Positions 1 to 64,000 of a stretch of DNA of 64,000 bases are shown piece after piece (positions within the stretch are counted from its first letter, which is position 1; each line of letters starts with the position of its first letter). Source of the stretch: Kordiimonas sp. SCSIO 12610. GTDB taxonomy: Bacteria; Pseudomonadota; Alphaproteobacteria; Sphingomonadales; Kordiimonadaceae. The notes under the pieces were generated by a model, which had not been told where the DNA came from, did not search any database, and was given only the letters and a program-made list of their open reading frames with translations. Location of the stretch: NCBI RefSeq assembly GCF_024398015.1, contig NZ_CP073747.1, positions 1,994,501 to 2,058,500 of the forward strand, in the 5' to 3' direction. Made by a program: the position numbers and the translations under genes.

Positions 1-257
1 ACCTTCATCGGACGCCCAGTTTTCACGTTGCAAAAAGCACAGGCCCGCGTGCAGGTATCACCCAAAATCATCACAGTCGCATGCTTGTTTTTCCAGCATT
101 CCCCGATGTTCGGACATGCTGCTTCCTCGCAAACCGTATGCAAGTTTTTCTCCCGCATCAGCTTGCGGGTTTCCGCATATTCCTTGCTCACGGGCGCCTT
201 CACCCGTATCCATTCGGGCTTACGCTGGAATTGCCGTTTTTCTTCAGGCTTGTTCAT
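1..257 (-). CDS. lipA: Lipoyl synthase LipA, N-terminal part (runs off left edge)
   Basis: Radical-SAM enzyme that inserts two sulfurs into protein-bound octanoyl groups to make lipoyl cofactors, which the pyruvate dehydrogenase subunits encoded next door require. Only the first 85 codons are inside the window. They contain the auxiliary cluster motif [12 protein letters not shown] and then the radical-SAM cluster motif CTRACAFC, both typical of LipA. The ATG at 255-257 is preceded by GGAGAG, and an in-frame stop lies just upstream, so the start is well fixed. It lies downstream of lpdA on the same strand but is separated from it by the TPR/TonB_C gene. The identification is secure from the two cysteine motifs. 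Confidence 0.95.
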
Positions 258-297
258 GCTCTCTCCGATCTTCGGTTATAACCGTTATCTGCCCTCC

Positions 298-326
298 CCT
301 TTAATAGCAGACGTTATTCACGTCAA
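298..326 (-). promoter_or_regulatory. Candidate promoter for lipA
   Basis: Read on the minus strand there is TTGACG, a 17-bp spacer, then TAAAGG, followed about 40 nt later by the lipA start. The -35 is good and the -10 poor. The same TTGA..., 17 bp, TAAAG arrangement is seen upstream of lexA and rpsB. A perfect 12-bp palindrome, CGGTTATAACCG (273-284), lies between this site and the start codon and could be an operator. This is inference from spacing only. Confidence 0.3.
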
Positions 327-361
327 TCATTCCCCGTTTAATAATATACTCAGGAAGCACT

Positions 362-1489
362 CTAATAGTTTAAAGCAAACGTAAAATTATATCGCACTTT
401 GCCACCACAATAGACTTCACCATTTATTGAAGAATATTTAAATAAGCTCGCTGCACGTATTGCTGACTTTTCAAAGTAACCTTTTGGTACAGCAGATATA
501 ATATCGATACTATCTTTAACAACCGAGCCATCTGGTAAAACTTCAAAATCAACGATTACTCTCCCTTGAATTCGCTTTCTTACAGCTTTTTTAGGATACT
601 CTGGCTGCACTCTAACACTTGGCTGACAAGTTTCGCTATCCTGAATTTTTTTGACTGAATTCAGAACAGGCGTGGCTAGAATATTTTCTCCATTAATATT
701 CATTTCAATAGTACGACACTGTTTAAAATGCTCATTTGCAAACATTTTAGCCATTGAGTTATCTTTTCCATGTTTTACAGACTGTATATTGGCGATGTGA
801 CTACAAAATACATTTGTAGCATCTGGCCAAATTGCGATTGCTTTCTCGAAATGTGAAACTGCACGATCAATATCTCCGAACTCTAACTGAACATTTAGCG
901 CAATTTCATACCAAGACTTATCGGGTATGTATAAGTTGTTTTCCTCATGTAACGTGATTGCTTCTTCAGCATATTTAACAGCATTTTTCAATTTTCCCCT
1001 CATATAATAAAGCTGAGATATATATGCTAAATGCTGAACATTAATTTCTTTATCTTTTGGCGCCCATTTTAAAAAATATTCATGAGCATCATCATAGTTT
1101 CCTGTGGCGAAATAAGCTTGTGAAAGAGAATATAATAGCGATGTCTCTATAATGGACGGTTTAATTTTTTTTGCCGCCATTTGTGCATTTACAAGATAAC
1201 TAATAGTTTCTTCACTATTATCGCTGTCGACAAAATTTAACATAAAATTCCACAACAAATACTCTTCATAAGGATTGTTTTTTCTCGTAAATTGCTTGTC
1301 AACAATTTGACGAGCCTTAGCGATATCTTTTTCTTTAAAAGCCTTGTCGGCCTTCAAAAAAATCTTATGAAACTTTTTCGAAATAGAATAACTTTTACGT
1401 TCGATACCATCATCAGATAAAATACTAAAAGCACTTGCAGCTGTAACAAACAAACATACTAAAAGTGTTCTAAACGTTTTGATTGCCAT
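362..1489 (-). CDS. Exported TPR protein with C-terminal TonB_C domain
   Basis: A 375-residue protein with an N-terminal signal peptide (about residues 1-21, ending ASA). A helical repeat region of TPR type follows (roughly 50-250; several Tyr/Ala-rich helix pairs such as AYFATGNYDDAHEYF). The C-terminal domain (about 290-375) resembles the TonB C-terminal fold, with YPKKAVRKRIQGRVIVDF and a final beta-strand. Classical TonB has a membrane anchor and a proline-rich linker; neither is visible here, so it is probably a periplasmic protein that borrowed the domain rather than an energy transducer. The start has a G-run ribosome site just upstream. Base composition is clearly more AT-rich than the pdh genes, and it separates lipA from lpdA, which suggests later insertion. 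Function unknown. Confidence 0.75.
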   Translation of the reverse strand: MAIKTFRTLLVCLFVTAASAFSILSDDGIERKSYSISKKFHKIFLKADKAFKEKDIAKARQIVDKQFTRKNNPYEEYLLWNFMLNFVDSDNSEETISYLVNAQMAAKKIKPSIIETSLLYSLSQAYFATGNYDDAHEYFLKWAPKDKEINVQHLAYISQLYYMRGKLKNAVKYAEEAITLHEENNLYIPDKSWYEIALNVQLEFGDIDRAVSHFEKAIAIWPDATNVFCSHIANIQSVKHGKDNSMAKMFANEHFKQCRTIEMNINGENILATPVLNSVKKIQDSETCQPSVRVQPEYPKKAVRKRIQGRVIVDFEVLPDGSVVKDSIDIISAVPKGYFEKSAIRAASLFKYSSINGEVYCGGKVRYNFTFALNY

Positions 1490-1566
1490 ATAATCCCCCC
1501 ATCAAAAAGAACAACCAAAAGTTTAACCTGTATACCAGTTAGGTAAAGATAATTTTTCAGTAAGCA

Positions 1567-2961
1567 CTAAAAATGAATAGCCCTTCCATAGGCGTCAAGA
1601 ACGCTTTCATGCATCATTTCGGATAATGTTGGGTGTGGGAACACCGTATGCATCAACTCGGCCTCGGTGGTCTCTAAGGTGCGGCCAACCACATAGCCCT
1701 GAATCATCTCGGTCACTTCCGCACCGATCATGTGCGCACCCAAAAGCTCCCCTGTTTTCTCGTCGAACACAGTTTTCACAAAGCCTTCGGTTTCACCGAG
1801 CGCAATCGCCTTACCATTGCCAATGAATGGGAATTTGCCAACCTTCACCTTATAGCCAGCCTCTTTCGCTTTGGCTTCAGTCATACCGACAGACGCAACC
1901 TGTGGACGGCAATAGGTGCAGCCCGGAATATTGGATTTATCCATCGGATGCAGGTCCGGCATGCCAGCGATTTTCTCTACGGCAATAATGCCTTCGTGCG
2001 ATGCCTTGTGCGCGAGCCAAGGCGCGCCTGCAACGTCACCAATCGCCCAAACACCCTCTACGCCCGTGAAGCCCCATTCGTCTGTTACGATATGACTGCG
2101 ATCAACAGGAACTTTGATATCTTCGAGGCCAAGGTTTTCAACGTTACCAGCGATCCCGATCGCGAGGATCACCTTCTCAACAGTAATTTCCTGCTTCTTG
2201 CCATTTTGTTCAACAACACAGGTAACGCTGCTCTTACCTTTCTTCAGTTCAGTCACTGAAGCGGATTTCATGATTTTCATACCTTGTTTCTTGAACGATG
2301 TTTCCGCAAATGCAGACACTTCCGCGTCTTCAACAGGCAGGATACGATCCATCATTTCAACAACGGTTACATCAGTGCCGAACTCGTTATAAAAACTTGC
2401 AAACTCAATACCGATCGCACCGCTACCAATCACCAGCATACTTTTCGGTAGTGTTTTTGGTGTCATGGCGTGCTTATATGTCCAAACCAGATCACCATCA
2501 GCCTGAAGGTGCGGTAATTCGCGCGCACGGGCCCCTGTCGCAATAATGATATTTTTGGCTGTTACTTCAGTTGTTTTGCCGTCTTTTGAGACAACGAGTT
2601 TGTTACGTGCCTGAAACTTTGCTTCGCCGTCGATGTGTGTCACTTTGTTTTTCTTAAGGAGATGCGCAATACCCGATGATAATTGCCCGGCAACACCGCG
2701 GCTGCGTTTTACAATCGCGTCCACATCAAAACCAACATTATCGATCTTGAGGCCAAAATCCTTCGCATGTTTTGCAAGATGAAAAACCTCGGCAGACCGC
2801 AAAAGCGCCTTCGTTGGGATACAGCCCCAATTAAGACAAATACCACCAAGGTGCTCGCGTTCAACACACGCAACCTTCATCCCCAGTTGCGCACCCCGAA
2901 TTGCTGCCACGTAACCACCCGGGCCACCACCAATAACAACAAGATCAAAATTATCAGCCAT
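1567..2961 (-). CDS. lpdA: Dihydrolipoyl dehydrogenase (E3)
   Basis: FAD-dependent E3 subunit of the pyruvate dehydrogenase complex. It reoxidises dihydrolipoamide and reduces NAD. Visible features are the N-terminal FAD-binding GGGPGG (residues 11-16), the redox disulfide in GGICLNWGCIPT (Cys42 and Cys47), a second nucleotide-binding stretch VIGSGAIGIEFAS, and the C-terminal HPTLSE with the catalytic His/Glu pair. Length 464 is normal. Two consecutive ATG codons occur (2964 and 2961). The second is better spaced from the upstream AGGAA and is chosen, but the first is possible. It closes the pdhA-pdhB-pdhC-cupin-lpdA cluster. Confidence 0.96.
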   Translation of the reverse strand: MADNFDLVVIGGGPGGYVAAIRGAQLGMKVACVEREHLGGICLNWGCIPTKALLRSAEVFHLAKHAKDFGLKIDNVGFDVDAIVKRSRGVAGQLSSGIAHLLKKNKVTHIDGEAKFQARNKLVVSKDGKTTEVTAKNIIIATGARARELPHLQADGDLVWTYKHAMTPKTLPKSMLVIGSGAIGIEFASFYNEFGTDVTVVEMMDRILPVEDAEVSAFAETSFKKQGMKIMKSASVTELKKGKSSVTCVVEQNGKKQEITVEKVILAIGIAGNVENLGLEDIKVPVDRSHIVTDEWGFTGVEGVWAIGDVAGAPWLAHKASHEGIIAVEKIAGMPDLHPMDKSNIPGCTYCRPQVASVGMTEAKAKEAGYKVKVGKFPFIGNGKAIALGETEGFVKTVFDEKTGELLGAHMIGAEVTEMIQGYVVGRTLETTEAELMHTVFPHPTLSEMMHESVLDAYGRAIHF

Positions 2962-3018
2962 CATTATTTCCTAAATTAGCGTCAGGTTTATCCCTGTATG
3001 CCGATTAAATTCAGCCGC

Positions 3019-3378
3019 TTATATTCTATCATGATTTTCCTTGCGAAGGTCGCTTTCAACACCGCCTGTATGATCGGTGCCTGCGTCCTCGAAAATCATC
3101 ACGCTTGCGCCCTCGCTTGTGTGCGGGCGGTGCTCAACACCTTTGGGTACAACAATCATTTCACCGGGCTCAAGCGTGACTTCCTTATCCCGAAATTCGA
3201 GATGCAAAGTCCCCTCAATAACAAGGAACATTTCATCCGTGTCATCATGCTTATGCCAAATAAAATCCCCGTCCAATTTCGCGAGATACACCATATGATT
3301 ATCAACATTCGCAATAATCTTTGGGGTCCATGTATCGCTGAAAAGGCCAAGTTTTTCCTTGATATTGATCACATCCAT
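3019..3378 (-). CDS. Small single-domain cupin protein
   Basis: A 119-residue protein made of one cupin barrel. The first cupin motif is visible as HKHDDTDEMFLVIEG (metal-ligand His and Glu) and the second as PKGVEHRPHT, so metal binding is likely. It lies inside the pyruvate dehydrogenase cluster, between pdhC and lpdA, with gaps of only a few dozen bases, and is probably co-transcribed. The ATG has an upstream AAGGAG. Cupins of this size include mannose-6-phosphate isomerase-like and sensor-type proteins. Neither substrate nor role can be assigned, although the location suggests a link with 2-oxoacid or lipoyl metabolism. Confidence 0.8.
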   Translation of the reverse strand: MDVINIKEKLGLFSDTWTPKIIANVDNHMVYLAKLDGDFIWHKHDDTDEMFLVIEGTLHLEFRDKEVTLEPGEMIVVPKGVEHRPHTSEGASVMIFEDAGTDHTGGVESDLRKENHDRI

Positions 3379-3402
3379 TTCTAGTACTCCTTACAAAACT
3401 AA

Positions 3403-4740
3403 TTACAGCAGCATAGTCAGCGGATCTTCGATATATCCTTTGAACGCCGCCAAAAACTCTGCACCAACGGCGCCGTCAATCGCGCGGTGATCACACGAAA
3501 GCGTACAGCTCATCACTGTTGCAACCGCGAGCGCACCGTCTTTCACCACTGCGCGCTGTTCACCCGCACCTACGGCCAAAATCGCGCCTTGTGGCGGGTT
3601 GATAACGGCTGAAAACTCTTTGATACCGAACATACCAAGGTTAGAGATTGAGAAAGTACCACCAGCATAATCCTCTGGCATCAATTTGCCGTCTTTTGCT
3701 TTACCTGCAAGCTCTTTCACATCACTTGAAATTTGAGCTAAACCTTTTGCGTCAGCGCCGCGCACGACAGGTGTAACGAGGCCACCCTCGACAGCAACCG
3801 CAACGGATATATCCGCGCGCTCATACCAATACATTTTGTCGCCGGCATATTGAACGTTCGCGGCAGGCACCTTCTTAAGCGCGAGCGCGGAAGCGCGGAT
3901 GATGAAATCATTCACCGATAGTTTCACACCGCTATCAGCAAGTTTAGCATTTAATTCCTTGCGTTGTTTGAGGAGGTTATCGAGCTCACACTCAATCGTA
4001 AGATAGAAATGCGGTACGGTTGTTTTTGATTCCGTCAAGCGGCGCGCAATTGTTTTCCGCATACCGGAGAGCTTTTCTTCGCGGTACGGAATATCATCAT
4101 GCGGGCCGTATTCACTCGCGGTAGGCGCTGGTGCACTCGCTGCCTGGGTAGGTGCGCTTGCAGGTGCAGGCGATGCAGAAGCCGCAACACCACCAGAAGC
4201 AATCGCTGCTTCAACATCACGTTTGACGATCCGTCCATTCGGGCCAGAACCCGCAACCGCCGCGATATCAAGGCCTTCATTTAAAGCAATTCGTTTCGCA
4301 AGTGGTGACGCCTTAACACGATTTCCATCACCTGAAGGCGCAGCAGTCGGTGTGGCTGGAGCAACAGGTACTGATTGAGGTGCAGCCTGTGTCGCAGGTG
4401 CCGGCGTTGAAGTAGCTGTTTCAGTTTTAGGGGCTGGAGCTGGTACTGGTGCCGCGCTTGCAGCAGGAGCACCTGCGGCAACATCAGCGACATCTTCACC
4501 GTCTTCGGCAAGTACCGCGATAATCTCACCGACTTTTACATCCTCAGTGCCTTCAGCAATAAAGATTTTGGCGATTGTACCTTCGTCGATGGCTTCAACT
4601 TCCATCGTTGCCTTATCGGTTTCAATCTCAGCGATCACATCACCGCTTTCGACGCTGTCGCCTTCTTTAACAAGCCATTTTGCAAGCGTTCCTGCTTCCA
4701 TCGTTGGCGATAATGCCGGCATAAAAATTTCTACAGCCAT
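3403..4740 (-). CDS. pdhC: Pyruvate dehydrogenase E2, dihydrolipoamide acetyltransferase
   Basis: Core of the pyruvate dehydrogenase complex, transferring acetyl from lipoyl to CoA. Domain order: one N-terminal lipoyl domain with the modified lysine in [11 protein letters not shown] (Lys43), an Ala/Pro-rich flexible linker (about 80-135), a peripheral subunit-binding domain ([12 protein letters not shown]... [10 protein letters not shown]), a second Ala/Pro linker, and the catalytic domain ending with [14 protein letters not shown], which holds the active-site His and Asp. Length 445 is typical for the single-lipoyl alphaproteobacterial form. Start ATG has AAGGGAG upstream. It follows pdhB after 12 nt. 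Part of its lipoyl domain is identical in DNA to that of pdhB. Confidence 0.97.
4591..4652. repeat. Lipoyl-domain direct repeat, copy in pdhC
   Basis: 62 bp matching 5986-6047 in pdhB with a single mismatch. The 46 bp at 4607-4652 are identical to 6002-6047. It encodes the segment around the lipoylated lysine. Synonymous positions also match, which goes beyond what protein conservation requires and suggests recent duplication or gene conversion. Confidence 0.85.
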
Positions 4741-4752
4741 AATCTCGCTCCC

Positions 4753-6135
4753 TTAACCGACGTAACAAACGGCTTTGGCCGCTTCTACAATATTTTCCGC
4801 TTTAACAATCGCGGCCTTCTCTAGGTTTGCAGCGTATGGAAGCGGCACATCAACACTGTTCACGCGTGTTACTGGCGCGTCCAGCCAATCAAAGGCCTGT
4901 TCCATCAACTGCGCAGATACATCACTCGCAACCGAGCATTGTGGCCACCCTTCTTCCGCGATGACACAGCGGTTTGTTTTCTTCACGCTTTCAATCACGG
5001 TATCAATATCAAGTGGGCGGATAGTACGTAGGTCAATCACTTCTGCACTAATGCCTTGTGCCGCAAGCTCATCAGCCGCTTTCAAGGCCTCACCAACTGT
5101 GATTGAGTATGAAACGATGGTCACGTCAGTGCCTTCACGGAAAATACGGGCTTTTCCAATTGGGAGTACATAATCATCTATATCAGGGATATCAAAGCTT
5201 TCACCGTACATCAGTTCGTTCTCAAGGAACACAACTGGATTAGGGTCGCGGATCGCTGCTTTTAAAAGGCCTTTACAGTCAGCAGCATCATAAGGTGCAA
5301 TCACCTTAAGACCCGGAACGTTCGCATACCATGAGGCATAGTTCTGACTATGCTGCGCACCCACGCGTGACGCCGCGCCGTTAGGGCCGCGGAATACGAT
5401 CGGGCACGCGACCAAGCCGCCTGACATGTAACGAGTTTTCGCTGCCGAGTTGATAATATGGTCAATCGCCTGCATGGCGAAATTGAACGTCATAAATTCG
5501 ATAACAGGCTTAAGGCCAGCAAAGGCAGCGCCAGCACCAAGCCCCGCAAAACCGTGCTCGGTAATCGGTGTATCGATCACCCGGTCAGCGCCAAATTCGT
5601 CAAGCAAACCTTGCGTTACCTTATAAGCACCTTGGTATTCAGCAACCTCTTCCCCCATCACGAAAACATCACCGTCAAGGCGCATTTCCTCTGCCATCGC
5701 ATCCCGAAGCGCTTCACGAACGGTAACTGTCACCATGTCCGTGCCAGCAGGAATTTCAGGGTCCGCCAGATTTTCAGCAGGTGCAATAGGTGCCGCCTGC
5801 ACGGCATCGGTGAAAACTTCTTGAGCGGGAGCAGCAATCGCTTCTGACACAGCAGGAGCAGCAGAGGGTGCAGTTACCGCACTTGCGTCTTCGCCGTCCT
5901 CAGCAACAAGCGCGATTAACTCGCCAACTTTGACATTCTCACTGCCTTCATCGATCAGGATTTGAGCAACAGTTCCGTCATCAACGGCTTCAACTTCCAT
6001 TGTTGCCTTATCGGTTTCAATCTCAGCGATCACATCACCGCTTTCGATTTTATCGCCAACTTTTACAAGCCACTTGGCAAGGGTACCCTCTTCCATTGTT
6101 GGTGAAAGCGCCGGCATAGTAATTTCAATAGCCAT
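4753..6135 (-). CDS. pdhB: Pyruvate dehydrogenase E1 beta with N-terminal lipoyl domain
   Basis: Beta subunit of the thiamine-diphosphate E1 component. Residues 1-80 form a lipoyl domain ([11 protein letters not shown], Lys43), then an Ala-rich linker (about 85-130), then the transketolase pyrimidine-binding and C-terminal domains ([44 protein letters not shown]). E1-beta with its own lipoyl domain is a hallmark of alphaproteobacterial complexes. A TTG codon at 6141 extends the frame by two residues, but GGGAG is correctly spaced only for the ATG at 6135, which also matches the usual [12 protein letters not shown] start. It lies between pdhA (15-nt gap) and pdhC. Confidence 0.96.
5986..6047. 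repeat. Lipoyl-domain direct repeat, copy in pdhB
   Basis: Partner of 4591-4652, with one mismatch in 62 bp. It covers the codons around the lipoyl lysine of E1-beta. Confidence 0.85.
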
Positions 6136-6149
6136 TCTCAAACACTCCC

Positions 6150-7178
6150 TTACGCAAGCACATCAGTATAAAGTTCAGAAAGATCAGGTTCAGGGCATTC
6201 CTGCGCGAATGTAACAGCATCAGCGACCCGTTTCTTGATTTCCTTGTCGATATCTTTAAGGGCTGCCTCATCCATGATCTTGGCATCAAGAATTGCTTCC
6301 TTAACCTGTTCGATACAATCGCGTTCAGAGCGCATCTTCTGCACTTCTTCCTTAGCGCGGTATTTTGCGGGATCAGACATCGAATGTCCGCGGTAACGAT
6401 ATGTATTCATCTCAAGGATGATTGGCCCCTTGCCCGAACGACAATGCGCTACCGCTTCATCCATCGCAGCACGGACCGCGAGAACATCCATACCGTCTAC
6501 TTTTTTACCGGGAATACGGAAACTTTCGCCGCGCTTATGAAGTTCCACTTCAGAGCTTGCCCGGCTAACGCTCGTGCCCATCGCATATTGGTTATTTTCG
6601 ATAATGAAAATCGCAGGAAGGTTCCAAAGTTGAGCCATATTAAAGCTCTCGTAAACCTGACCCTGGTTTGCTGCACCGTCACCAAAGTAGGATACAGAAA
6701 CGCGATCATTTTTACGGTACTTTGCAGCAAATGCGAGACCAGTTCCAAGTGAAACCTGTGCGCCGACAATACCGTGCCCGCCGTAAAATCCTTTGGCGGG
6801 GTCGAACATATGCATTGACCCGCCCTTGCCTTTGGAAACGCCACCAGAACGTCCGGTCAATTCAGCCATCACAGCCTTAGGGTCAGAGCCCGCAACAAGC
6901 ATGTGCCCGTGTTCACGGTATCCAGTGATAACACTATCACCGTCGCCGAGAGCGGTTTGAATACCAACCACAACGGCTTCTTGCCCGATATAAAGATGGC
7001 AGAAACCACCAATAAGCCCCATCCCATATAATTGTCCGGCTTTCTCTTCAAAACGTCGGATCAAAAGCATTTCGCGGTAAAAATCCACCAGCTCACCATT
7101 GGATGGTTTGTACAGTGCAGGCTTAACAGCCTTGCGGCGTGGTGCTGTTTTTTTAGCAGGAGTTTTTTTTGTTGTCAT
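6150..7178 (-). CDS. pdhA: Pyruvate dehydrogenase E1 alpha
   Basis: Alpha subunit of the E1 heterotetramer, which decarboxylates pyruvate with thiamine diphosphate and loads acetyl on lipoyl groups. The first 20 residues are Lys/Ala-rich and probably disordered. The ThDP/Mg motif begins with GDGAANQG (about 166-173) and ends with ENN (about 194-196). The substrate and phosphorylation-loop region [15 protein letters not shown] is also conserved. Length 342 is typical. It is the first gene of the pdhABC cluster, transcribed leftward from the intergenic region at 7179-7311. Start ATG follows AGGAAGG. Confidence 0.97.
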
Positions 7179-7246
7179 AACGGCCTTCCTGAAAAGGTCG
7201 CGGGCAAGCGCCCGTGATCACTACATGAAACAATTAAAGTTGCCTA

Positions 7247-7275
7247 TAGATAACGACGATTAATGATTTTTGCAA
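7247..7275 (-). promoter_or_regulatory. Candidate promoter for pdhA
   Basis: On the minus strand TTGCAA and TATCTA are separated by exactly 17 bp, about 70 nt before the pdhA start. A short hairpin (CGGGC, 4-nt loop, GCCCG at 7201-7214) follows in the leader. The hexamers are weak, so this is tentative. The upstream ftsB terminator makes a promoter here necessary. Confidence 0.3.
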
Positions 7276-7311
7276 GGGACTATAAGTGTATGTTTTTTAA
7301 CAAAAAATAAA

Positions 7312-7334
7312 GATTAACTTGATTTTGGTTAATC
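7312..7334 (-). terminator. Probable terminator of ftsB
   Basis: On the minus strand GATTAAC, a 9-nt loop and GTTAATC are followed by a T-rich run (TTTATTTTTT). This lies about 10 nt past the ftsB stop. The stem is short and AT-rich, so strength is uncertain. Confidence 0.5.
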
Positions 7335-7343
7335 GTAAAAAAA

Positions 7344-7655
7344 TTACTCAATGAAAAGAACAACTTCGTCTTCGTGGATAAAACCAAGTTTTTTTCGAAC
7401 CTGTTCCTCTAACATATCTGGATCAATGTTATTTGTGTCCAATTGCGCGATCCGCATTTCAAGAAGATGACGTTCAGCAGCAACCTGACGAGCCTCAGAT
7501 TCAAGTTCTATTTCCTGTGCAGTAAGCGTTTTAAGGGCAGAGAGCGAGTTCTCTCCTTGAAAGGCATGGAAGGCGAAATAAAAGGCAACAAAAAGCCATA
7601 CCCCTGTCGCCAGAGAGCTCTTCATTCGCGCTGATATTTCAGTAAGTTTCCTCAT
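7344..7655 (-). CDS. ftsB: Septum formation initiator, FtsB/DivIC family
   Basis: Small bitopic division protein of 103 residues. It has a short basic N-terminus, one membrane segment (about residues 14-32, ATGVWLFVAFYFAFHAF), and a periplasmic heptad-rich coiled coil (about 40-80, LTAQEIELESEARQVAAERH). The acidic C-terminal part includes ARKKLGF-like VRKKLGFIHEDEVV, characteristic of the family. FtsB bridges FtsL and FtsQ in the divisome. The position between eno and pdhA is the usual one in alphaproteobacteria. The gene lies between the eno terminator and its own terminator, so it probably has its own short transcript. Confidence 0.88.
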   Translation of the reverse strand: MRKLTEISARMKSSLATGVWLFVAFYFAFHAFQGENSLSALKTLTAQEIELESEARQVAAERHLLEMRIAQLDTNNIDPDMLEEQVRKKLGFIHEDEVVLFIE

Positions 7656-7710
7656 ATAAGAATCATCTCACATGCGAATCACCACTGCAAGTATTTTTTT
7701 ATTAAAAATC

Positions 7711-7748
7711 AAAAAAAGCCCAAAAGAATCAAATTCTTAAGGGCTTTT
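7711..7748 (-). terminator. Rho-independent terminator of eno
   Basis: On the minus strand AAAAGCCC pairs with GGGCTTTT, enclosing a second stem AAGAAT/ATTCTT with a 3-nt loop and a small internal bulge. It is followed by a run of T. It starts about 35 nt after the eno stop. Confidence 0.85.
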
Positions 7749-7782
7749 CGAATTAACTAAACGTTAACGTATTATATCGACG

Positions 7783-9104
<1,322 letters not shown>

Positions 9105-9277
9105 AGTGCCCATCACGGCCATAATGCCTAAGGCAATTGACCATACGAATTGCTGGCTTTGTACAGCGATGCTTGTCGCTTCGCAAGTCTGGAATTCATG
9201 GATCAGATATCAGCGTGTTATTCATACTGGTCAAATCAGGACAGTCAGGTAAACTGATAAAAATTCGGGAGGGCAAA

Positions 9278-10816
9278 ATGAAGAAATCACACATTATCGC
9301 AGGGCTAATTACGGCAAGTTTAAGCAGCGCCATCGTTGCCCAATCTGACACTCTATCTGAAACGCTATCTGGCGTACACCAGTATCGAAATGCGCATGAA
9401 ATTCAAATTGTTGATGATTTTAAAAACCTGCTCGCTATCCCAAATGTATCCTCCAATCAGGCTGATATGATCAAGAATGCGGACTGGATAACCGAATATA
9501 TCGGCAAACGCGGGTTTACAAGCGAGGTCGTGACCGCAGGTCGCGCACCCTATATTATCGCCGAACGCAAAAGTGCAGGCGCAAATAAAACAGTTTTGAT
9601 CTACGCACATTTTGACGGCCAACCCGTGGAGCCCGCAAACTGGGCCTCTAACCCGTTTGAGCCGATCCTGCGTGATGATACAGTTGAAAACGGCGGTAAA
9701 ACAATCCCGTGGCAACAGGCGCAAAGCGGCCTCGATCCGAATTGGCGCATTTTCGCGCGCTCCGCCGGGGATGATAAGGCACCGGTGATCGCGCTGATGG
9801 CAGCGCTTGACGCCCTAAGCGCGCAAGGCACCCAGCCGAGTGTGAATATCAAACTTATCCTCGACGGCGAGGAAGAAGCCGGAAGCCCTACGCTGGAGGC
9901 TATTTTAAAGGAACACGCGAGCAAACTGGACGCAGATATCATGCTATTCTGTGACGGGCCCATGCATCAAAGCCGCCAACGCCAGCTTGTGTTTGGGGTA
10001 CGGGGTAGCATGACCCTTAATATGACAACCTATGGCCCCAATCGCCCATTACACAGCGGACATTATGGTAACTGGGCCCCTAGTCCCACCGACCGAATGG
10101 TTCGGATATTAAATACGCTGAAGGATGAAACAGGCCGAATTATTGTTGATAATTACTGGAATGATGTGCGCCCCATATCAAAGGCCGAACAAATCGCAAT
10201 TTCAAACATGCCTTCGATTGATGCACAATTAAAGCATGAACTCGCGCTCGGTGAACTGGAAGGCGGCGGCAAGCGCCTTGAAACACTCGTCATGGAGCCC
10301 GCGATCATCATTAAGGGCCTTCAAGCAGGCGGTGTGGAGGATAAATCCCGCAACATCATTATTCCAGAGGCAAAGGCATCGCTTAACATGCGCCTAGTGC
10401 CTGACCAGACGCCAGCAGGTGTGAAAAGCGCGCTTGAGCAGCATTTCAAAAACCTTGGCTATCATCTCGTTTATGACAATCCTGACTATGATACGCTGAG
10501 GGCACATCAAAAGGTTCTCAAACTCGATTGGGTATCAGGTGCCTACCCCGCGTTCCGCACAGCGTTAGATAGCGCAGAGGCCAAGAAGCTGACGCGCATT
10601 TTAAATGGCATTGGTGGTGATACGCTCCTGACCCCAACAATGGGGGGAAGCCTTCCGATTTACCTGTTTGAAAACGCGCTCGATATGCCGATCATCATGC
10701 TGCCCATCGCCAACCATGATAATAACCAACACGGCAAGGATGAAAACCTCCGCCTCCAGAACCTTTGGGACGCTATCGATATTTATGCCAGCGTACTTTT
10801 GGAATATGGGAAATAG
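9278..10816 (+). CDS. Exported M20-family metallopeptidase
   Basis: Two-zinc peptidase or amidohydrolase of the M20 (ArgE/DapE/CNDP) family, 512 residues. A signal peptide occupies about residues 1-21 (hydrophobic IIAGLITASLSSAIVAQ). Metal and catalytic motifs visible: AHFDGQP (His111, Asp113), SAGDDKAP (bridging Asp165), GEEEAGS (catalytic Glu199, metal Glu200) and a C-terminal NHDNNQHG histidine. The dimerisation domain lies between. The frame is open from a TTG/ATG at 9137, but GGGAGGG is spaced for the ATG at 9278, which begins a proper signal peptide. It probably trims peptides in the periplasm. Substrate unknown. The downstream SUMF1 gene starts 3 nt after its stop. Confidence 0.88.
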   Translation: MKKSHIIAGLITASLSSAIVAQSDTLSETLSGVHQYRNAHEIQIVDDFKNLLAIPNVSSNQADMIKNADWITEYIGKRGFTSEVVTAGRAPYIIAERKSAGANKTVLIYAHFDGQPVEPANWASNPFEPILRDDTVENGGKTIPWQQAQSGLDPNWRIFARSAGDDKAPVIALMAALDALSAQGTQPSVNIKLILDGEEEAGSPTLEAILKEHASKLDADIMLFCDGPMHQSRQRQLVFGVRGSMTLNMTTYGPNRPLHSGHYGNWAPSPTDRMVRILNTLKDETGRIIVDNYWNDVRPISKAEQIAISNMPSIDAQLKHELALGELEGGGKRLETLVMEPAIIIKGLQAGGVEDKSRNIIIPEAKASLNMRLVPDQTPAGVKSALEQHFKNLGYHLVYDNPDYDTLRAHQKVLKLDWVSGAYPAFRTALDSAEAKKLTRILNGIGGDTLLTPTMGGSLPIYLFENALDMPIIMLPIANHDNNQHGKDENLRLQNLWDAIDIYASVLLEYGK

Positions 10817-10818
10817 TT

Positions 10819-11754
10819 ATGCAGCCATTATTTTGTTTAAAATCAACGTTGCTGACAATCGTGTTTTTATCACAGACCGTTACGGCCGAAGAAGATAAAA
10901 AGCACGAGGCCGGAGACACATTCAAAGACTGCGAAGAATGCCCTGAAATGGTCGTTTTACCAGTGCCGGGAACTTTCAATGTAGGTTTTGAAGACTTTGA
11001 TGAGAAAAAGCGGCGCCGCTTGGTGTCTCGCCCCCAAGAAATTACGATCAATTATCAATTTGCAGTTGGCAAGTTCGAGCTTTTGGCAAGCGAATATGAC
11101 CTTTGTGCCCGCGAAGGAGCATGTAGGCCTGAAGCTAGCCATAGTATTAACACCCCAAAAACAAACAAATACCCTGTAGTAGGCCTTAGTGGAAATGACG
11201 CAAAAGACTATGTGGCGTGGTTATCTAAGAAAACGGGGAAACCATATCGATTACTGTCAGCGACAGAATGGGAATTTGCGGCAAAAGGAAAAACAACAAC
11301 AAAATATTGGTGGGGTGACGATTACATCCCCAACATGGCTATTTGCAATGATTGCACCGATTTACAACTTCTTGCCGAGGAAGGGGTTGGAATAACTAAG
11401 TCATTCACCATCAACCGATCATCTTCCAAATCAATTGCAAGTGAATTTGTCCCTTATACAACAGCAGGCCTCCAAGAGTTAGTTAAGCCAAATTTGTTTG
11501 GTTTGTATTTTATGTACGGAAATGCACAGGAGATAGTAGAGGATTGTTTTGAATGGCCAGTACCTGCTTTACCCACAGATGGCTCTGCTTATCAAGCTGA
11601 CCCTGATTGCGTAGCGGTAATCACTAAAGGGCAAAGTTTTATGACCTTAAAAAACAGAATCAACCCTACTGCTGTTGGGCCAACTAATAAAGTTAGCAGA
11701 AACAAAGATGCAATAGATCAAGGGACACGTATCGCCCTGACAATTTCACAGTAG
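10819..11754 (+). CDS. Exported, divergent SUMF1/FGE-sulfatase-fold protein
   Basis: Protein of 311 residues with a signal peptide (about 1-22) and one formylglycine-generating-enzyme-like domain. Recognisable landmarks are CAREGACRPE, YPVVGLSGNDAKDYVAWLS, TGKPYRLLSATEWEFAA, a CNDC pair, MYGNAQEIVEDC and the terminal GTRIAL. The usual GG(S/W)-rich stretch near the end is degraded and carries no cysteines in the catalytic positions of true formylglycine-generating enzyme. It is therefore likely a binding or structural member. About eight cysteines suggest periplasmic disulfides. The ATG at 10819 is chosen because it starts the signal peptide. Translation may be coupled to the M20 gene. Its DNA is more AT-rich than the M20 gene. 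Function unknown. Confidence 0.75.
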   Translation: MQPLFCLKSTLLTIVFLSQTVTAEEDKKHEAGDTFKDCEECPEMVVLPVPGTFNVGFEDFDEKKRRRLVSRPQEITINYQFAVGKFELLASEYDLCAREGACRPEASHSINTPKTNKYPVVGLSGNDAKDYVAWLSKKTGKPYRLLSATEWEFAAKGKTTTKYWWGDDYIPNMAICNDCTDLQLLAEEGVGITKSFTINRSSSKSIASEFVPYTTAGLQELVKPNLFGLYFMYGNAQEIVEDCFEWPVPALPTDGSAYQADPDCVAVITKGQSFMTLKNRINPTAVGPTNKVSRNKDAIDQGTRIALTISQ

Positions 11755-11808
11755 GGAAACTGTTATTCTCAACTTGGTTGGGATTAACCGCTTAATCTAA
11801 CGTTATCT

Positions 11809-13443
11809 TTAAACCAATCGGCTCTGTTCAAGCGCTGCTTTAACAAAGCTTGCGAAAAGTGGATGTGGATCAAACGGTTTTGATTTAAGCTCTGGATGGA
11901 ACTGAACACCAATATACCACGGATGATCCGGCAGTTCGATAATCTCTGGTAATTCGCCGTCTGGTGACATGCCCGAGAACACAACCCCTGCTTCCTCAAG
12001 CTGCTTCACATAGCCGATGTTTACTTCATAGCGATGACGGTGGCGCTCAGAAATTTCTGTGGCGCCGTAAATTTCAGCAACTTTCGATCCTTCCTTCAAC
12101 ACCGCTGGGTATGCACCAAGGCGCATGGTGCCACCAAGGTCGGTTTCCGATGTTCGCTGCTCTACGCTACCGTCTTCTTTAATCCATTCGGTGATCAGAC
12201 CAACAACAGGGTCATCCATATTTTCATCAAATTCTGACGAGCCTGCGGCTTCTACACCCGCCATATTACGGGCTGCCTCTAGCGTTGCCATCTGCATACC
12301 AAGGCAAATCCCGAAATACGGTATTTTATTTTCACGGGCAAAGCGCGCAGCCGCGATCTTTCCTTCCGTGCCGCGCTTGCCAAAGCCACCGGGTACGAGG
12401 ATCGCGTGAATACCCTCTAGGCGATCAATCGCATCTTCTTCTTCGAAAATTTCAGATTCGATCCACTCCACATTCACCTTCACACGGTTTGCGATACCGC
12501 CGTGGGTGATGGCCTCATTGAGTGACTTGTAGGCGTCCAACAGGCCAGTATATTTACCGACAACCGCAATATTTACTTCACCCTCAGGGTTCTTCACGCG
12601 GTCTACGATATCTTCCCAGCGTTCAAGATTCGGGTGCTCTGAGTGCGCGAGGCCAAAGGCCTTAAGAACCTCAGTATCCAATCCTTCCTTATGGTAGGAA
12701 ATCGGCACTTCGTATATTGTTTTTACGTCCAGTGCCGGGATAACCGCGGTTTCAGACACGTTACAGAATAGGGACATCTTACGGCGTTCGCTATCCGGAA
12801 TTGGATGCTCTGCGCGGCATACCAGAATATCTGGCTGAATACCGATGGAGCGCAGTTCCTTCACACTATGCTGTGTTGGTTTTGTCTTAAGCTCACCAGC
12901 GGCCGCCAAAAATGGTACGAGTGTTAAGTGAACAAAGATCGAGTTTCCACGCCCAAGCTGAATCGATAATTGACGAATAGCTTCCATAAAGGGCATCGCT
13001 TCGATATCACCCGCGGTTCCGCCAATTTCACAGAGCATAAAATCAATACCGTCTTGTTCAGCGAGTGCAAAATCCTTAATGGCATCTGTTACGTGCGGGA
13101 TCACCTGCACGGTTCCGCCCAGATATTCACCGCGGCGTTCCTTGCGGATAATCTGCTGGTAAATACGGCCTGATGTGATGTTGTCGCTTTGGCGGCCCGG
13201 CACGCCTGTGAAACGCTCGTAATGACCAAGATCAAGGTCGGTTTCAGCACCGTCATCGGTTACGAACACTTCGCCGTGCTGATAAGGGCTCATGGTACCC
13301 GGGTCGACATTCAAATATGGATCAAGTTTGCGCAAACGAACAGAATAACCACGTGCTTGCAACAAGGCCCCCAGTGACGCCGAGAGAAGCCCCTTACCAA
13401 GTGAACTCACCACACCACCAGTAATGAAAATATAACGCGTCAT
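11809..13443 (-). CDS. pyrG: CTP synthase
   Basis: Converts UTP to CTP using glutamine and ATP; 544 residues. The N-terminal synthetase domain starts with [20 protein letters not shown] (nucleotide-binding loop) and includes [11 protein letters not shown]. The C-terminal class I glutamine amidotransferase has GICLGMQMA (nucleophile Cys) and [10 protein letters not shown] (His/Glu). Complete and canonical. It lies upstream of the eno region and downstream of secG on the same strand; a hairpin lies between secG and pyrG. Confidence 0.98.
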
Positions 13444-13567
13444 AAATCCTCACACATTTGCATCAACCATACAAACCGCTTTTACAAGCGTCCGAACAAT
13501 CAAAAACTATCAATAACAGCCTGCTATCAAAGCGGCCTTAAAACTACAATAATATTGGCAGACAGAG

Positions 13568-13592
13568 AAACGGGGGCGCCTGGCCCCCGTTT
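13568..13592 (-). terminator. Hairpin downstream of secG
   Basis: AAACGGGGG and CCCCCGTTT form a strong GC stem (extended by one G/C pair inside), 10 nt past the secG stop. The tract after it on the minus strand is only moderately T-rich (GTTTCTCTG), so termination may be partial with some read-through into pyrG. Confidence 0.6.
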
Positions 13593-13602
13593 GGAATTTC
13601 GT

Positions 13603-13923
13603 CTAACCGTCTTCTGGTATGGTAGGAAGCTGAGGAAGTTGGCTACCACCCTCTTCCGCCTCTTGCTGAAGCGCTTCCTCAATCAATCCCCGGTCTGTCT
13701 GACGGTTCGCAGCGAACCAGCCTAGAAGCAAACAGGTTGATAGGAAGACAATCGCCAACCATTTTGTTGATTTGGTTAAAAGGTTGCCAGCACCGCGTGC
13801 TGTCATCATACCAGTTGGGCCACCACCGATGCCAAGTGCACCGCCTTCGGAACTCTGTAGAAGAATAACCGCAACCATCGCAACCGTTACGATAAGTAGA
13901 ATTGTCAATAATACAGTTTCCAT
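13603..13923 (-). CDS. secG: Preprotein translocase subunit SecG
   Basis: Small accessory subunit of the SecYEG channel, 106 residues. Two membrane segments (about 3-22 and 50-70) flank the conserved cytoplasmic loop SSEGGALGIGGG with TARGAGNLLTKSTKW. The C-terminal tail is acidic and Gln/Glu-rich (EEALQQEAEEGGSQLPQL), as in other alphaproteobacteria. An upstream TTG at 13956 keeps the frame open, but the ATG at 13923 gives the standard METVLLTILL start and has AAAGG upstream. It sits between tpiA and pyrG, the usual order. Confidence 0.93.
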   Translation of the reverse strand: METVLLTILLIVTVAMVAVILLQSSEGGALGIGGGPTGMMTARGAGNLLTKSTKWLAIVFLSTCLLLGWFAANRQTDRGLIEEALQQEAEEGGSQLPQLPTIPEDG

Positions 13924-14080
13924 CGGATAACCTTTAAATCCATAATACCCTGACAAGCATTATACATAACACTTGCCAATTTTCCTAAAGCGCGGTTTCT
14001 AGCCTAAGACGGGGCAGTTTGCCAAGTAGAAAATCATCCACATGAGCGATTTCTATATTTTCCCCAACAAACTAAGAGTA

Positions 14081-14146
14081 AATCCCTGACCAATCTCTGA
14101 CTATTATCCGGCTATTCTCTGGCAATTCTCCGGCAAACCTCTAACG
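14081..14146. repeat. Degenerate 11-bp tandem repeat, six units
   Basis: Successive 11-mers on the plus strand are AATCCCTGACC, AATCTCTGACT, ATTATCCGGCT, ATTCTCTGGCA, ATTCTCCGGCA and AACCTCTAACG, with consensus near ATTCTCYGGCA. The last unit overlaps the tpiA stop codon. The period is not a multiple of three and the stretch is otherwise non-coding, so it is not a coding repeat. Role unknown. Confidence 0.75.
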
Positions 14147-14899
14147 GTAAGCGTCGATGATCCCATTAAAATCAGTGGCCTTCAGACTTGCGCCGCCCAC
14201 GAGCGCACCGTTTACATTATCGGCTGCCATTAATTCCTTCGCGTTCGTGGGCTTTACAGAACCGCCGTAAAGAATAGCAAAACCATTTCCAACACCATCA
14301 CCGAAACGCTCCACCAACGCAGCACGGATTGCCGTATGAACCTCTGCCACATCGTCAACGGTCGGCGTTAAGCCAGTACCAATCGCCCAAACTGGCTCGT
14401 AAGCGATTATTGTATTCTCAGGTGTTGCGCTTTCCGGCACTGAATTCGCGAGTTGGTCAGCAACCACGACCTTGAGGGTGTCGCCTGCCTTGCGCTCTGC
14501 CTCGGTTTCACCAACACAGATGATCGCCGTCAGGTTTTCTGTGAGCACCGCCTCGGCCTTGTTGTTCACAAGATCGCTGGTTTCACCGTGATCTGCGCGG
14601 CGCTCTGAGTGACCAACAATGATATAGCCCGCGCCGAGGTCAGCAACCATGTTTGCAGCAATATCACCTGTATGCGCGCCCGATGTGTTTGTATGGCAAT
14701 CCTGCGCACCAATATTGACGAGGCTACCGTCAGCGACGCCAACAAAACGGTCGACCAATGTGGCTGGTGGGCAAATCAAGACATCACAATCCGCTTTATC
14801 ACCATCATTCACCATCTGAATGAGTGCTTCCAGTTCACTAACGCTAGATTTCACGCCATTCATTTTCCAGTTACCTGCCACAAGTGATCTAGGAGCCAT
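14141..14899 (-). CDS. tpiA: Triosephosphate isomerase
   Basis: Interconverts dihydroxyacetone phosphate and glyceraldehyde 3-phosphate; 252 residues. Visible motifs: the N-terminal GNWKMNG (catalytic Lys), GHSERR (catalytic His), the signature [10 protein letters not shown] (catalytic Glu) and the phosphate-binding ILYGGSVK. The frame extends to a TTG at 14926, but the ATG at 14899 is preceded by AAGGA and gives the normal N-terminus. Divergent from the ppiD-like gene. An unusual 11-bp tandem array touches its 3' end. Confidence 0.97.
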
Positions 14900-15008
14900 C
14901 AAAACTATCCTTATTAGATTGAACAATATAATGGCCTGACATAGCGCTTTTTATCCCTGTTGCTCAAGCCTAAAATAATACCCATAGGCGAACCGATATT
15001 TTCAAGGA

Positions 15009-15036
15009 TTGACCCAGCGGTATCAATCATTATGAT
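15009..15036 (+). promoter_or_regulatory. Promoter for the ppiD-trpE unit
   Basis: TTGACC, a 16-bp spacer, then TATGAT, about 115 nt before the ppiD-like start. Both hexamers match the sigma-70 consensus at five of six positions. A second isolated TATAAT at 15071-15076 lacks a spaced -35. The 14-mer TTTCAAGGATTGAC including this -35 recurs upstream of trpG. Confidence 0.55.
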
Positions 15037-15152
15037 GCGCCGAAATAACACGTGTATTGAATGCACGTTATATAATGAAAACAAGTGGGCTAAAGAGTTC
15101 AGTAAAACCAACCTCTTTTTCCCTGTACGATAAACGGTAAGGACGTACGAAC

Positions 15153-17114
15153 ATGCTGTTAAAATTCCGCGGAGGACTTAATTCGCTTCCTGTAACAATC
15201 CTTTTAGGACTTTTGATTGCAGCATTTGCAATATTCGGTGTCGGGCCCGGCATTTTAACAGGTTCAAATACTGTCATTGCAACAGTTGGTGAAACCGACA
15301 TTCCAAACGTTCGGTATTTCAGCCGTGTTCAACAGGAAGCACAGCAGGCGCAGCTTCAGCTTCAGGGGGCCAATCTTCCGCAGGATGAAATTATCCGCCT
15401 TCTGAATATCGACCAACGTGTTCTCCAGCAAATGATTGCAGAAGCAACGGTTGAGGAACACATGCGTGAACTTGGCCTTCGTGCTACCGACGAGCAAATC
15501 GTTGAAGCCATCCGTGATGTGGATGCCTTCAAGCTTGCTGGTTCATTAAGCGCATCAAATATCGAACTTGCACTTCAGAATAACAATTTGAACCGTGACG
15601 ATCTTGAAGAGCTTCTAAGCAAAGGCGTTACCCAACAACAGCTATTCGGCGCCATGCGTGAAACCAAGCCCATTTCGCGCGTTCTTGCTAACGAGCTTTA
15701 TACCTATCAGGCTGAAAGACGTTGGGCGACCCTGATTACCTTCAAAGCCAGCGATATTACAGAGATAACACCAGCCACTGATGAGCAGTTGATGGAAAGC
15801 TATGAAGCAACCAAAACAAATTATATGACGAATGAACTGCGCACATATAATTATTTGGTTGTAACACCCGACCTTTTCCTCGACCAGGTTGAGGTGACTG
15901 AGGATGATATCCTAGCGCTATATGACGAGCGCGCGGATGAATATGTAATCCCGGAAAAACGAACTGTTCAACAGGTAAACTTCCCTTCAGAAGAAGCTGC
16001 ACAAGCTTTCATTGATAGTTTAACAGCGGAAACAGACTTTGCAGCCCGTGGTGCCGCATCCAGTGACTTTACAGAAGCTGAGATTAATCTAGGTGAGCAA
16101 TCTTTACGCAATCTGGAAGTGGACTTTAATGACGCTACCGCACAGGCAGTGTTTGGACTAGAGAATGATGGCATAACTATTCCGCTTGAAGCGCTAGGCC
16201 GGTGGAATGTGTTTAAGGTTACCAACATTACAGAAGGCAACACAACACCACTTGAAAGCGTTCGCGAAGCATTGGAAACAGACGCGAAACGCGAAAAAGC
16301 GATTGACCTCGTCTATGATTTTATGCCTGACCTCGAAGACGCACTGGCGTCAGCCGCAACAATTCAAGAAGCGATTAACACGCCACTAATCAAAGAACGC
16401 AATCTACCCCTAACGGTCGCGAGTGTTACGGGTGTTGATCAGCGCGGCCTTGGACGCGGCGGTGAACGTTTGATCACGCAATCAGACGAGTTCCGTATCA
16501 ACGCAACAATCTTTAATGAAGAAGCGGATATCGGGCGTATTTCAGACACCAACGACCTTGATGCTTCAAACCGTGACCGTGGTGCCTTTTGGACAGAAGT
16601 TGTTACTGTTGCTGAACCAGAGCAAAAACCGTTTGAGGAAGTTAAAGCGGACGTGCGCAGCGCATGGGACGCCCAACAGAAACAAACAAAAGCAGGCGAA
16701 CTGGCAGACAATGCTATCGAGCGCATCAAGGCTGGTGAGGACGCTGAAACTGTAGCAGCGGACCTGAACGGGACTTCGCTTGAAGCGAAGAGTGTATCGC
16801 GTACCAACGATCCAAATAGCTTATCAGGTCTAGCCGCAAACATCAGAGGAATGATTTTTGATCTTAATCTGAATGCCGTTGAAACAGACCGCTCTGCTGA
16901 TGGTGATGGCTATGTTGTTGTTCGCGTTGACCGCATCAATCCGGGCCAACCAGCGGATAACGCCACCGCTGTGAACACATTATACAGTGAAATTCAAGAT
17001 CAGTTTGAAACTGAAATATTCCTTCAGTATGAGCGCTATCTTCGTGAAAAATATACGATTGATGTTAACGACCAACTCCGTCGCATTCAATTCCGCAATG
17101 AAAGCGCTCAATAA
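15153..17114 (+). CDS. ppiD: PpiD-like membrane-anchored periplasmic foldase
   Basis: Protein of 653 residues related to the SurA_N/PpiD peptidyl-prolyl isomerase family. It has a short cytoplasmic start, one membrane anchor (about 12-35, LPVTILLGLLIAAFAIFGVG), then a long periplasmic part. An N-terminal chaperone-like helical domain includes RDVDAFKLAGSLSASNIE. A parvulin-like region follows (roughly 240-370), then further helical segments (AWDAQQKQTKAGELADNAIE). The parvulin domain is weakly conserved, so catalytic activity is uncertain and a chaperone role at the Sec exit is more likely. The location between tpiA and trpE is usual in alphaproteobacteria. trpE follows after 37 nt. Confidence 0.85.
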   Translation: MLLKFRGGLNSLPVTILLGLLIAAFAIFGVGPGILTGSNTVIATVGETDIPNVRYFSRVQQEAQQAQLQLQGANLPQDEIIRLLNIDQRVLQQMIAEATVEEHMRELGLRATDEQIVEAIRDVDAFKLAGSLSASNIELALQNNNLNRDDLEELLSKGVTQQQLFGAMRETKPISRVLANELYTYQAERRWATLITFKASDITEITPATDEQLMESYEATKTNYMTNELRTYNYLVVTPDLFLDQVEVTEDDILALYDERADEYVIPEKRTVQQVNFPSEEAAQAFIDSLTAETDFAARGAASSDFTEAEINLGEQSLRNLEVDFNDATAQAVFGLENDGITIPLEALGRWNVFKVTNITEGNTTPLESVREALETDAKREKAIDLVYDFMPDLEDALASAATIQEAINTPLIKERNLPLTVASVTGVDQRGLGRGGERLITQSDEFRINATIFNEEADIGRISDTNDLDASNRDRGAFWTEVVTVAEPEQKPFEEVKADVRSAWDAQQKQTKAGELADNAIERIKAGEDAETVAADLNGTSLEAKSVSRTNDPNSLSGLAANIRGMIFDLNLNAVETDRSADGDGYVVVRVDRINPGQPADNATAVNTLYSEIQDQFETEIFLQYERYLREKYTIDVNDQLRRIQFRNESAQ

Positions 17115-17151
17115 TCGCTAATGAGTTAAGAGTTATCAAAGGGCAAAGCCA

Positions 17152-18660
17152 GTGACCGACCAAGTTGATATATCCAGCCTTAAAAAACAATATGAGGCTG
17201 GAAAACCTTCTGTTTACGCTGAAACCCTCGTTGCTGACTTGGATACTCCGGTATCTGCCTATCTAAAACTTACAAATGGTGAAAACTATTGCTGTTTGCT
17301 TGAATCCGTCGAAGGTGGGGATACAAGGGGAAGATACTCTATCATCGGCCTAAGACCCGATTTGATCTGGCGTGCAAACGGCGAAAAAGCAGAGATATGC
17401 AGGCAAATTATTGATGGCGTTCCTACTCAATTTATTGAAGAGGATACAGCGCCGCTTGATGGCCTGCGTAAGCTCACAGAAGAAAGCTTGATTGATATCC
17501 CCCATCCGCTTCCTCCTATGGCAGCTGGGCTGGTTGGGTATATGGGATATGATATGGTTCGGCAAATGGAGCCCTTAGGTCCCGCGAAAGAGGACGAACT
17601 GGATTTACCCACTGGTCTCTTTATTCGCCCAACCATAATGGCTATTTTTGATAGTGTAACCAACCTGATCACACTGGTTACCCCTATTCGCCCCATGGCT
17701 GGAATAGACGCAGATACAGCGATAAATGCCGCCAACAATCGCATTTCAACAATGCTTGAGCGGCTGGATGCACCGCTACCGCTTCGGGGCGGAGAAATCC
17801 CCTCTACGGTACCGGAGCCAGAAACTAATACTGGCAGACCACGTTTTTTTGACATGATCAAGAAAGCCAAAGATTATATATTGGCGGGTGATATTTTTCA
17901 GGTCGTCCTCAGCCAGCGGTTTTCAATGCCATTTACGCTTCCTGCGTTTTCACTTTATCGTGCATTAAGGCGAACAAATCCGTCTCCTTATATGTACCAT
18001 CTTAAATTCAACGATTTTGCCGTCGTTGGCTCTAGCCCAGAAATTCTGGTGCGGCTAAGGGATGATGAAATTACTATTCGCCCCATTGCAGGAACACGTA
18101 AACGCGGTGCAACACCAGAAGAAGATGCTGCATTAGAGGCAGACCTTCTTGCTGACCAGAAAGAACTTTCCGAGCACCTTATGCTTCTTGACCTCGGACG
18201 CAATGATGTTGGCCGTGTCGCGGAAGCCGGAACCGTTAAAGTTACTGCACGCAATATTGTCGAATATTATTCGCATGTTATGCATATTGTCTCAAACGTT
18301 ACAGGTAAACGCGCCGAGGATAAGGATGCTATCGATGCCTTATCCGCAGGTTTTCCAGCGGGGACCGTTTCCGGTGCGCCCAAGGTACGAGCCATGGAAA
18401 TCATCGACGAGCTAGAAGTGTCAGCACGCGGCATTTACGCGGGCAGCGTCGGCTATTTTAGCGCCAACGGTTCTATGGATAGTGCTATTGTTCTCAGAAC
18501 CGCGATCGTCAAAGACAATATGATGTACGTACAAGCAGGTGCAGGGATTGTGGCAGACAGTGTTCCAGAAATGGAATACCAAGAATGCGAGAACAAGGCT
18601 CGTGCGCTCGTCAACGCAGCCCAAGAAGCCGTTCGGTTCGCGAGATCAAACAGAGGTTAA
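17152..18660 (+). CDS. trpE: Anthranilate synthase component I
   Basis: Makes anthranilate from chorismate, using ammonia supplied by TrpG; 502 residues. The N-terminal regulatory part (Trp-feedback region containing LLESVEGGDTRGRYS) is followed by the chorismate-binding domain with VLSQRF, SSPEILVR, RPIAGTRKRG, LDLGRNDVGR and GTVSGAPKVRAMEII. It begins with GTG at 17152, preceded by AGGG. Co-transcribed with the ppiD-like gene, and separated from trpGDC by two minus-strand genes. A weak TGATTTC/GAAATCA inverted repeat at 18680-18703 lies in the convergent gap. Confidence 0.97.
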   Translation: MTDQVDISSLKKQYEAGKPSVYAETLVADLDTPVSAYLKLTNGENYCCLLESVEGGDTRGRYSIIGLRPDLIWRANGEKAEICRQIIDGVPTQFIEEDTAPLDGLRKLTEESLIDIPHPLPPMAAGLVGYMGYDMVRQMEPLGPAKEDELDLPTGLFIRPTIMAIFDSVTNLITLVTPIRPMAGIDADTAINAANNRISTMLERLDAPLPLRGGEIPSTVPEPETNTGRPRFFDMIKKAKDYILAGDIFQVVLSQRFSMPFTLPAFSLYRALRRTNPSPYMYHLKFNDFAVVGSSPEILVRLRDDEITIRPIAGTRKRGATPEEDAALEADLLADQKELSEHLMLLDLGRNDVGRVAEAGTVKVTARNIVEYYSHVMHIVSNVTGKRAEDKDAIDALSAGFPAGTVSGAPKVRAMEIIDELEVSARGIYAGSVGYFSANGSMDSAIVLRTAIVKDNMMYVQAGAGIVADSVPEMEYQECENKARALVNAAQEAVRFARSNRG

Positions 18661-18690
18661 CTGATACCCTCTAAATAGGTGATTTCAATT

Positions 18691-19650
18691 TCAGTCGAAA
18701 TCAAACGTTCGACCAACCATACCTTCTGAAAGTTTCCACAGTTTTTCTGCGGCGGCTTCATCTTGGATATGCGGTAGCATGCCTGTCATAGACCTACGAT
18801 CTTCAACAATTTGAGCGAGGCTACAGTCTTCCAGATACGCACCGCCACTATCAATTAGGTCTTCAGTTGTCGCGGCCCATACAGCAGTTGCAGCACCCCC
18901 CGCCGGTGTTTTAAAGCCCTTGCGGGGATTTCCATCCTCGTCAAACCAGCCCATGGCATTCATCTCGTCAAATGTTAGGTCTTTTTGCAGGTTTGTCATA
19001 ATGCCCCCGGGATGCACCGAATATGCAGCACCACCATGTTTCTTTAGTTTCTTATCCAGGGATAAGGCAAAGAGGGCATTTGCAGTTTTTGATTGTCCGT
19101 ATGCTAACCATTTATCATAGTCTCGCTCATTGAAATGAATATCTTCAAATACAATTGGTGAAATACGGTGCGCGATTGAACTGAGGGCAACAACAATCGG
19201 TTTTTCACTTTTCAACAATGCTGATGACAGTAAACCTGTCATTAAAAAGTGCCCCAGATGATTGGTTGCAAACTGTCCTTCAAAGCCTTCTTTCATTCGC
19301 ACCAACGGGCCCGCCATTATCCCTGCATTATTGATGATGATATCAATTTTATCAAAGCGCTTAAGGCAATCGTCTGCAAAGTTTTTTATGCTTTCAAAAT
19401 CACTTAGGTCCATATCCATTAGATGAATTGAGCTATCAGGATACAATTCAGAAATAAGGGTGATAACACCCTTCCCTTTTTGGGCATCCCGGACAGGCAT
19501 TATGATTTCGGCGCCGACACTTACCAGTGCCTTCACTGTTTCGACACCAAGGCCAGAGGAACCGCCCGTGACCAAAGCTGTTTTACCCGTTAAATCCAAG
19601 CCTTCAACGACATCAAGTGCGACACTTGCATGACCAAAAGTTTGCGACAT
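18691..19650 (-). CDS. Short-chain dehydrogenase/reductase (retinol dehydrogenase-like)
   Basis: Classical SDR fold of 319 residues. The cofactor loop TGGSSGLG is at about 28-35, NNAG at 107-110, the catalytic Ser in ALSSIAH (about 158), and the YxxxK pair Tyr184/Lys188 in AYGQSKTANA. Arg in PVRDAQKG after the second strand suggests NADP preference. The form is closest to the long retinol-dehydrogenase/WWOX-like SDRs. Substrate unknown. The TTG at 19653 can be read as start, but GGAGG is best spaced for ATG at 19650. It lies with the downstream-oriented YibQ gene between trpE and trpG, on the opposite strand. Confidence 0.88.
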   Translation of the reverse strand: MSQTFGHASVALDVVEGLDLTGKTALVTGGSSGLGVETVKALVSVGAEIIMPVRDAQKGKGVITLISELYPDSSIHLMDMDLSDFESIKNFADDCLKRFDKIDIIINNAGIMAGPLVRMKEGFEGQFATNHLGHFLMTGLLSSALLKSEKPIVVALSSIAHRISPIVFEDIHFNERDYDKWLAYGQSKTANALFALSLDKKLKKHGGAAYSVHPGGIMTNLQKDLTFDEMNAMGWFDEDGNPRKGFKTPAGGAATAVWAATTEDLIDSGGAYLEDCSLAQIVEDRRSMTGMLPHIQDEAAAEKLWKLSEGMVGRTFDFD

Positions 19651-19701
19651 CAAATCCTCCAGAATATTTTTGTGCTGTTTAGAGTTTCTCTATTCCAACA
19701 C

Positions 19702-20877
19702 TTAGTTACCAATAGCAGAGGCCTCTGTTTCATCCATTCTTTCCGAAACAATCTGACTCAACGGGACCAATTCAAAACCACGCTCATCCAGCGTGCCTTG
19801 CCATTCCCGCAAAACTTCTAATGTTTCGTCATATGGGTGCCCAATAGCTATTGCATATCCACGCCTTTCTGCAATCTGCTCTGCTTTTCTTAGCTGTGCT
19901 TTGATCGCGTTCAAATCTTTCACATTATCCAGAAACACATCACGCGAAACGTGCGGTACACCTACGGCTTTTGCTGCACTAATTGCTTTTGTTTTCGATG
20001 ACGTCAGGCTGTCGAGAAACAGAAGGTCTTTTTCCTTAAGCTTCGTCATGACATGGACCATTGCCCCGGCTTCTTCAGTCAACAACGACCCCATATGATT
20101 GTTCACCCCAACAAACCCATCGAACCTTTGCATGTTCCAATTTAATCGTCGTTCAAATTCTTGTGCACTTAATCCAGAAACTAGCGCATTTGTTCCGGGG
20201 TCAGCATCCGGATCTTTCGGCTCCATGGGTAGATGGATGATCAATTCATGCCCTGCGTTTCTAACTGCTTTAGTTTGAGCCTCCAGGCCATTAGCGTAGG
20301 GCAAATAGGCCAGTGTATATGGCCCCTGCATTTCTGAAAGTGCCCTGCTCGCTGGTGTAACAATTCCCATATCATCAATCACAATAACAATTCTTGGGAT
20401 ATTGCCTTTTACCGGCTTCCATATAGACGCATTTGACCGCCACGCTGGTAAGTGCTCAGGCTCACTGTTGAGGCTAGCAAGCTCGTCATAGTTTGTTGCT
20501 GGTTGCTCTAAACCGCTATCAGGTTTATTCACTGAAACTGGCTCATTCTCTACAGTAACAGGAAGCAAGCTATCAATATCACGCAAAGCGATGTTAATTT
20601 CCTCATCATCCTCACCTGCAATGATTGCCGTTAGGTCACCAATATCTTCAGGGGCATCTTGCGTGTAGTTAAAATCAGGTAGACTTTGATTATCTGAACC
20701 CACCCTATTAAAGCCGCTATTATCGATAACAACGAAACCAAGTGTCAGTATAACTACGACAACAAGCATACCATAACCAAGCTTAAGTATTTGGATAACA
20801 CTGCCGCTTGCGTTTTTCAGGTCCTCTTCGGAGGTTTGCTGATTTGGCTTCGAAATTATTTTTTTACGTCGGCTCAC
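19702..20877 (-). CDS. Divergent polysaccharide deacetylase family protein (YibQ type)
   Basis: Protein of 391 residues with a basic N-terminus, one membrane anchor (about 35-55), an acidic low-complexity linker, and a C-terminal domain of the divergent polysaccharide deacetylase family. Landmarks: IPRIVIVIDDMG, LAYLPYANGLEAQTKA, IHLPMEP, GVNNHMGS, FLDSLTSSKT and AIGHPYDETLEVL. The family keeps the NodB-like barrel. Substrate is not established; an envelope role is likely. The frame opens with TTG at 20895, but GGTGGAG lies 7 nt before a GTG at 20877, which I prefer as start. Divergent from trpG. Confidence 0.85.
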   Translation of the reverse strand: MSRRKKIISKPNQQTSEEDLKNASGSVIQILKLGYGMLVVVVILTLGFVVIDNSGFNRVGSDNQSLPDFNYTQDAPEDIGDLTAIIAGEDDEEINIALRDIDSLLPVTVENEPVSVNKPDSGLEQPATNYDELASLNSEPEHLPAWRSNASIWKPVKGNIPRIVIVIDDMGIVTPASRALSEMQGPYTLAYLPYANGLEAQTKAVRNAGHELIIHLPMEPKDPDADPGTNALVSGLSAQEFERRLNWNMQRFDGFVGVNNHMGSLLTEEAGAMVHVMTKLKEKDLLFLDSLTSSKTKAISAAKAVGVPHVSRDVFLDNVKDLNAIKAQLRKAEQIAERRGYAIAIGHPYDETLEVLREWQGTLDERGFELVPLSQIVSERMDETEASAIGN

Positions 20878-20958
20878 TCGTTTACTCCACCCCAACAGAC
20901 TAAGCGCCTAATATTTAAACTTTGTAGTTGCCTCACGAGGCTTTTACAAACCATATTG

Positions 20959-20973
20959 TTTCAAGGATTGACA
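20959..20973 (+). promoter_or_regulatory. TTTCAAGGATTGACA element upstream of trpG
   Basis: Contains a consensus -35 (TTGACA at 20968-20973). The first 14 bases repeat exactly those at 15000-15013 in the promoter of the ppiD-trpE unit. No good -10 is visible at 17 bp, so it may be a promoter with a poor -10 or an operator. Confidence 0.35.
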
Positions 20974-21043
20974 ATTGCCGCTAAAGGCGCGATGTCCTAG
21001 CCTTGATTTATAAATTAATGTCTAAAACTATTTGGTGTTTTGA

Positions 21044-21628
21044 ATGTATATCCTGATCGATAATTACGACAGCTTTACCTACAATTTGTATCATTATTTT
21101 GTCGAATTAGGGGCAGATGTAAAAGTATGGCGTAATGATCAAATCACAGTTGAAGACGTTATCAAATTAAAACCTCAGGGCATTATTCTAAGCCCAGGCC
21201 CCTGTACACCAAACGAAGCGGGGATTTGTCTTGATATGATCGCCGCTGCCAAAGAAAACCATATCCCACTCCTTGGGGTTTGCCTTGGCCATCAGGCAAT
21301 CGGGCAGCATTATGGCGGTGATGTTGTGCGCGCCCCTTATGTAATGCACGGCAAAACCAGCGATATTACCCACAATCAATCGGGCGTCTTCACTGACATT
21401 CCAGAAACCTACACTGCAACACGCTATCATTCACTTGTCGTTGATAAAGAAACATTGCCCGCGGAATTAACAATAACCGCAGAAACTGAAGATGGTTTGA
21501 TCATGGGGTTGGAGAATAAGGCCGATAATATGTACGGCGTGCAATTTCATCCGGAAAGTATCGCATCCGACTATGGGCATGCCCTTCTCAAGAACTTCAT
21601 CGATATATGTGAGATGAGCGCAGCCTAA
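21044..21628 (+). CDS. trpG: Anthranilate synthase component II (glutamine amidotransferase)
   Basis: Class I glutamine amidotransferase of 194 residues supplying ammonia to TrpE, and possibly to para-aminobenzoate synthase. The nucleophile is Cys80 in LLGVCLGHQAIG, with the His/Glu of the triad in QFHPESIAS. The oxyanion segment LSPGPCTPNEAG is present. First gene of trpGDC-moaC-moeA-lexA; its TAA overlaps the ATG of trpD by one base, so translation is coupled. Confidence 0.97.
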   Translation: MYILIDNYDSFTYNLYHYFVELGADVKVWRNDQITVEDVIKLKPQGIILSPGPCTPNEAGICLDMIAAAKENHIPLLGVCLGHQAIGQHYGGDVVRAPYVMHGKTSDITHNQSGVFTDIPETYTATRYHSLVVDKETLPAELTITAETEDGLIMGLENKADNMYGVQFHPESIASDYGHALLKNFIDICEMSAA

Positions 21629-22647
21629 TGAGTGATTTTGTTTCCATATTATCAAAAGTCGCTACTGGCGCATACCTCAACCAAGTTGAGGCTCGCAGCG
21701 CATTTGAAACCATTATGTCTGGCGGTGCTAGCACTGAGCAAACAGCTGCATTTCTAATGGGCCTACGTGTACGCGGTGAACATGTGGATGAAATAACTGC
21801 TGGTGCCGAGGTTATGCGCGCTAAGGCCTCACATATTAATGCTCCGATCAACTCTGTCGACACTTGCGGCACAGGTGGCACCGGTATTTCGACCTATAAT
21901 ATTTCCACAGCATCCGCTTTCGTTACTGTAGCCGCAGGTATACCCGTCGCCAAACACGGCAATCGCGCTGCTTCCTCAAAGTCTGGCTCTGCTGACGTAT
22001 TGGAGGCGCTGGGTGCAAAGCTTGAAATTTCTATGGAAGCCGTTCAAAGAAGCCTTGATGAAACGGGTTTTAGTTTCCTTTTCGCGCGCGCACACCATAG
22101 CGCGATGCGCTTTGTGGCCCCTGTTCGTACATCTATCAAAGTACAGACGATTTTTAATTTACTTGGCCCCTTATCAAACCCAGCGCAGGCTAAACGACAA
22201 ATCCTTGGTGTTTTTGATCCTAAATGGCAGCGCCCAATGGCGGAGGTTCTGAAAAACCTCGGCAGTGAGCATGTCTGGGTTGTCCACGGTGAAGATGGTA
22301 TGGATGAAATTACCACTACGGGTAAAACCCATATTGTTGAACTCAAAAATGGTCAGATTAGTGAATTTGACATAACACCCGAAGACGTTGGCTTAACACG
22401 GGCGACGCTTGAAGACTTAAAAGGCGACGATGCCGAATATAACGCAGCAGCCATCACCATGCTATTCGACGGCAAAAAATCTGCGTTTCGCGATATTGTG
22501 TTGATGAACACAGGGGCAGCCCTGTTGGTTGGCAATAAGGTCCAATCGCTTCAGGACGGTGTAACAATGGCCGCCAGTATCATTGACAGCGGCAAAGCAA
22601 AGGCGAAATTGGCTGAATGGGTTGAATTCACTCAAACACATTCTTAA
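21628..22647 (+). CDS. trpD: Anthranilate phosphoribosyltransferase
   Basis: Second step of tryptophan synthesis, joining anthranilate and phosphoribosyl pyrophosphate; 339 residues. The glycine-rich PRPP loop DTCGTGGTGISTYNIST, KHGNRAASSKSGSADVLEALG-type segment (KHGNRAASS) and MRFVAPVRTS are clear. The N-terminal helical domain (LMGLRVRGE) and the C-terminal alpha/beta domain are complete. Overlaps trpG by one base. Confidence 0.97.
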   Translation: MSDFVSILSKVATGAYLNQVEARSAFETIMSGGASTEQTAAFLMGLRVRGEHVDEITAGAEVMRAKASHINAPINSVDTCGTGGTGISTYNISTASAFVTVAAGIPVAKHGNRAASSKSGSADVLEALGAKLEISMEAVQRSLDETGFSFLFARAHHSAMRFVAPVRTSIKVQTIFNLLGPLSNPAQAKRQILGVFDPKWQRPMAEVLKNLGSEHVWVVHGEDGMDEITTTGKTHIVELKNGQISEFDITPEDVGLTRATLEDLKGDDAEYNAAAITMLFDGKKSAFRDIVLMNTGAALLVGNKVQSLQDGVTMAASIIDSGKAKAKLAEWVEFTQTHS

Positions 22648-22673
22648 GAATTAACATGAGATATCAATTTTAA

Positions 22674-23465
22674 ATGACTGATATATTAAAAGAAATATGC
22701 GATAAAAAGCGCGAGCATGTTGATGCAGTAAAATCATCAATTTCACTAAGTGAACAAGAAAATCGGGCCAAGGCTGCATCGCCAACGCGCGGTTTCCTAA
22801 ACGCGCTTAGAACGAAACGCCTGAACGATGAATATGGCTTCATTTGTGAAATCAAAAAAGCAAGTCCATCAAAAGGGCTTATTCGACCAGAGGATTTTGA
22901 CCCCAAAGTCCTCGCGCAAGCGTATGAACGCGGCGGGGCAGCTTGCTTATCAGTCCTCACAGATATTCCGTATTTTCAGGGCCATGATGACTATTTAGTT
23001 ACCGCAAGAAATTCGGTTAAAATCCCAGCGCTTAGAAAAGATTTCATGATCGACACATATCAGGTTACTGAAGCACGGGGACTTGGTGCTGATTGTATTC
23101 TCCTGATTATGGCAGCACTTGATGATGCCTTAGCACAAGACTTAGAGGCAGCTGCCTTTGACTACGGCATGGACGTGCTTATCGAAGTACATAATGCTGA
23201 AGAATTGGAACGAGCCCTCAAACTCAGAAGCAAGCTGCTTGGCATCAACAATCGCAATCTTAAAACAATGGATGTATCACTGGATACAACATTGTCCCTC
23301 GCCAGAAATCTGGGCGACGATTATATACTTGTTGCTGAATCGGGCCTGAAAACACGTGAAGACCTGGCGAAATGTGAAGAATTGGGGGCTGGTTGTTTTT
23401 TGATTGGCGAGACCTTTATGCGGCAAAAGGATGTTGAGGCAGCCGTAAAAGCGCTTCAAAAATAA
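22674..23465 (+). CDS. trpC: Indole-3-glycerol-phosphate synthase
   Basis: TIM-barrel enzyme of 263 residues closing the indole ring. Family motifs are present: EIKKASPSKGLIR (catalytic Glu and Lys), LTDIPYFQG, PALRKDFMID (catalytic Lys), IEVHNAEEL, GINNRNLKTM and VAESGL. The ribosome binding site is weak (GAGAT). It is not fused to trpF, which is not in the window, nor are trpA and trpB. Confidence 0.97.
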   Translation: MTDILKEICDKKREHVDAVKSSISLSEQENRAKAASPTRGFLNALRTKRLNDEYGFICEIKKASPSKGLIRPEDFDPKVLAQAYERGGAACLSVLTDIPYFQGHDDYLVTARNSVKIPALRKDFMIDTYQVTEARGLGADCILLIMAALDDALAQDLEAAAFDYGMDVLIEVHNAEELERALKLRSKLLGINNRNLKTMDVSLDTTLSLARNLGDDYILVAESGLKTREDLAKCEELGAGCFLIGETFMRQKDVEAAVKALQK

Positions 23466-23484
23466 ATATTAAAAAGGGTCTTTG

Positions 23485-23964
23485 ATGGATAAGCTTAGTC
23501 ATATTGATGAAAAAGGCGCTGCTCACATGGTAGATGTGAGTGAGAAAGCGATCACCAGCCGTACTGCTATCGCTGAAGGCTATATCCATATGTCTACTGA
23601 GACACTTAACCAAATCAAAGCCAATAGCCTCAAGAAAGGCGATGTTTTGGCAACGGCCCGTATTGCAGGCATCATGGCCGCCAAAAAGACGAGCGAACTT
23701 ATTCCTCTTTGCCATCCCCTCGCCATTACCAAAGTTACCGTTGATTTCGACACCAGTCTAAAGAATAAAATTCGCGTAGAAACGCTTGTGAAGGTAGGCG
23801 GGCAAACCGGCGTAGAAATGGAAGCATTGTCGGCGGCATCAACGGCCCTTCTTACCATATATGATATGGCAAAAGCCGTTCAAAAGGATATGATTATCGA
23901 TGGTATTCGCCTACTTTCGAAAGAAGGCGGTAAATCAGGTAAATACGAGGCTATTGACACATGA
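23485..23964 (+). CDS. moaC: Cyclic pyranopterin monophosphate synthase MoaC
   Basis: Molybdenum cofactor biosynthesis; converts the MoaA product into cyclic pyranopterin monophosphate. 159 residues with the conserved [24 protein letters not shown] and the C-terminal segment with [19 protein letters not shown]. The TTG at 23482 directly precedes the ATG at 23485; AAGGG fits the ATG better. Overlaps moeA by four bases (ATGA). Confidence 0.96.
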
Positions 23965-25154
23965 TATCGGTTGAAAATGCATTTCACCGCATCGTTGATG
24001 ATGCTGTTCCTCTCACCACCGAGCGCCTTGCGGTAGAAGCATCCGTTGGACGGGTACTTGCTGCACCCCTTGCAGCGCGCAAATCACAGCCAGGCTGTGA
24101 CTTATCTGCTATGGATGGGTACGCTGTAAACAGTAGCGACTTATCAGGTGGACCTGTTACGCTCAAAGTGACGAGCACATCAGCTGCGGGCCAATCGAAA
24201 ATTTCTGAGCTGAAACCTGGCGAGGCAATGCAAATTTACACGGGCGCACCTGTTCCAAATGGCGCTGACCAGGTCATTATCCAGGAAAATGTTAACCGTG
24301 ACGGAGACAATATCAACATTCAGGAAAATGCAGCTCCTGGTAAAAACATCAGATTTGCTGGCAATGATTTCGCTGCAAAACAGATTGTTTGCGATGCAGG
24401 AACCTTCATAACACCTAAGTCAATCGGGTTAATAGCGGGTAGCGGCCATAGTCACGTAATGGTTCACCGCGCACCGAAAATTGCGATTTTAACAACAGGC
24501 GACGAGCTAGCAAAACCGGATCAGGATACGTTCGGGCCGCAGGAAACGATTGACTCGCTAACGCCTACCCTCCTTAGTTTTTTTAATGATGCCGGAGCGA
24601 CGGCCTCATCGCTTGGGGCAATAAAAGACAACCCTGATGCCATCAAAGCAGCGATCCGCAATTCGTCAGACGCCGATATTTTAATAACGGTTGGAGGGGC
24701 CAGCGTTGGGGATAGAGACTATGTGCAAGAGGCATTAAAAGCAGAAGGAATGGAACTCGATTTCTGGAAAATTGCTATGCGCCCCGGTAAGCCTATGATT
24801 TTCGGCAAAATCAATAACCGATTTGTTATCGGACTACCTGGCAATCCCGTATCAGCTTTCGTTTGTGCATTGGTGTTTGTCCGCCCACTGATCGATAAAT
24901 TGATGGGTCGCCCGGCCCCTTTGCCAACTGGCGTTTTATTGCCAAGCGCTGTTGACCTTCCTGCCAATGGCGTTAGACAGCATTATATGCGGGCCCGTCT
25001 GATTGGCATACCCGGGCAGCGAATGGTTGACCCTGCAGCGTCACAAGATAGCAGCTTACTAAGCGTACTCTCGCAAAGTGATGGGTTGATTGTACGCCCC
25101 GTTGACGCGCCAGAAGTGAAAGCAGGTGAACCAGTGTTGTTCCTTCCATTTTAG
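23961..25154 (+). CDS. moeA: Molybdopterin molybdenumtransferase MoeA
   Basis: Inserts molybdate into adenylylated molybdopterin; 397 residues. The N-terminal MoeA domains hold [11 protein letters not shown] and [13 protein letters not shown]. The central MoCF-binding domain has [31 protein letters not shown] and [10 protein letters not shown]. The C-terminal beta domain includes [13 protein letters not shown]. Complete. Its start overlaps the moaC stop, indicating translational coupling. lexA follows after an SOS-type promoter. Confidence 0.96.
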
Positions 25155-25185
25155 GCTTCATACTTTAGAAATTCTCTTTTTGTTC

Positions 25186-25214
25186 TTGACCATCCACCAA
25201 AAGAGAACTAAAGA
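25186..25214 (+). promoter_or_regulatory. Candidate lexA promoter
   Basis: TTGACC, 17 bp, TAAAGA, about 35 nt before the lexA ATG. The LexA box at 25205-25219 covers the -10, which fits repression by occlusion. The -10 is a poor consensus match. Confidence 0.45.
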
Positions 25215-25219
25215 AGAAC
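25205..25219 (+). promoter_or_regulatory. LexA operator (SOS box)
   Basis: GAACTAAAGAAGAAC is GAAC-N7-GAAC, the reverse complement of the alphaproteobacterial SOS box GTTC-N7-GTTC. It lies 28 nt upstream of the lexA start, as expected for autoregulation. A one-mismatch partner, ATTC-N7-GTTC, is at 25171-25185. Confidence 0.8.
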
Positions 25220-25246
25220 ATATGTGAAACAAATTTGGATTGTGCT

Positions 25247-25930
25247 ATGCTAACGTCTAAACAACACCAGCTTTTGGTCTTCATTCAAGAACGTTTGGAA
25301 GAAAATGGGATCTCCCCGTCTTTTGACGAAATGAAGGATGCTTTGGGCCTTAAGTCCAAATCCGGGGTTCACAGGCTAATAAATGCACTTGAGGAACGTG
25401 GTTTCATCAAACGAATGGCAAACCGTGCCCGCGCCCTTGAAGTTTTAAAGACACCAGATAATGCAAAGGCAGACAAAAAGCCTGAAAATGTTATAAGTGG
25501 AAACTTCGGGCCATCTTCCTCAGCAACATCATCATCCAATGATGAATTTATGGAATTACCACTTCATGGGAAAATCGCTGCGGGTACACCAATTGAAGCG
25601 CTAGAAAATAACGATAGTTTCATTTCGGTTCCCTCAGCTATGGCAGCCAGTGGCAAGTGCTATGCGCTTGAAATTTCTGGTGACTCCATGATTGAAATGG
25701 GAATTCTCGACGGGGATACCGTTGTGATAGAAAGCTGCAACTCTGCCCGTAACGGCGAAGTCGTTGTTGCTCTTGTGGACCGTGAAGAAGCAACATTGAA
25801 AACTATTCAGCATGAAGGTCGTTTTGTAAATCTAGTACCTGCTAACCGCGATTATTCAACACAGAAACTGGAAGCTGACCGGGTACAAGTTCAAGGGCGA
25901 CTTGTTGGTTTACTACGCCAATATCATTAG
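25247..25930 (+). CDS. lexA: SOS repressor LexA
   Basis: Autocleaving transcriptional repressor of the SOS regulon; 227 residues. The N-terminal winged helix (MLTSKQHQLLVFIQERL, ISPSFDEMKDALGLKSKSG) binds the operator. The Ala112-Gly113 cleavage site is in KIAAGTP, catalytic Ser147 in ISGDSMIEMG and Lys185 in EATLKTI. A linker rich in Ser and Asn (about 85-100) separates the domains. The frame is open from TTG at 25235, but the ATG at 25247 gives the canonical start. Last gene of the trpG cluster, but with its own LexA-controlled promoter. Confidence 0.97.
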   Translation: MLTSKQHQLLVFIQERLEENGISPSFDEMKDALGLKSKSGVHRLINALEERGFIKRMANRARALEVLKTPDNAKADKKPENVISGNFGPSSSATSSSNDEFMELPLHGKIAAGTPIEALENNDSFISVPSAMAASGKCYALEISGDSMIEMGILDGDTVVIESCNSARNGEVVVALVDREEATLKTIQHEGRFVNLVPANRDYSTQKLEADRVQVQGRLVGLLRQYH

Positions 25931-25975
25931 TCGCTCACGCGCATATTAACTTCATTTTTTTGGAAATAGGCAGCC

Positions 25976-28072
25976 CTATTCAGCACCGGACCAAGGGCGC
26001 CTATTTTTCTTATCATTCACCCAAATAAGATTATTCTGGTTATCGTTTTCATAGATAAATAACGGCCCTTCAGTTGCCAATTGTTCTTTGATAATCACAA
26101 GATTATTGCTGCGGCAATAGTTGACCCATTTACGCAGGATAATCACGATATCACCTGCTACGCAGGCTTCATAGAGAGCCGCAAAATGCTTAACATTTAT
26201 CGCGGTTCGATCACCCAGAATATCATAACTACAGGCATAATCATCGCACGAACGCTGCCCCCTTTTTGTATCCACATGGGGTCCCAGTCCCCACTGCTTT
26301 TTATAGTTATCTGCTGCGAAACTATTTAGGCGTAAATTGTAATAAGTAAATTGGCCATTCTTTGATTGAAAAACAAATCCATGACCACTCTGCGTAATAA
26401 TTAAAGACGGCGGCTCTATGTAAAACGTGAGTGGCATCATCAAATACATAGCGAACAGGATGGAGCTAACATAACGATTATGTCGAATAAGAATAAGACC
26501 GCAACCGACCAACAAACTCATTATAAATATATAATCGTGAATGGGATGCATAAATACTCTTGACCATTCAACATCAGCAACAAACGCCGCGATATCAAGA
26601 ATTTGCTCTAAACCCCACACAAAGAAAGGCAGGGATAGCGCCTCCAACCCCAAAATACCGAGAACTGCACTCAAGAAACCAAAAGGTACGACAATGAATA
26701 GCAAAACAGGTACAGCAACAAGATTAGAAAATAGACCCAAAACTGCCACTGACTGAAAATGAAACAATGCGATTGGTAAAATCGCAATTTGTGCAATCAC
26801 AGTCGTCAGCGAAGTATAACCGATAAATCGCCCTATATTTTGCCCGAACCGTGTAATAAATGACTGGTCTGTACGGAATACCGGTTGATCCTGCTCATAT
26901 TTAATACGTCGGCGCTCATTTATAATTTCATAAACACAAACCAAGGCGATTGTTGCGGCAAATGACATTTGAAAACCAGCACTCATTACCGCGTGCGGAG
27001 ATATAATCAAAATTGCCCATGCTGCAATTGCTATACTTCTTAAGGACACAACACGACGGTCGAGAAGAATGGCAACAATCGCTATTGTCGCGATTACAAA
27101 TGCCCGAATGGTTGCAACACTCATACCTGATAATAAAAGATATCCCGTTGCTGCTATCCATGCAAAAATCGCAGCGAGTTTTCGTCCGTTAATATTTGGC
27201 GATGCGATCGGAACGAATAAGAAAACAAACTCAAACATAAAAAAAGCAGCGCCAACAAATAACCCCATATGCAAGCCGGAAATCGCAAGCATATGCGCAA
27301 GTCCGCTTGCTCGAAGGTTATCAATCGCATCGTCGGATAAATAACTACGCCGCCCAACAATAAGGGCAGCAGCCAAGCCCCCTGCTTCGCCGGGAATTAA
27401 GCGAACAAGCTTTTCGGCAATTTCCTGACGAACTCTGCCGATCGAAGCGCCGTTATGGTTATCAAATTGAGCCCTCTCTATATCCGTAGTGACGTAACCA
27501 GAGGCCTGAACACCGTCAAAATATGCTGCTCGCGCAAAATCATAGCCTGTGGGGCTTAGTTTACCTTGAGGCCGCTCAAGAACTGCGGAAAATCGTATTT
27601 TATCACCAGCGAGTAAATACTCAGGGATTTTTGTTCGAACAAACAGTCTAACCTTATTGAACTTCATGGTCTCATCGCTTAACGATTGCAAGTTCTCTAA
27701 AGTCAAACGAACAGGGGCATTCTCGCGCTCCTGAATGTCTTCGATGATAGCTTCACCGCTAAAATATACTGTTTCTTCGATAAAATGATGATCAGCATAT
27801 TCAATCCTGAGGCATGCATATAAAATACCCGCAGCAAATAAAATAACACTTATATAGGCAGGGTTCGCTTTCCTATATCGTGGCCTCTGAAAAGCCAACA
27901 TCGTAACAAAAACCATAGCAGGAATACTGACAGGAAGATCAAACGGCAGCGTATAATAGAGCGCGAGCCCGAGAGCGAAACATATAGCCCCATAAAATAT
28001 TCGCCATTCGCTATGCAGAGATAATTTCACTGCTTTCGCTGAAGCTATAATATTCCGTAAGGTCAAATTCAT
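25976..28072 (-). CDS. comEC: ComEC/Rec2 family DNA-uptake channel protein
   Basis: Polytopic membrane protein of 698 residues. An N-terminal DUF4131-type region has two or more membrane segments and an OB-like stretch (about 110-200). The competence domain contains SGLAHMLAISGLHMGL and many membrane helices (about 230-530). The C-terminal part (after about 560) is a short, cysteine-containing domain ending RRPWSGAE. It lacks the HxHxDH metallo-beta-lactamase signature of Bacillus or Thermus ComEC, as in other alphaproteobacterial homologues. Ribosome site weak. Location next to lexA and gltX is conserved. Whether the organism is naturally competent cannot be told from this. Confidence 0.88.
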   Translation of the reverse strand: MNLTLRNIIASAKAVKLSLHSEWRIFYGAICFALGLALYYTLPFDLPVSIPAMVFVTMLAFQRPRYRKANPAYISVILFAAGILYACLRIEYADHHFIEETVYFSGEAIIEDIQERENAPVRLTLENLQSLSDETMKFNKVRLFVRTKIPEYLLAGDKIRFSAVLERPQGKLSPTGYDFARAAYFDGVQASGYVTTDIERAQFDNHNGASIGRVRQEIAEKLVRLIPGEAGGLAAALIVGRRSYLSDDAIDNLRASGLAHMLAISGLHMGLFVGAAFFMFEFVFLFVPIASPNINGRKLAAIFAWIAATGYLLLSGMSVATIRAFVIATIAIVAILLDRRVVSLRSIAIAAWAILIISPHAVMSAGFQMSFAATIALVCVYEIINERRRIKYEQDQPVFRTDQSFITRFGQNIGRFIGYTSLTTVIAQIAILPIALFHFQSVAVLGLFSNLVAVPVLLFIVVPFGFLSAVLGILGLEALSLPFFVWGLEQILDIAAFVADVEWSRVFMHPIHDYIFIMSLLVGCGLILIRHNRYVSSILFAMYLMMPLTFYIEPPSLIITQSGHGFVFQSKNGQFTYYNLRLNSFAADNYKKQWGLGPHVDTKRGQRSCDDYACSYDILGDRTAINVKHFAALYEACVAGDIVIILRKWVNYCRSNNLVIIKEQLATEGPLFIYENDNQNNLIWVNDKKNRRPWSGAE

Positions 28073-28277
28073 CCCAACACTTTCGAGCCGAAGAGAGACA
28101 ACGCTTCACTTGATAAAAACGCTGTGAGTACCGCAATTTATCTCGATTTTTAGTGGCCTCAAATTTGTATTCTAGAAAAACATATGCTACAACCCAGACA
28201 AATTTCCACGATTGGTGTTTTACGCAGTTTCACACCATCCTTAATGTAACGCAATAAATAAGGGTCGAGAGCCGAGC

Positions 28278-29687
28278 ATGCCCACTGACATGCCCAAGGT
28301 AGTAACACGGTTTGCACCGTCACCAACAGGGTTCCTTCATATTGGCGGCGCCAGAACCGCACTCTATAACTGGCTATTTGCACACCATCATGGTGGCGAC
28401 TTTCTTCTTCGCATCGAAGATACGGACAGAAAAAGATCAACTGCCGAAGCAATCGACGCAATTATTACAGGCATGAAATGGCTGGGGCTCAATTGGTCTG
28501 GTGATGCTGTTAGTCAATTTGCGCAAGCTGAGCGCCACAGAGAGGTGGCAAATGCCCTATTAGCGAGCGGCAATGCTTATTATTGTTATGCTAGCCAGGA
28601 AGAAACCGCAGAAGCACGCGATAATGCCCGTGCAGAAGGCAAACCCTTCCGCGGTGACCTGTGGCGTGACCGTGATCCTTCAGAAGCGCCAGATGGGGTT
28701 CAACCGGTTGTCCGAGTAAAAATGCCACGTGACGGCGAAACAACCATTGTCGACGCTGTTCAAGGATCGGTGACTGTATCCAATAGTGAACTGGATGACA
28801 TGGTTATTTTGCGATCTGATGGAACACCAACCTACATGCTATCTGTTGTTGTTGATGATCATGATATGGGCGTTACGCATGTAATTCGCGGCGATGATCA
28901 TTTGAATAATGCGTTCAGACAATATCAAATTTATCATATGATGGGATGGGATATTCCAACCTTTGCCCATATCCCGTTAATCCACGGCCCGGACGGTAAG
29001 AAATTATCAAAGCGTCATGGTGCACTGGGTGTGGATGCATATGAAGACATGGGCTTTTTACCTGAAGCGATGCGTAATTATCTTTTACGCCTAGGCTGGA
29101 GCCACGGTGATGACGAAATCATCACTACCAAGCAAGCCATCGAATGGTTTACGCTTGATAACGTTGGCCGCGCCCCTGCCCGTTTTGATTTTGACAAACT
29201 GGACTTTGTAAACGCTCATTATATGAAAGAATGCGAAGACAGCACTTTGTTCGCTTTGATCAAAGAAAACATCGAGCACGCGATTGGAAAACCAATTGAC
29301 GATACAGAACAAGGTAAAGTCGTTCAAGCCATGCCTTCGATTAAAGAGCGTGCGAAACGAATTGGCGACCTAATTGAGCCAACTTCTTTATTCTGTAATA
29401 TTCGCCCGCTAGAGATTAGCGAAAAAGCGAAAAAACAAATTACTGAGGAAACGAAACCTATTCTCGCTTCCTTGAAAGATCAGCTTTCAGATCTCCCGTC
29501 ATGGATAGGGTCTGATATCAAAGCTACCATCATGTCCTTTGCAGAAGCTGAGGACTTAAAACTAGGCAAGGTAATGCAGCCTGTTCGGGCAGCAGTCACC
29601 GGGGGTAAGCAATCCGGTGATCTTGTTGAAACGCTTGAAATACTTGGAAAAGACGAGACAATTAGTCGTCTTTCTGACGTGTGCTGA
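28278..29687 (+). CDS. gltX: Glutamyl-tRNA synthetase
   Basis: Class I aminoacyl-tRNA synthetase of 469 residues. The HIGH-type motif appears as LHIGGARTAL (about 20-29) and the KMSKS-type motif as KKLSKRHG (about 240). The C-terminal helical anticodon-binding region is present. Alphaproteobacteria often carry two copies with different tRNA preference; only one is here, so a Glu/Gln-charging preference cannot be assigned. Two ATGs are possible (28278 and 28290); the first is retained. The Shine-Dalgarno match is weak. Followed after 68 nt by gltA. Confidence 0.95.
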   Translation: MPTDMPKVVTRFAPSPTGFLHIGGARTALYNWLFAHHHGGDFLLRIEDTDRKRSTAEAIDAIITGMKWLGLNWSGDAVSQFAQAERHREVANALLASGNAYYCYASQEETAEARDNARAEGKPFRGDLWRDRDPSEAPDGVQPVVRVKMPRDGETTIVDAVQGSVTVSNSELDDMVILRSDGTPTYMLSVVVDDHDMGVTHVIRGDDHLNNAFRQYQIYHMMGWDIPTFAHIPLIHGPDGKKLSKRHGALGVDAYEDMGFLPEAMRNYLLRLGWSHGDDEIITTKQAIEWFTLDNVGRAPARFDFDKLDFVNAHYMKECEDSTLFALIKENIEHAIGKPIDDTEQGKVVQAMPSIKERAKRIGDLIEPTSLFCNIRPLEISEKAKKQITEETKPILASLKDQLSDLPSWIGSDIKATIMSFAEAEDLKLGKVMQPVRAAVTGGKQSGDLVETLEILGKDETISRLSDVC

Positions 29688-29755
29688 GTGTGGCATTACC
29701 AAACCCTCTCTGGCTATCAGTCAGGGTAAAACCATAAGAAAGAAGGAGTAAGACC

Positions 29756-31042
29756 ATGTCAAACGATCCCCTAAAGCTATCAGGTAATGGCCTTGACATT
29801 GATCTACCTATAATGGAAGGCTCTGTGGGCCCGAAGGTTATCGATGTGCGTAAATTATACGCGCAATCAGATATGTTCACATTCGATCCAGGCTTCACAT
29901 CAACAGCGAGCTGCGAATCCAGCATTACATTCATCGACGGTGAAAAAGGCCAGCTTTTATACCGTGGATACCCAATCGAACAACTTGCTGAACAAAGCGA
30001 CTTTATGGAATGTTGCTACCTTCTTTTATACGGTGACCTTCCAAGCAAAGCCGAAAAAGATAAGTTTGTTCATGATATCACGCACCACACAATGGTCCAT
30101 GAGCAACTTCATCGCTTCTTCAGCGGTTTCCGCCGCGACGCACACCCAATGGCAATTATGGTCGGTGTCGTGGGTGCCCTCGCTGCGTTCTACCATGACA
30201 GCACAGACATCAATGATCCGCATCAGCGTATGGTTGCTAGCTATCGCATGATTGCGAAAATACCAACAATTGCGGCAATGGCCTATAAATATTCAATCGG
30301 ACAGCCTTTTGTCTATCCTCAGAATGACCTGTCATATGCCGGCAACTTCCTGAAGATGATGTTCTCTGTTCCTGCTGCTGAATATAAAGTAAGCCCAACA
30401 CTAGAGCGTGCGATGGATCTTATTTTCATCCTTCACGCTGATCACGAGCAGAACGCATCAACATCAACAGTTCGCCTTGCTGGTTCATCAGGTGCGAACC
30501 CGTTCGCATGTATCGCTGCTGGTATCGCATGCCTTTGGGGTCCTGCACACGGCGGCGCAAATGAGGCCTGCCTCAACATGCTTCAGGAAATCGGCACTGT
30601 TGATCGTATTCCTGAGTTTGTAGCGCGCGCGAAAGACAAGAACGATCCTTTCCGTCTTATGGGCTTTGGTCATCGTGTCTATAAAAACTTTGATCCACGC
30701 GCGACTGTTATGCGCGACACAGCGCACAAGGTTCTTGCAGAACTAGGTGTTGACGATCCGCTATTTGATGTTGCAATGGAACTTGAAAAAATCGCTCTTG
30801 AGGACGAATATTTCATCGCGAAGAAACTCTACCCGAACGTGGATTTCTATTCAGGTATCATCCTAAAAGCCATGGGCTTCCCAACAGAGATGTTCACTGT
30901 TCTGTTTGCTCTTGCCCGTACAAGCGGCTGGATTGCTCAGTGGAAAGAAATGGTAGAAGATCCAACACAGAAAATTGGTCGTCCTCGCCAGCTATATACT
31001 GGTGCAGCAGCACGGGATTATGTTCCGGTTGATCAGCGTTAA
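29756..31042 (+). CDS. gltA: Citrate synthase (type II)
   Basis: Condenses acetyl-CoA and oxaloacetate; 428 residues, the length of hexameric NADH-sensitive gram-negative enzymes. Catalytic region motifs: [42 protein letters not shown] (His, Asp) and [12 protein letters not shown]. Start ATG has AGAAGGAG at good spacing. It lies downstream of gltX and ends at a very strong bidirectional terminator. In many relatives the lpx genes lie between fabZ and gltA; here none do. Confidence 0.98.
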
Positions 31043-31057
31043 TACATATAACAAATG

Positions 31058-31097
31058 ATACTAAAAAGCCCGGTCAAATGACCGGGCTTTTTAGTAT
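31058..31097. terminator. Bidirectional terminator between gltA and fabZ
   Basis: Perfect 19-bp stem (arms 31058-31076 and 31079-31097) with core AAAAAGCCCGGTCA/TGACCGGGCTTTTT and a minimal loop. Runs of A and T on both flanks allow termination from either side, which suits the convergent gltA and fabZ genes. Confidence 0.95.
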
Positions 31098-31128
31098 ATA
31101 GAGTGTTTGATCATCTGATCAAAAACTA

Positions 31129-31572
31129 TCAATCTTCCTTAGCGCCCAACATGGCAGTAAGCTTTGCTTGACAAACCATTGTGCCATCAACTGTTGCTTC
31201 GGCATCAAACTTCCACACGGCACCGCCGCCGCGGGTTTTCGTAAGTTTCATTTCCAGTCGATCGCCTGGTTCAACTGGTTTGCGGAATTTCGCCCCATCA
31301 ATGCCCATAAAATAAACAACGCGGCCCTGCGCATCTTCACCAAGAAAATCAACAGCGATGACCGCAGCGGTTTGCGCCATCGCTTCTAAAATAAGCACGC
31401 CTGGCATAACCGGCTTTTGGGGGAAATGCCCAGGGAAAAATGGCTCGTTAATCGTAACATTCTTAATGCCTTTTGCGCTTTCACCCGGTACGACATCAAC
31501 CACTTTATCAATTAACAAGAATGGATAACGGTGTGGAATTAATTCCATAATCTGATTTATGTTGAATTCCAT
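31129..31572 (-). CDS. fabZ: 3-hydroxyacyl-ACP dehydratase FabZ
   Basis: Hot-dog-fold dehydratase of fatty acid elongation; 147 residues. Catalytic His49 in FFPGHFPQKPVMPG and Glu63 in LILEAMAQ are both present. It starts behind a perfect AGGAGG. The upstream skp gene ends with a hairpin terminator only about 35 nt before this start, so fabZ depends on read-through or a promoter in that gap. The lpxD gene normally found between skp/bamA and fabZ, and the lpxA after it, are absent. Confidence 0.97.
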   Translation of the reverse strand: MEFNINQIMELIPHRYPFLLIDKVVDVVPGESAKGIKNVTINEPFFPGHFPQKPVMPGVLILEAMAQTAAVIAVDFLGEDAQGRVVYFMGIDGAKFRKPVEPGDRLEMKLTKTRGGGAVWKFDAEATVDGTMVCQAKLTAMLGAKED

Positions 31573-31605
31573 TTCAGCCTCCTAAGAGCTTTTTCAAATA
31601 AAACA

Positions 31606-31634
31606 GCCTTCAGGTAATCATCTTACCTGAAGGC
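31606..31634 (-). terminator. Terminator after skp
   Basis: Twelve-bp stem GCCTTCAGGTAA/TTACCTGAAGGC with a 5-nt loop, about 20 nt past the skp stop. The minus-strand tail is T-rich but interrupted (TGTTTTATTTG), so it may attenuate rather than fully stop transcription into fabZ. Confidence 0.75.
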
Positions 31635-31656
31635 CTTAAACTAACGTATATTAAAC

Positions 31657-32250
31657 TTAATTGCCGTCTGTCGGTGTCGCAGAATTCTGTGGAACAGTGC
31701 GCTGTGGCAATGTAAGCGTTACAGCTGGCAACTCTGCATCGAGTTGTTCGATAAATTCAGTTGTCACATCGATACCGGATGCTGCGCCCATAACAAGGCG
31801 CTTAATCATAATGATTTGTGCACTACGGTCTGCAAGGATTTTGCGAATTACAGGCTGGCGCGCACGCTCAACTTGTGTCGCAGCTTCCTGACGGAGCTTA
31901 TCAAACTGAAGTTCTGAAATCTGAAGAGCACGCTGTGCATTCACAAACTGTGTCTCCAATCCCTTCTTTTCTTCTTCGTACTTGTCGTTACCAATGATTG
32001 ATTTTCGTTTCTCAAGGTCCGCTAGCAACTGCTCCAGCTGCCCGCCACGTGCGACAAAATTACGAAGCTGCACGATGTTCTGGCGAATTTCATTCACCTG
32101 AAGGTTAAAGTCTTTATAGGCTGCGGCTTCACGTTCCACGCGTTCATCGTCAACAATCAGGATCTGTTGTGCGTCAAGAGCGGTTCCCAATCCTAAAAAT
32201 GCGATCATCGCAGCCGCAGTAATTTTTATCATTTTAAGCACAGAGGCCAT
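31657..32250 (-). CDS. skp: Periplasmic chaperone Skp/OmpH
   Basis: Holds unfolded outer-membrane proteins on the way to BamA; 197 residues. The signal peptide is about 1-27 (AAAMIAFLGLGTALDAQ). A long charged coiled-coil region follows (about 40-135, ILIVDDERVEREAAAYKDF onward), forming the tentacles, then a short C-terminal beta segment and an Asn/Pro/Thr tail. Start ATG has AGGAA 6 nt upstream. It follows bamA after 23 nt and is co-transcribed. Confidence 0.9.
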   Translation of the reverse strand: MASVLKMIKITAAAMIAFLGLGTALDAQQILIVDDERVEREAAAYKDFNLQVNEIRQNIVQLRNFVARGGQLEQLLADLEKRKSIIGNDKYEEEKKGLETQFVNAQRALQISELQFDKLRQEAATQVERARQPVIRKILADRSAQIIMIKRLVMGAASGIDVTTEFIEQLDAELPAVTLTLPQRTVPQNSATPTDGN

Positions 32251-32273
32251 AGCTAGTTCCTTAAATAGTGTCT

Positions 32274-34943
32274 TTAGAATGTGGTACCCACATTGAATTG
32301 AAGTGTCTGAGTATCATCTCCGAGCTGACGACGCAACGTTCTTGCGAGGTCAATTCGGAATGGACCGAATGGTGACTGCCAAGAAAACCCGATACCTACT
32401 GAAATACGCGGACTTGGAGAGTTACCTGATATACATGTAGCGCCTGAAAAACCTAACTCCGTAGATGCTAAATCCTGAATAGCTGCCGGCCCCGAAATAC
32501 CTTGTTCTGCAACGAGAAGGGAAAAGTCATTAAATTGCTGAAGGCTAAACGGACATGAAGGGAAAATAGAGTTTTCTGCACGGAACAAGGCACCGACATC
32601 AAAAAAGGCAGATGCGTTAATTCCGGATTCGAGCGCGGCATTACCAAGCGGGAAAAAGAGCTCGGCGCGTCCAATATAAAATGCTCGGCCACCGACAACC
32701 CTAAACTGTTGCTCAGGGGCTAATGCCTGGCCAACAATATCGAATTCACGAGGGCCCACCCCTGAATTATCAAAACCACGTAGCCTTGGACCACCAAGGA
32801 AAAACAAATCGTTCAAACGAACCTGCTGGTTAATCCCTTCAATAAGGCCACCTTCTGCACCTAAACGCAGCGTCCAACCATTGAACGGAGTCCAATAATT
32901 ATCGATACTTGCTGTCGTTTGGAGGTATTTTACACTACCACCCAGGCCCGCAAAGTTTTGATTGAACCGAATGGATCGTCCACGAGTTGGCCGGATGATA
33001 CTATTCCTACTATCGGTGCCGAGTGTATAGCCAATAATCGATTGCGTTCTCGACCCAATGGAGTTTGCGAAGAAAGGATTGAAATTTAAGAGAACGTCCT
33101 CTGACTCTGCAACACTCAGAGATCCATCACCATTCTCATCAAAATCGGCTTCAGTGATTACCCCATCCCCATTTAAGTCGGCCGAAGCAAGTAAATCGGG
33201 GTTATTTAAACTAGCCTCCGCAATATTAGCAATTGTTGTACCGGCGAGGCCTATCGATTGAAGCCCAAACGACGCGTCATCCTGCCTGATAGTATAACGA
33301 AGTCCAAGTGACCAAAATTCATTCAATGCAGCACCAGCACGAAGCTGAAAACCAAGCGCTCTGTTCTGCAAACCATTCTGGAAAATACCATTACCAAGTC
33401 CATTGGTGTCCGTATTGGTTACAAAAACATTGAAGCCACCAGAAATACTGCGCCCTAACAAATACGGTTCGGTAAAGTCTAAGTTAATATTCTGTTGGAA
33501 ACTCGATAAATTTAACGAAAGTCCTAGCGATTGCCCTTTACCAAACAGATTGCGCTGCCTGACGGAAGCATTGAAAATAAAGTTTTGGACGCTAGAGAAA
33601 CCGGCCCCAAGGTTGAGTTCACCTGTTGCTTGCTCTTCTACACCGACATCCAATACTAGTCTATCAGGCGTTGACCCCGGTAGTTGTTCAATCTCAATCT
33701 CGCGGAAGAAACTTAAACGGTTTAGACGGTTTTCCGAACGATTCACGAGCGCTGAATTGAAGGCATCGCCTTCTTGAAGGCGAAATTCGCGGCGAATAAC
33801 TTTGTCAAGTGTCGTTACATTACCATGGATACGAATACGCTCCACATATACCCTTGGTGCATCAAGCACCCTAAAGGTAATATCAATTGTTCGACCTTCA
33901 CGGTTTCTGTTAATCCGTGGTCTGATATCAACAAAAGCATACCCAAGTAGGCCAGCTGCATTCGTAAGTGCCTCAATGGTTTTTTCAATTGCTTCTGCGT
34001 TATAGATTTGGCCCTTGCGCATAAGAAGGAATGCTTCGAACAAAATCGGATCAACATCACGAATTTCGCTATCGACGCTGATTTCGCCAAATTCGTATAT
34101 TTCGCCTTCTTCAACAGTGAAAGTTACAAAAAAATCTTCCCGGTCAGCAGTCAATTCCGAAACAGCAGAAACAACACGGAAGTCTGCATAGCCTTCGTTC
34201 AAATAAAACTGGCGAAGAACTTGCTGGTCAAAAGCTTGCCGATCTGGGTCAAAGGTATCGTTGGAACCAAAAATCTTCCACCAACGCGATTCCTTCGTTG
34301 CCAAGACGTCCTTTAAATCGCCGTCGCTATATTTTTTATTACCAATAAAGTTGATTTTACTGATCCGCGTTTTCGGGCCTTCTTGTATCTCAAAAAGAAC
34401 GTCAACACGGTTTTGTTCTAACTGAACAACCTTTGGCTCAATGATTGCCGCGAACCGACCGGAATTCCGATATAAAGCAAGTATCCGCTCTACATCTGCC
34501 CGTACTTTTGCACGTGTGAAAATCGTTCTGGGGCGCAATCTAACCTCTTCGAGAAGTTCATCACGGTCCAAACGTTTATTACCTTCAAAAACAACGCGGT
34601 TAATGATTGGGTTTTCAACAACCCTGATAATCAAAGTACCTTGCTGCTCGAGGATTTCAACATCTGCAAACAATCCAGTTGCAAACAGGTTTTTTGTACT
34701 CTCATTGATTTTTGCCAGGTCAAATGGGTCGCCTGTTCGAATAGTAAGGTAAGACGCTACCGTTTCTGGCTCTACACGCTCGCTACCGATAACATTGATT
34801 TGCCGGATAATGGGAACCTGTTGGTTCTGCCCCGCCCCTGCCTGCTGTGCAGAAACTGAACCTGTCACTATTGTCGCAATTATGATTGATGCACAAAAAC
34901 CAACAACCAGATAGAAATTATTTAACTGCAAAACTTTGCCCAC
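32274..34943 (-). CDS. bamA: Outer-membrane protein assembly factor BamA
   Basis: Central Omp85 component that inserts beta-barrel proteins; 889 residues. The signal peptide is about 1-33, then five POTRA domains (about 45-460, e.g. VVENPIINRVVFEGNKRL, GPKTRISKINFIGNKKY), then a 16-strand barrel with the conserved GGPRLRGFD-type loop (LGGPRLRGFDNSG) and a C-terminal Phe. Longer than E. coli BamA because of a barrel-loop insertion (about 570-640) with two EF-hand-like loops, DLNGDGVITEAD (589-600) and DENGDGSLSVAE (602-613). It starts with GTG. Lies between rseP and skp, the usual order. Confidence 0.96.
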   Translation of the reverse strand: MGKVLQLNNFYLVVGFCASIIIATIVTGSVSAQQAGAGQNQQVPIIRQINVIGSERVEPETVASYLTIRTGDPFDLAKINESTKNLFATGLFADVEILEQQGTLIIRVVENPIINRVVFEGNKRLDRDELLEEVRLRPRTIFTRAKVRADVERILALYRNSGRFAAIIEPKVVQLEQNRVDVLFEIQEGPKTRISKINFIGNKKYSDGDLKDVLATKESRWWKIFGSNDTFDPDRQAFDQQVLRQFYLNEGYADFRVVSAVSELTADREDFFVTFTVEEGEIYEFGEISVDSEIRDVDPILFEAFLLMRKGQIYNAEAIEKTIEALTNAAGLLGYAFVDIRPRINRNREGRTIDITFRVLDAPRVYVERIRIHGNVTTLDKVIRREFRLQEGDAFNSALVNRSENRLNRLSFFREIEIEQLPGSTPDRLVLDVGVEEQATGELNLGAGFSSVQNFIFNASVRQRNLFGKGQSLGLSLNLSSFQQNINLDFTEPYLLGRSISGGFNVFVTNTDTNGLGNGIFQNGLQNRALGFQLRAGAALNEFWSLGLRYTIRQDDASFGLQSIGLAGTTIANIAEASLNNPDLLASADLNGDGVITEADFDENGDGSLSVAESEDVLLNFNPFFANSIGSRTQSIIGYTLGTDSRNSIIRPTRGRSIRFNQNFAGLGGSVKYLQTTASIDNYWTPFNGWTLRLGAEGGLIEGINQQVRLNDLFFLGGPRLRGFDNSGVGPREFDIVGQALAPEQQFRVVGGRAFYIGRAELFFPLGNAALESGINASAFFDVGALFRAENSIFPSCPFSLQQFNDFSLLVAEQGISGPAAIQDLASTELGFSGATCISGNSPSPRISVGIGFSWQSPFGPFRIDLARTLRRQLGDDTQTLQFNVGTTF
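33105..33179 (-). other. Paired EF-hand-like calcium loops within BamA
   Basis: Codons for residues 589-613. Loop 1 has D-N-D-G-I-D at positions 1, 3, 5, 6, 8, 12 (dockerin-like Asp at 12). Loop 2 has D-N-D-G-L-E at the same positions, the canonical EF-hand pattern. A single Phe separates them. Calcium binding is inferred from this pattern. Confidence 0.7.
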
Positions 34944-34993
34944 TCTTCTTCAGTATCAATGTTTCTATAAACACATTAAGGCCAGCAACTTAC

Positions 34994-36103
34994 CTATAGA
35001 ACGATAGATTGCAAGTCATTCAGTGTTACAAACACCATAAAAATCAACATTAAGGCCATTCCGGCTATATATCCCACTTCTTGCGCCCGTTTTTTCAAGG
35101 GGGACCCTTTAACAGCTTCAACCAAATAGAACATCAAATGACCACCATCGAGTACAGGAATAGGCAATAAGTTGACTATCCCCAAATTAATAGAGATCAA
35201 CGCTAGAAATATTATGAAACTCTCAATACCCCGGCTTGCCGCCTCGCCAGTCATTGTAGCGATTCGCACCGGCCCACCAAGTTCATTAACAGATCGTAGT
35301 CCAACAATAATCTGACCAGTTGTGGTAAAAATTGTCTGGATGAACGTTCCTGTTTGGCGAAACCCTTCTGATATAGCACCAACTGGGCCAACTTCCACTC
35401 TCACCGACTGAGGAATACCTATACCCATTACACCATAAGGATAGCGGTTTCCAAATCTATCTTCTTGATATCCAACACCAGTTAGGAGCGTTTTATTTAT
35501 AGATTGACCATCTCGTTCCAGTACCAAGTCAATTTCTCTCTCAGGATACAAACGAACAATGGAGACAATATCATTAAAGCGTTCGATAGAATTCCCATTT
35601 ATTGAAACTATTCTATCACCAACCTGCATTCCAGATCGCTCTGCACCAGAATCTTCCAAAACAGACGGAACTATTGGCGGTGTAACCTGTGCGCCGTACG
35701 CCCAGAAAAAGCCTGCAAAGACGAGGACTGCGGCCAAAAGGTTAATACCTGGTCCTGCGAAAACAACCAAAGCCCGTTGCCAAACAGGCTTATAGTGAAA
35801 ACATTCCGATTTTTCTTTTTCGCTTAATTGCTCAATTGAACTATCGGCGTTGCTGGCACCAGAGGCATCACCGAAAAACTTCACATAGCCACCAAGCGGC
35901 AACATGCATACTTTCCAACGAACGCCCTTTTTATCAGTCCAGCCAAATAACTCTTTTCCGAATCCGATTGAGAAAGAGTCTACACGTACGCCGAATAAGC
36001 GCGCCACACTGTAATGCCCCCACTCATGAATAAAAACCAACACGCTGAATCCGCCAATAAAAGACAACAGCGTTAGAATTATTCCCGGATTTGATCCATC
36101 CAT
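34994..36103 (-). CDS. rseP: Site-2 zinc metalloprotease RseP
   Basis: Intramembrane protease of 369 residues that cleaves anti-sigma factors and signal-peptide remnants. The zinc motif HEWGH (about 26-30) is in the first membrane segment, a PDZ domain lies at about 125-215 (GAERSGMQVGDRIVSINGNS), and the third zinc ligand is in LLPIPVLDGGHL with the NLLPIP motif. Four membrane segments. It has a single PDZ, as usual in alphaproteobacteria; E. coli RseP has two. Lies between dxr and bamA. Confidence 0.95.
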   Translation of the reverse strand: MDGSNPGIILTLLSFIGGFSVLVFIHEWGHYSVARLFGVRVDSFSIGFGKELFGWTDKKGVRWKVCMLPLGGYVKFFGDASGASNADSSIEQLSEKEKSECFHYKPVWQRALVVFAGPGINLLAAVLVFAGFFWAYGAQVTPPIVPSVLEDSGAERSGMQVGDRIVSINGNSIERFNDIVSIVRLYPEREIDLVLERDGQSINKTLLTGVGYQEDRFGNRYPYGVMGIGIPQSVRVEVGPVGAISEGFRQTGTFIQTIFTTTGQIIVGLRSVNELGGPVRIATMTGEAASRGIESFIIFLALISINLGIVNLLPIPVLDGGHLMFYLVEAVKGSPLKKRAQEVGYIAGMALMLIFMVFVTLNDLQSIVL

Positions 36104-36129
36104 TACTAGTTACTTTCTTCCTTCACGCA

Positions 36130-37290
36130 TTACAGACAAGCAATAGCTTCGTGTGCCATTATTCGTGCCTGCTTATCGATCTCATATACATTTGCGAGCG
36201 ATTGTGGCGCTTTCATGTCAAATTTTTCTAAAACTTTTTCAACGACACACGCTATATCAAGAAATCCAATGTTTCTATTAAGAAATGCATCCACTGCAAC
36301 TTCGTTCGCTGCATTCATCGCTGCCGGCATCGTTCCCCCATTAATAAGGCTTTCACGCGCCAGTCCTAAACAGCGAAATTTGGCATAATCGGGCTCAACA
36401 AAAGTCAAATCAGCTAACGTAGCAAAATCCAATCCTTTAGCCCCCGTGGATAAACGGTCCGGCCATCCCAAACAGTATGAGATCGGGGTACGCATATCAG
36501 GCGTGCCCATTTGCGCCAAAACGCTACCATCAACATATTCCACCATAGAGTGGATAACTGACTGAGGATGAACGATGACGTCAACCTGATCGCGGTTAAC
36601 CGGAAATAAATAATAGGCTTCGATCATCTCCAAGCCCTTATTCATCATCGTCGCAGAGTCGACGGAAATCTTGGCACCCATATCCCAATTCGGATGAGCA
36701 ACGGCCTGTTCGGGTGTAACGTCAGTCAATTCGTCAATCGTTTGGTTTAAAAATGGTCCGCCGGATGCTGTCAAAATTATTCGCTCAACATCACTTGCAT
36801 GCTCCTGATCAAACACCTGGAAAATCGCATTATGTTCAGAATCAACAGGAAGTAACTTTGATCCGTACCTATTAACTTCCTCGAGCATTAAATCGCCAGC
36901 ACAAACCAAACATTCCTTATTCGCAAGTGCTATTGTTGCACCACGGCGGATTGCTTGGAGTGTCGGCTTTAGGCCTGCTGCCCCAACAATCGCAGACATA
37001 ACAATATCACTGTTTGCTTCTGCGACTTCACAAATGCCTGCTTCACCCGCCAATGGAATAATAGAGGTTCCCGATAATACCTCTTTTAATTCTGCATAAA
37101 GAGCTTCGTTTCCAATTGCTGCATATTTTGCATTCAACGCTTTGGCGAGGCGAACAAGTTCAGACAGGTTTTGATTTGCTGTTAGTCCCACAACTTCAAA
37201 CCGATTTGGATGTCGCTGAATAATATCGACAGTGCTAAGCCCTATAGAGCCGGTCGAGCCCAGAATTGATATAGTCTGTCTTTTTGTCAT
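36130..37290 (-). CDS. dxr: 1-deoxy-D-xylulose 5-phosphate reductoisomerase
   Basis: First committed enzyme of the MEP isoprenoid pathway; 386 residues. The NADPH-binding ILGSTGSIGLSTVDII lies at the N-terminus. Catalytic and metal-binding segments LLPVDSEHNAIFQ, TASGGPF and NMGAKISVDSATMMNKGLE-type sequence (KISVDSATMMNKGLE) are all present. Supplies precursors used by UppS in the same cluster. Sits between cdsA (4-nt gap) and rseP. Confidence 0.97.
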   Translation of the reverse strand: MTKRQTISILGSTGSIGLSTVDIIQRHPNRFEVVGLTANQNLSELVRLAKALNAKYAAIGNEALYAELKEVLSGTSIIPLAGEAGICEVAEANSDIVMSAIVGAAGLKPTLQAIRRGATIALANKECLVCAGDLMLEEVNRYGSKLLPVDSEHNAIFQVFDQEHASDVERIILTASGGPFLNQTIDELTDVTPEQAVAHPNWDMGAKISVDSATMMNKGLEMIEAYYLFPVNRDQVDVIVHPQSVIHSMVEYVDGSVLAQMGTPDMRTPISYCLGWPDRLSTGAKGLDFATLADLTFVEPDYAKFRCLGLARESLINGGTMPAAMNAANEVAVDAFLNRNIGFLDIACVVEKVLEKFDMKAPQSLANVYEIDKQARIMAHEAIACL

Positions 37291-37294
37291 TTAG

Positions 37295-38128
37295 CTAGCC
37301 CAGTGCAAAATACAAAGCGAGAACAAGGGCAGTAAAAGGGGCTGCGGAAACAATACCATCAACCCGGTCCAATATACCACCGTGCCCTGGTATCAGTTCA
37401 CCAGAATCTTTAACATCAAACCGCCGTTTGACAGCGCTTTCATACAGATCCCCCATTTGCGCCACCAAGGCAACCACACCACCCATGACCCATGTTTTAC
37501 CAATATCGCCCCAAGTAAATATGAGTGAAAACAGGTAGGAAATGATCATCGCCAGTACTATACCGCCGATCAAACCAGCCCAGGTTTTATTGGGGCTAAT
37601 TTTTGGTGATAGTTTCGGGCCACCTATGCCTTTGCCAGCGAAATAGCCACCAACATCCATGGCCCAGACATTAAGGAAAATCCACAATACCATTAACCCG
37701 TATTCATCAACAGACCTAAGCCATGAAAGCGCGATCAAAGCGCTGGAAACATAAGCACTGCCGAGCAAGGAGTAATAAACTGTTTTATGCTTTTCCGATT
37801 TTGTTTTACTGATTTCGATAAATGTACCAACACCTAAAACCAATGCTAAAACAATAATCATGATCATTGGGTTTGATAATATTGCCTCAGATTGTGGCAA
37901 CAACACAAAAATCATGGGCAAGAGAGCAACTGGTAACAGTGTAATCACGTCAACCAGTGGATTTTGACTCGAAACCATACGGTTCCATTCTAGCATCATC
38001 AGGATACCACCCAATAATAACAAACCATAAAACCACCACCCCCCTAAGTAGATTGCACCGACAACTGGCGGCAACAACATGAGGGCAGATATAATGCGTT
38101 GGAGCAAATTTTTCGATATCACAGCCAC
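37295..38128 (-). CDS. cdsA: Phosphatidate cytidylyltransferase
   Basis: Makes CDP-diacylglycerol, the precursor of all phospholipids. Polytopic membrane protein of 277 residues with about seven hydrophobic segments and the signature near the C-terminus, including DLYESAVKRRFDVKDSG and GHGGILDRVDG. It starts with GTG only 2 nt after the uppS stop, so translation is probably coupled. Confidence 0.95.
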   Translation of the reverse strand: MAVISKNLLQRIISALMLLPPVVGAIYLGGWWFYGLLLLGGILMMLEWNRMVSSQNPLVDVITLLPVALLPMIFVLLPQSEAILSNPMIMIIVLALVLGVGTFIEISKTKSEKHKTVYYSLLGSAYVSSALIALSWLRSVDEYGLMVLWIFLNVWAMDVGGYFAGKGIGGPKLSPKISPNKTWAGLIGGIVLAMIISYLFSLIFTWGDIGKTWVMGGVVALVAQMGDLYESAVKRRFDVKDSGELIPGHGGILDRVDGIVSAAPFTALVLALYFALG

Positions 38129-38130
38129 TC

Positions 38131-38922
38131 TTACGCCACCGTATCCGTAATGATTTCATCATCTGGTCTGGCGCCGAATCTTCGTTCACGGCCACCATAT
38201 TCGATCACAGCATCTATAAAATGCTGTTCAGCAAAGTCTGGCCATAGGACATCAGAAAAATATAGCTCACTGTAGGCTACTTGCCACAACAAGAAATTTG
38301 ACAAGCGTTGTTCGCCGCTTGTCCTTATAACCAGATCAGGGTCTGGTATTTCCTTTGTTAGCAATGCATCATCCAAAGTCTCAAGAGTGATTGCTTTTGT
38401 TGATAAAGCACCCTCTTCTACTTTTTGGGCAATGGCTTGAACAGCTTTCAATATTTCTTGGCGACTGCCATAATTCAATGCGATCACTAAAGTTAAGCGG
38501 TCATTATCAGCTGTCAAAGCCTCAGCGTCATCTATAAGCTTGGTAATTTCTGCGTCCAACGCGGATTTTTCACCAAGCACATGAAGCTTTACATTTTCTT
38601 TATGAAGTTCTTTTATCTCTCGTTTCAGGTAAAACCGAAGCAAACCCATTAAATCCTGAACTTCATCCTGAGGACGGTTCCAGTTTTCTGTAGAAAAGGC
38701 ATAAAGGGTAAGATATTTTACACCTGATTTAATCGCACCGGAAATTGCCTCTTTTACCGCTTCGGAGCCTTTTTTATGACCAACAGACTTGGGTAATTTT
38801 CTTTTGGATGCCCAACGCCCATTACCGTCCATAATGATGGCGACATGCTTTGGTATGCGCGAAGTTTCAATTTTTCGCACATTTCCATGAGTACCAACAG
38901 ATAAGTCGCCATCTGCCGCCAT
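38131..38922 (-). CDS. uppS: Undecaprenyl pyrophosphate synthase
   Basis: cis-Prenyltransferase of 263 residues making the C55 lipid carrier for peptidoglycan and surface polysaccharides. Substrate motifs are IIMDGNGRWA (catalytic Asp), LTLYAFSTENW, LNYGSRQEI and DLVIRTSGEQRLSNF, plus QVAYSELYF. The first 20 residues before the core are extra and variable. The start overlaps the frr 3' region closely (2-nt gap) and has a poor Shine-Dalgarno, again suggesting coupling. Confidence 0.96.
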   Translation of the reverse strand: MAADGDLSVGTHGNVRKIETSRIPKHVAIIMDGNGRWASKRKLPKSVGHKKGSEAVKEAISGAIKSGVKYLTLYAFSTENWNRPQDEVQDLMGLLRFYLKREIKELHKENVKLHVLGEKSALDAEITKLIDDAEALTADNDRLTLVIALNYGSRQEILKAVQAIAQKVEEGALSTKAITLETLDDALLTKEIPDPDLVIRTSGEQRLSNFLLWQVAYSELYFSDVLWPDFAEQHFIDAVIEYGGRERRFGARPDDEIITDTVA

Positions 38923-38924
38923 AT

Positions 38925-39485
38925 TTAGACCTGCATAATCTCAGCTTCTTTGGTCTGCAATGCAGTATCTACATCACCAACATATTTGTTAGTGAGCTCT
39001 TGAATCTCATCAGCGTACATTTTGTGATCATCTTCGCTGATAAGTTTGTCTTTCTCAGCCTTTTTCAACTGATCCATTCCGTCACGGCGAACGTTACGAA
39101 CGGCGATCCGGGCTTGCTCCGCATACTTGGCAGCAACTTTTGCAAGCTCGCGCCTGCGTTCCTCATTAAGTTCCGGAATTGGAATACGAACCAACTGCCC
39201 GTCTAGCATCGGGTTCAGGCCTAAACCAGCGTTGCGGATCGCCTTTTCAACAGCAGAAGCATTTGCCTTGTCCCAGACCTGAACAGACAACATTCTAGGT
39301 TCTGGTACTGAAACGGTACCAACTTGATTAAGCGGCATGTTGGAGCCATAAACATCTACCATGACAGGGTCTAACAAGCTCGTTGAGGCGCGGCCCGTCC
39401 GAAGGCCAGCAAACTCAGATTTCAAAGCTTCGTTTGCACCTTTCATCCGACGTTCAATATCATCTAAATCAATATCATCACTCAT
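38925..39485 (-). CDS. frr: Ribosome recycling factor
   Basis: Splits post-termination ribosomes with EF-G; 186 residues, the normal length. Family sequences are visible: [47 protein letters not shown] and [13 protein letters not shown]. Lies between pyrH and uppS in the conserved order. Confidence 0.97.
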
Positions 39486-39528
39486 ATTCTATTCCCCGGG
39501 TATTTTATGAATACTCTCGCGTTATTGG

Positions 39529-40260
39529 TTATTCGGCATCGCTTTCTTTTACAACAGTACAAATTCCCTGCCCAGTTAACATATCCAAAAGACCGTTGTC
39601 CGTGTGGATTGAGAAAACGACAATCGGAATATTATTCTCGCGACTTAACGAAATTGCAGATGCATCCATCACTTTCAAGTCCTGTCGCAACACATCCATA
39701 TATGTCAATTCATCATAACGCACAGCATCTGGATTTGTTTTAGGGTCAGCATCATAAACACCGTCCACTTGTGTCCCCTTAAGAAGAGCGTTACAATTCA
39801 TTTCGGCAGCGCGAAGTGCAGCCGCAGTATCAGTCGTAAAGAACGGGTTCCCTGTTCCGGCAGCAAAAATAACAACACGGCCTTTCTCTAGGTGCCGGAT
39901 TGCACGGCGCCGAATATAAGGCTCGCTAACATTCGCCATCGGAATTGCAGAAAGAACACGGGTATCAACATCCTGCTGTTCAAGTGCATTTTGAAGTGCA
40001 AGTGCATTCATAACGGTGGCCAGCATACCCATATGATCTGCGGTTGTTCGGTCAATCCCTTGGGCAGCACCTTTTAGTCCGCGGAAAATATTACCGCCGC
40101 CACAAACCACGCAAACTTCTGTGCCTATTTCTGTCGCTTGTTTGATTGCGGTCGAAACTCGTTCCACTGTATCAGGGTCGATACCATAAGCACCGTCCCC
40201 CATAAGGGCCTCACCAGATAATTTCAAAAGAACACGTTTATATTTAGGCTCTGATGACAT
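39529..40260 (-). CDS. pyrH: Uridylate kinase
   Basis: UMP kinase of the amino-acid-kinase fold, 243 residues. N-terminal [12 protein letters not shown], nucleotide and substrate loops [25 protein letters not shown] and [16 protein letters not shown] are all conserved. First gene after the tsf terminator, so it probably has its own promoter in 40261-40390, though I found no convincing hexamers. Confidence 0.97.
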
Positions 40261-40390
40261 ATCAGCAGTTACTCCCCGTTAGATCGACCCGATGTAATAA
40301 TTTGCCGCAGCTTATCCGGTCACAACACAAATAGCTACGATCAATTTGACAATTTTATGCAGTTTTTGCGTCAAGTTTATAATCGACACA

Positions 40391-40426
40391 AAAAAACCCG
40401 GAACACTTCACCAGTATTCCGAGTTT
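40391..40426 (-). terminator. Terminator of rpsB-tsf
   Basis: On the minus strand AAACTCGGAA and TTCCGGGTTT pair (one mismatch) around a 13-nt loop and run into seven Ts. Located 20 nt past the tsf stop. Confidence 0.85.
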
Positions 40427-40445
40427 CAATCGATCAGATTTTAAC

Positions 40446-41372
40446 TTATGCGCCAGCTACAGCAGCAACCTCAGCAGCAAAATCTTCTTCTTTTTTCTCT
40501 AGGCCATCACCCATTTCCATACGAACGAAACCAGTAAGTTCGATGGCAGTGCCAGCGTCTTTCGCAGCTTTTTCGATGACCTTAGCAATTTTTGTTTCGC
40601 CGTCGATTACAAACACCTGCTCAAGAAGCACAACTTCTTCATAGTATTTGCGCATACGGCCAACGATCATTTTCTCAATGATATTTTCTGGCTTACCAGA
40701 TTCGCGTGCCTTATCGATCTGAACCTGTTTCTCACGCTCTACAAGCGCAGGATCAAGTGCTTCGATGTTCAATGACGCAGGGTTTGCAGCAGCGATATGC
40801 ATAGCAAGTTGCTTACCAAGCGGCGCAAGTACGTCTTCACCAGCTTCAGAAGTCAAACCAACAAGAACGGCAATTTTACCCATGTTATCAGCGGCAGCAC
40901 CGTGTAAATAAGACGCAACAATTCCGTTTTCAACTTCAATTATTTCAGCGCGGCGAATATTCATGTTTTCGCCGATAGTTGCAATATTGTCAGTCAAAGT
41001 ATCAGCAACAGTTTTGTCTGAACCCGGGAATGATGCAGCTTTAATCGCTTCAACATCAGTACCTGTGGTCATTACAACGTCTGTCAAGCCACCAACAAAG
41101 CCCTGGAACTGTTCGTTACGTGCAACAAAGTCTGTTTCTGAGTTAACTTCGATAACAGCGCCCTTAGTGCCTTCCACCTTAAAGCCAACAAGGCCTTCAG
41201 CGGCAACACGGCCAGATTTCTTCGCAGCAGCAGACAGACCTTTTGTGCGAAGCCAGTCCATTGCTGCTTCTACGTTACCGTCAGATTCAGCAAGAGCTTT
41301 TTTACAATCCATCATACCTGCGCCAGATTTTTCGCGTAGGTCCTTAACGAGAGCGGCAGTAATTTGTGCCAT
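40446..41372 (-). CDS. tsf: Elongation factor Ts
   Basis: Guanine nucleotide exchange factor for EF-Tu; 308 residues. The N-terminal UBA-like domain has [16 protein letters not shown], followed by the core with [15 protein letters not shown] and [10 protein letters not shown]. The C-terminal part contains [11 protein letters not shown]. Second gene of rpsB-tsf, ending at a clear terminator. Preceded by AAGGAG. Confidence 0.98.
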
Positions 41373-41466
41373 TGGATATCTCCTTGAGGTATCTCAAAAT
41401 TAAATTGAAGAACAACTTTGGGTCAAAGTTAAAAGCCCTTTAACCCAAAGCACTCAAATAAGTAAG

Positions 41467-42288
41467 TTATTCTTTTGTTTCAGCTTCAGCAGCAGGCGCT
41501 TCTTCAGCGGCCTCTTCAACAGCTTCAGGCGCTGCTTCTTCTGCAACAGCTTCTTCTACTGGTGCTTCTGTTGCACCAAGGTCAACGCCTTGTGCAGCAA
41601 GGTCAGCCTGGATACCATCAAGAACAGCTTCAGCAACCAGATCACAGTATAGGCGGATCGCCCGTGTTGCATCGTCGTTACCTGGAACAGGGAAATCGAT
41701 ACCTTCTGGCTTAGAGTTCGTATCAAGAACACCGATTACAGGAATACCAAGGCGGCGTGCCTCAGCGATTGCAAGATCATCACGGAGCGTGTCTGCAACG
41801 AAGATAATGTCTGGAAGACCACCCATGTCCTGAATACCACCGAGAGAAAGCTCAAGCTTGTCGCGCTGACGCGTTAGCTGAAGTGTTTCTTTCTTAGTCA
41901 GGCCAGTGTGCTCTTGGCCAAGTTGCTCATTAAGCATTTTCAGACGCTTGATTGACTGTGAAATCGTCTGCCAGTTTGTAAGCATACCACCAAGCCAGCG
42001 GTGATTTACATAATACTGACCACAACGTTTCGCAGCATCAGCAATGATTGGTGATGCTTGACGTTTTGTACCAACGAAAAGAACACGACCACCGCCAGAT
42101 ACTACATCACGAACAGCTTGAAGCGCACGTGTTAGGTACGGAACAGTTTGTGAAAGGTCAATAATATGAACACCGTTACGCTCACCAAAGATGAACGGAG
42201 CCATTTTAGGATTCCAACGATGTGTTTGGTGACCAAAGTGTACGCCAGCTTCCAAAAGCGCGCGCATATCAACGACAGGCATTGCCAT
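41467..42288 (-). CDS. rpsB: 30S ribosomal protein S2
   Basis: Ribosomal protein of 273 residues. Conserved stretches: [51 protein letters not shown] and [13 protein letters not shown]. The last 40 or so residues form an Ala/Glu-rich acidic tail, a common alphaproteobacterial extension. Start ATG follows AGGAG at 7 nt. It has a structured leader that may bind S2 itself. Confidence 0.98.
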
Positions 42289-42302
42289 TTCAATTCTCCT
42301 TT

Positions 42303-42391
42303 ACCGGTTATGCCTCCGCGAGTTGCGTCTCAAACTTGTTTGAAACACCGGTTGGTCAATACTGGAATTTGCCAGCATGGCCGAACTCGCG
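42303..42391 (-). promoter_or_regulatory. Structured rpsB leader, candidate pseudoknot
   Basis: In the mRNA sense, CGCGAGTT (42384-42391) can pair with AACTCGCG (42317-42324). Within that loop lie a GCCA/TGGC hairpin (42371-42381), ACCGGT (42347-42352) and a 9-bp hairpin GTTTCAAAC/GTTTGAGAC (42327-42346). A second self-complementary ACCGGT (42303-42308), directly before the AAAGGAG ribosome site, can pair with the first and close a pseudoknot. Such a fold could gate translation. S2 autoregulation of rpsB-tsf is known in E. coli; here it is inference. Confidence 0.5.
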
Positions 42392-42406
42392 TGTGAAGTT
42401 GGCGCT

Positions 42407-42435
42407 TCTTTAGTCGCCTAATCGGCAAAGATCAA
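42407..42435 (-). promoter_or_regulatory. Candidate rpsB promoter
   Basis: On the minus strand TTGATC, 17 bp, TAAAGA. Transcription from here would begin just before the structured leader. The -10 is the same TAAAGA seen at lexA. Confidence 0.45.
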
Positions 42436-42456
42436 GGGTTTTCTTGAAAAAATTGA

Positions 42457-43254
42457 TTATTTTGGTCGCTCTGTTCGCAATTCGCGTTCTGTAGCTGTAA
42501 TATTACCATATTCGGCGTGATTTGTAATCGTGACTTGGGGCTTGCCTTCGTTGACCGACATAACAGGTAATGTTTTCACAATTGGTGTTTGCCGAGCCAT
42601 ACGAACCGCCTCTCTCGCCGTTTTCGCGCGCGCAAGCTTCACCAAATTCAGACGGGTTGGAAACATTAAAGGAACCTGGTCCCCTTCCCAACTATCCAAA
42701 AGCTTTTGAGGGTTGACCCAACGATGCGATATTGCCTCATTCCCATCATGCTTGGCTTTTTGGCCTTTATGGTGCGCGATGTAAAAATAGGTATCAAACC
42801 TGCGTGGCAGGTTTTCAGGCGTTACCCAATGCGCAAAGGGTTCGAGGCTTTTTGTATCAAGAACCAATCCCTGCTTAACCAGCATTCTACGAAACTCGTT
42901 CCCCGACTTTCGGGCTATCGCCATTTTCGAATTGCTTATAACGGCCTTATGTCTGCTTCCTGTTGCATGACAGACACCAACTTCTTCAAACAATTCTCTA
43001 AGCGCTGCGATTTTGTAAGACGTTTCCTTATTCATCCGCAGGTCACTAACCTGACCACGCCAGCGCCAAAGCTTCATATCCTCCGCATCAACCTTACCGC
43101 CAGGGAATACAAATGCACCAGGCGCAAACCGCATTGTTTTCGCACGTTCCATCATTAAAACTTCAAGGCCTGTTTTGCCGTCACGCACAACAAGAATAGA
43201 AGCAGACGGCAATGCTGGTGCGATCGTTCTCTCCTGATTGGTTTCATTGGTCAT
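42457..43254 (-). CDS. NUDIX hydrolase (NUDT19-like arrangement)
   Basis: Protein of 265 residues with a NUDIX box split by an insertion: FVFPGGKVDAED (about 49-59), about 25 residues, then ALRELFEEVGV (85-94) holding the metal-binding Glu residues. This arrangement is typical of the NUDT19/NUDT7-like branch, often acting on CoA derivatives, but the substrate here is not proven. The start ATG has AGGAG at 7 nt. Located downstream of dnaE on the same strand with a 17-nt gap. Confidence 0.85.
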   Translation of the reverse strand: MTNETNQERTIAPALPSASILVVRDGKTGLEVLMMERAKTMRFAPGAFVFPGGKVDAEDMKLWRWRGQVSDLRMNKETSYKIAALRELFEEVGVCHATGSRHKAVISNSKMAIARKSGNEFRRMLVKQGLVLDTKSLEPFAHWVTPENLPRRFDTYFYIAHHKGQKAKHDGNEAISHRWVNPQKLLDSWEGDQVPLMFPTRLNLVKLARAKTAREAVRMARQTPIVKTLPVMSVNEGKPQVTITNHAEYGNITATERELRTERPK

Positions 43255-43271
43255 GCCTAGGCTCCTAACGC

Positions 43272-46200
43272 TTATATTTCTTCTACCAAAGCAACACCAA
43301 TCTCAGCAGTGATGGCCTGCTTTAATTCAGGCGTAACCTTATAACCGCCGGGTAACCTGAATTCAGCGTAACGCCTCCGCTCCGCGACAGGAACCTTAAT
43401 CGTTACCCTGCCTTTACCACCGCTTTTGCGGGAAAGCGCTGCCTGAACACCAGGAAAGGCCTCAGCCTTATCAATTTCGATAAACAATCCCTTTGACGAC
43501 TGTGAAGCAACTTGCTCTAACGATTCAATACCTCGGTTGGAAAGCCTCACTGTTTCATCGTCGTCACGTTTTCTAATTTGCACGGTTGTTACAAGCGGTG
43601 CCCCTTCGTCGACAAGCAAACGTGTATTTTCCAGATCATCTTCGAAAATCATCAATTCAAAAACATCTGTCCGGTCAGACAGGGATAAGGCCCCAAATTT
43701 ACGCCCCGTGTTTTTAGATGTGCTTTCGCGGTATCCAATGATTGCACCCGCCATTCGTACCGTTTGTCCAACCATCACTGCATCATTAAAGACTTCGCGG
43801 GCAGGAACAATCCGTTCACGTTCAAGAATTGTTTCGTAGCTATCAAGGGGGTGTGCAGAAATATAAAATCCGACCGATTTACGCTCATTCTGCAAAATCT
43901 CTGTATCGGTCCACTGCTTAACAATCGGCAATACAGGTCGATCAATTTCGCCTGCCATATCACCCCCGAACAGGCTTACCTGATTACTTTCCCGTTCTTG
44001 TTGAACCCGCTGCGCTAAGCGCATGATCACTTCCGCTGACGCATGCGCCTGCGCACGGTCTGGAACAAGGCTATCAAACGCACCTGCAGTCGCCAGCTGT
44101 TCCAGCTGCCTTTTATTCATCAGTTTGGGATCAATACGTTCTGCGAAATCAAACATGTCCTTGAACGGTCCATTGGCTTTGCGTTCTTCAACCACGGCTT
44201 CCATCGCTTTTTCACCGACACCCTTGATAGCTGCAAGCGCATACCGGACACCTTGATTGTTACGGGTATCACCATCTTCGCAGTAATTTTCGGGGGCTTT
44301 TTCTACAGCGAACACCACTTCGGATTTGTTGATATCAGGCAAGAGCAAGGGAACTTCCATCCGCTGAAGCTCTTGTTTGAACATCGCGAGCTTATCTGTA
44401 TTCCCCATATCAAGCGTCATAATCGCCGCCATAAACTCAACTGGGAAATTCGCCTTCAAATAGGCCGTATGATAGGAAACCAGTGCATAGGCAGCAGCAT
44501 GTGATTTGTTAAACCCGTAAGACGCAAACTTCGTCACAAGATCAAAGATAAACGATGCCTTCTCGGCGTCTATACCGCGTTCAACTGCACCTTCACAGAA
44601 GCGACCGCGCTGTTTGTCCATTTCTTCCTTGATCTTTTTACCCATCGCACGGCGCAAAATATCCGCTTCGCCGAGGCTATAACCCGACATGACCTGCGCA
44701 ATCTGCATCACCTGTTCCTGATAGATGATAACGCCGTTTGTTTCTGAGAGGATATCCTCAAGAATTGGATGCGGGTATTCCACTTCTTCACGGCCATGCT
44801 TACGATCAACATAGGTTGGAATATTGTCCATTGGTCCCGGACGATAGAGCGCCACAATCGCGATGATATCTTCAAATGTATCTGGTTTCAGCCCCTTGAG
44901 GACCGCGCGCATGCCCGTACTCTCAAGCTGGAAAATCCCTGCGGCTTCGCCGCGCGCTAGCATTTCATACGTGGGCTTATCATCTAAAGGCACAGACGCC
45001 AGGTCGATATGAATATCACGGTCGGCGATGTATTTTACCGCACGATCAAGCACCGTAAGGGTTTTCAAGCCCAAGAAGTCAAACTTTACAAGCCCAGCCT
45101 GCTCCACCCATTTCATATTAAACTGGGTAACTGGCATGTCTGATTTTGGGTCGCGGTACAGCGGCACGAGTTGATCAAGAGGACGATCTCCGATCACCAC
45201 ACCAGCCGCGTGCGTTGAAGAATGTGCGTATAGACCTTCGAGCTTAAGCGCTCGGTCCATCACTTTTTCCGTAAGCTCGTCCGTATCTATCTCGCGCTGT
45301 AATCGTGGCTCGCTTTTGATCGCCTCATCAAGCGACATAGCACTACCGGGGTCATTTGGGATCAACTTAGAAAGCCTGTCCGTTACAGGGTATGGCTGTT
45401 GCATCACGCGGCCACAGGCCTTAACCACTGCCCTCGCCTGCAATTTACCAAAGGTAATGATTTGCGCCACATGATCATGACCATATTTATCCTGAACATA
45501 TTTGATCACGCGTTCGCGTTTTTCCTGACAGAAATCGATATCAAAATCGGGCATAGAAACCCGTTCTGGATTGAGGAAACGCTCAAACAGTAGCGAAAAC
45601 CTGAGTGGATCAAGGTCGGTAATTTTCAGCACCCACGCGACTACTGAACCAGCACCGGACCCACGCCCCGGCCCTACTGGCACATCATGATCCTTAGCCC
45701 ACTGGATAAAGTCTGCGACGATCAGGAAATAGCCCGGAAAGCCCATCTGATTAATGATACCAAGTTCATAATCAAGGCGTTCCCAATATTCTTTTTCCCA
45801 TTCCTGATCCTGCCCTGCTTCCAGTCCTTCTTCCTTGGCTTTAAAGTCAAGCCGTTCACGAAGGCCCTTCAACGAGCTTTCACGCAGCATATCGGCTTCT
45901 GATACATCCATACCGCGGGTATAGTTTGGCAAAAGCGGGTCAATGATATCGACCTTGTAAGCACATCGCCGGGCTATATTGATCGTGTTTTCAATGGCTT
46001 CCGGTAGATCACTAAAAAGCTCAATCATCTCTTCCGCTGTTTTAAAGCGATAATCCTTATTGAGCTTGCGGCGCTCGTTTTCCGCGACATAAGTACCATC
46101 CGCGATACAGAGAAGCGTATCATGCGCTTGATACATATCAATACTTGTGAAATATGGCTGATTGGTCGCAACAATTGGGAGATTGTGCTTATAAGCTAGG

Positions 46201-46784
46201 TCAAGAAATGCCTCTTCGCTTCTTCGCTCACTCTCCAAGTCATGCCGCTGGATTTCTATATAGAAACGACCTTCAAAAAGCTTGTTTAATTCGAGCAAGC
46301 ACTCCTCGGCTTTATCATTTTGCCCCGCGAGGATTAGTGATCCGATTGGTCCCGAAACACCCCCACTTAAGCAAATCAATCCGTCTGACAATCCTTCAAA
46401 TGCATCGAAAGGTAGTTGAACCCCTTCCGCCACATCGCTTTCCAAGTGCGCCCGAGAAACGAGCTTCATTAAGTTTTGATAACCAAGTTCTGACTGCGCA
46501 AGCAATATTAACTGATCAGGTTCAACATACTTTTTTGATTTAGGGTCAGTAACTTGGTACGGATTTCTAACGTGAAGGGATACACCGATGATTGGCTGCA
46601 CACCAGAACCTGCAGCGCTCGTGGAAAACTCCAGCGCCGAGAACATATTATCCGTATCGGTAACCGCAACCGCTGGCATTTTGTGGCCCACGCATTGTTT
46701 CACAAGGTCCTTAACGTGAATTGCACCTTCCGAGAGCGAATATGCCGTGTGAACACGTAAATGCACAAAGCCAGCGTGGCTCAT
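43272..46784 (-). CDS. dnaE: DNA polymerase III alpha subunit
   Basis: Replicative polymerase of 1170 residues. An N-terminal PHP domain starts FVHLRVHTAYSLSEGA; HLRVH rather than HLHVH matches E. coli, where the domain lacks exonuclease activity. The catalytic palm includes PGRGSGAGSVVAW and MPDFDIDFCQEKRERV (active-site Asp). YAHSSTHAAGVVI, NKSHAAAYALVSYHTAYLK and a C-terminal OB-fold (RMAGAIIGYR) are present. It is the DnaE1 type, not the DnaE2 mutasome form. Lies between lolD and the NUDIX gene. Confidence 0.97.
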   Translation of the reverse strand: MSHAGFVHLRVHTAYSLSEGAIHVKDLVKQCVGHKMPAVAVTDTDNMFSALEFSTSAAGSGVQPIIGVSLHVRNPYQVTDPKSKKYVEPDQLILLAQSELGYQNLMKLVSRAHLESDVAEGVQLPFDAFEGLSDGLICLSGGVSGPIGSLILAGQNDKAEECLLELNKLFEGRFYIEIQRHDLESERRSEEAFLDLAYKHNLPIVATNQPYFTSIDMYQAHDTLLCIADGTYVAENERRKLNKDYRFKTAEEMIELFSDLPEAIENTINIARRCAYKVDIIDPLLPNYTRGMDVSEADMLRESSLKGLRERLDFKAKEEGLEAGQDQEWEKEYWERLDYELGIINQMGFPGYFLIVADFIQWAKDHDVPVGPGRGSGAGSVVAWVLKITDLDPLRFSLLFERFLNPERVSMPDFDIDFCQEKRERVIKYVQDKYGHDHVAQIITFGKLQARAVVKACGRVMQQPYPVTDRLSKLIPNDPGSAMSLDEAIKSEPRLQREIDTDELTEKVMDRALKLEGLYAHSSTHAAGVVIGDRPLDQLVPLYRDPKSDMPVTQFNMKWVEQAGLVKFDFLGLKTLTVLDRAVKYIADRDIHIDLASVPLDDKPTYEMLARGEAAGIFQLESTGMRAVLKGLKPDTFEDIIAIVALYRPGPMDNIPTYVDRKHGREEVEYPHPILEDILSETNGVIIYQEQVMQIAQVMSGYSLGEADILRRAMGKKIKEEMDKQRGRFCEGAVERGIDAEKASFIFDLVTKFASYGFNKSHAAAYALVSYHTAYLKANFPVEFMAAIMTLDMGNTDKLAMFKQELQRMEVPLLLPDINKSEVVFAVEKAPENYCEDGDTRNNQGVRYALAAIKGVGEKAMEAVVEERKANGPFKDMFDFAERIDPKLMNKRQLEQLATAGAFDSLVPDRAQAHASAEVIMRLAQRVQQERESNQVSLFGGDMAGEIDRPVLPIVKQWTDTEILQNERKSVGFYISAHPLDSYETILERERIVPAREVFNDAVMVGQTVRMAGAIIGYRESTSKNTGRKFGALSLSDRTDVFELMIFEDDLENTRLLVDEGAPLVTTVQIRKRDDDETVRLSNRGIESLEQVASQSSKGLFIEIDKAEAFPGVQAALSRKSGGKGRVTIKVPVAERRRYAEFRLPGGYKVTPELKQAITAEIGVALVEEI

Positions 46785-46963
46785 ACTATTCTCCGATACA
46801 GAAATTTACTTCCAATTGCGCCAGTTGATCAGCGCTGTATTGCCAGCATAGCGCCATTGAGCGTCATCGCAACAGCGAGATTGTTATCACTGGGCAAAAT
46901 CGCATAGAAATATAGAGAATTCGGACTTTTCCAGGATAGGTCCTAACTTGGCGACAGTTTGTT

Positions 46964-47635
46964 CTAGATCACCAAGTTTCCTTCACGAAGAATCAGCCGT
47001 CTATCCATTTTATCAGCAAGCGACATATCGTGGGTTGCGATAAGGGCGGTCAGCCCTTCCTCGCGAACAAGATCAACAAAGGCTTCAAATACCTTTGCCG
47101 CTGTAATTTCATCCAAATTTCCTGTTGGTTCATCAGCAAGCAACAAAGAGGGTTTTGTTACAATAGCACGTGAAATCGCGACACGTTGTTGTTCGCCACC
47201 CGAAAGTTCGGCAGGAATATGATCAAGACGATCCTTAAGCCCCATTTTCACGAGGATATTTTCTGCGCGCTCCATCCCGTCCTTACGCGGAAGGCCTGCG
47301 ATATCAAGCGCGAGCATAACATTCTCAATCGCAGTAAAGTCAGGCAAGAGGTGATGGAATTGATAGACAAAACCCAGATCGCTTTTGCGCGCATGGGTAC
47401 GATCCCTGTCATTGGCATCGCTTAAATTGCGATCATTGATAATAATCTTACCATCGCTTGGATGATCCAGAAGGCCTGCGATCTGCAATAATGTTGATTT
47501 ACCGGACCCGGATGCGCCAACCAGGGCAACAAGTTCCCCCTTGTTTAGATACAGGTCAATGCCCTTTAACACTTCAATGGTTTTTCCACCCTGAGTGAAA
47601 GAGCGCTTTAGGTTTTCAATGGTTAAAACACGCAT
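46964..47635 (-). CDS. lolD: Lipoprotein-releasing ABC transporter ATPase LolD
   Basis: ATPase that powers release of lipoproteins from the inner membrane to LolA; 223 residues. Walker A GASGSGKSTL, Q-loop FVYQFHHLLPDFTA, signature LSGGEQQRVAISRA and Walker B LLLADEPTGNLDE are intact. A GTG at 47641 could start the frame two codons earlier, but GAGAG is spaced for the ATG at 47635. Directly follows the permease gene lolC/E (9-nt gap). Confidence 0.95.
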   Translation of the reverse strand: MRVLTIENLKRSFTQGGKTIEVLKGIDLYLNKGELVALVGASGSGKSTLLQIAGLLDHPSDGKIIINDRNLSDANDRDRTHARKSDLGFVYQFHHLLPDFTAIENVMLALDIAGLPRKDGMERAENILVKMGLKDRLDHIPAELSGGEQQRVAISRAIVTKPSLLLADEPTGNLDEITAAKVFEAFVDLVREEGLTALIATHDMSLADKMDRRLILREGNLVI

Positions 47636-47644
47636 AATCACTCT

Positions 47645-48892
47645 CTACTCATAACGAAGAACGTCAACAGGGTCGAGGCTCGCTGCCCTGCGCGCAGGAA
47701 TGATCGTCGCCAATAGCGATAGGATAACCGCTAATACAACAGTCAGCACCGCTTCCACCCAATCAACTTCGGCCTTCATTTCAGTTATAAAGCGAACCGA
47801 TGGGTCCCAAAGATTCAGACCAAAAAGTGCTTCGATACCGGATTTTATCGTGTCGAGATAGGTGATAAAAATGGCAGCCAGTAGGCAACCAATTACTATG
47901 CCCAGTCCGCCAACAACGAGGCCAACCGTAGTAAACACTCTTGATACAGCGTCACGCTCTGCCCCCATCGTTCGGAGGATTGCGATATCCGCTGACTTAT
48001 CCTTTACCAGCATCAATAGGCTCGAGGATACATTGAAAACAGCAACAACAATGATAAGCCCAACCACAATAAACATAATGATACGTTCAGTCTGAAGCGC
48101 GCCAACAAGCGATTGATTGAAGCTTTTCCAGCTTGAGACATAAAGGCCAGAGCCCACAACTTCGCGGATACCCTCGAAATATTGGTCGACATCGTTCGGA
48201 TTATTCAAGAACAGTTCGAAGTTATTAACCTTGCCTTTTAGACGGAAAAAACGCTGAGCATCACCAAGCGCCATACCGATAAAGCTCTCATCAAACGCAT
48301 AAACACCTATTTCAATGATCGCGACGACGGGATAGGCTTTACTTCGCGGTGCAGAACCAAACGGGGTCGCAACCGAGGTGGGACTTAGGATTTTGACATT
48401 ATCACCAACCCCCACACCAAGCGTACGTGCTAGCTGATACCCAAGAACAACGCCGCCAACCTCACTTGTTAATCGAAGATCACCCTGCAAAACATTGTTT
48501 ATATTGAGTTTTCCTTCAGTAAAAACATCATCAGGCAATCCACGAACAAGTGCACCACGCGATTGCTGATCGTGCGTCACCAAAACCTGTTTCTCGACGA
48601 ACGGGATTACCTTTGTGACACCGTCAACTTTCTTAAGGTCGCTACGCAGTTCCTCATAACCTTTTATTTCACCGCCATATCCTTGCACGATAACATGACC
48701 ATGATAACCCAGAACAGAATCCAGCAATTCGGCACGAAATCCATTCATAACCGACATAACAATCAAAAGCGTCCCAACCCCAAGGGCAATTGCCACCATT
48801 GAGAGAATTGCGGTTAAGGAAATAAAACCGTCCTTACGCCTACTTGTCAGATAGCGCTTCGCAATACGCCACTCATATCCTCGCGCTATCAA
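47645..48892 (-). CDS. lolC: Lipoprotein-releasing ABC permease (LolC/E, LolF type)
   Basis: FtsX-family permease of 415 residues. One membrane segment near the N-terminus (about 24-48, LTAILSMVAIALGVGTLLIVMSVMNGFR region), a large periplasmic MacB-like domain (about 50-260), and three C-terminal membrane segments. Only one permease gene accompanies lolD, so the transporter is probably a homodimeric LolF arrangement, as in other alphaproteobacteria. It starts with TTG: GGAGG lies 6 nt before TTG at 48892 and no nearby in-frame ATG exists. Confidence 0.93.
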   Translation of the reverse strand: MIARGYEWRIAKRYLTSRRKDGFISLTAILSMVAIALGVGTLLIVMSVMNGFRAELLDSVLGYHGHVIVQGYGGEIKGYEELRSDLKKVDGVTKVIPFVEKQVLVTHDQQSRGALVRGLPDDVFTEGKLNINNVLQGDLRLTSEVGGVVLGYQLARTLGVGVGDNVKILSPTSVATPFGSAPRSKAYPVVAIIEIGVYAFDESFIGMALGDAQRFFRLKGKVNNFELFLNNPNDVDQYFEGIREVVGSGLYVSSWKSFNQSLVGALQTERIIMFIVVGLIIVVAVFNVSSSLLMLVKDKSADIAILRTMGAERDAVSRVFTTVGLVVGGLGIVIGCLLAAIFITYLDTIKSGIEALFGLNLWDPSVRFITEMKAEVDWVEAVLTVVLAVILSLLATIIPARRAASLDPVDVLRYE

Positions 48893-48953
48893 ACCAATCC
48901 TCCAGTCAATTTATTGCCCCAATCTTTTTGTCGCTTTGACCATAAAAACAGAA

Positions 48954-50261
48954 TTATGTCATCCGTGCGACAATAGCATCAAGTGCCACTTCCTCGCGCT
49001 CGCCTGTTGCACGGTTCTTTAATTCAACAACACCGTTCTCTAAGCCGCGTGGTCCAAGGGCAATCTGCCATGGCAGGCCAATCAGGTCCATATTTGCAAA
49101 CTTGCCACCTGCACGCTCGTTCGTATCATCATAAAGAACATCAACGCCAGCATCCATAAGCTCTCTATAAAGCTTGTCACAAGCTGCAACACAGTCTTCC
49201 TTCTTGGTATTCAGGCTAATCAGGCCAACCTTAAACGGGGCCACAGCTTCCGGCCAGATAATACCATTTTCATCATGGCTTGCCTCAATGATACCGCCCA
49301 CAAGGCGCGAAACACCGATACCGTATGAACCCATCTGAACAAATGCGTTCTTACCGTCCGGTCCTTGGACACTTGCATTGAGTGGTTTCGAATATTTGTC
49401 GCCAAAGAAGAAGATATGACCAACCTCGATACCGCGACCGGTTTTCAGATCACCATCTGTAACATCACAGTCGTCAGCATTATGAATTTCATCTGTTGCA
49501 GCATAAAGCGCTGTCCACTCGTCAACAATCGGTTGAAGGTCAGATGACGGGTCAACATCAACCATCGGATCAAGTTGTTCAAAATCTTTGTGGAAGAAAA
49601 CTTCGCTTTCCCCAGTATCTGCAAGGATGATAAATTCATGGCTCAAGTCACCGCCTATCGGCCCCGTATCCGCTCGCATTGGAATTGCCCTGAGGCCAAG
49701 GCGCGCAAACGTACGCAGATACGCGACAAACATCGCATTATAGGATTTTACACCATCTTCTGCGGTTAGGTCGAAACTGTAATTATCTTTCATCAAAAAT
49801 TCACGGCCACGCATGACACCGAACCGTGGGCGGATTTCATCCCGAAATTTCCACTGAATATGATAGAGGTTTTTCGGAAGGTCACGATATGATTTCACTT
49901 CACGGCGGAAAATATCAGTGATCATTTCCTCGTTCGTCGGGCCAAATAGCATTCTGCGCTCGTGGCGGTCTTCAATACGGAGCATTTCTTTACCATAATC
50001 ATCATACCGTCCGCTTTCTTCCCAAAGCTCTGCTGGCTGAATGGTTGGCATCAGCATTTCAACCGCACCAGCACGGTCTTGCTCTTCACGGACGATCTGT
50101 TCGATCTTTTTCAAAACCTTATGACCTAATGGTAACCATGAATAAATACCGGCAGCACCTTGACGGATCATGCCTGCCCGCAACATCAGACGATGCGAAG
50201 CAATCTTGGCTTCAGAAGGAGTTTCCTTTAGTGTGGGTAAAAAATAACGGCTTAAACGCAT
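48954..50261 (-). CDS. proS: Prolyl-tRNA synthetase, short bacterial type
   Basis: Class II synthetase of 435 residues. Motif 2 region with [17 protein letters not shown] and motif 3 with [13 protein letters not shown] are clear. The large editing insertion domain present in E. coli ProRS is absent, and the anticodon-binding domain ends the protein. This short form is standard in alphaproteobacteria; clearing of mischarged Ala-tRNA-Pro would need a free-standing editing protein, not seen here. Lies upstream of lolC/E in the same orientation. Confidence 0.97.
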
Positions 50262-50437
50262 GACGTTTGATTTCTCTTTGTAATTCTTGTTTCAAAACGA
50301 ATATCTGTTCTTTTGCCGCGAACCGATGCAAAGAGCAATTCGTTTTTGATGAATTTACACCAATATACAGAAGAAAGCCATTTTACACCTTCAGCATCAT
50401 CAGTTGTGGCTTCATAGCAACATTCACTCAAAACTAG

Positions 50438-50563
50438 ATGAATGAAAAAGATCAGGCACTGTATTCGTTGGTGACACGAAAACTGTTAGCTAATAAATTA
50501 ACTGTCACGCACACAACAGATGTGTTGCTTGGATATGATCCAGGCTCAGGGAAGAAATATTGA
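50438..50563 (+). CDS. Possible small ORF, 41 residues
   Basis: In the 380-nt gap upstream of proS a plus-strand frame starts with ATG at 50438, directly after an in-frame TAG. It encodes a 41-residue peptide ending LLGYDPGSGKKY and stops 15 nt before a strong terminator. There is no convincing Shine-Dalgarno. No family recognised. It could be a real small protein, the last remnant of a lost gene, or chance. The rest of the gap (50262-50437) shows no feature I can support. Confidence 0.3.
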   Translation: MNEKDQALYSLVTRKLLANKLTVTHTTDVLLGYDPGSGKKY

Positions 50564-50577
50564 GAATTAATCTCAGC

Positions 50578-50608
50578 AAAAAAGCAAGGCTACATGCCTT
50601 GCTTTTTT
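50578..50608. terminator. Strong bidirectional terminator
   Basis: Thirteen-bp stem AAAAAAGCAAGGC/GCCTTGCTTTTTT with a 5-nt loop. It ends the nuo-birA-coaX-rnj-mce-DUF1467 direction (minus) and would also end the small plus-strand ORF. A second little hairpin (TGAGA/TCTCA, 50561-50575) precedes it. Confidence 0.9.
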
Positions 50609-50641
50609 AGTATTCTATCTCGTTGTATTAAAGCGTGAAAA

Positions 50642-50893
50642 TCAACGCGGTGCTCTAAAACTGATAACACCACTATCCACGAGAAAGTAATATCCGGTTG
50701 TCAGCACAGCAGCGATTAAAGTTGTATAGAGGGCCTTTTTCAGCAAATTAGGATTAGACGGCGCACCGGGTTCAGTACCTTCAACCACACCTTCTTCGCT
50801 TTCATGCTGCGAGCGCACACCAATCGGAAGGGCTGCGAAAAACACCATCCACCAAATCACAACATAAACAAGAACAATCGTTGCGATGTTCAT
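50642..50893 (-). CDS. DUF1467 family small membrane protein
   Basis: Protein of 83 residues with two membrane segments (about 4-24 and 54-72) joined by a polar loop. The segment WWMVFFAALPIGVRSQHE is the hallmark of DUF1467, found widely in alphaproteobacteria and usually next to mce or rnj. Function unknown. It overlaps no neighbour; the mce stop is 3 nt upstream. Last gene before the terminator. Confidence 0.85.
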   Translation of the reverse strand: MNIATIVLVYVVIWWMVFFAALPIGVRSQHESEEGVVEGTEPGAPSNPNLLKKALYTTLIAAVLTTGYYFLVDSGVISFRAPR

Positions 50894-50896
50894 AAA

Positions 50897-51301
50897 TTAG
50901 ACCTCTTCAAGTTCAACAAGCGTTCCACAAAAGTCCTTTGGATGCAGGAACAACACTGGCTTGCCGTGGGCGCCAATTTTTGGCTCACCGTCACCAAGGA
51001 TACGCGCACCTTCTGCAACGAGCTTGTCCCGTGCTGCAATGATGTCATCAACTTCATAACAAACATGGTGCATACCACCAGATGGATTGTTAGCAACAAA
51101 TTTTGCTATCGGCGAATTTTCACCAAGAGGAAGCAACAATTCGATCTTAGTATTTGGCAATTCAACAAACACCGTTGTTACCCCGTGGTCCGGTAGATCA
51201 ACAGGATCAGAAACCTTAGCCCCTAACGTATTGCGATAGGTATTGGCTGCCGCCTCTAAATCAGGAACCGCAATCGCAACATGGTTTAACCGTCCAATCA
51301 T
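50897..51301 (-). CDS. mce: Methylmalonyl-CoA epimerase
   Basis: Vicinal-oxygen-chelate fold enzyme of 134 residues that interconverts the two epimers of methylmalonyl-CoA in propionyl-CoA breakdown. Metal ligands appear in LNHVAIAVPD (His), MHHVCYEVDD (His) and GTLVELEE (Glu). Co-oriented between rnj and the DUF1467 gene, the common alphaproteobacterial setting. The mutase itself is not in the window. Confidence 0.93.
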   Translation of the reverse strand: MIGRLNHVAIAVPDLEAAANTYRNTLGAKVSDPVDLPDHGVTTVFVELPNTKIELLLPLGENSPIAKFVANNPSGGMHHVCYEVDDIIAARDKLVAEGARILGDGEPKIGAHGKPVLFLHPKDFCGTLVELEEV

Positions 51302-51324
51302 ACTATCATCCTTATTTACAATTA

Positions 51325-52998
51325 TTAGAAATCAAGATCATCGCTTCTGGTGATCATTACTTCAACGCCTGGGTTCTTTCCAATTTCACGGCGCGTGAAT
51401 CGCCGGATTGCAATACGAACGGCTTCCTCAACCATAGTATCGCTCTCGCGGGCGCGTGCACCAATCTTTTCAACGGCTGTTTCAGCGATATCCAAAATTA
51501 CATCATAAAACGCATCATCATCACAGCCCGCAATTCCCTTAATCGCCAGAAGCGGTTCAGCAGCCAATGCATTATCATCACCAAACACCAAGCTTACGAT
51601 AATAAGCCCGTTTACCATCAAACGTTTTCTGTCAACAATGGCAGGATCATCAACTGAAACAACTGATTTTCCATCAAGCGCAAGGCGCCCAGATGGTGCA
51701 TAATCTATTTTCTTGAGGCCATTGTTTTTGATTTCGATAATGTCACCATTCGAGGGCACAATTGTATGCTCGATGCCTAACGAGCGCCCAAATTCGGCAT
51801 GATGCTTCAAATGGCGGGCTTCGCCGTGTACAGGGATCAACATTTTTGGCTTCACCCAATCATACATTGTGCGTAGTTCAGAGCGACCAGGGTGACCGGA
51901 AACATGCACAAACGCATCTTTTTCCGTAATAATATCAATGTCTCTAGCTGCAAGGATATTGAACAAACTTCCAAGAACAAGTTCATTGCCCGGGATCATT
52001 TTTGAGGAAAAGATAACGGTATCCCCAGGGACAAGATCAATATTACGATGATCACCTCTGGCAATTCTGCTTAGGGCAGCGCGGTTTTCGCCTTGGCATC
52101 CCGTGCATGCGATCAGGATTTTATCCTTGGGCAAATATTCGGCATCATCTTCGCTTACGAGTGTCGGGAACTTTTTCAGGTATCCAGTTGCCTTCGCCGC
52201 CTTATATATACGGTGCATGGAGCGCCCCAAAAGAACAACTTCACGGCCACTTGCCTTGGCAACTTCCCCAATTGTCTCTAAGCGCGCGACATTAGAGGCG
52301 AATGTTGTAATCACAACCCGCCCTTTAAGGTCACTAACAAGCTCTTTCAGGCTTGCACGAACATCCGATTCAGAACCAGATTCGCTCTCGTTAAATACAT
52401 TTGTAGAATCGCCAACCAGTGCCAAAACCCCTTCTCTACCGAGTTCCTCAAGGGCAGTAGACGGACAAACTGGCCCGATTAAAGGATTTTTATCCAGTTT
52501 CCAGTCACCAGTATGGAAAATGGTTCCCCGTTCAGTTTTGATAACAATTCCATGCCCTTCCGCAGTTGAGTGCGCGAGGGCGATATAGCGAATATTAAAG
52601 GGCCCAACATTAAAGGCATCATAATGATCAACGATAACCATTGGAACATCATCAAACCCTGCCTCGTTCAGTTTATCCTGAATAAGTTCGGCGGTGAACG
52701 GTGTTGCATAGATCGGACACTCAAATCGTTGCCAAAGGTGAGGAATAGCCCCAATATGATCCTCATGCCCATGGGTAACGACAAGGCCTGCAAGCGTATC
52801 TTTTTCGTCCTCGATAAAATCGGGATCAGGAAAAATAAGATCAACACCCGGAAGCGCTTCGCCAGCGAACGCCATTCCGCAATCGACCATCAACCATTTT
52901 CCTTTATGCCCATATAGATTGAGATTCATCCCAATCTCACCCGAGCCACCAAGTGGTAGGAAAATAAGTCTGTCGTCACTGCGTTGCATATAGGCCAT
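51325..52998 (-). CDS. rnj: Ribonuclease J
   Basis: Metallo-beta-lactamase/beta-CASP nuclease of 557 residues with endo- and 5'-exonuclease activity in mRNA and rRNA processing. The zinc motif THGHEDHIGAIPH is at about 75-87 (His76, His78, Asp80, His81). Further motifs HTGDWKLDKNP, the beta-CASP region VSGHPGRSELR and PVHGEARHLKHH are present, as is the C-terminal domain. Lies downstream of coaX with a 20-nt gap. Confidence 0.95.
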   Translation of the reverse strand: MAYMQRSDDRLIFLPLGGSGEIGMNLNLYGHKGKWLMVDCGMAFAGEALPGVDLIFPDPDFIEDEKDTLAGLVVTHGHEDHIGAIPHLWQRFECPIYATPFTAELIQDKLNEAGFDDVPMVIVDHYDAFNVGPFNIRYIALAHSTAEGHGIVIKTERGTIFHTGDWKLDKNPLIGPVCPSTALEELGREGVLALVGDSTNVFNESESGSESDVRASLKELVSDLKGRVVITTFASNVARLETIGEVAKASGREVVLLGRSMHRIYKAAKATGYLKKFPTLVSEDDAEYLPKDKILIACTGCQGENRAALSRIARGDHRNIDLVPGDTVIFSSKMIPGNELVLGSLFNILAARDIDIITEKDAFVHVSGHPGRSELRTMYDWVKPKMLIPVHGEARHLKHHAEFGRSLGIEHTIVPSNGDIIEIKNNGLKKIDYAPSGRLALDGKSVVSVDDPAIVDRKRLMVNGLIIVSLVFGDDNALAAEPLLAIKGIAGCDDDAFYDVILDIAETAVEKIGARARESDTMVEEAVRIAIRRFTRREIGKNPGVEVMITRSDDLDF

Positions 52999-53018
52999 AA
53001 AAGAGCTTCTTTGTTTGA

Positions 53019-53792
53019 TTATTGGTTACGCTCAAAGATCAGTTTTAGACCTAATAATGTTAATTCACCAGAAACATGATCAATCGCATCTGTATGGTCG
53101 GCAAAAATCGGTGCAAGGCCACCAGTTGCTAACACCTTCATATTCTGGCCATGCTCGTCCTTAAGCCGTTTCACCAACCCTTCGATCATACTTACATAGC
53201 CCCAGAAAATACCATATTGCATAGCTTCTAAGGTTGTTTTGCCAGTCACCCGGGTATCTTCTGGAGCGCTGATTGCGATACGAGGTAATTTGGCTGCGGC
53301 CTGATTAAGCGCAGATAAGGAAAGATTGATACCAGGGCATATAATACCGCCGAGGTAAGCACCATCATTTCCAACAATATCAAAGGTTGTTGCCGTCCCA
53401 AAATCGACCACTGCCATTGGACCACCATATATAGCATCAGCAGCAACAGCATTCACGAGGCGATCCGCCCCAACTTCCTTTGGATTATCAACACGCACGT
53501 CAACACCCAACTTAACACCATCCGCGCCAACAACAATCGGTTCACAGTTAAAATATTTCTTACAAAGCTGACTAAGCGGCCAAACAACCTGCGGGACAAC
53601 GCTTGCAATAATAGCGCCTGTAATAACGCTAATATCGCGGCCATGAAGGGCCATCAAATTACTGATCCAGACCATATATTCTTCAACAGTGCGCTGATCG
53701 GCTGTTGAAATACGCCATTGTTCGGCAATTTCATCGCCGTCAATAAGAGCAAATACTGTGTTTGTGTTGCCTGCATCAATCGTCAACAACAT
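53019..53792 (-). CDS. coaX: Type III pantothenate kinase
   Basis: First step of coenzyme A synthesis; 257 residues, ASKHA fold. Phosphate-binding loop LLTIDAGNTNTVFAL (Asp6), catalytic-region GADRLVNAVAA and VVDFGTATTFD are conserved. Type III enzymes are not feedback-inhibited by CoA. Lies between birA and rnj. Confidence 0.96.
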   Translation of the reverse strand: MLLTIDAGNTNTVFALIDGDEIAEQWRISTADQRTVEEYMVWISNLMALHGRDISVITGAIIASVVPQVVWPLSQLCKKYFNCEPIVVGADGVKLGVDVRVDNPKEVGADRLVNAVAADAIYGGPMAVVDFGTATTFDIVGNDGAYLGGIICPGINLSLSALNQAAAKLPRIAISAPEDTRVTGKTTLEAMQYGIFWGYVSMIEGLVKRLKDEHGQNMKVLATGGLAPIFADHTDAIDHVSGELTLLGLKLIFERNQ

Positions 53793-53838
53793 TTGAAAAA
53801 CCTTTCATCCCTAATTATGGGATTAACTCTTTATCGCT

Positions 53839-54621
53839 TTACTTATTAGTGGGGAATACATCCCCAGCATATATCCTCAAAATATTGCCGTCATTCTTCA
53901 GAACTTCCAGTCCACCATCATCAGCGAGTGACTGGGGCGTTCCAACAAAAATCTCGTTAGCCGTCCTGATTTCACGCTCTTCACCAAGTCCCCAACTGTG
54001 TTCACTCCATTCACGGTAAACATGGGCCGGGTTCGATACATCAAATGCTTCCAACCGCGTGTACACATGATCTGCCAAAACCTTAAATGCTTCAGATACC
54101 GACCTTACGGCCCCAGAATGCTCCAACAAGGAAGTCGCTGAGAATGCAGCATCGCAAGGAAAATGCATTAAATTGACGCCAATGCCAATCACAACATAGT
54201 CAAGTTGCCCCTTAGACTTCGCACTGCTCTCGATCAATATGCCTGACGCCTTCTTATCAGATAACAAAATATCGTTTGGCCACTTACATTTAACCGACGT
54301 TGGATCAACACCAAGTGACACAAACATATCACGAACTGCCAGGGCAGTTATAAAAGGCAGTGATGTTAAATCACTTAAAGTAAGCGCAGGACGCCATAGT
54401 AAGCTACAGTATAAATTCCCCGCATTTGAGGTCCATTCCCGACCGCGGCGCCCGCGCCCGGAGGTTTGCTCTTTCGCGGTGATCCAAAGTGCTTTTTCGC
54501 TAGGTTCATTGACTGCGATTTGCGACGCAACTGTATTGGTACTATCACATTGTTGATAAAAACGAACCCTGACGCCGCCAGGCGCCAAGGCTGTCCAATC
54601 TTCAAACTGTTCTATGGTCAC
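53839..54621 (-). CDS. birA: Biotin--[acetyl-CoA-carboxylase] ligase
   Basis: Attaches biotin to carboxylase carrier domains; 260 residues. Biotinyl-AMP loop SGRGRRGREWTS, strand motif GNLYCSLLWRP and KCKWPNDILL (catalytic Lys) are present. No N-terminal helix-turn-helix, so it is a monofunctional ligase, not the E. coli repressor type. Located 10 nt after nuoN, as in many alphaproteobacteria, and probably transcribed with the complex I genes. Confidence 0.94.
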   Translation of the reverse strand: MTIEQFEDWTALAPGGVRVRFYQQCDSTNTVASQIAVNEPSEKALWITAKEQTSGRGRRGREWTSNAGNLYCSLLWRPALTLSDLTSLPFITALAVRDMFVSLGVDPTSVKCKWPNDILLSDKKASGILIESSAKSKGQLDYVVIGIGVNLMHFPCDAAFSATSLLEHSGAVRSVSEAFKVLADHVYTRLEAFDVSNPAHVYREWSEHSWGLGEEREIRTANEIFVGTPQSLADDGGLEVLKNDGNILRIYAGDVFPTNK

Positions 54622-54631
54622 AGTGGCTCAC

Positions 54632-56083
54632 TTAAAAAATAAGTGAACTGGCGCCCCATGCTGCTGCCGCTGTTAACGGAGCAATCAAGAGGTATCCCAC
54701 TGGTGAGTTTAAAATCGCGCTAACACCAATCACCGCAGTCAGGCTGCGTGACCCAACAGGTTCAAACGCATCAGCAGGATCATTAAAGAACATAATCTTG
54801 ATGATATTCAGATAATAGAACGCACCGATTACACTCGTTACAACCCCAACTACAGCAAGTGGAATAAGGCCTGCCTCAACCGCAGCAAGGAAAACATACC
54901 ATTTACCAATGAAACCAGCCAGAAGCGGGATACCGGCAAGCGAGAACATAAATGTAGCAATCGCAATAGCCATTGGCAGGTTGTTCTGCGACAGACCTGA
55001 AAGGTCTTCAATCTCTTCAACCATACCATCCGCGCGGCGCATAGTCAGGATTGCAGCGAAAGAGCCAAGTGTCATTGTTAGGTAGATTGCAAGGTAAATC
55101 AAAAGCGCTTCGATACCTTTTTCTGTGCCAGCTGCTAAACCCATCAGGCCATAACCGATGTGACCAATGGAGGAATAAGCCATAAGACGCTTGATATTTT
55201 TCTGAACAAGCGCAAGGAAAGCACCAGCGATCATGGACGCTAGTGAGATAAAGACAATAACCTGCTGCCATTCATGTTGCATTTCAGGGAATGCACTGAT
55301 CATCACGCGAATAAAGAGGCCAAAAGCCGCAACCTTAGGCGCTGCTGCAAAAAATGCAGTAACAGGGGTTGGCGATCCTTCATAAACATCTGGTGTCCAC
55401 ATGTGAAACGGAACAGCAGATACCTTGAAAGCAAAGCCAGAGATCATGAAGACCATACCAATGATGACACCAAGCGATGCATCTGCCCCGCCCTTAAGCG
55501 TTTCGGCAAGTACGTCAAAATTCACACTACCGGCGAAACCGTAAACGAGCGAAATACCATAGAGAAGCATGCCCGAACTTAGGGCACCCAATACAAAGTA
55601 TTTCAAGCCTGCCTCAGTTGAGCGTGTGCGGTCCCGGTTCATCGCGGCAAGGACGTAAAGCGATAAACTTTGAAGTTCTAGCCCCATGTAAAGCGACAAA
55701 AGGCTGTTTGCAGATACCATCAGCATCATACCCAGCGTCGCAAGCAAGATTAGAATAGGATATTCAAATTTCGCTATATCATGGTCTTTCAGATAGTTGG
55801 TAGAAATTAGCATCGCGACACCAGAACCGATCAAAATCAGAACTTTGGTAAAGATCGCAAAACTATCAGAAACAAACATATCATTGAAGGTAAGCTGTCG
55901 CTCAAAGCCCACCTGTGTAAGCATCACGAAACCAGTGATCACAAGTAGAGCAATTGACAACACAGTAACCTGTGAAAAGCTTTTGTTACCGCGAAATACC
56001 CCAACCATAAGAAGGATCATCGAACCAATCGCCAAGATCAATTCTGGCAGTACGGGAACAAGATTTGGAAGTTGTCCGGTCAT
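54632..56083 (-). CDS. nuoN: NADH-quinone oxidoreductase subunit N
   Basis: Antiporter-like membrane subunit of complex I; 483 residues with about 14 membrane segments. Typical features are the charged LRYFVLGALSSGMLLYG-like KYFVLGALSSGMLLYG, FHMWTPDVYEGSPTPVTAF and KNIKRLMAYSSIGHIGY (lysine of the broken helix TM8 region). Last of the nuo genes; birA follows. Confidence 0.97.
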   Translation of the reverse strand: MTGQLPNLVPVLPELILAIGSMILLMVGVFRGNKSFSQVTVLSIALLVITGFVMLTQVGFERQLTFNDMFVSDSFAIFTKVLILIGSGVAMLISTNYLKDHDIAKFEYPILILLATLGMMLMVSANSLLSLYMGLELQSLSLYVLAAMNRDRTRSTEAGLKYFVLGALSSGMLLYGISLVYGFAGSVNFDVLAETLKGGADASLGVIIGMVFMISGFAFKVSAVPFHMWTPDVYEGSPTPVTAFFAAAPKVAAFGLFIRVMISAFPEMQHEWQQVIVFISLASMIAGAFLALVQKNIKRLMAYSSIGHIGYGLMGLAAGTEKGIEALLIYLAIYLTMTLGSFAAILTMRRADGMVEEIEDLSGLSQNNLPMAIAIATFMFSLAGIPLLAGFIGKWYVFLAAVEAGLIPLAVVGVVTSVIGAFYYLNIIKIMFFNDPADAFEPVGSRSLTAVIGVSAILNSPVGYLLIAPLTAAAAWGASSLIF

Positions 56084-56096
56084 CGGATTCTCACTC

Positions 56097-57626
56097 CTAA
56101 TGGGAAGCCTGAGAAGCAGTTACAGCTTTCGCCTGCTCCTCGGCAACAGTGGGGAAATTCTTATCTATAAGGTTTGCAACAGAGGCATGAATAGGCTCTA
56201 GGAAGCTATTCGGATAAATACCCATCCAGAGAACCACAGCAATCAAAGGTGCAAAAATAATTTTTTCACGCAGGTTCAGATCAGGCATTGCCTTCACGTC
56301 ATCTTTCGTCAACTCACCAAACAATAGGCGCCACACAAGATAAAGCATATAGGCAGCGCCAAGGATCACACCAAAGGCAGCGCCGAAAGCAACCCAGCTA
56401 TTATACGTAAACGCACCGTTTAAGACGATAAACTCACCAACGAAGCCACTCGTTCCCGGAAGACCAATGGACGCCATTGAGAAAAAGACAAATGTTACCG
56501 CGTAAAGCTTCATATTATTTGCAAGGCCGCCATAGCGCTTAATTTCACGCGTGTGCAGGCGGTCATAAATTACACCAACGCCAAGGAACAATGCACCTGA
56601 AACTACACCGTGGCTCAACATCTGGAAGATCGACCCTTCAATACCGTTTGTGTTCAGAACAAAAATACCGATAGTCACAAATCCCATATGCGCCACTGAG
56701 GAATATGCAATCAGCTTCTTAATGTCTTCCTGAACAAGCGCAACAAGTGATGTGTAAATCACAGCAACAATCGATAACGCGAGGACAAGCCATGCAAACT
56801 CTTGCGAGGCATCAGGGAACATTGGCAGGCTAAATCGAAGGAAACCATATCCACCCATTTTCAGAAGTACACCAGCCAGGATAACCGATCCCGCCGTTGG
56901 TGCCTGAACGTGCGCATCCGGAAGCCACGTATGAACAGGCCACATTGGCATCTTCACTGCGAAGGACGCAAAGAAGGCAAACCATAGCCAGTTTTGAACA
57001 TGAGGATCAAAACCGTGCTCCATCAGCGCAGGAATATCTGTTGTACCGGCCTCAATGAACATATAGAGGACCGCGATCAACATAAATACAGAACCAAGAA
57101 GCGTGTAGAGGAAGAATTTAAAGCTTGCGTAAATACGGTTCACGCCGCCCCAAACACCAATGATCAAATACATTGGAATAAGGCCACCTTCAAAGAACAC
57201 ATAGAAGAGGAAGATATCAAGCGCTGAGAAAACACCAATCATCAGTGTTTCAAGCACAAGGAACGCAACCATATATTCTTTTACGCGGTTCTCAACACCC
57301 CAGCTCGAGAGGATAACAATTGGCATAAGGAACGCTGTCAGAATAATGAACAGAACTGAAATGCCGTCCACGCCAACATAATAGCTGATGCTGTCACCAA
57401 TCCATTTGTATTTTTCAACAAACTGGAACTCGGCAGATCCATTATCGAATCCCACCCAAAGGAAAATGCTTAGGATGAAGGTTACAATTGTCGTCAGGAG
57501 CGCAACCTGGCGAATATTGCGTTTCTCAATCTCTTTATCTGCATTGCGGATCATCAGAATGACCAAGGCACCGATCATCGGTGCGATCATCATGAGGGAA
57601 AGAAGATAGTTATCTAGAAATTCCAT
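56097..57626 (-). CDS. nuoM: NADH-quinone oxidoreductase subunit M
   Basis: Antiporter-like proton-pumping subunit, 509 residues and about 14 membrane segments. Conserved elements: YYVGVDGISVLFIILT, VKMPMWPVHTWLPDAHVQ, KKLIAYSSVAHMGFVTIG and LPGTSGFVGEF. Spaced 13 nt before nuoN. Confidence 0.97.
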   Translation of the reverse strand: MEFLDNYLLSLMMIAPMIGALVILMIRNADKEIEKRNIRQVALLTTIVTFILSIFLWVGFDNGSAEFQFVEKYKWIGDSISYYVGVDGISVLFIILTAFLMPIVILSSWGVENRVKEYMVAFLVLETLMIGVFSALDIFLFYVFFEGGLIPMYLIIGVWGGVNRIYASFKFFLYTLLGSVFMLIAVLYMFIEAGTTDIPALMEHGFDPHVQNWLWFAFFASFAVKMPMWPVHTWLPDAHVQAPTAGSVILAGVLLKMGGYGFLRFSLPMFPDASQEFAWLVLALSIVAVIYTSLVALVQEDIKKLIAYSSVAHMGFVTIGIFVLNTNGIEGSIFQMLSHGVVSGALFLGVGVIYDRLHTREIKRYGGLANNMKLYAVTFVFFSMASIGLPGTSGFVGEFIVLNGAFTYNSWVAFGAAFGVILGAAYMLYLVWRLLFGELTKDDVKAMPDLNLREKIIFAPLIAVVLWMGIYPNSFLEPIHASVANLIDKNFPTVAEEQAKAVTASQASH

Positions 57627-57644
57627 TGTAAGTCTTCCCTACCC

Positions 57645-59744
57645 TTAGTGTCCGGCAACTTGCGTTCCACCCTGCGACATAAACCATGTCACAGCGATCG
57701 CAAGTCCGATAATCATTGCAAATGCATAATGGTAAACATAACCCGATTGGAGCTTCCGGGCGCGCGCTGCAATACCCGCAACAAGCGCTGAAAGTCCGTC
57801 CGGTCCGAAGCCATCAATGGTTTTCTCATCGCCGCGTTTCCAGAAGAAACCGCCGAGCCACAATGATGGCTTAATGATTGCAAAGTTATAAAGTTCGTCG
57901 AAATACCATTTATTAAGAAGGAATGCGTATAGGCCATCCCACATTTCAGCAGTTTTTTGCGGAAGGTTACTTGCAACACGGCCAAACACATTAAGTGTTC
58001 CATAAAGCGAAACAGCAAACAGGATACCTGAATAATAGCTTACATATTTATTCGGGAAGAAAATCCAGCTCGCAAGTGTAACAGCGGTTAATCCCAACAG
58101 AACAGGTTTCGGTAGATTCAGGTTTGGTCTATAGTAGCAAAGTGCGATAAACAGGCCGAGCATCATGGCAATAAACGGTGCTTTCACAACAGCCTTTGGA
58201 ACCACCTGAGCCGCATCCATAATATCATTTGCAGCAACAACCAAAGCGCCGTCCCAGAATATTACCTTCTCGGCACCGATAAAATACTTCTGAAAAACCG
58301 CACCGGCAAACAATGCACCAATTGCCAAGACAATCAGCGGTATACGCATAACCCAAGGCCCTTCATGGGCATGGTCAAACGTATGTGCGTCCGCACGTGT
58401 TTCCCCGAAGAACGTCAGGAATACCAAACGCCAGCTATAGAAGCTTGTCATAAGGGCAGCCACAACAGTTAGGAAGAAAGCAAATGCTGCGCCCCCACCA
58501 TCAGAGGCATAGGCCGCCTGAATGATCAAATCTTTTGAATAGTAGCCTGAAAGAAGCGGCAGACCGATAATCGCAAACGTTCCAATCAGCATAACAGCAG
58601 CTGTTAACGGTATCTTCTTCAGAAGGCCACCCATATTGCGCATATCTTGCTCATGATGCATCGCATGGATCACTGATCCGGCGCCAAGGAACAATAGCGC
58701 CTTAAAGAACGCGTGCGTGAAAAGGTGGAAGATCGCACCGCCATAGGCACCAACGCCGAGCGCCACAAACATATACCCAAGCTGTGAACAAGTTGAATAA
58801 GCGATAACGCGCTTAATATCGTTCTGCACAAGGCCAACTGTCGCGGCAAAGAAGGCGGTTGCCGCGCCAACATACGTTACAACAGTTAATGCGTCAGGTG
58901 AGAATTCAAACACAGGGCTAAAGCGTGCCACAAGGAATACACCCGCTGTTACCATCGTTGCTGCATGAATAAGCGCAGATACGGGTGTCGGCCCCTCCAT
59001 CGCGTCGGGTAACCATGTGTGAAGGCCAAGCTGCGCAGATTTACCCATTGCACCAACAAACAAGAGCAAGCTGATCACCGTAATCGCATGATAATCGTGT
59101 CCAAGGAAACTGATTGTTGCATCCTTATAGGCTTCAACATTCGCGAATATGTCATCAAATACAACGGTACCAAACACCATGAACGCAGCGAAAATACCGA
59201 GTGAAAAGCCAAAATCACCCACACGGTTTACGACAAACGCTTTGATCGCTGCCGCGTTCGCACTTGGTTTCTTGAACCAGAACCCGATGAGGAGGTATGA
59301 AGCAAGGCCCACGCCTTCCCAACCAAAGAACATCTGAACAAGGTTGTCTGAAGTAACGAGCATCAACATCGCAAACGTAAAGAGCGACAGATAGGCAAAG
59401 AAACGCGGTTTATGCGGATCTTCACTCATATAGCCCATTGAATACCAGTGCACGAGCGCAGAAACCGAGTTCACAACCACCAGCATCACAACGGTAAGCG
59501 TGTCGATCTTAAGCGCCCAGTTGAACTCAAGCGTTCCTGACTTGACCCACTCAAGTACAGTCACCGTATTCACTGCATTGTGCGCAATCGCGACATCAAT
59601 AAAAACAATCCAGGAAAGAACAGCAGAAATGCTGACAAGTGTAGCTGTCACAAGCTGCGACAAGCGATCACCAATCTGGTTTCCACCAATCCCTGCAATT
59701 AAAAAGCCGATAAGCGGCAAGAAGACGATAGCTTTGTAGATCAT
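57645..59744 (-). CDS. nuoL: NADH-quinone oxidoreductase subunit L
   Basis: Distal antiporter-like subunit of 699 residues. About 16 membrane helices, with [56 protein letters not shown] and the long C-terminal lateral helix region before the last membrane segment. Complete. Lies between nuoK and nuoM. Confidence 0.97.
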
Positions 59745-59755
59745 TTTTTGCGTCC

Positions 59756-60064
59756 CTAGCCTTTCATCTGGTTAATATCTTCGACCGCGATTGTTCCGCG
59801 CTTACGGAAGTAAATCACAAGGATCGCAAGGCCGATTGCCGCCTCTGCTGCCGCAACCGTCAGCACAAACATGGCAAACACCTGCCCCACAAGGTCATTC
59901 AGATGGGTCGAAAATGCGACCAGATTAATATTCACTGCAAGAAGCATAAGCTCCACAGACATCAAGATAATGATGACGTTCTTCCGGTTAAGGAAGATAC
60001 CGAAAATCCCAAAAACAAACAGGATCGCCGCAACCGTCAGATAATGCCCTAGCCCTATATCCAT
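59756..60064 (-). CDS. nuoK: NADH-quinone oxidoreductase subunit K
   Basis: Small three-helix subunit, 102 residues, with membrane Glu residues in [17 protein letters not shown] and [13 protein letters not shown]. An ATG at 60073 would add three residues, but AAGGA touches it directly and is correctly spaced for the ATG at 60064, which also yields the standard [12 protein letters not shown] start. Confidence 0.95.
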
Positions 60065-60076
60065 GGCATCCATTCC

Positions 60077-60712
60077 TTACCGTTGTTTAGAGGGGATTGA
60101 TACACCCTCACCTTTTTCAACATCTACAAGCTCAAACGCATCCTCTGGACGACGAGCAACCTGACGCGCGATATTCTGGCGTCTAACGCCTGGGCGTGTT
60201 CTAAGTGTCAGAACAATCGCACCAATCATCGCAACCAAAAGAACCATACCAGCAACCTGGAAGGCGTAGATATAATCTGTATAGATAATCGCGCCCAAGG
60301 CTTCGATATTGCTCGCACCTTCAACAGCAGTTGCTGGTGACGCTGCATTATTCGCAACCTCTGGTCCAAACTGCCAAGCTGCGCCAATGGCAACCAATTC
60401 AACCGCCAGAACCAATCCGATCAAACCACCAATAGGAAGATACTGAAGAAATCCCTGACGAAGTTCTTTGAAGTTAATGTCTAGCATCATCACGACAAAG
60501 AGGAAGAGAACAGCAACCGCACCCACGTATACGATGATCAAAAGCATCGCGAGGAACTCAGCGCCCATCAGAACGAACAAGCCAGCTGCGCTAAAGAATG
60601 CAAGAATAAGCCACAATACCGAATGAACGGGGTTGCGCGCTGATATCACCAAAAGGCCAGAAGCCACCGTGATGCTTGCAAAAAGCCAAAATGCCAAAGC
60701 AGGAAGTGTCAT
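60077..60712 (-). CDS. nuoJ: NADH-quinone oxidoreductase subunit J
   Basis: Membrane subunit of 211 residues with five segments. The conserved third helix with its pi-bulge is in VYVGAVAVLFLFVVMMLDI. The C-terminal polar tail (RRPEDAFELVDVEKGEG) is longer than in E. coli. Lies between nuoI and nuoK. Confidence 0.96.
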   Translation of the reverse strand: MTLPALAFWLFASITVASGLLVISARNPVHSVLWLILAFFSAAGLFVLMGAEFLAMLLIIVYVGAVAVLFLFVVMMLDINFKELRQGFLQYLPIGGLIGLVLAVELVAIGAAWQFGPEVANNAASPATAVEGASNIEALGAIIYTDYIYAFQVAGMVLLVAMIGAIVLTLRTRPGVRRQNIARQVARRPEDAFELVDVEKGEGVSIPSKQR

Positions 60713-60733
60713 TAGTCTTCTCTCACCCCACCC

Positions 60734-61222
60734 TTATCTATAGGGCGCGTCAAGGGCCAAGTTGGCCGCAATTTCGCGTTCCCAGCGCTCACCATTAGCG
60801 AGCAGTTTTTCTTTATTATACATCAGTTCTTCACGTGTTTCGGTAGCAAACTCAAAGTTTGGCCCTTCCACAATCGCGTCAACCGGACAGGCTTCCTGAC
60901 AAAATCCGCAATAAATACATTTTGTCATATCGATGTCGTAGCGCGTTGTGCGGCGCGAACCATCTTCCCGTGGCTCAGCTTCAATCGTGATTGCTTGCGC
61001 CGGGCAAATTGCTTCGCATAGCTTACAGGCAATACAGCGTTCTTCACCGTTTGGATACCGACGGAGCACATGCTCGCCGCGGAACCGCGGGCTTAGTGGC
61101 CCTTTTTCGTATGGATAGTTGATTGTTGCTTTTGGTCTGAAGAAATATTTGATCGACAGCCAGAATGCCGCGAAGAATTCCTTCAAAATCAGACTTTTAG
61201 CAGCTTGTGCAATAGCAGTCAT
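60734..61222 (-). CDS. nuoI: NADH-quinone oxidoreductase subunit I
   Basis: Peripheral-arm ferredoxin-like subunit, 162 residues, carrying clusters N6a and N6b. The two 4Fe-4S motifs are [12 protein letters not shown] and [12 protein letters not shown]. The N-terminal amphipathic helix contacts the membrane arm. Normal length. Confidence 0.97.
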
Positions 61223-61240
61223 AATATCACCTACCCTCTA

Positions 61241-62272
61241 TCAATTGGGTATCAAACCACCGTACACCCAAATACCGGCATACAGGATTACAAGGAACAA
61301 AGAGATCGGCAGGAACACTTTCCAGCCAAGGCGCATCAACTGATCATAGCGATAGCGCGGAACAAATGCCTTCACCATCGAAATAGTCCAGAAGAAGAAA
61401 CCTGTTTTAATGATGAGCCACAGCCAACCCGGAATGAAATCTAAGAAGCCAAACGGCGAGAGCCATCCTCCAAAGAACAGAATTGCCATCAATGCAGACA
61501 TCAGAAGAATATTCGCATATTCACCAAGGAAGAAGAGCGCGAATGCCATCGAACTATATTCGACCTGATATCCGGCCACCAGCTCTGCTTCCGCTTCCGG
61601 AAGGTCAAATGGTGGTCTGTTGGTCTCTGCGAGCGCTGAGATGTAGAAAATAATAAACAATGGGAAGAAGCGCCATACATGCCAATGCAGCACACTAGCA
61701 CTTTGTGCTTCGACGATCTCAGTCATATTTAGCGAGCCAACGTTCAATAGAACTGTCACGATCACAAAACCAATTGATACCTCATAAGATACCATCTGCG
61801 CAGCAGACCGGAGGCCACCCAGGAACGCGTATCGGCTGTTTGATGCCCAACCAGACATGATAATTCCGTATACACCCAGCGATGAAATCGCGAGGATATA
61901 GAGAATACCAACATTCAAGTCAGCAATCGCGAGGTGCGGACCAAACGGCACAACCGCCCAAGTGATAAGCGCCAGTGTGAACGTCAGCATCGGTGCGATA
62001 ATAAAGATACCCTTATTAGCGCCCGCTGGAACAATCGTTTCCTTGAGGAAAAGTTTCAGGCCATCCGCAAATGATTGCAAAAGGCCAAATGGTCCAACCA
62101 CGTTCGGGCCGCGGCGCATTTGAACCGCCGCCCAAATTTTTCGGTCGAAATAAACCGCGAATGCAACACCGATCAAAAGCGGGAGCACAATCGCAAAGAT
62201 AGAGGCAATGATAGCGAGGAAATAAAGAAATTCGCCTTCACCGCCAAATAGCGTGTAGAGAGCCTCAACCAT
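61241..62272 (-). CDS. nuoH: NADH-quinone oxidoreductase subunit H
   Basis: Membrane subunit forming the quinone entry site; 343 residues and eight membrane segments. Conserved loops: [40 protein letters not shown] and [16 protein letters not shown]. The open frame extends further upstream inside nuoG, but the ATG at 62272 gives the normal start, overlapping the nuoG stop by 8 nt. Confidence 0.96.
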
Positions 62273-64000
62273 TGGTTCCCGTTGCCTCCTCAAATCCTTC
62301 GCCGCTGCGGGCTTCGATGCAGTCGGCCATAATATCTGACGTTCTTGCAATCGGGTTGGTTACATAGAAGTTTGAAACAGCGTTTGTGATCTCACCGGCT
62401 TCGATATCGCCTTTGATACCGAAATCGCCCCATTCTGCATCTGGAACTTCATCAATCGCTGTGATGTGTGGTACTGCTTCAACCAGTTTCAGGCGAAGTT
62501 GACCAAGATTATCATACATAAGCGTTGAACCAAGCACATCAGATAGCGCACGGAAGATTGTCCAATCCTCGCGGGCATCGCCCGGCGCGAACACAGCCTT
62601 CGCTGTCATCTGAACGCGGCCTTCAGTATTGATATAGGTACCTGATTTTTCGGTATATGCTGCGGCAGGCAAGATAACATCAGCGTTCTTAACGCCCTCG
62701 TCACCGTGCGTACCGATATATACAGTGAACGCATCCTTGAGGCTTGATGTATCGAACTCATCAGCGCCCAGCAAGAACACAGCCTTCAAGTTACCATCCT
62801 CAGCATCGGACTTGATGGCGTCAATACCGCCATCGCTCACAAGGCCAAGATCCAAGGCCCCAACACGACTTGCTGCAGTATGCAGAACGTTAAAGCCGTT
62901 CCAGCCATCTTTGATACAGTATTTGTCAGCAATATCACGCGCCATTTTAAGGATTGCAGCGCCGTCTTTACCTTGCAGTGCGCCCTGCCCAACGAGGATC
63001 ATTGGCTTTTCAGCAGCCTTCAACGCTTTTGAAATCGCATGGCGACCACCCGTGATCTTAGAGATCAAAGCAGTATCATTGCCAAACTCTTCAACAGGAT
63101 ATGTAAGGTCCACAGCTTCACCGATATTCGCAACCTTTAAACCAAGGTGACGAACAGCCTTACGGATACGTGTATTAATGATTGGCGCCTCAGCGCGTGG
63201 GTTCGTGCCGATCATTAAAAGGTAATCAGCGTCTTCGATGCCTGCGATCGAGCTATTCATCAAATAGCCAGAACGCACGGAAGCATCGAGCTCTGCACCG
63301 TCCTGACGGCTTTCAATCCGGCTTGATCCAAGATTGGCGAGCAAATCCTTCATCGCATACATGGCTTCCATGTCGGCAAGATCACCAACAACACCAGCAA
63401 TTTGATCGCCTTTGAGGCCGCTAACACCAGTTTTAATGGCGTCAAATGCTTCACCCCAGCTTGCTTCAGTAAGCTTACCGTCTTTACGAACATACGGGCG
63501 GTCAAGGCGACGTTTTTTAAGACCGTCATAAACAAAACGGGTTTTATCGGAAATCCACTCTTCATTCACATCTTCATGCAAACGCGGTAAAATCCGCATA
63601 ACAGCCGCGCCGCGCGCATCCACACGAATGTTGGAACCAACAGCGTCCATCACATCAATCGACTCCGTGCTTTTGAGTTCCCAACTACGGGCAGTGAACG
63701 CATATGGCTTACTTGTTAACGCGCCAACCGGGCACAAATCGATAACATTACCAGACATTTCACTGTCTAACATATTACCAAGATAGGTTGTTACCTCAGT
63801 ATGCTCACCGCGCCAGAGCGAACCCATATCATCAACACCAGCAACTTCAGTTGAGAAGCGAACACAGCGCATACAGTGGATACAACGTGTCATGGTGGTT
63901 GAAATCAGCGGACCCATATATTTGTCTTCAACGGCGCGCTTGTTTTCCTCATAGCGGCTTGCACCACCACCAAACGCCATCGACTGGTCCTGCAAATCAC
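62265..64000 (-). CDS. nuoG: NADH-quinone oxidoreductase subunit G (5' end off right edge)
   Basis: Large iron-sulfur subunit of complex I; about 578 residues visible. The N-terminal 2Fe-2S part lies outside the window. Visible are the 4Fe-4S motif [11 protein letters not shown] with the later ligand in [12 protein letters not shown], then the molybdopterin-oxidoreductase-like domain (degenerate, non-catalytic), with [14 protein letters not shown] and [18 protein letters not shown]. The ATG-looking internal starts near 63995 are not the true start. Overlaps nuoH. Confidence 0.95.

Follow-up and report, generated by a model that had tools for sequence, protein, structure and literature searches.

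The BamA protein of Kordiimonas sp. SCSIO 12610, encoded in the 64,000-nucleotide stretch of DNA analysed here (the window), carries two 12-residue, EF-type loops back to back in extracellular loop 4 (eL4) of its barrel. The tandem motif is beyond chance, and it probably serves as a structural calcium staple at the centre of an eL4 enlargement specific to the family. This reading builds on the sequence itself, on the conservation of the ligand positions, and on the place of the motif in models of the barrel, from which we infer calcium as the ligand. BamA, the EF-type loop, and the calcium-ordered surface loop are all known parts; two back-to-back EF-type loops in BamA eL4, kept in a family that lacks LpxC, seem to be undescribed in the literature searched. 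That search, on BamA, the BAM complex, and Omp85 (titles and abstract openings of the papers listed), returned no calcium sites in BamA itself.

The window protein is a clear BamA. It scores 708.7 bits against the NCBIfam equivalog TIGR03303 (cut-off 297), shows five POTRA stretches plus Omp85 in Pfam and 16 barrel strands, and has an RGF-type motif in loop 6 (LRGF at 721-724, with R722, G723, and F724 invariant in the family alignment A1). The minus strand of the window includes the series cdsA-like cytidylyltransferase gene, dxr, rseP, and bamA, continued by an OmpH-like gene at the skp position and by fabZ, with a convergent citrate synthase gene on the plus strand beyond fabZ; the genome is a single contig of 3.50 Mb. 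The OmpH-like gene has no NCBIfam match. In E. coli, the order for comparison is skp, lpxD, fabZ, then lpxA and lpxB; in the window, lpxD, lpxA, and lpxB are absent beside the skp-like gene and fabZ. The loop census finds two cysteines in eL7 of all 25 Kordiimonadaceae BamAs, and a Cys797-Cys837 disulphide there is possible. A cysteine pair is also present in loop 6 of E. coli BamA, as read from its alignment with the window protein.

Table 1. Features of the window, in window positions, with the basis for each where given.
Feature	Position	Strand	Description
bamA	32274..34943	-	889 aa, GTG start; signal region, five POTRA domains, 16-stranded Omp85 barrel
eL4, enlarged in the family	33057..33266	-	residues 560-629; between strands 7 and 8 of the models; length census
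Short helix before loop 1	33180..33200	-	residues 582-588; DSSP on models
Calcium-type loop 1, DLNGDGVITEAD	33144..33179	-	residues 589-600; sequence
Calcium-type loop 2, DENGDGSLSVAE	33105..33140	-	residues 602-613; sequence
Helix after loop 2	33081..33113	-	residues 611-621; DSSP on models
Cys797 in eL7	32553..32555	-	invariant column in alignment A1
Cys837 in eL7	32433..32435	-	invariant column in alignment A1
Skp/OmpH-like gene adjoining bamA	31657..32250	-	Pfam OmpH E = 0.00023, 21.8 bits, below cut-off 32.4; position of skp in E. coli
fabZ	31129..31572	-	NCBIfam fabZ; directly after the skp-like gene

Residues 589-613, encoded at 33105-33179, read DLNGDGVITEAD-F-DENGDGSLSVAE. The two 12-residue stretches agree at positions 1 (Asp), 3 (Asn), 5 (Asp), and 6 (Gly); position 8 is Ile or Leu, and position 12 is Asp or Glu. 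Each thus has the acidic or amide residues at 1, 3, and 5, the Gly 6, and the D/E 12 of an EF-type loop. A sequence-only reading of the window had proposed two such patterns in tandem, and both lie at exactly the nucleotides and residues that it gave. The pattern D.[DN].[DNS]G.[ILVF]...[DE] has these two as its sole matches in the window (stop-to-stop frames of at least 150 codons). Shuffling the whole protein 20,000 times never produced a tandem, and single matches arose at 0.0004 per protein; shuffling residues 556-625 alone 200,000 times produced a single match in 0.03% of cases and, again, no tandem.

Of the EF-hand pair that the same reading had seen here, one half stands and the other does not: two EF-type loops do occur in tandem, but they do not form the paired EF-hand fold of helix-flanked loops, being 13 residues apart with one helical turn between them. 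This spacing, together with predicted helices at 582-588, 598-601, and 611-621, makes the element EF-loop-like rather than an EF-hand domain. The Pfam model EF-hand_5 matches the window protein at E = 0.012 and 15.5 bits, under its cut-off of 25.9; in the genome search it reached 28.6 and 27 bits, over the cut-off only with neighbouring stretches summed, and it matches 10 of the 23 members of alignment A1, the window protein included (E ≤ 0.1; best 0.00012). What the window loops share with EF-hand and dockerin loops is the 12-residue length, the ligands at 1, 3, 5, and 12, Gly 6, and the hydrophobic residue at 8, as well as weak PDB matches whose best rows are mostly calmodulins plus one dockerin (E at least 0.003); what sets them apart, besides the spacing, is that the one helical turn is shared and that they have neither paired hands nor 22-residue repeats. 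In type I dockerins, a repeat of about 22 residues that carries an F-hand helix occurs twice. As a parent fold, the dockerin repeat was rejected because a spacing of 13 is wrong for it; Dockerin_1 scored 13.7 bits (E = 0.076; cut-off 22.9). The thrombospondin type 3 repeat was set aside as absent from the Pfam matches listed.

Two structural models predict the tandem on the cell exterior. The full-length model (50 sequences) is weak as a whole, with pLDDT 75, pTM 0.52, and TM-scores to solved BamA of 0.3-0.5, and for this reason the barrel was also folded alone (AlphaFold2, 56 sequences, pLDDT 87, pTM 0.82). By our count, both have 16 barrel strands, with two short loop strands of the barrel model (306-309 and 410-413) left out, and both hold the tandem loops between strands 7 and 8; the strand count thus gives eL4, and eL3 was rejected as the insertion site. 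In the full-length model, the module runs in the order helix 582-588, loop 1, one turn at 598-601, loop 2, and helix 611-621. The barrel model, which like the full-length one is metal-free, has pLDDT of about 80-89 (means of ten) across both loops and compares with solved BamA at Z of about 32 over about 337 residues, a value for the whole barrel rather than for the eL4 module. The proposal that the insertion belongs to an extracellular loop therefore agrees with both models, which predict it outside, as eL4, and not in the periplasm. Its proposed size of about 70 residues fits eL4 as a whole, which has 70, but the added length is about 57 over the median of 13 in other orders.

In E. coli BamA, eL4 is likewise the surface-exposed loop between strands 7 and 8 and holds the Fab1/MAB1 and nanoE6 epitope, but it is without a calcium-type loop. 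The same alignment anchors enclose residues 526-568 of the E. coli protein and 547-633 of the window protein. The inhibitory Fab1 is reported to contact Y550, E554, and H555 in this E. coli loop and to stabilise BAM in its lateral-open state; nanobody E6 is a further eL4 binder (PMC8263589). MAB1, which binds L4, is reported to inhibit folding (PMC6287456). The three residues contacted by Fab1 fall within 526-568, opposite the insertion in the alignment.

Conservation was followed across 25 distinct Kordiimonadaceae BamAs—the window protein, 22 from a search of relatives, and 2 from a named scan—among them proteins identical to those of Pseudokordiimonas caeni, Kordiimonas sediminis, and Eilatimonas milleporae. 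Seven loci were dropped as carrying identical BamAs (L032-L035, L037, L040, and L043), and two draft genomes of 410 and 250 contigs (G004 and G006) gave no BamA match. The family corresponds to the NCBI order Kordiimonadales; what we call the same order in sampling also covers sphingomonads. With eL4 boundaries that we set from the full-length model, the loop spans 66-90 residues in 25 of 25 family members and contains D.[DN].[DN]G in 21. In 23 of 25 the ligand positions of loop 1 are kept or recognisable, and 18 of 25 have a complete loop 2 (D at 1, D/N at 3, D/N/S at 5, D/E at 12), counts that score as losses the two deepest-branching proteins, L023 and L024, which have no alignable loop 1, though L024 retains one DTDGDGILTKAE. 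Gly is found at position 6 in 19 (loop 1) and 18 (loop 2) of the 25.

Across the 23 loop 1 rows, which were chosen by a loose pattern (polar letters at the ligand positions), Asp occupies positions 1 and 12 in 23/23, Asn or Asp position 3 in 23, and Asp, Ser, or Asn position 5 in 23, and positions 2, 7, 10, and 11 have entropies of 2.3-3.2 bits. Because these rows were pre-selected by pattern, loop 2 alone is an unselected test, and there the entropy at each of positions 1, 3, 5, 6, and 12 is below that of any of the seven remaining positions. Asp codons alternate between GAT and GAC with the residue unchanged; the comparison used for shuffling and codons has one or more misregistered rows, where the pattern matched too early, and the position counts come from a separate one. 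Ligand positions that stay constant between variable neighbours would look like the pattern expected of purifying selection on metal ligands. Random loss of ligands in homologues had been named as one observation that would speak against the proposed role of calcium; we find that some members have indeed lost ligands, but the losses are not random, and the ligands are steadier than their neighbours. Five of the 25 have a degenerate loop 2 (L003, the other genome of the same genus, and L019, L021, L022, and L036), and the latter four cluster in a tree built without eL4. One of the 25 also has two cysteines in eL4, with no motif there.

Outside the family, BamA matches were sought across the class and obtained in 141 genomes, own genome included, and 110 of these BamAs were read (our own, 29 loci, and 80 regions); the 31 left out were among the least similar or partial, and one locus, L134, was grouped with the sphingomonads. 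In 108 BamAs of other orders, eL4 has a median of 13 residues, cysteines occur in it in 6, and the motif is found in eL4 of two (L154 and L165, from one family with LpxC; genomes G178 and G043) and in eL7 of two (L113 and L125). In L154 and L165, eL4 is 34 residues long and has a single DTDGDGVDD-type motif flanked by two cysteines, which may have been gained independently. Scattered calcium-type motifs also occur in extracellular loops beyond eL4 of three alphaproteobacterial BamAs (L058, L096, and L100). The sphingomonads differ again: in 72 BamAs from Sphingomonadaceae and near relatives, taken from the best 80 of 583 confirmed stretches, eL4 is 20-36 residues long and holds two cysteines in 72/72, and a single D.[DN].[DN]G is found in 33/72, a fraction that under this sampling is no census. 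With the window BamA these proteins share the loop and, in 33/72, a DxDGDG-type motif, but theirs is one motif in a shorter loop with two cysteines, and within this best-80 sample it is present in some near relatives and absent in others. Among all 212 distinct BamAs, a total that includes the sphingomonad set drawn from the best 80 of 583 stretches, 63 D.[DN].[DN]G motifs were counted by protein and region: 62 belong to extracellular loops, and the one exception lies in the POTRA region. This suggests that extracellular loops of the essential BamA may gain metal or disulphide staples repeatedly, and the sphingomonad cysteine pair plus motif looks as if covalent and metal staples in eL4 were alternatives or helpers.

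We favour a structural staple, for which we propose the following mechanism. An essential barrel with so long a loop at its surface would need that loop fixed, and in the Kordiimonadaceae two calcium-type loops in eL4, along with the eL7 cysteine pair, might do this. In the predicted architecture of helix, calcium loop, one turn, calcium loop, and helix, two calcium ions would fix both arms of the loop; eL4 would be unfolded in the low-calcium cytoplasm and set into a rigid cap once outside. Most samples from which Kordiimonadaceae are known are marine, and calcium in seawater, at about 10 mM, hardly varies. At seawater-like calcium even weak sites would be constantly filled, which argues for a structural rather than a sensory role. 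Two ions may not be needed everywhere, since loop 2 is degenerate in 5/25 and loop 1 unrecognisable in 2/25, and affinity may be low, as the loops are too close to pair in the manner of EF-hands. It also counts against the staple that L025, from another family of the same order, has a long eL4 (45 residues) that is motif-free.

Calcium on the outer face of the outer membrane has precedents. The calcium sites of BtuB differ from an EF-type loop. In BtuB, calcium bound by extracellular-side aspartates of an outer-membrane barrel orders an extracellular loop and limits loop motion, as we suggest for eL4, but its two sites lie in a five-aspartate cage coupled to cobalamin binding, and the protein is not an Omp85 member (PMC7360065). 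Closer to BamA, a study of the Flavobacterium BAM complex describes metal ions, which it assigns as calcium, in BamM, an extracellular subunit (PMC12611786). The F. johnsoniae complex resembles the present case in having calcium outside on BAM and a BamA loop insertion, there a binding platform, but its calcium is in a separate lipoprotein and its BamA insertion is in loop 5 (PMC12611786).

The sites might instead couple calcium to control of BAM: once filled, those in eL4 would shift the loop dome or the lateral gate, and calcium outside the cell would in this way tune OMP assembly. We regard this as unlikely: in a marine habitat with near-constant seawater calcium a sensor would have little to sense, and loop 2 is lost in 5/25 relatives. 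Its appeal comes from E. coli, where eL4 is a known allosteric site at which binders inhibit or shift the assembly machine (Fab1 and nanoE6, PMC8263589; MAB1, PMC6287456) and where residues 526-568 align to the insertion region; by this analogy, calcium regulation of BAM would be possible.

The lipid of the outer leaflet enters through a further suggestion of the sequence-only reading—that surface calcium would be especially meaningful if LPS were missing. At the level of genes the premise is borne out. LpxC exceeds its cut-off in 0/41 genomes of the order (the window genome and 40 relatives; one sub-threshold match, in G014), a profile search for LpxB gave no match in the same 41, and the controls for both searches were positive in E. 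coli and Caulobacter. LptD is kept in 40/41. From gene content, the Kordiimonadaceae appear to be without the usual LPS, and LptD, kept where LpxC and LpxB are unmatched, may carry another lipid; a literature search for Kordiimonas lipopolysaccharide showed no title on the point among the papers listed. A lineage seemingly without the LPS pathway and with calcium-type sites in eL4 would be a natural case in which to ask how ions and the surrounding lipid shape the BAM surface.

A link between the calcium loops and LPS loss does not follow. LpxC is unmatched in 25 of 142 class genomes, five of the 25 being named by elimination; four had no BamA fetched (G056, G062, G063, and G113), two are our own genome and G028, and in the 19 from other orders the motif is absent from eL4 in every case. 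Nor does eL4 carry it in any of the 7 BamAs that represent the order's other families, and the sole family outside the order that has it possesses LpxC. As a general rule, then, the association with LPS loss is contradicted across the class sample, and since LpxC is lost elsewhere without the motif, the co-occurrence within the order may reflect shared ancestry.

These counts also speak against the idea that bound calcium, or the acidic loop itself, ties BamA to anionic head groups in an LPS-free membrane, for example to glycosphingolipids of the sphingomonad kind. The idea is consistent with LpxC and LpxB being unmatched and LptD kept in 40 of the 41 genomes, with the lack of lpxD, lpxA, and lpxB beside skp-fabZ, and with reports that Sphingomonas lacks LPS (PMC2635482) and that Sphingomonas koreensis seems unable to do without sphingolipid synthesis (PMC11324152). 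The motif is nonetheless found in 0/19 LpxC-less genomes from other orders and in 0/7 BamAs from other families of an LpxC-less order, and one LpxC-bearing family has a single motif, which makes such bridging very unlikely. A broader version, in which the eL4 loops of an LPS-free BAM act as a calcium switch that sets the gate or ties the complex to a glycolipid leaflet, replacing the part of cation-bridged LPS, strikes us as improbable. Least credible of all is that an acidic, Gly/Asn-rich loop drifts or diversifies under phages or contact-dependent toxins and is EF-like by appearance only, as EF-hand models under their cut-offs for the window protein and ligand loss in some relatives might suggest, because drift would not hold ligand positions while the intervening ones vary and no tandem arose in 200,000 shuffles of the stretch.

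Three large genomes (G105, G126, and G132; 5.4-5.9 Mb) from other alphaproteobacterial families also have no LpxC match, and LPS loss may be repeated within the class. Within the Kordiimonas genome, D.[DN].[DNS]G has no match in LptD. A frame of 941 codons (L237; G000:C1:2790281), whose start we take to resemble a TonB-dependent receptor, contains DQNGDGQVDAPES, and calcium-type loops may be common on this bacterial surface.
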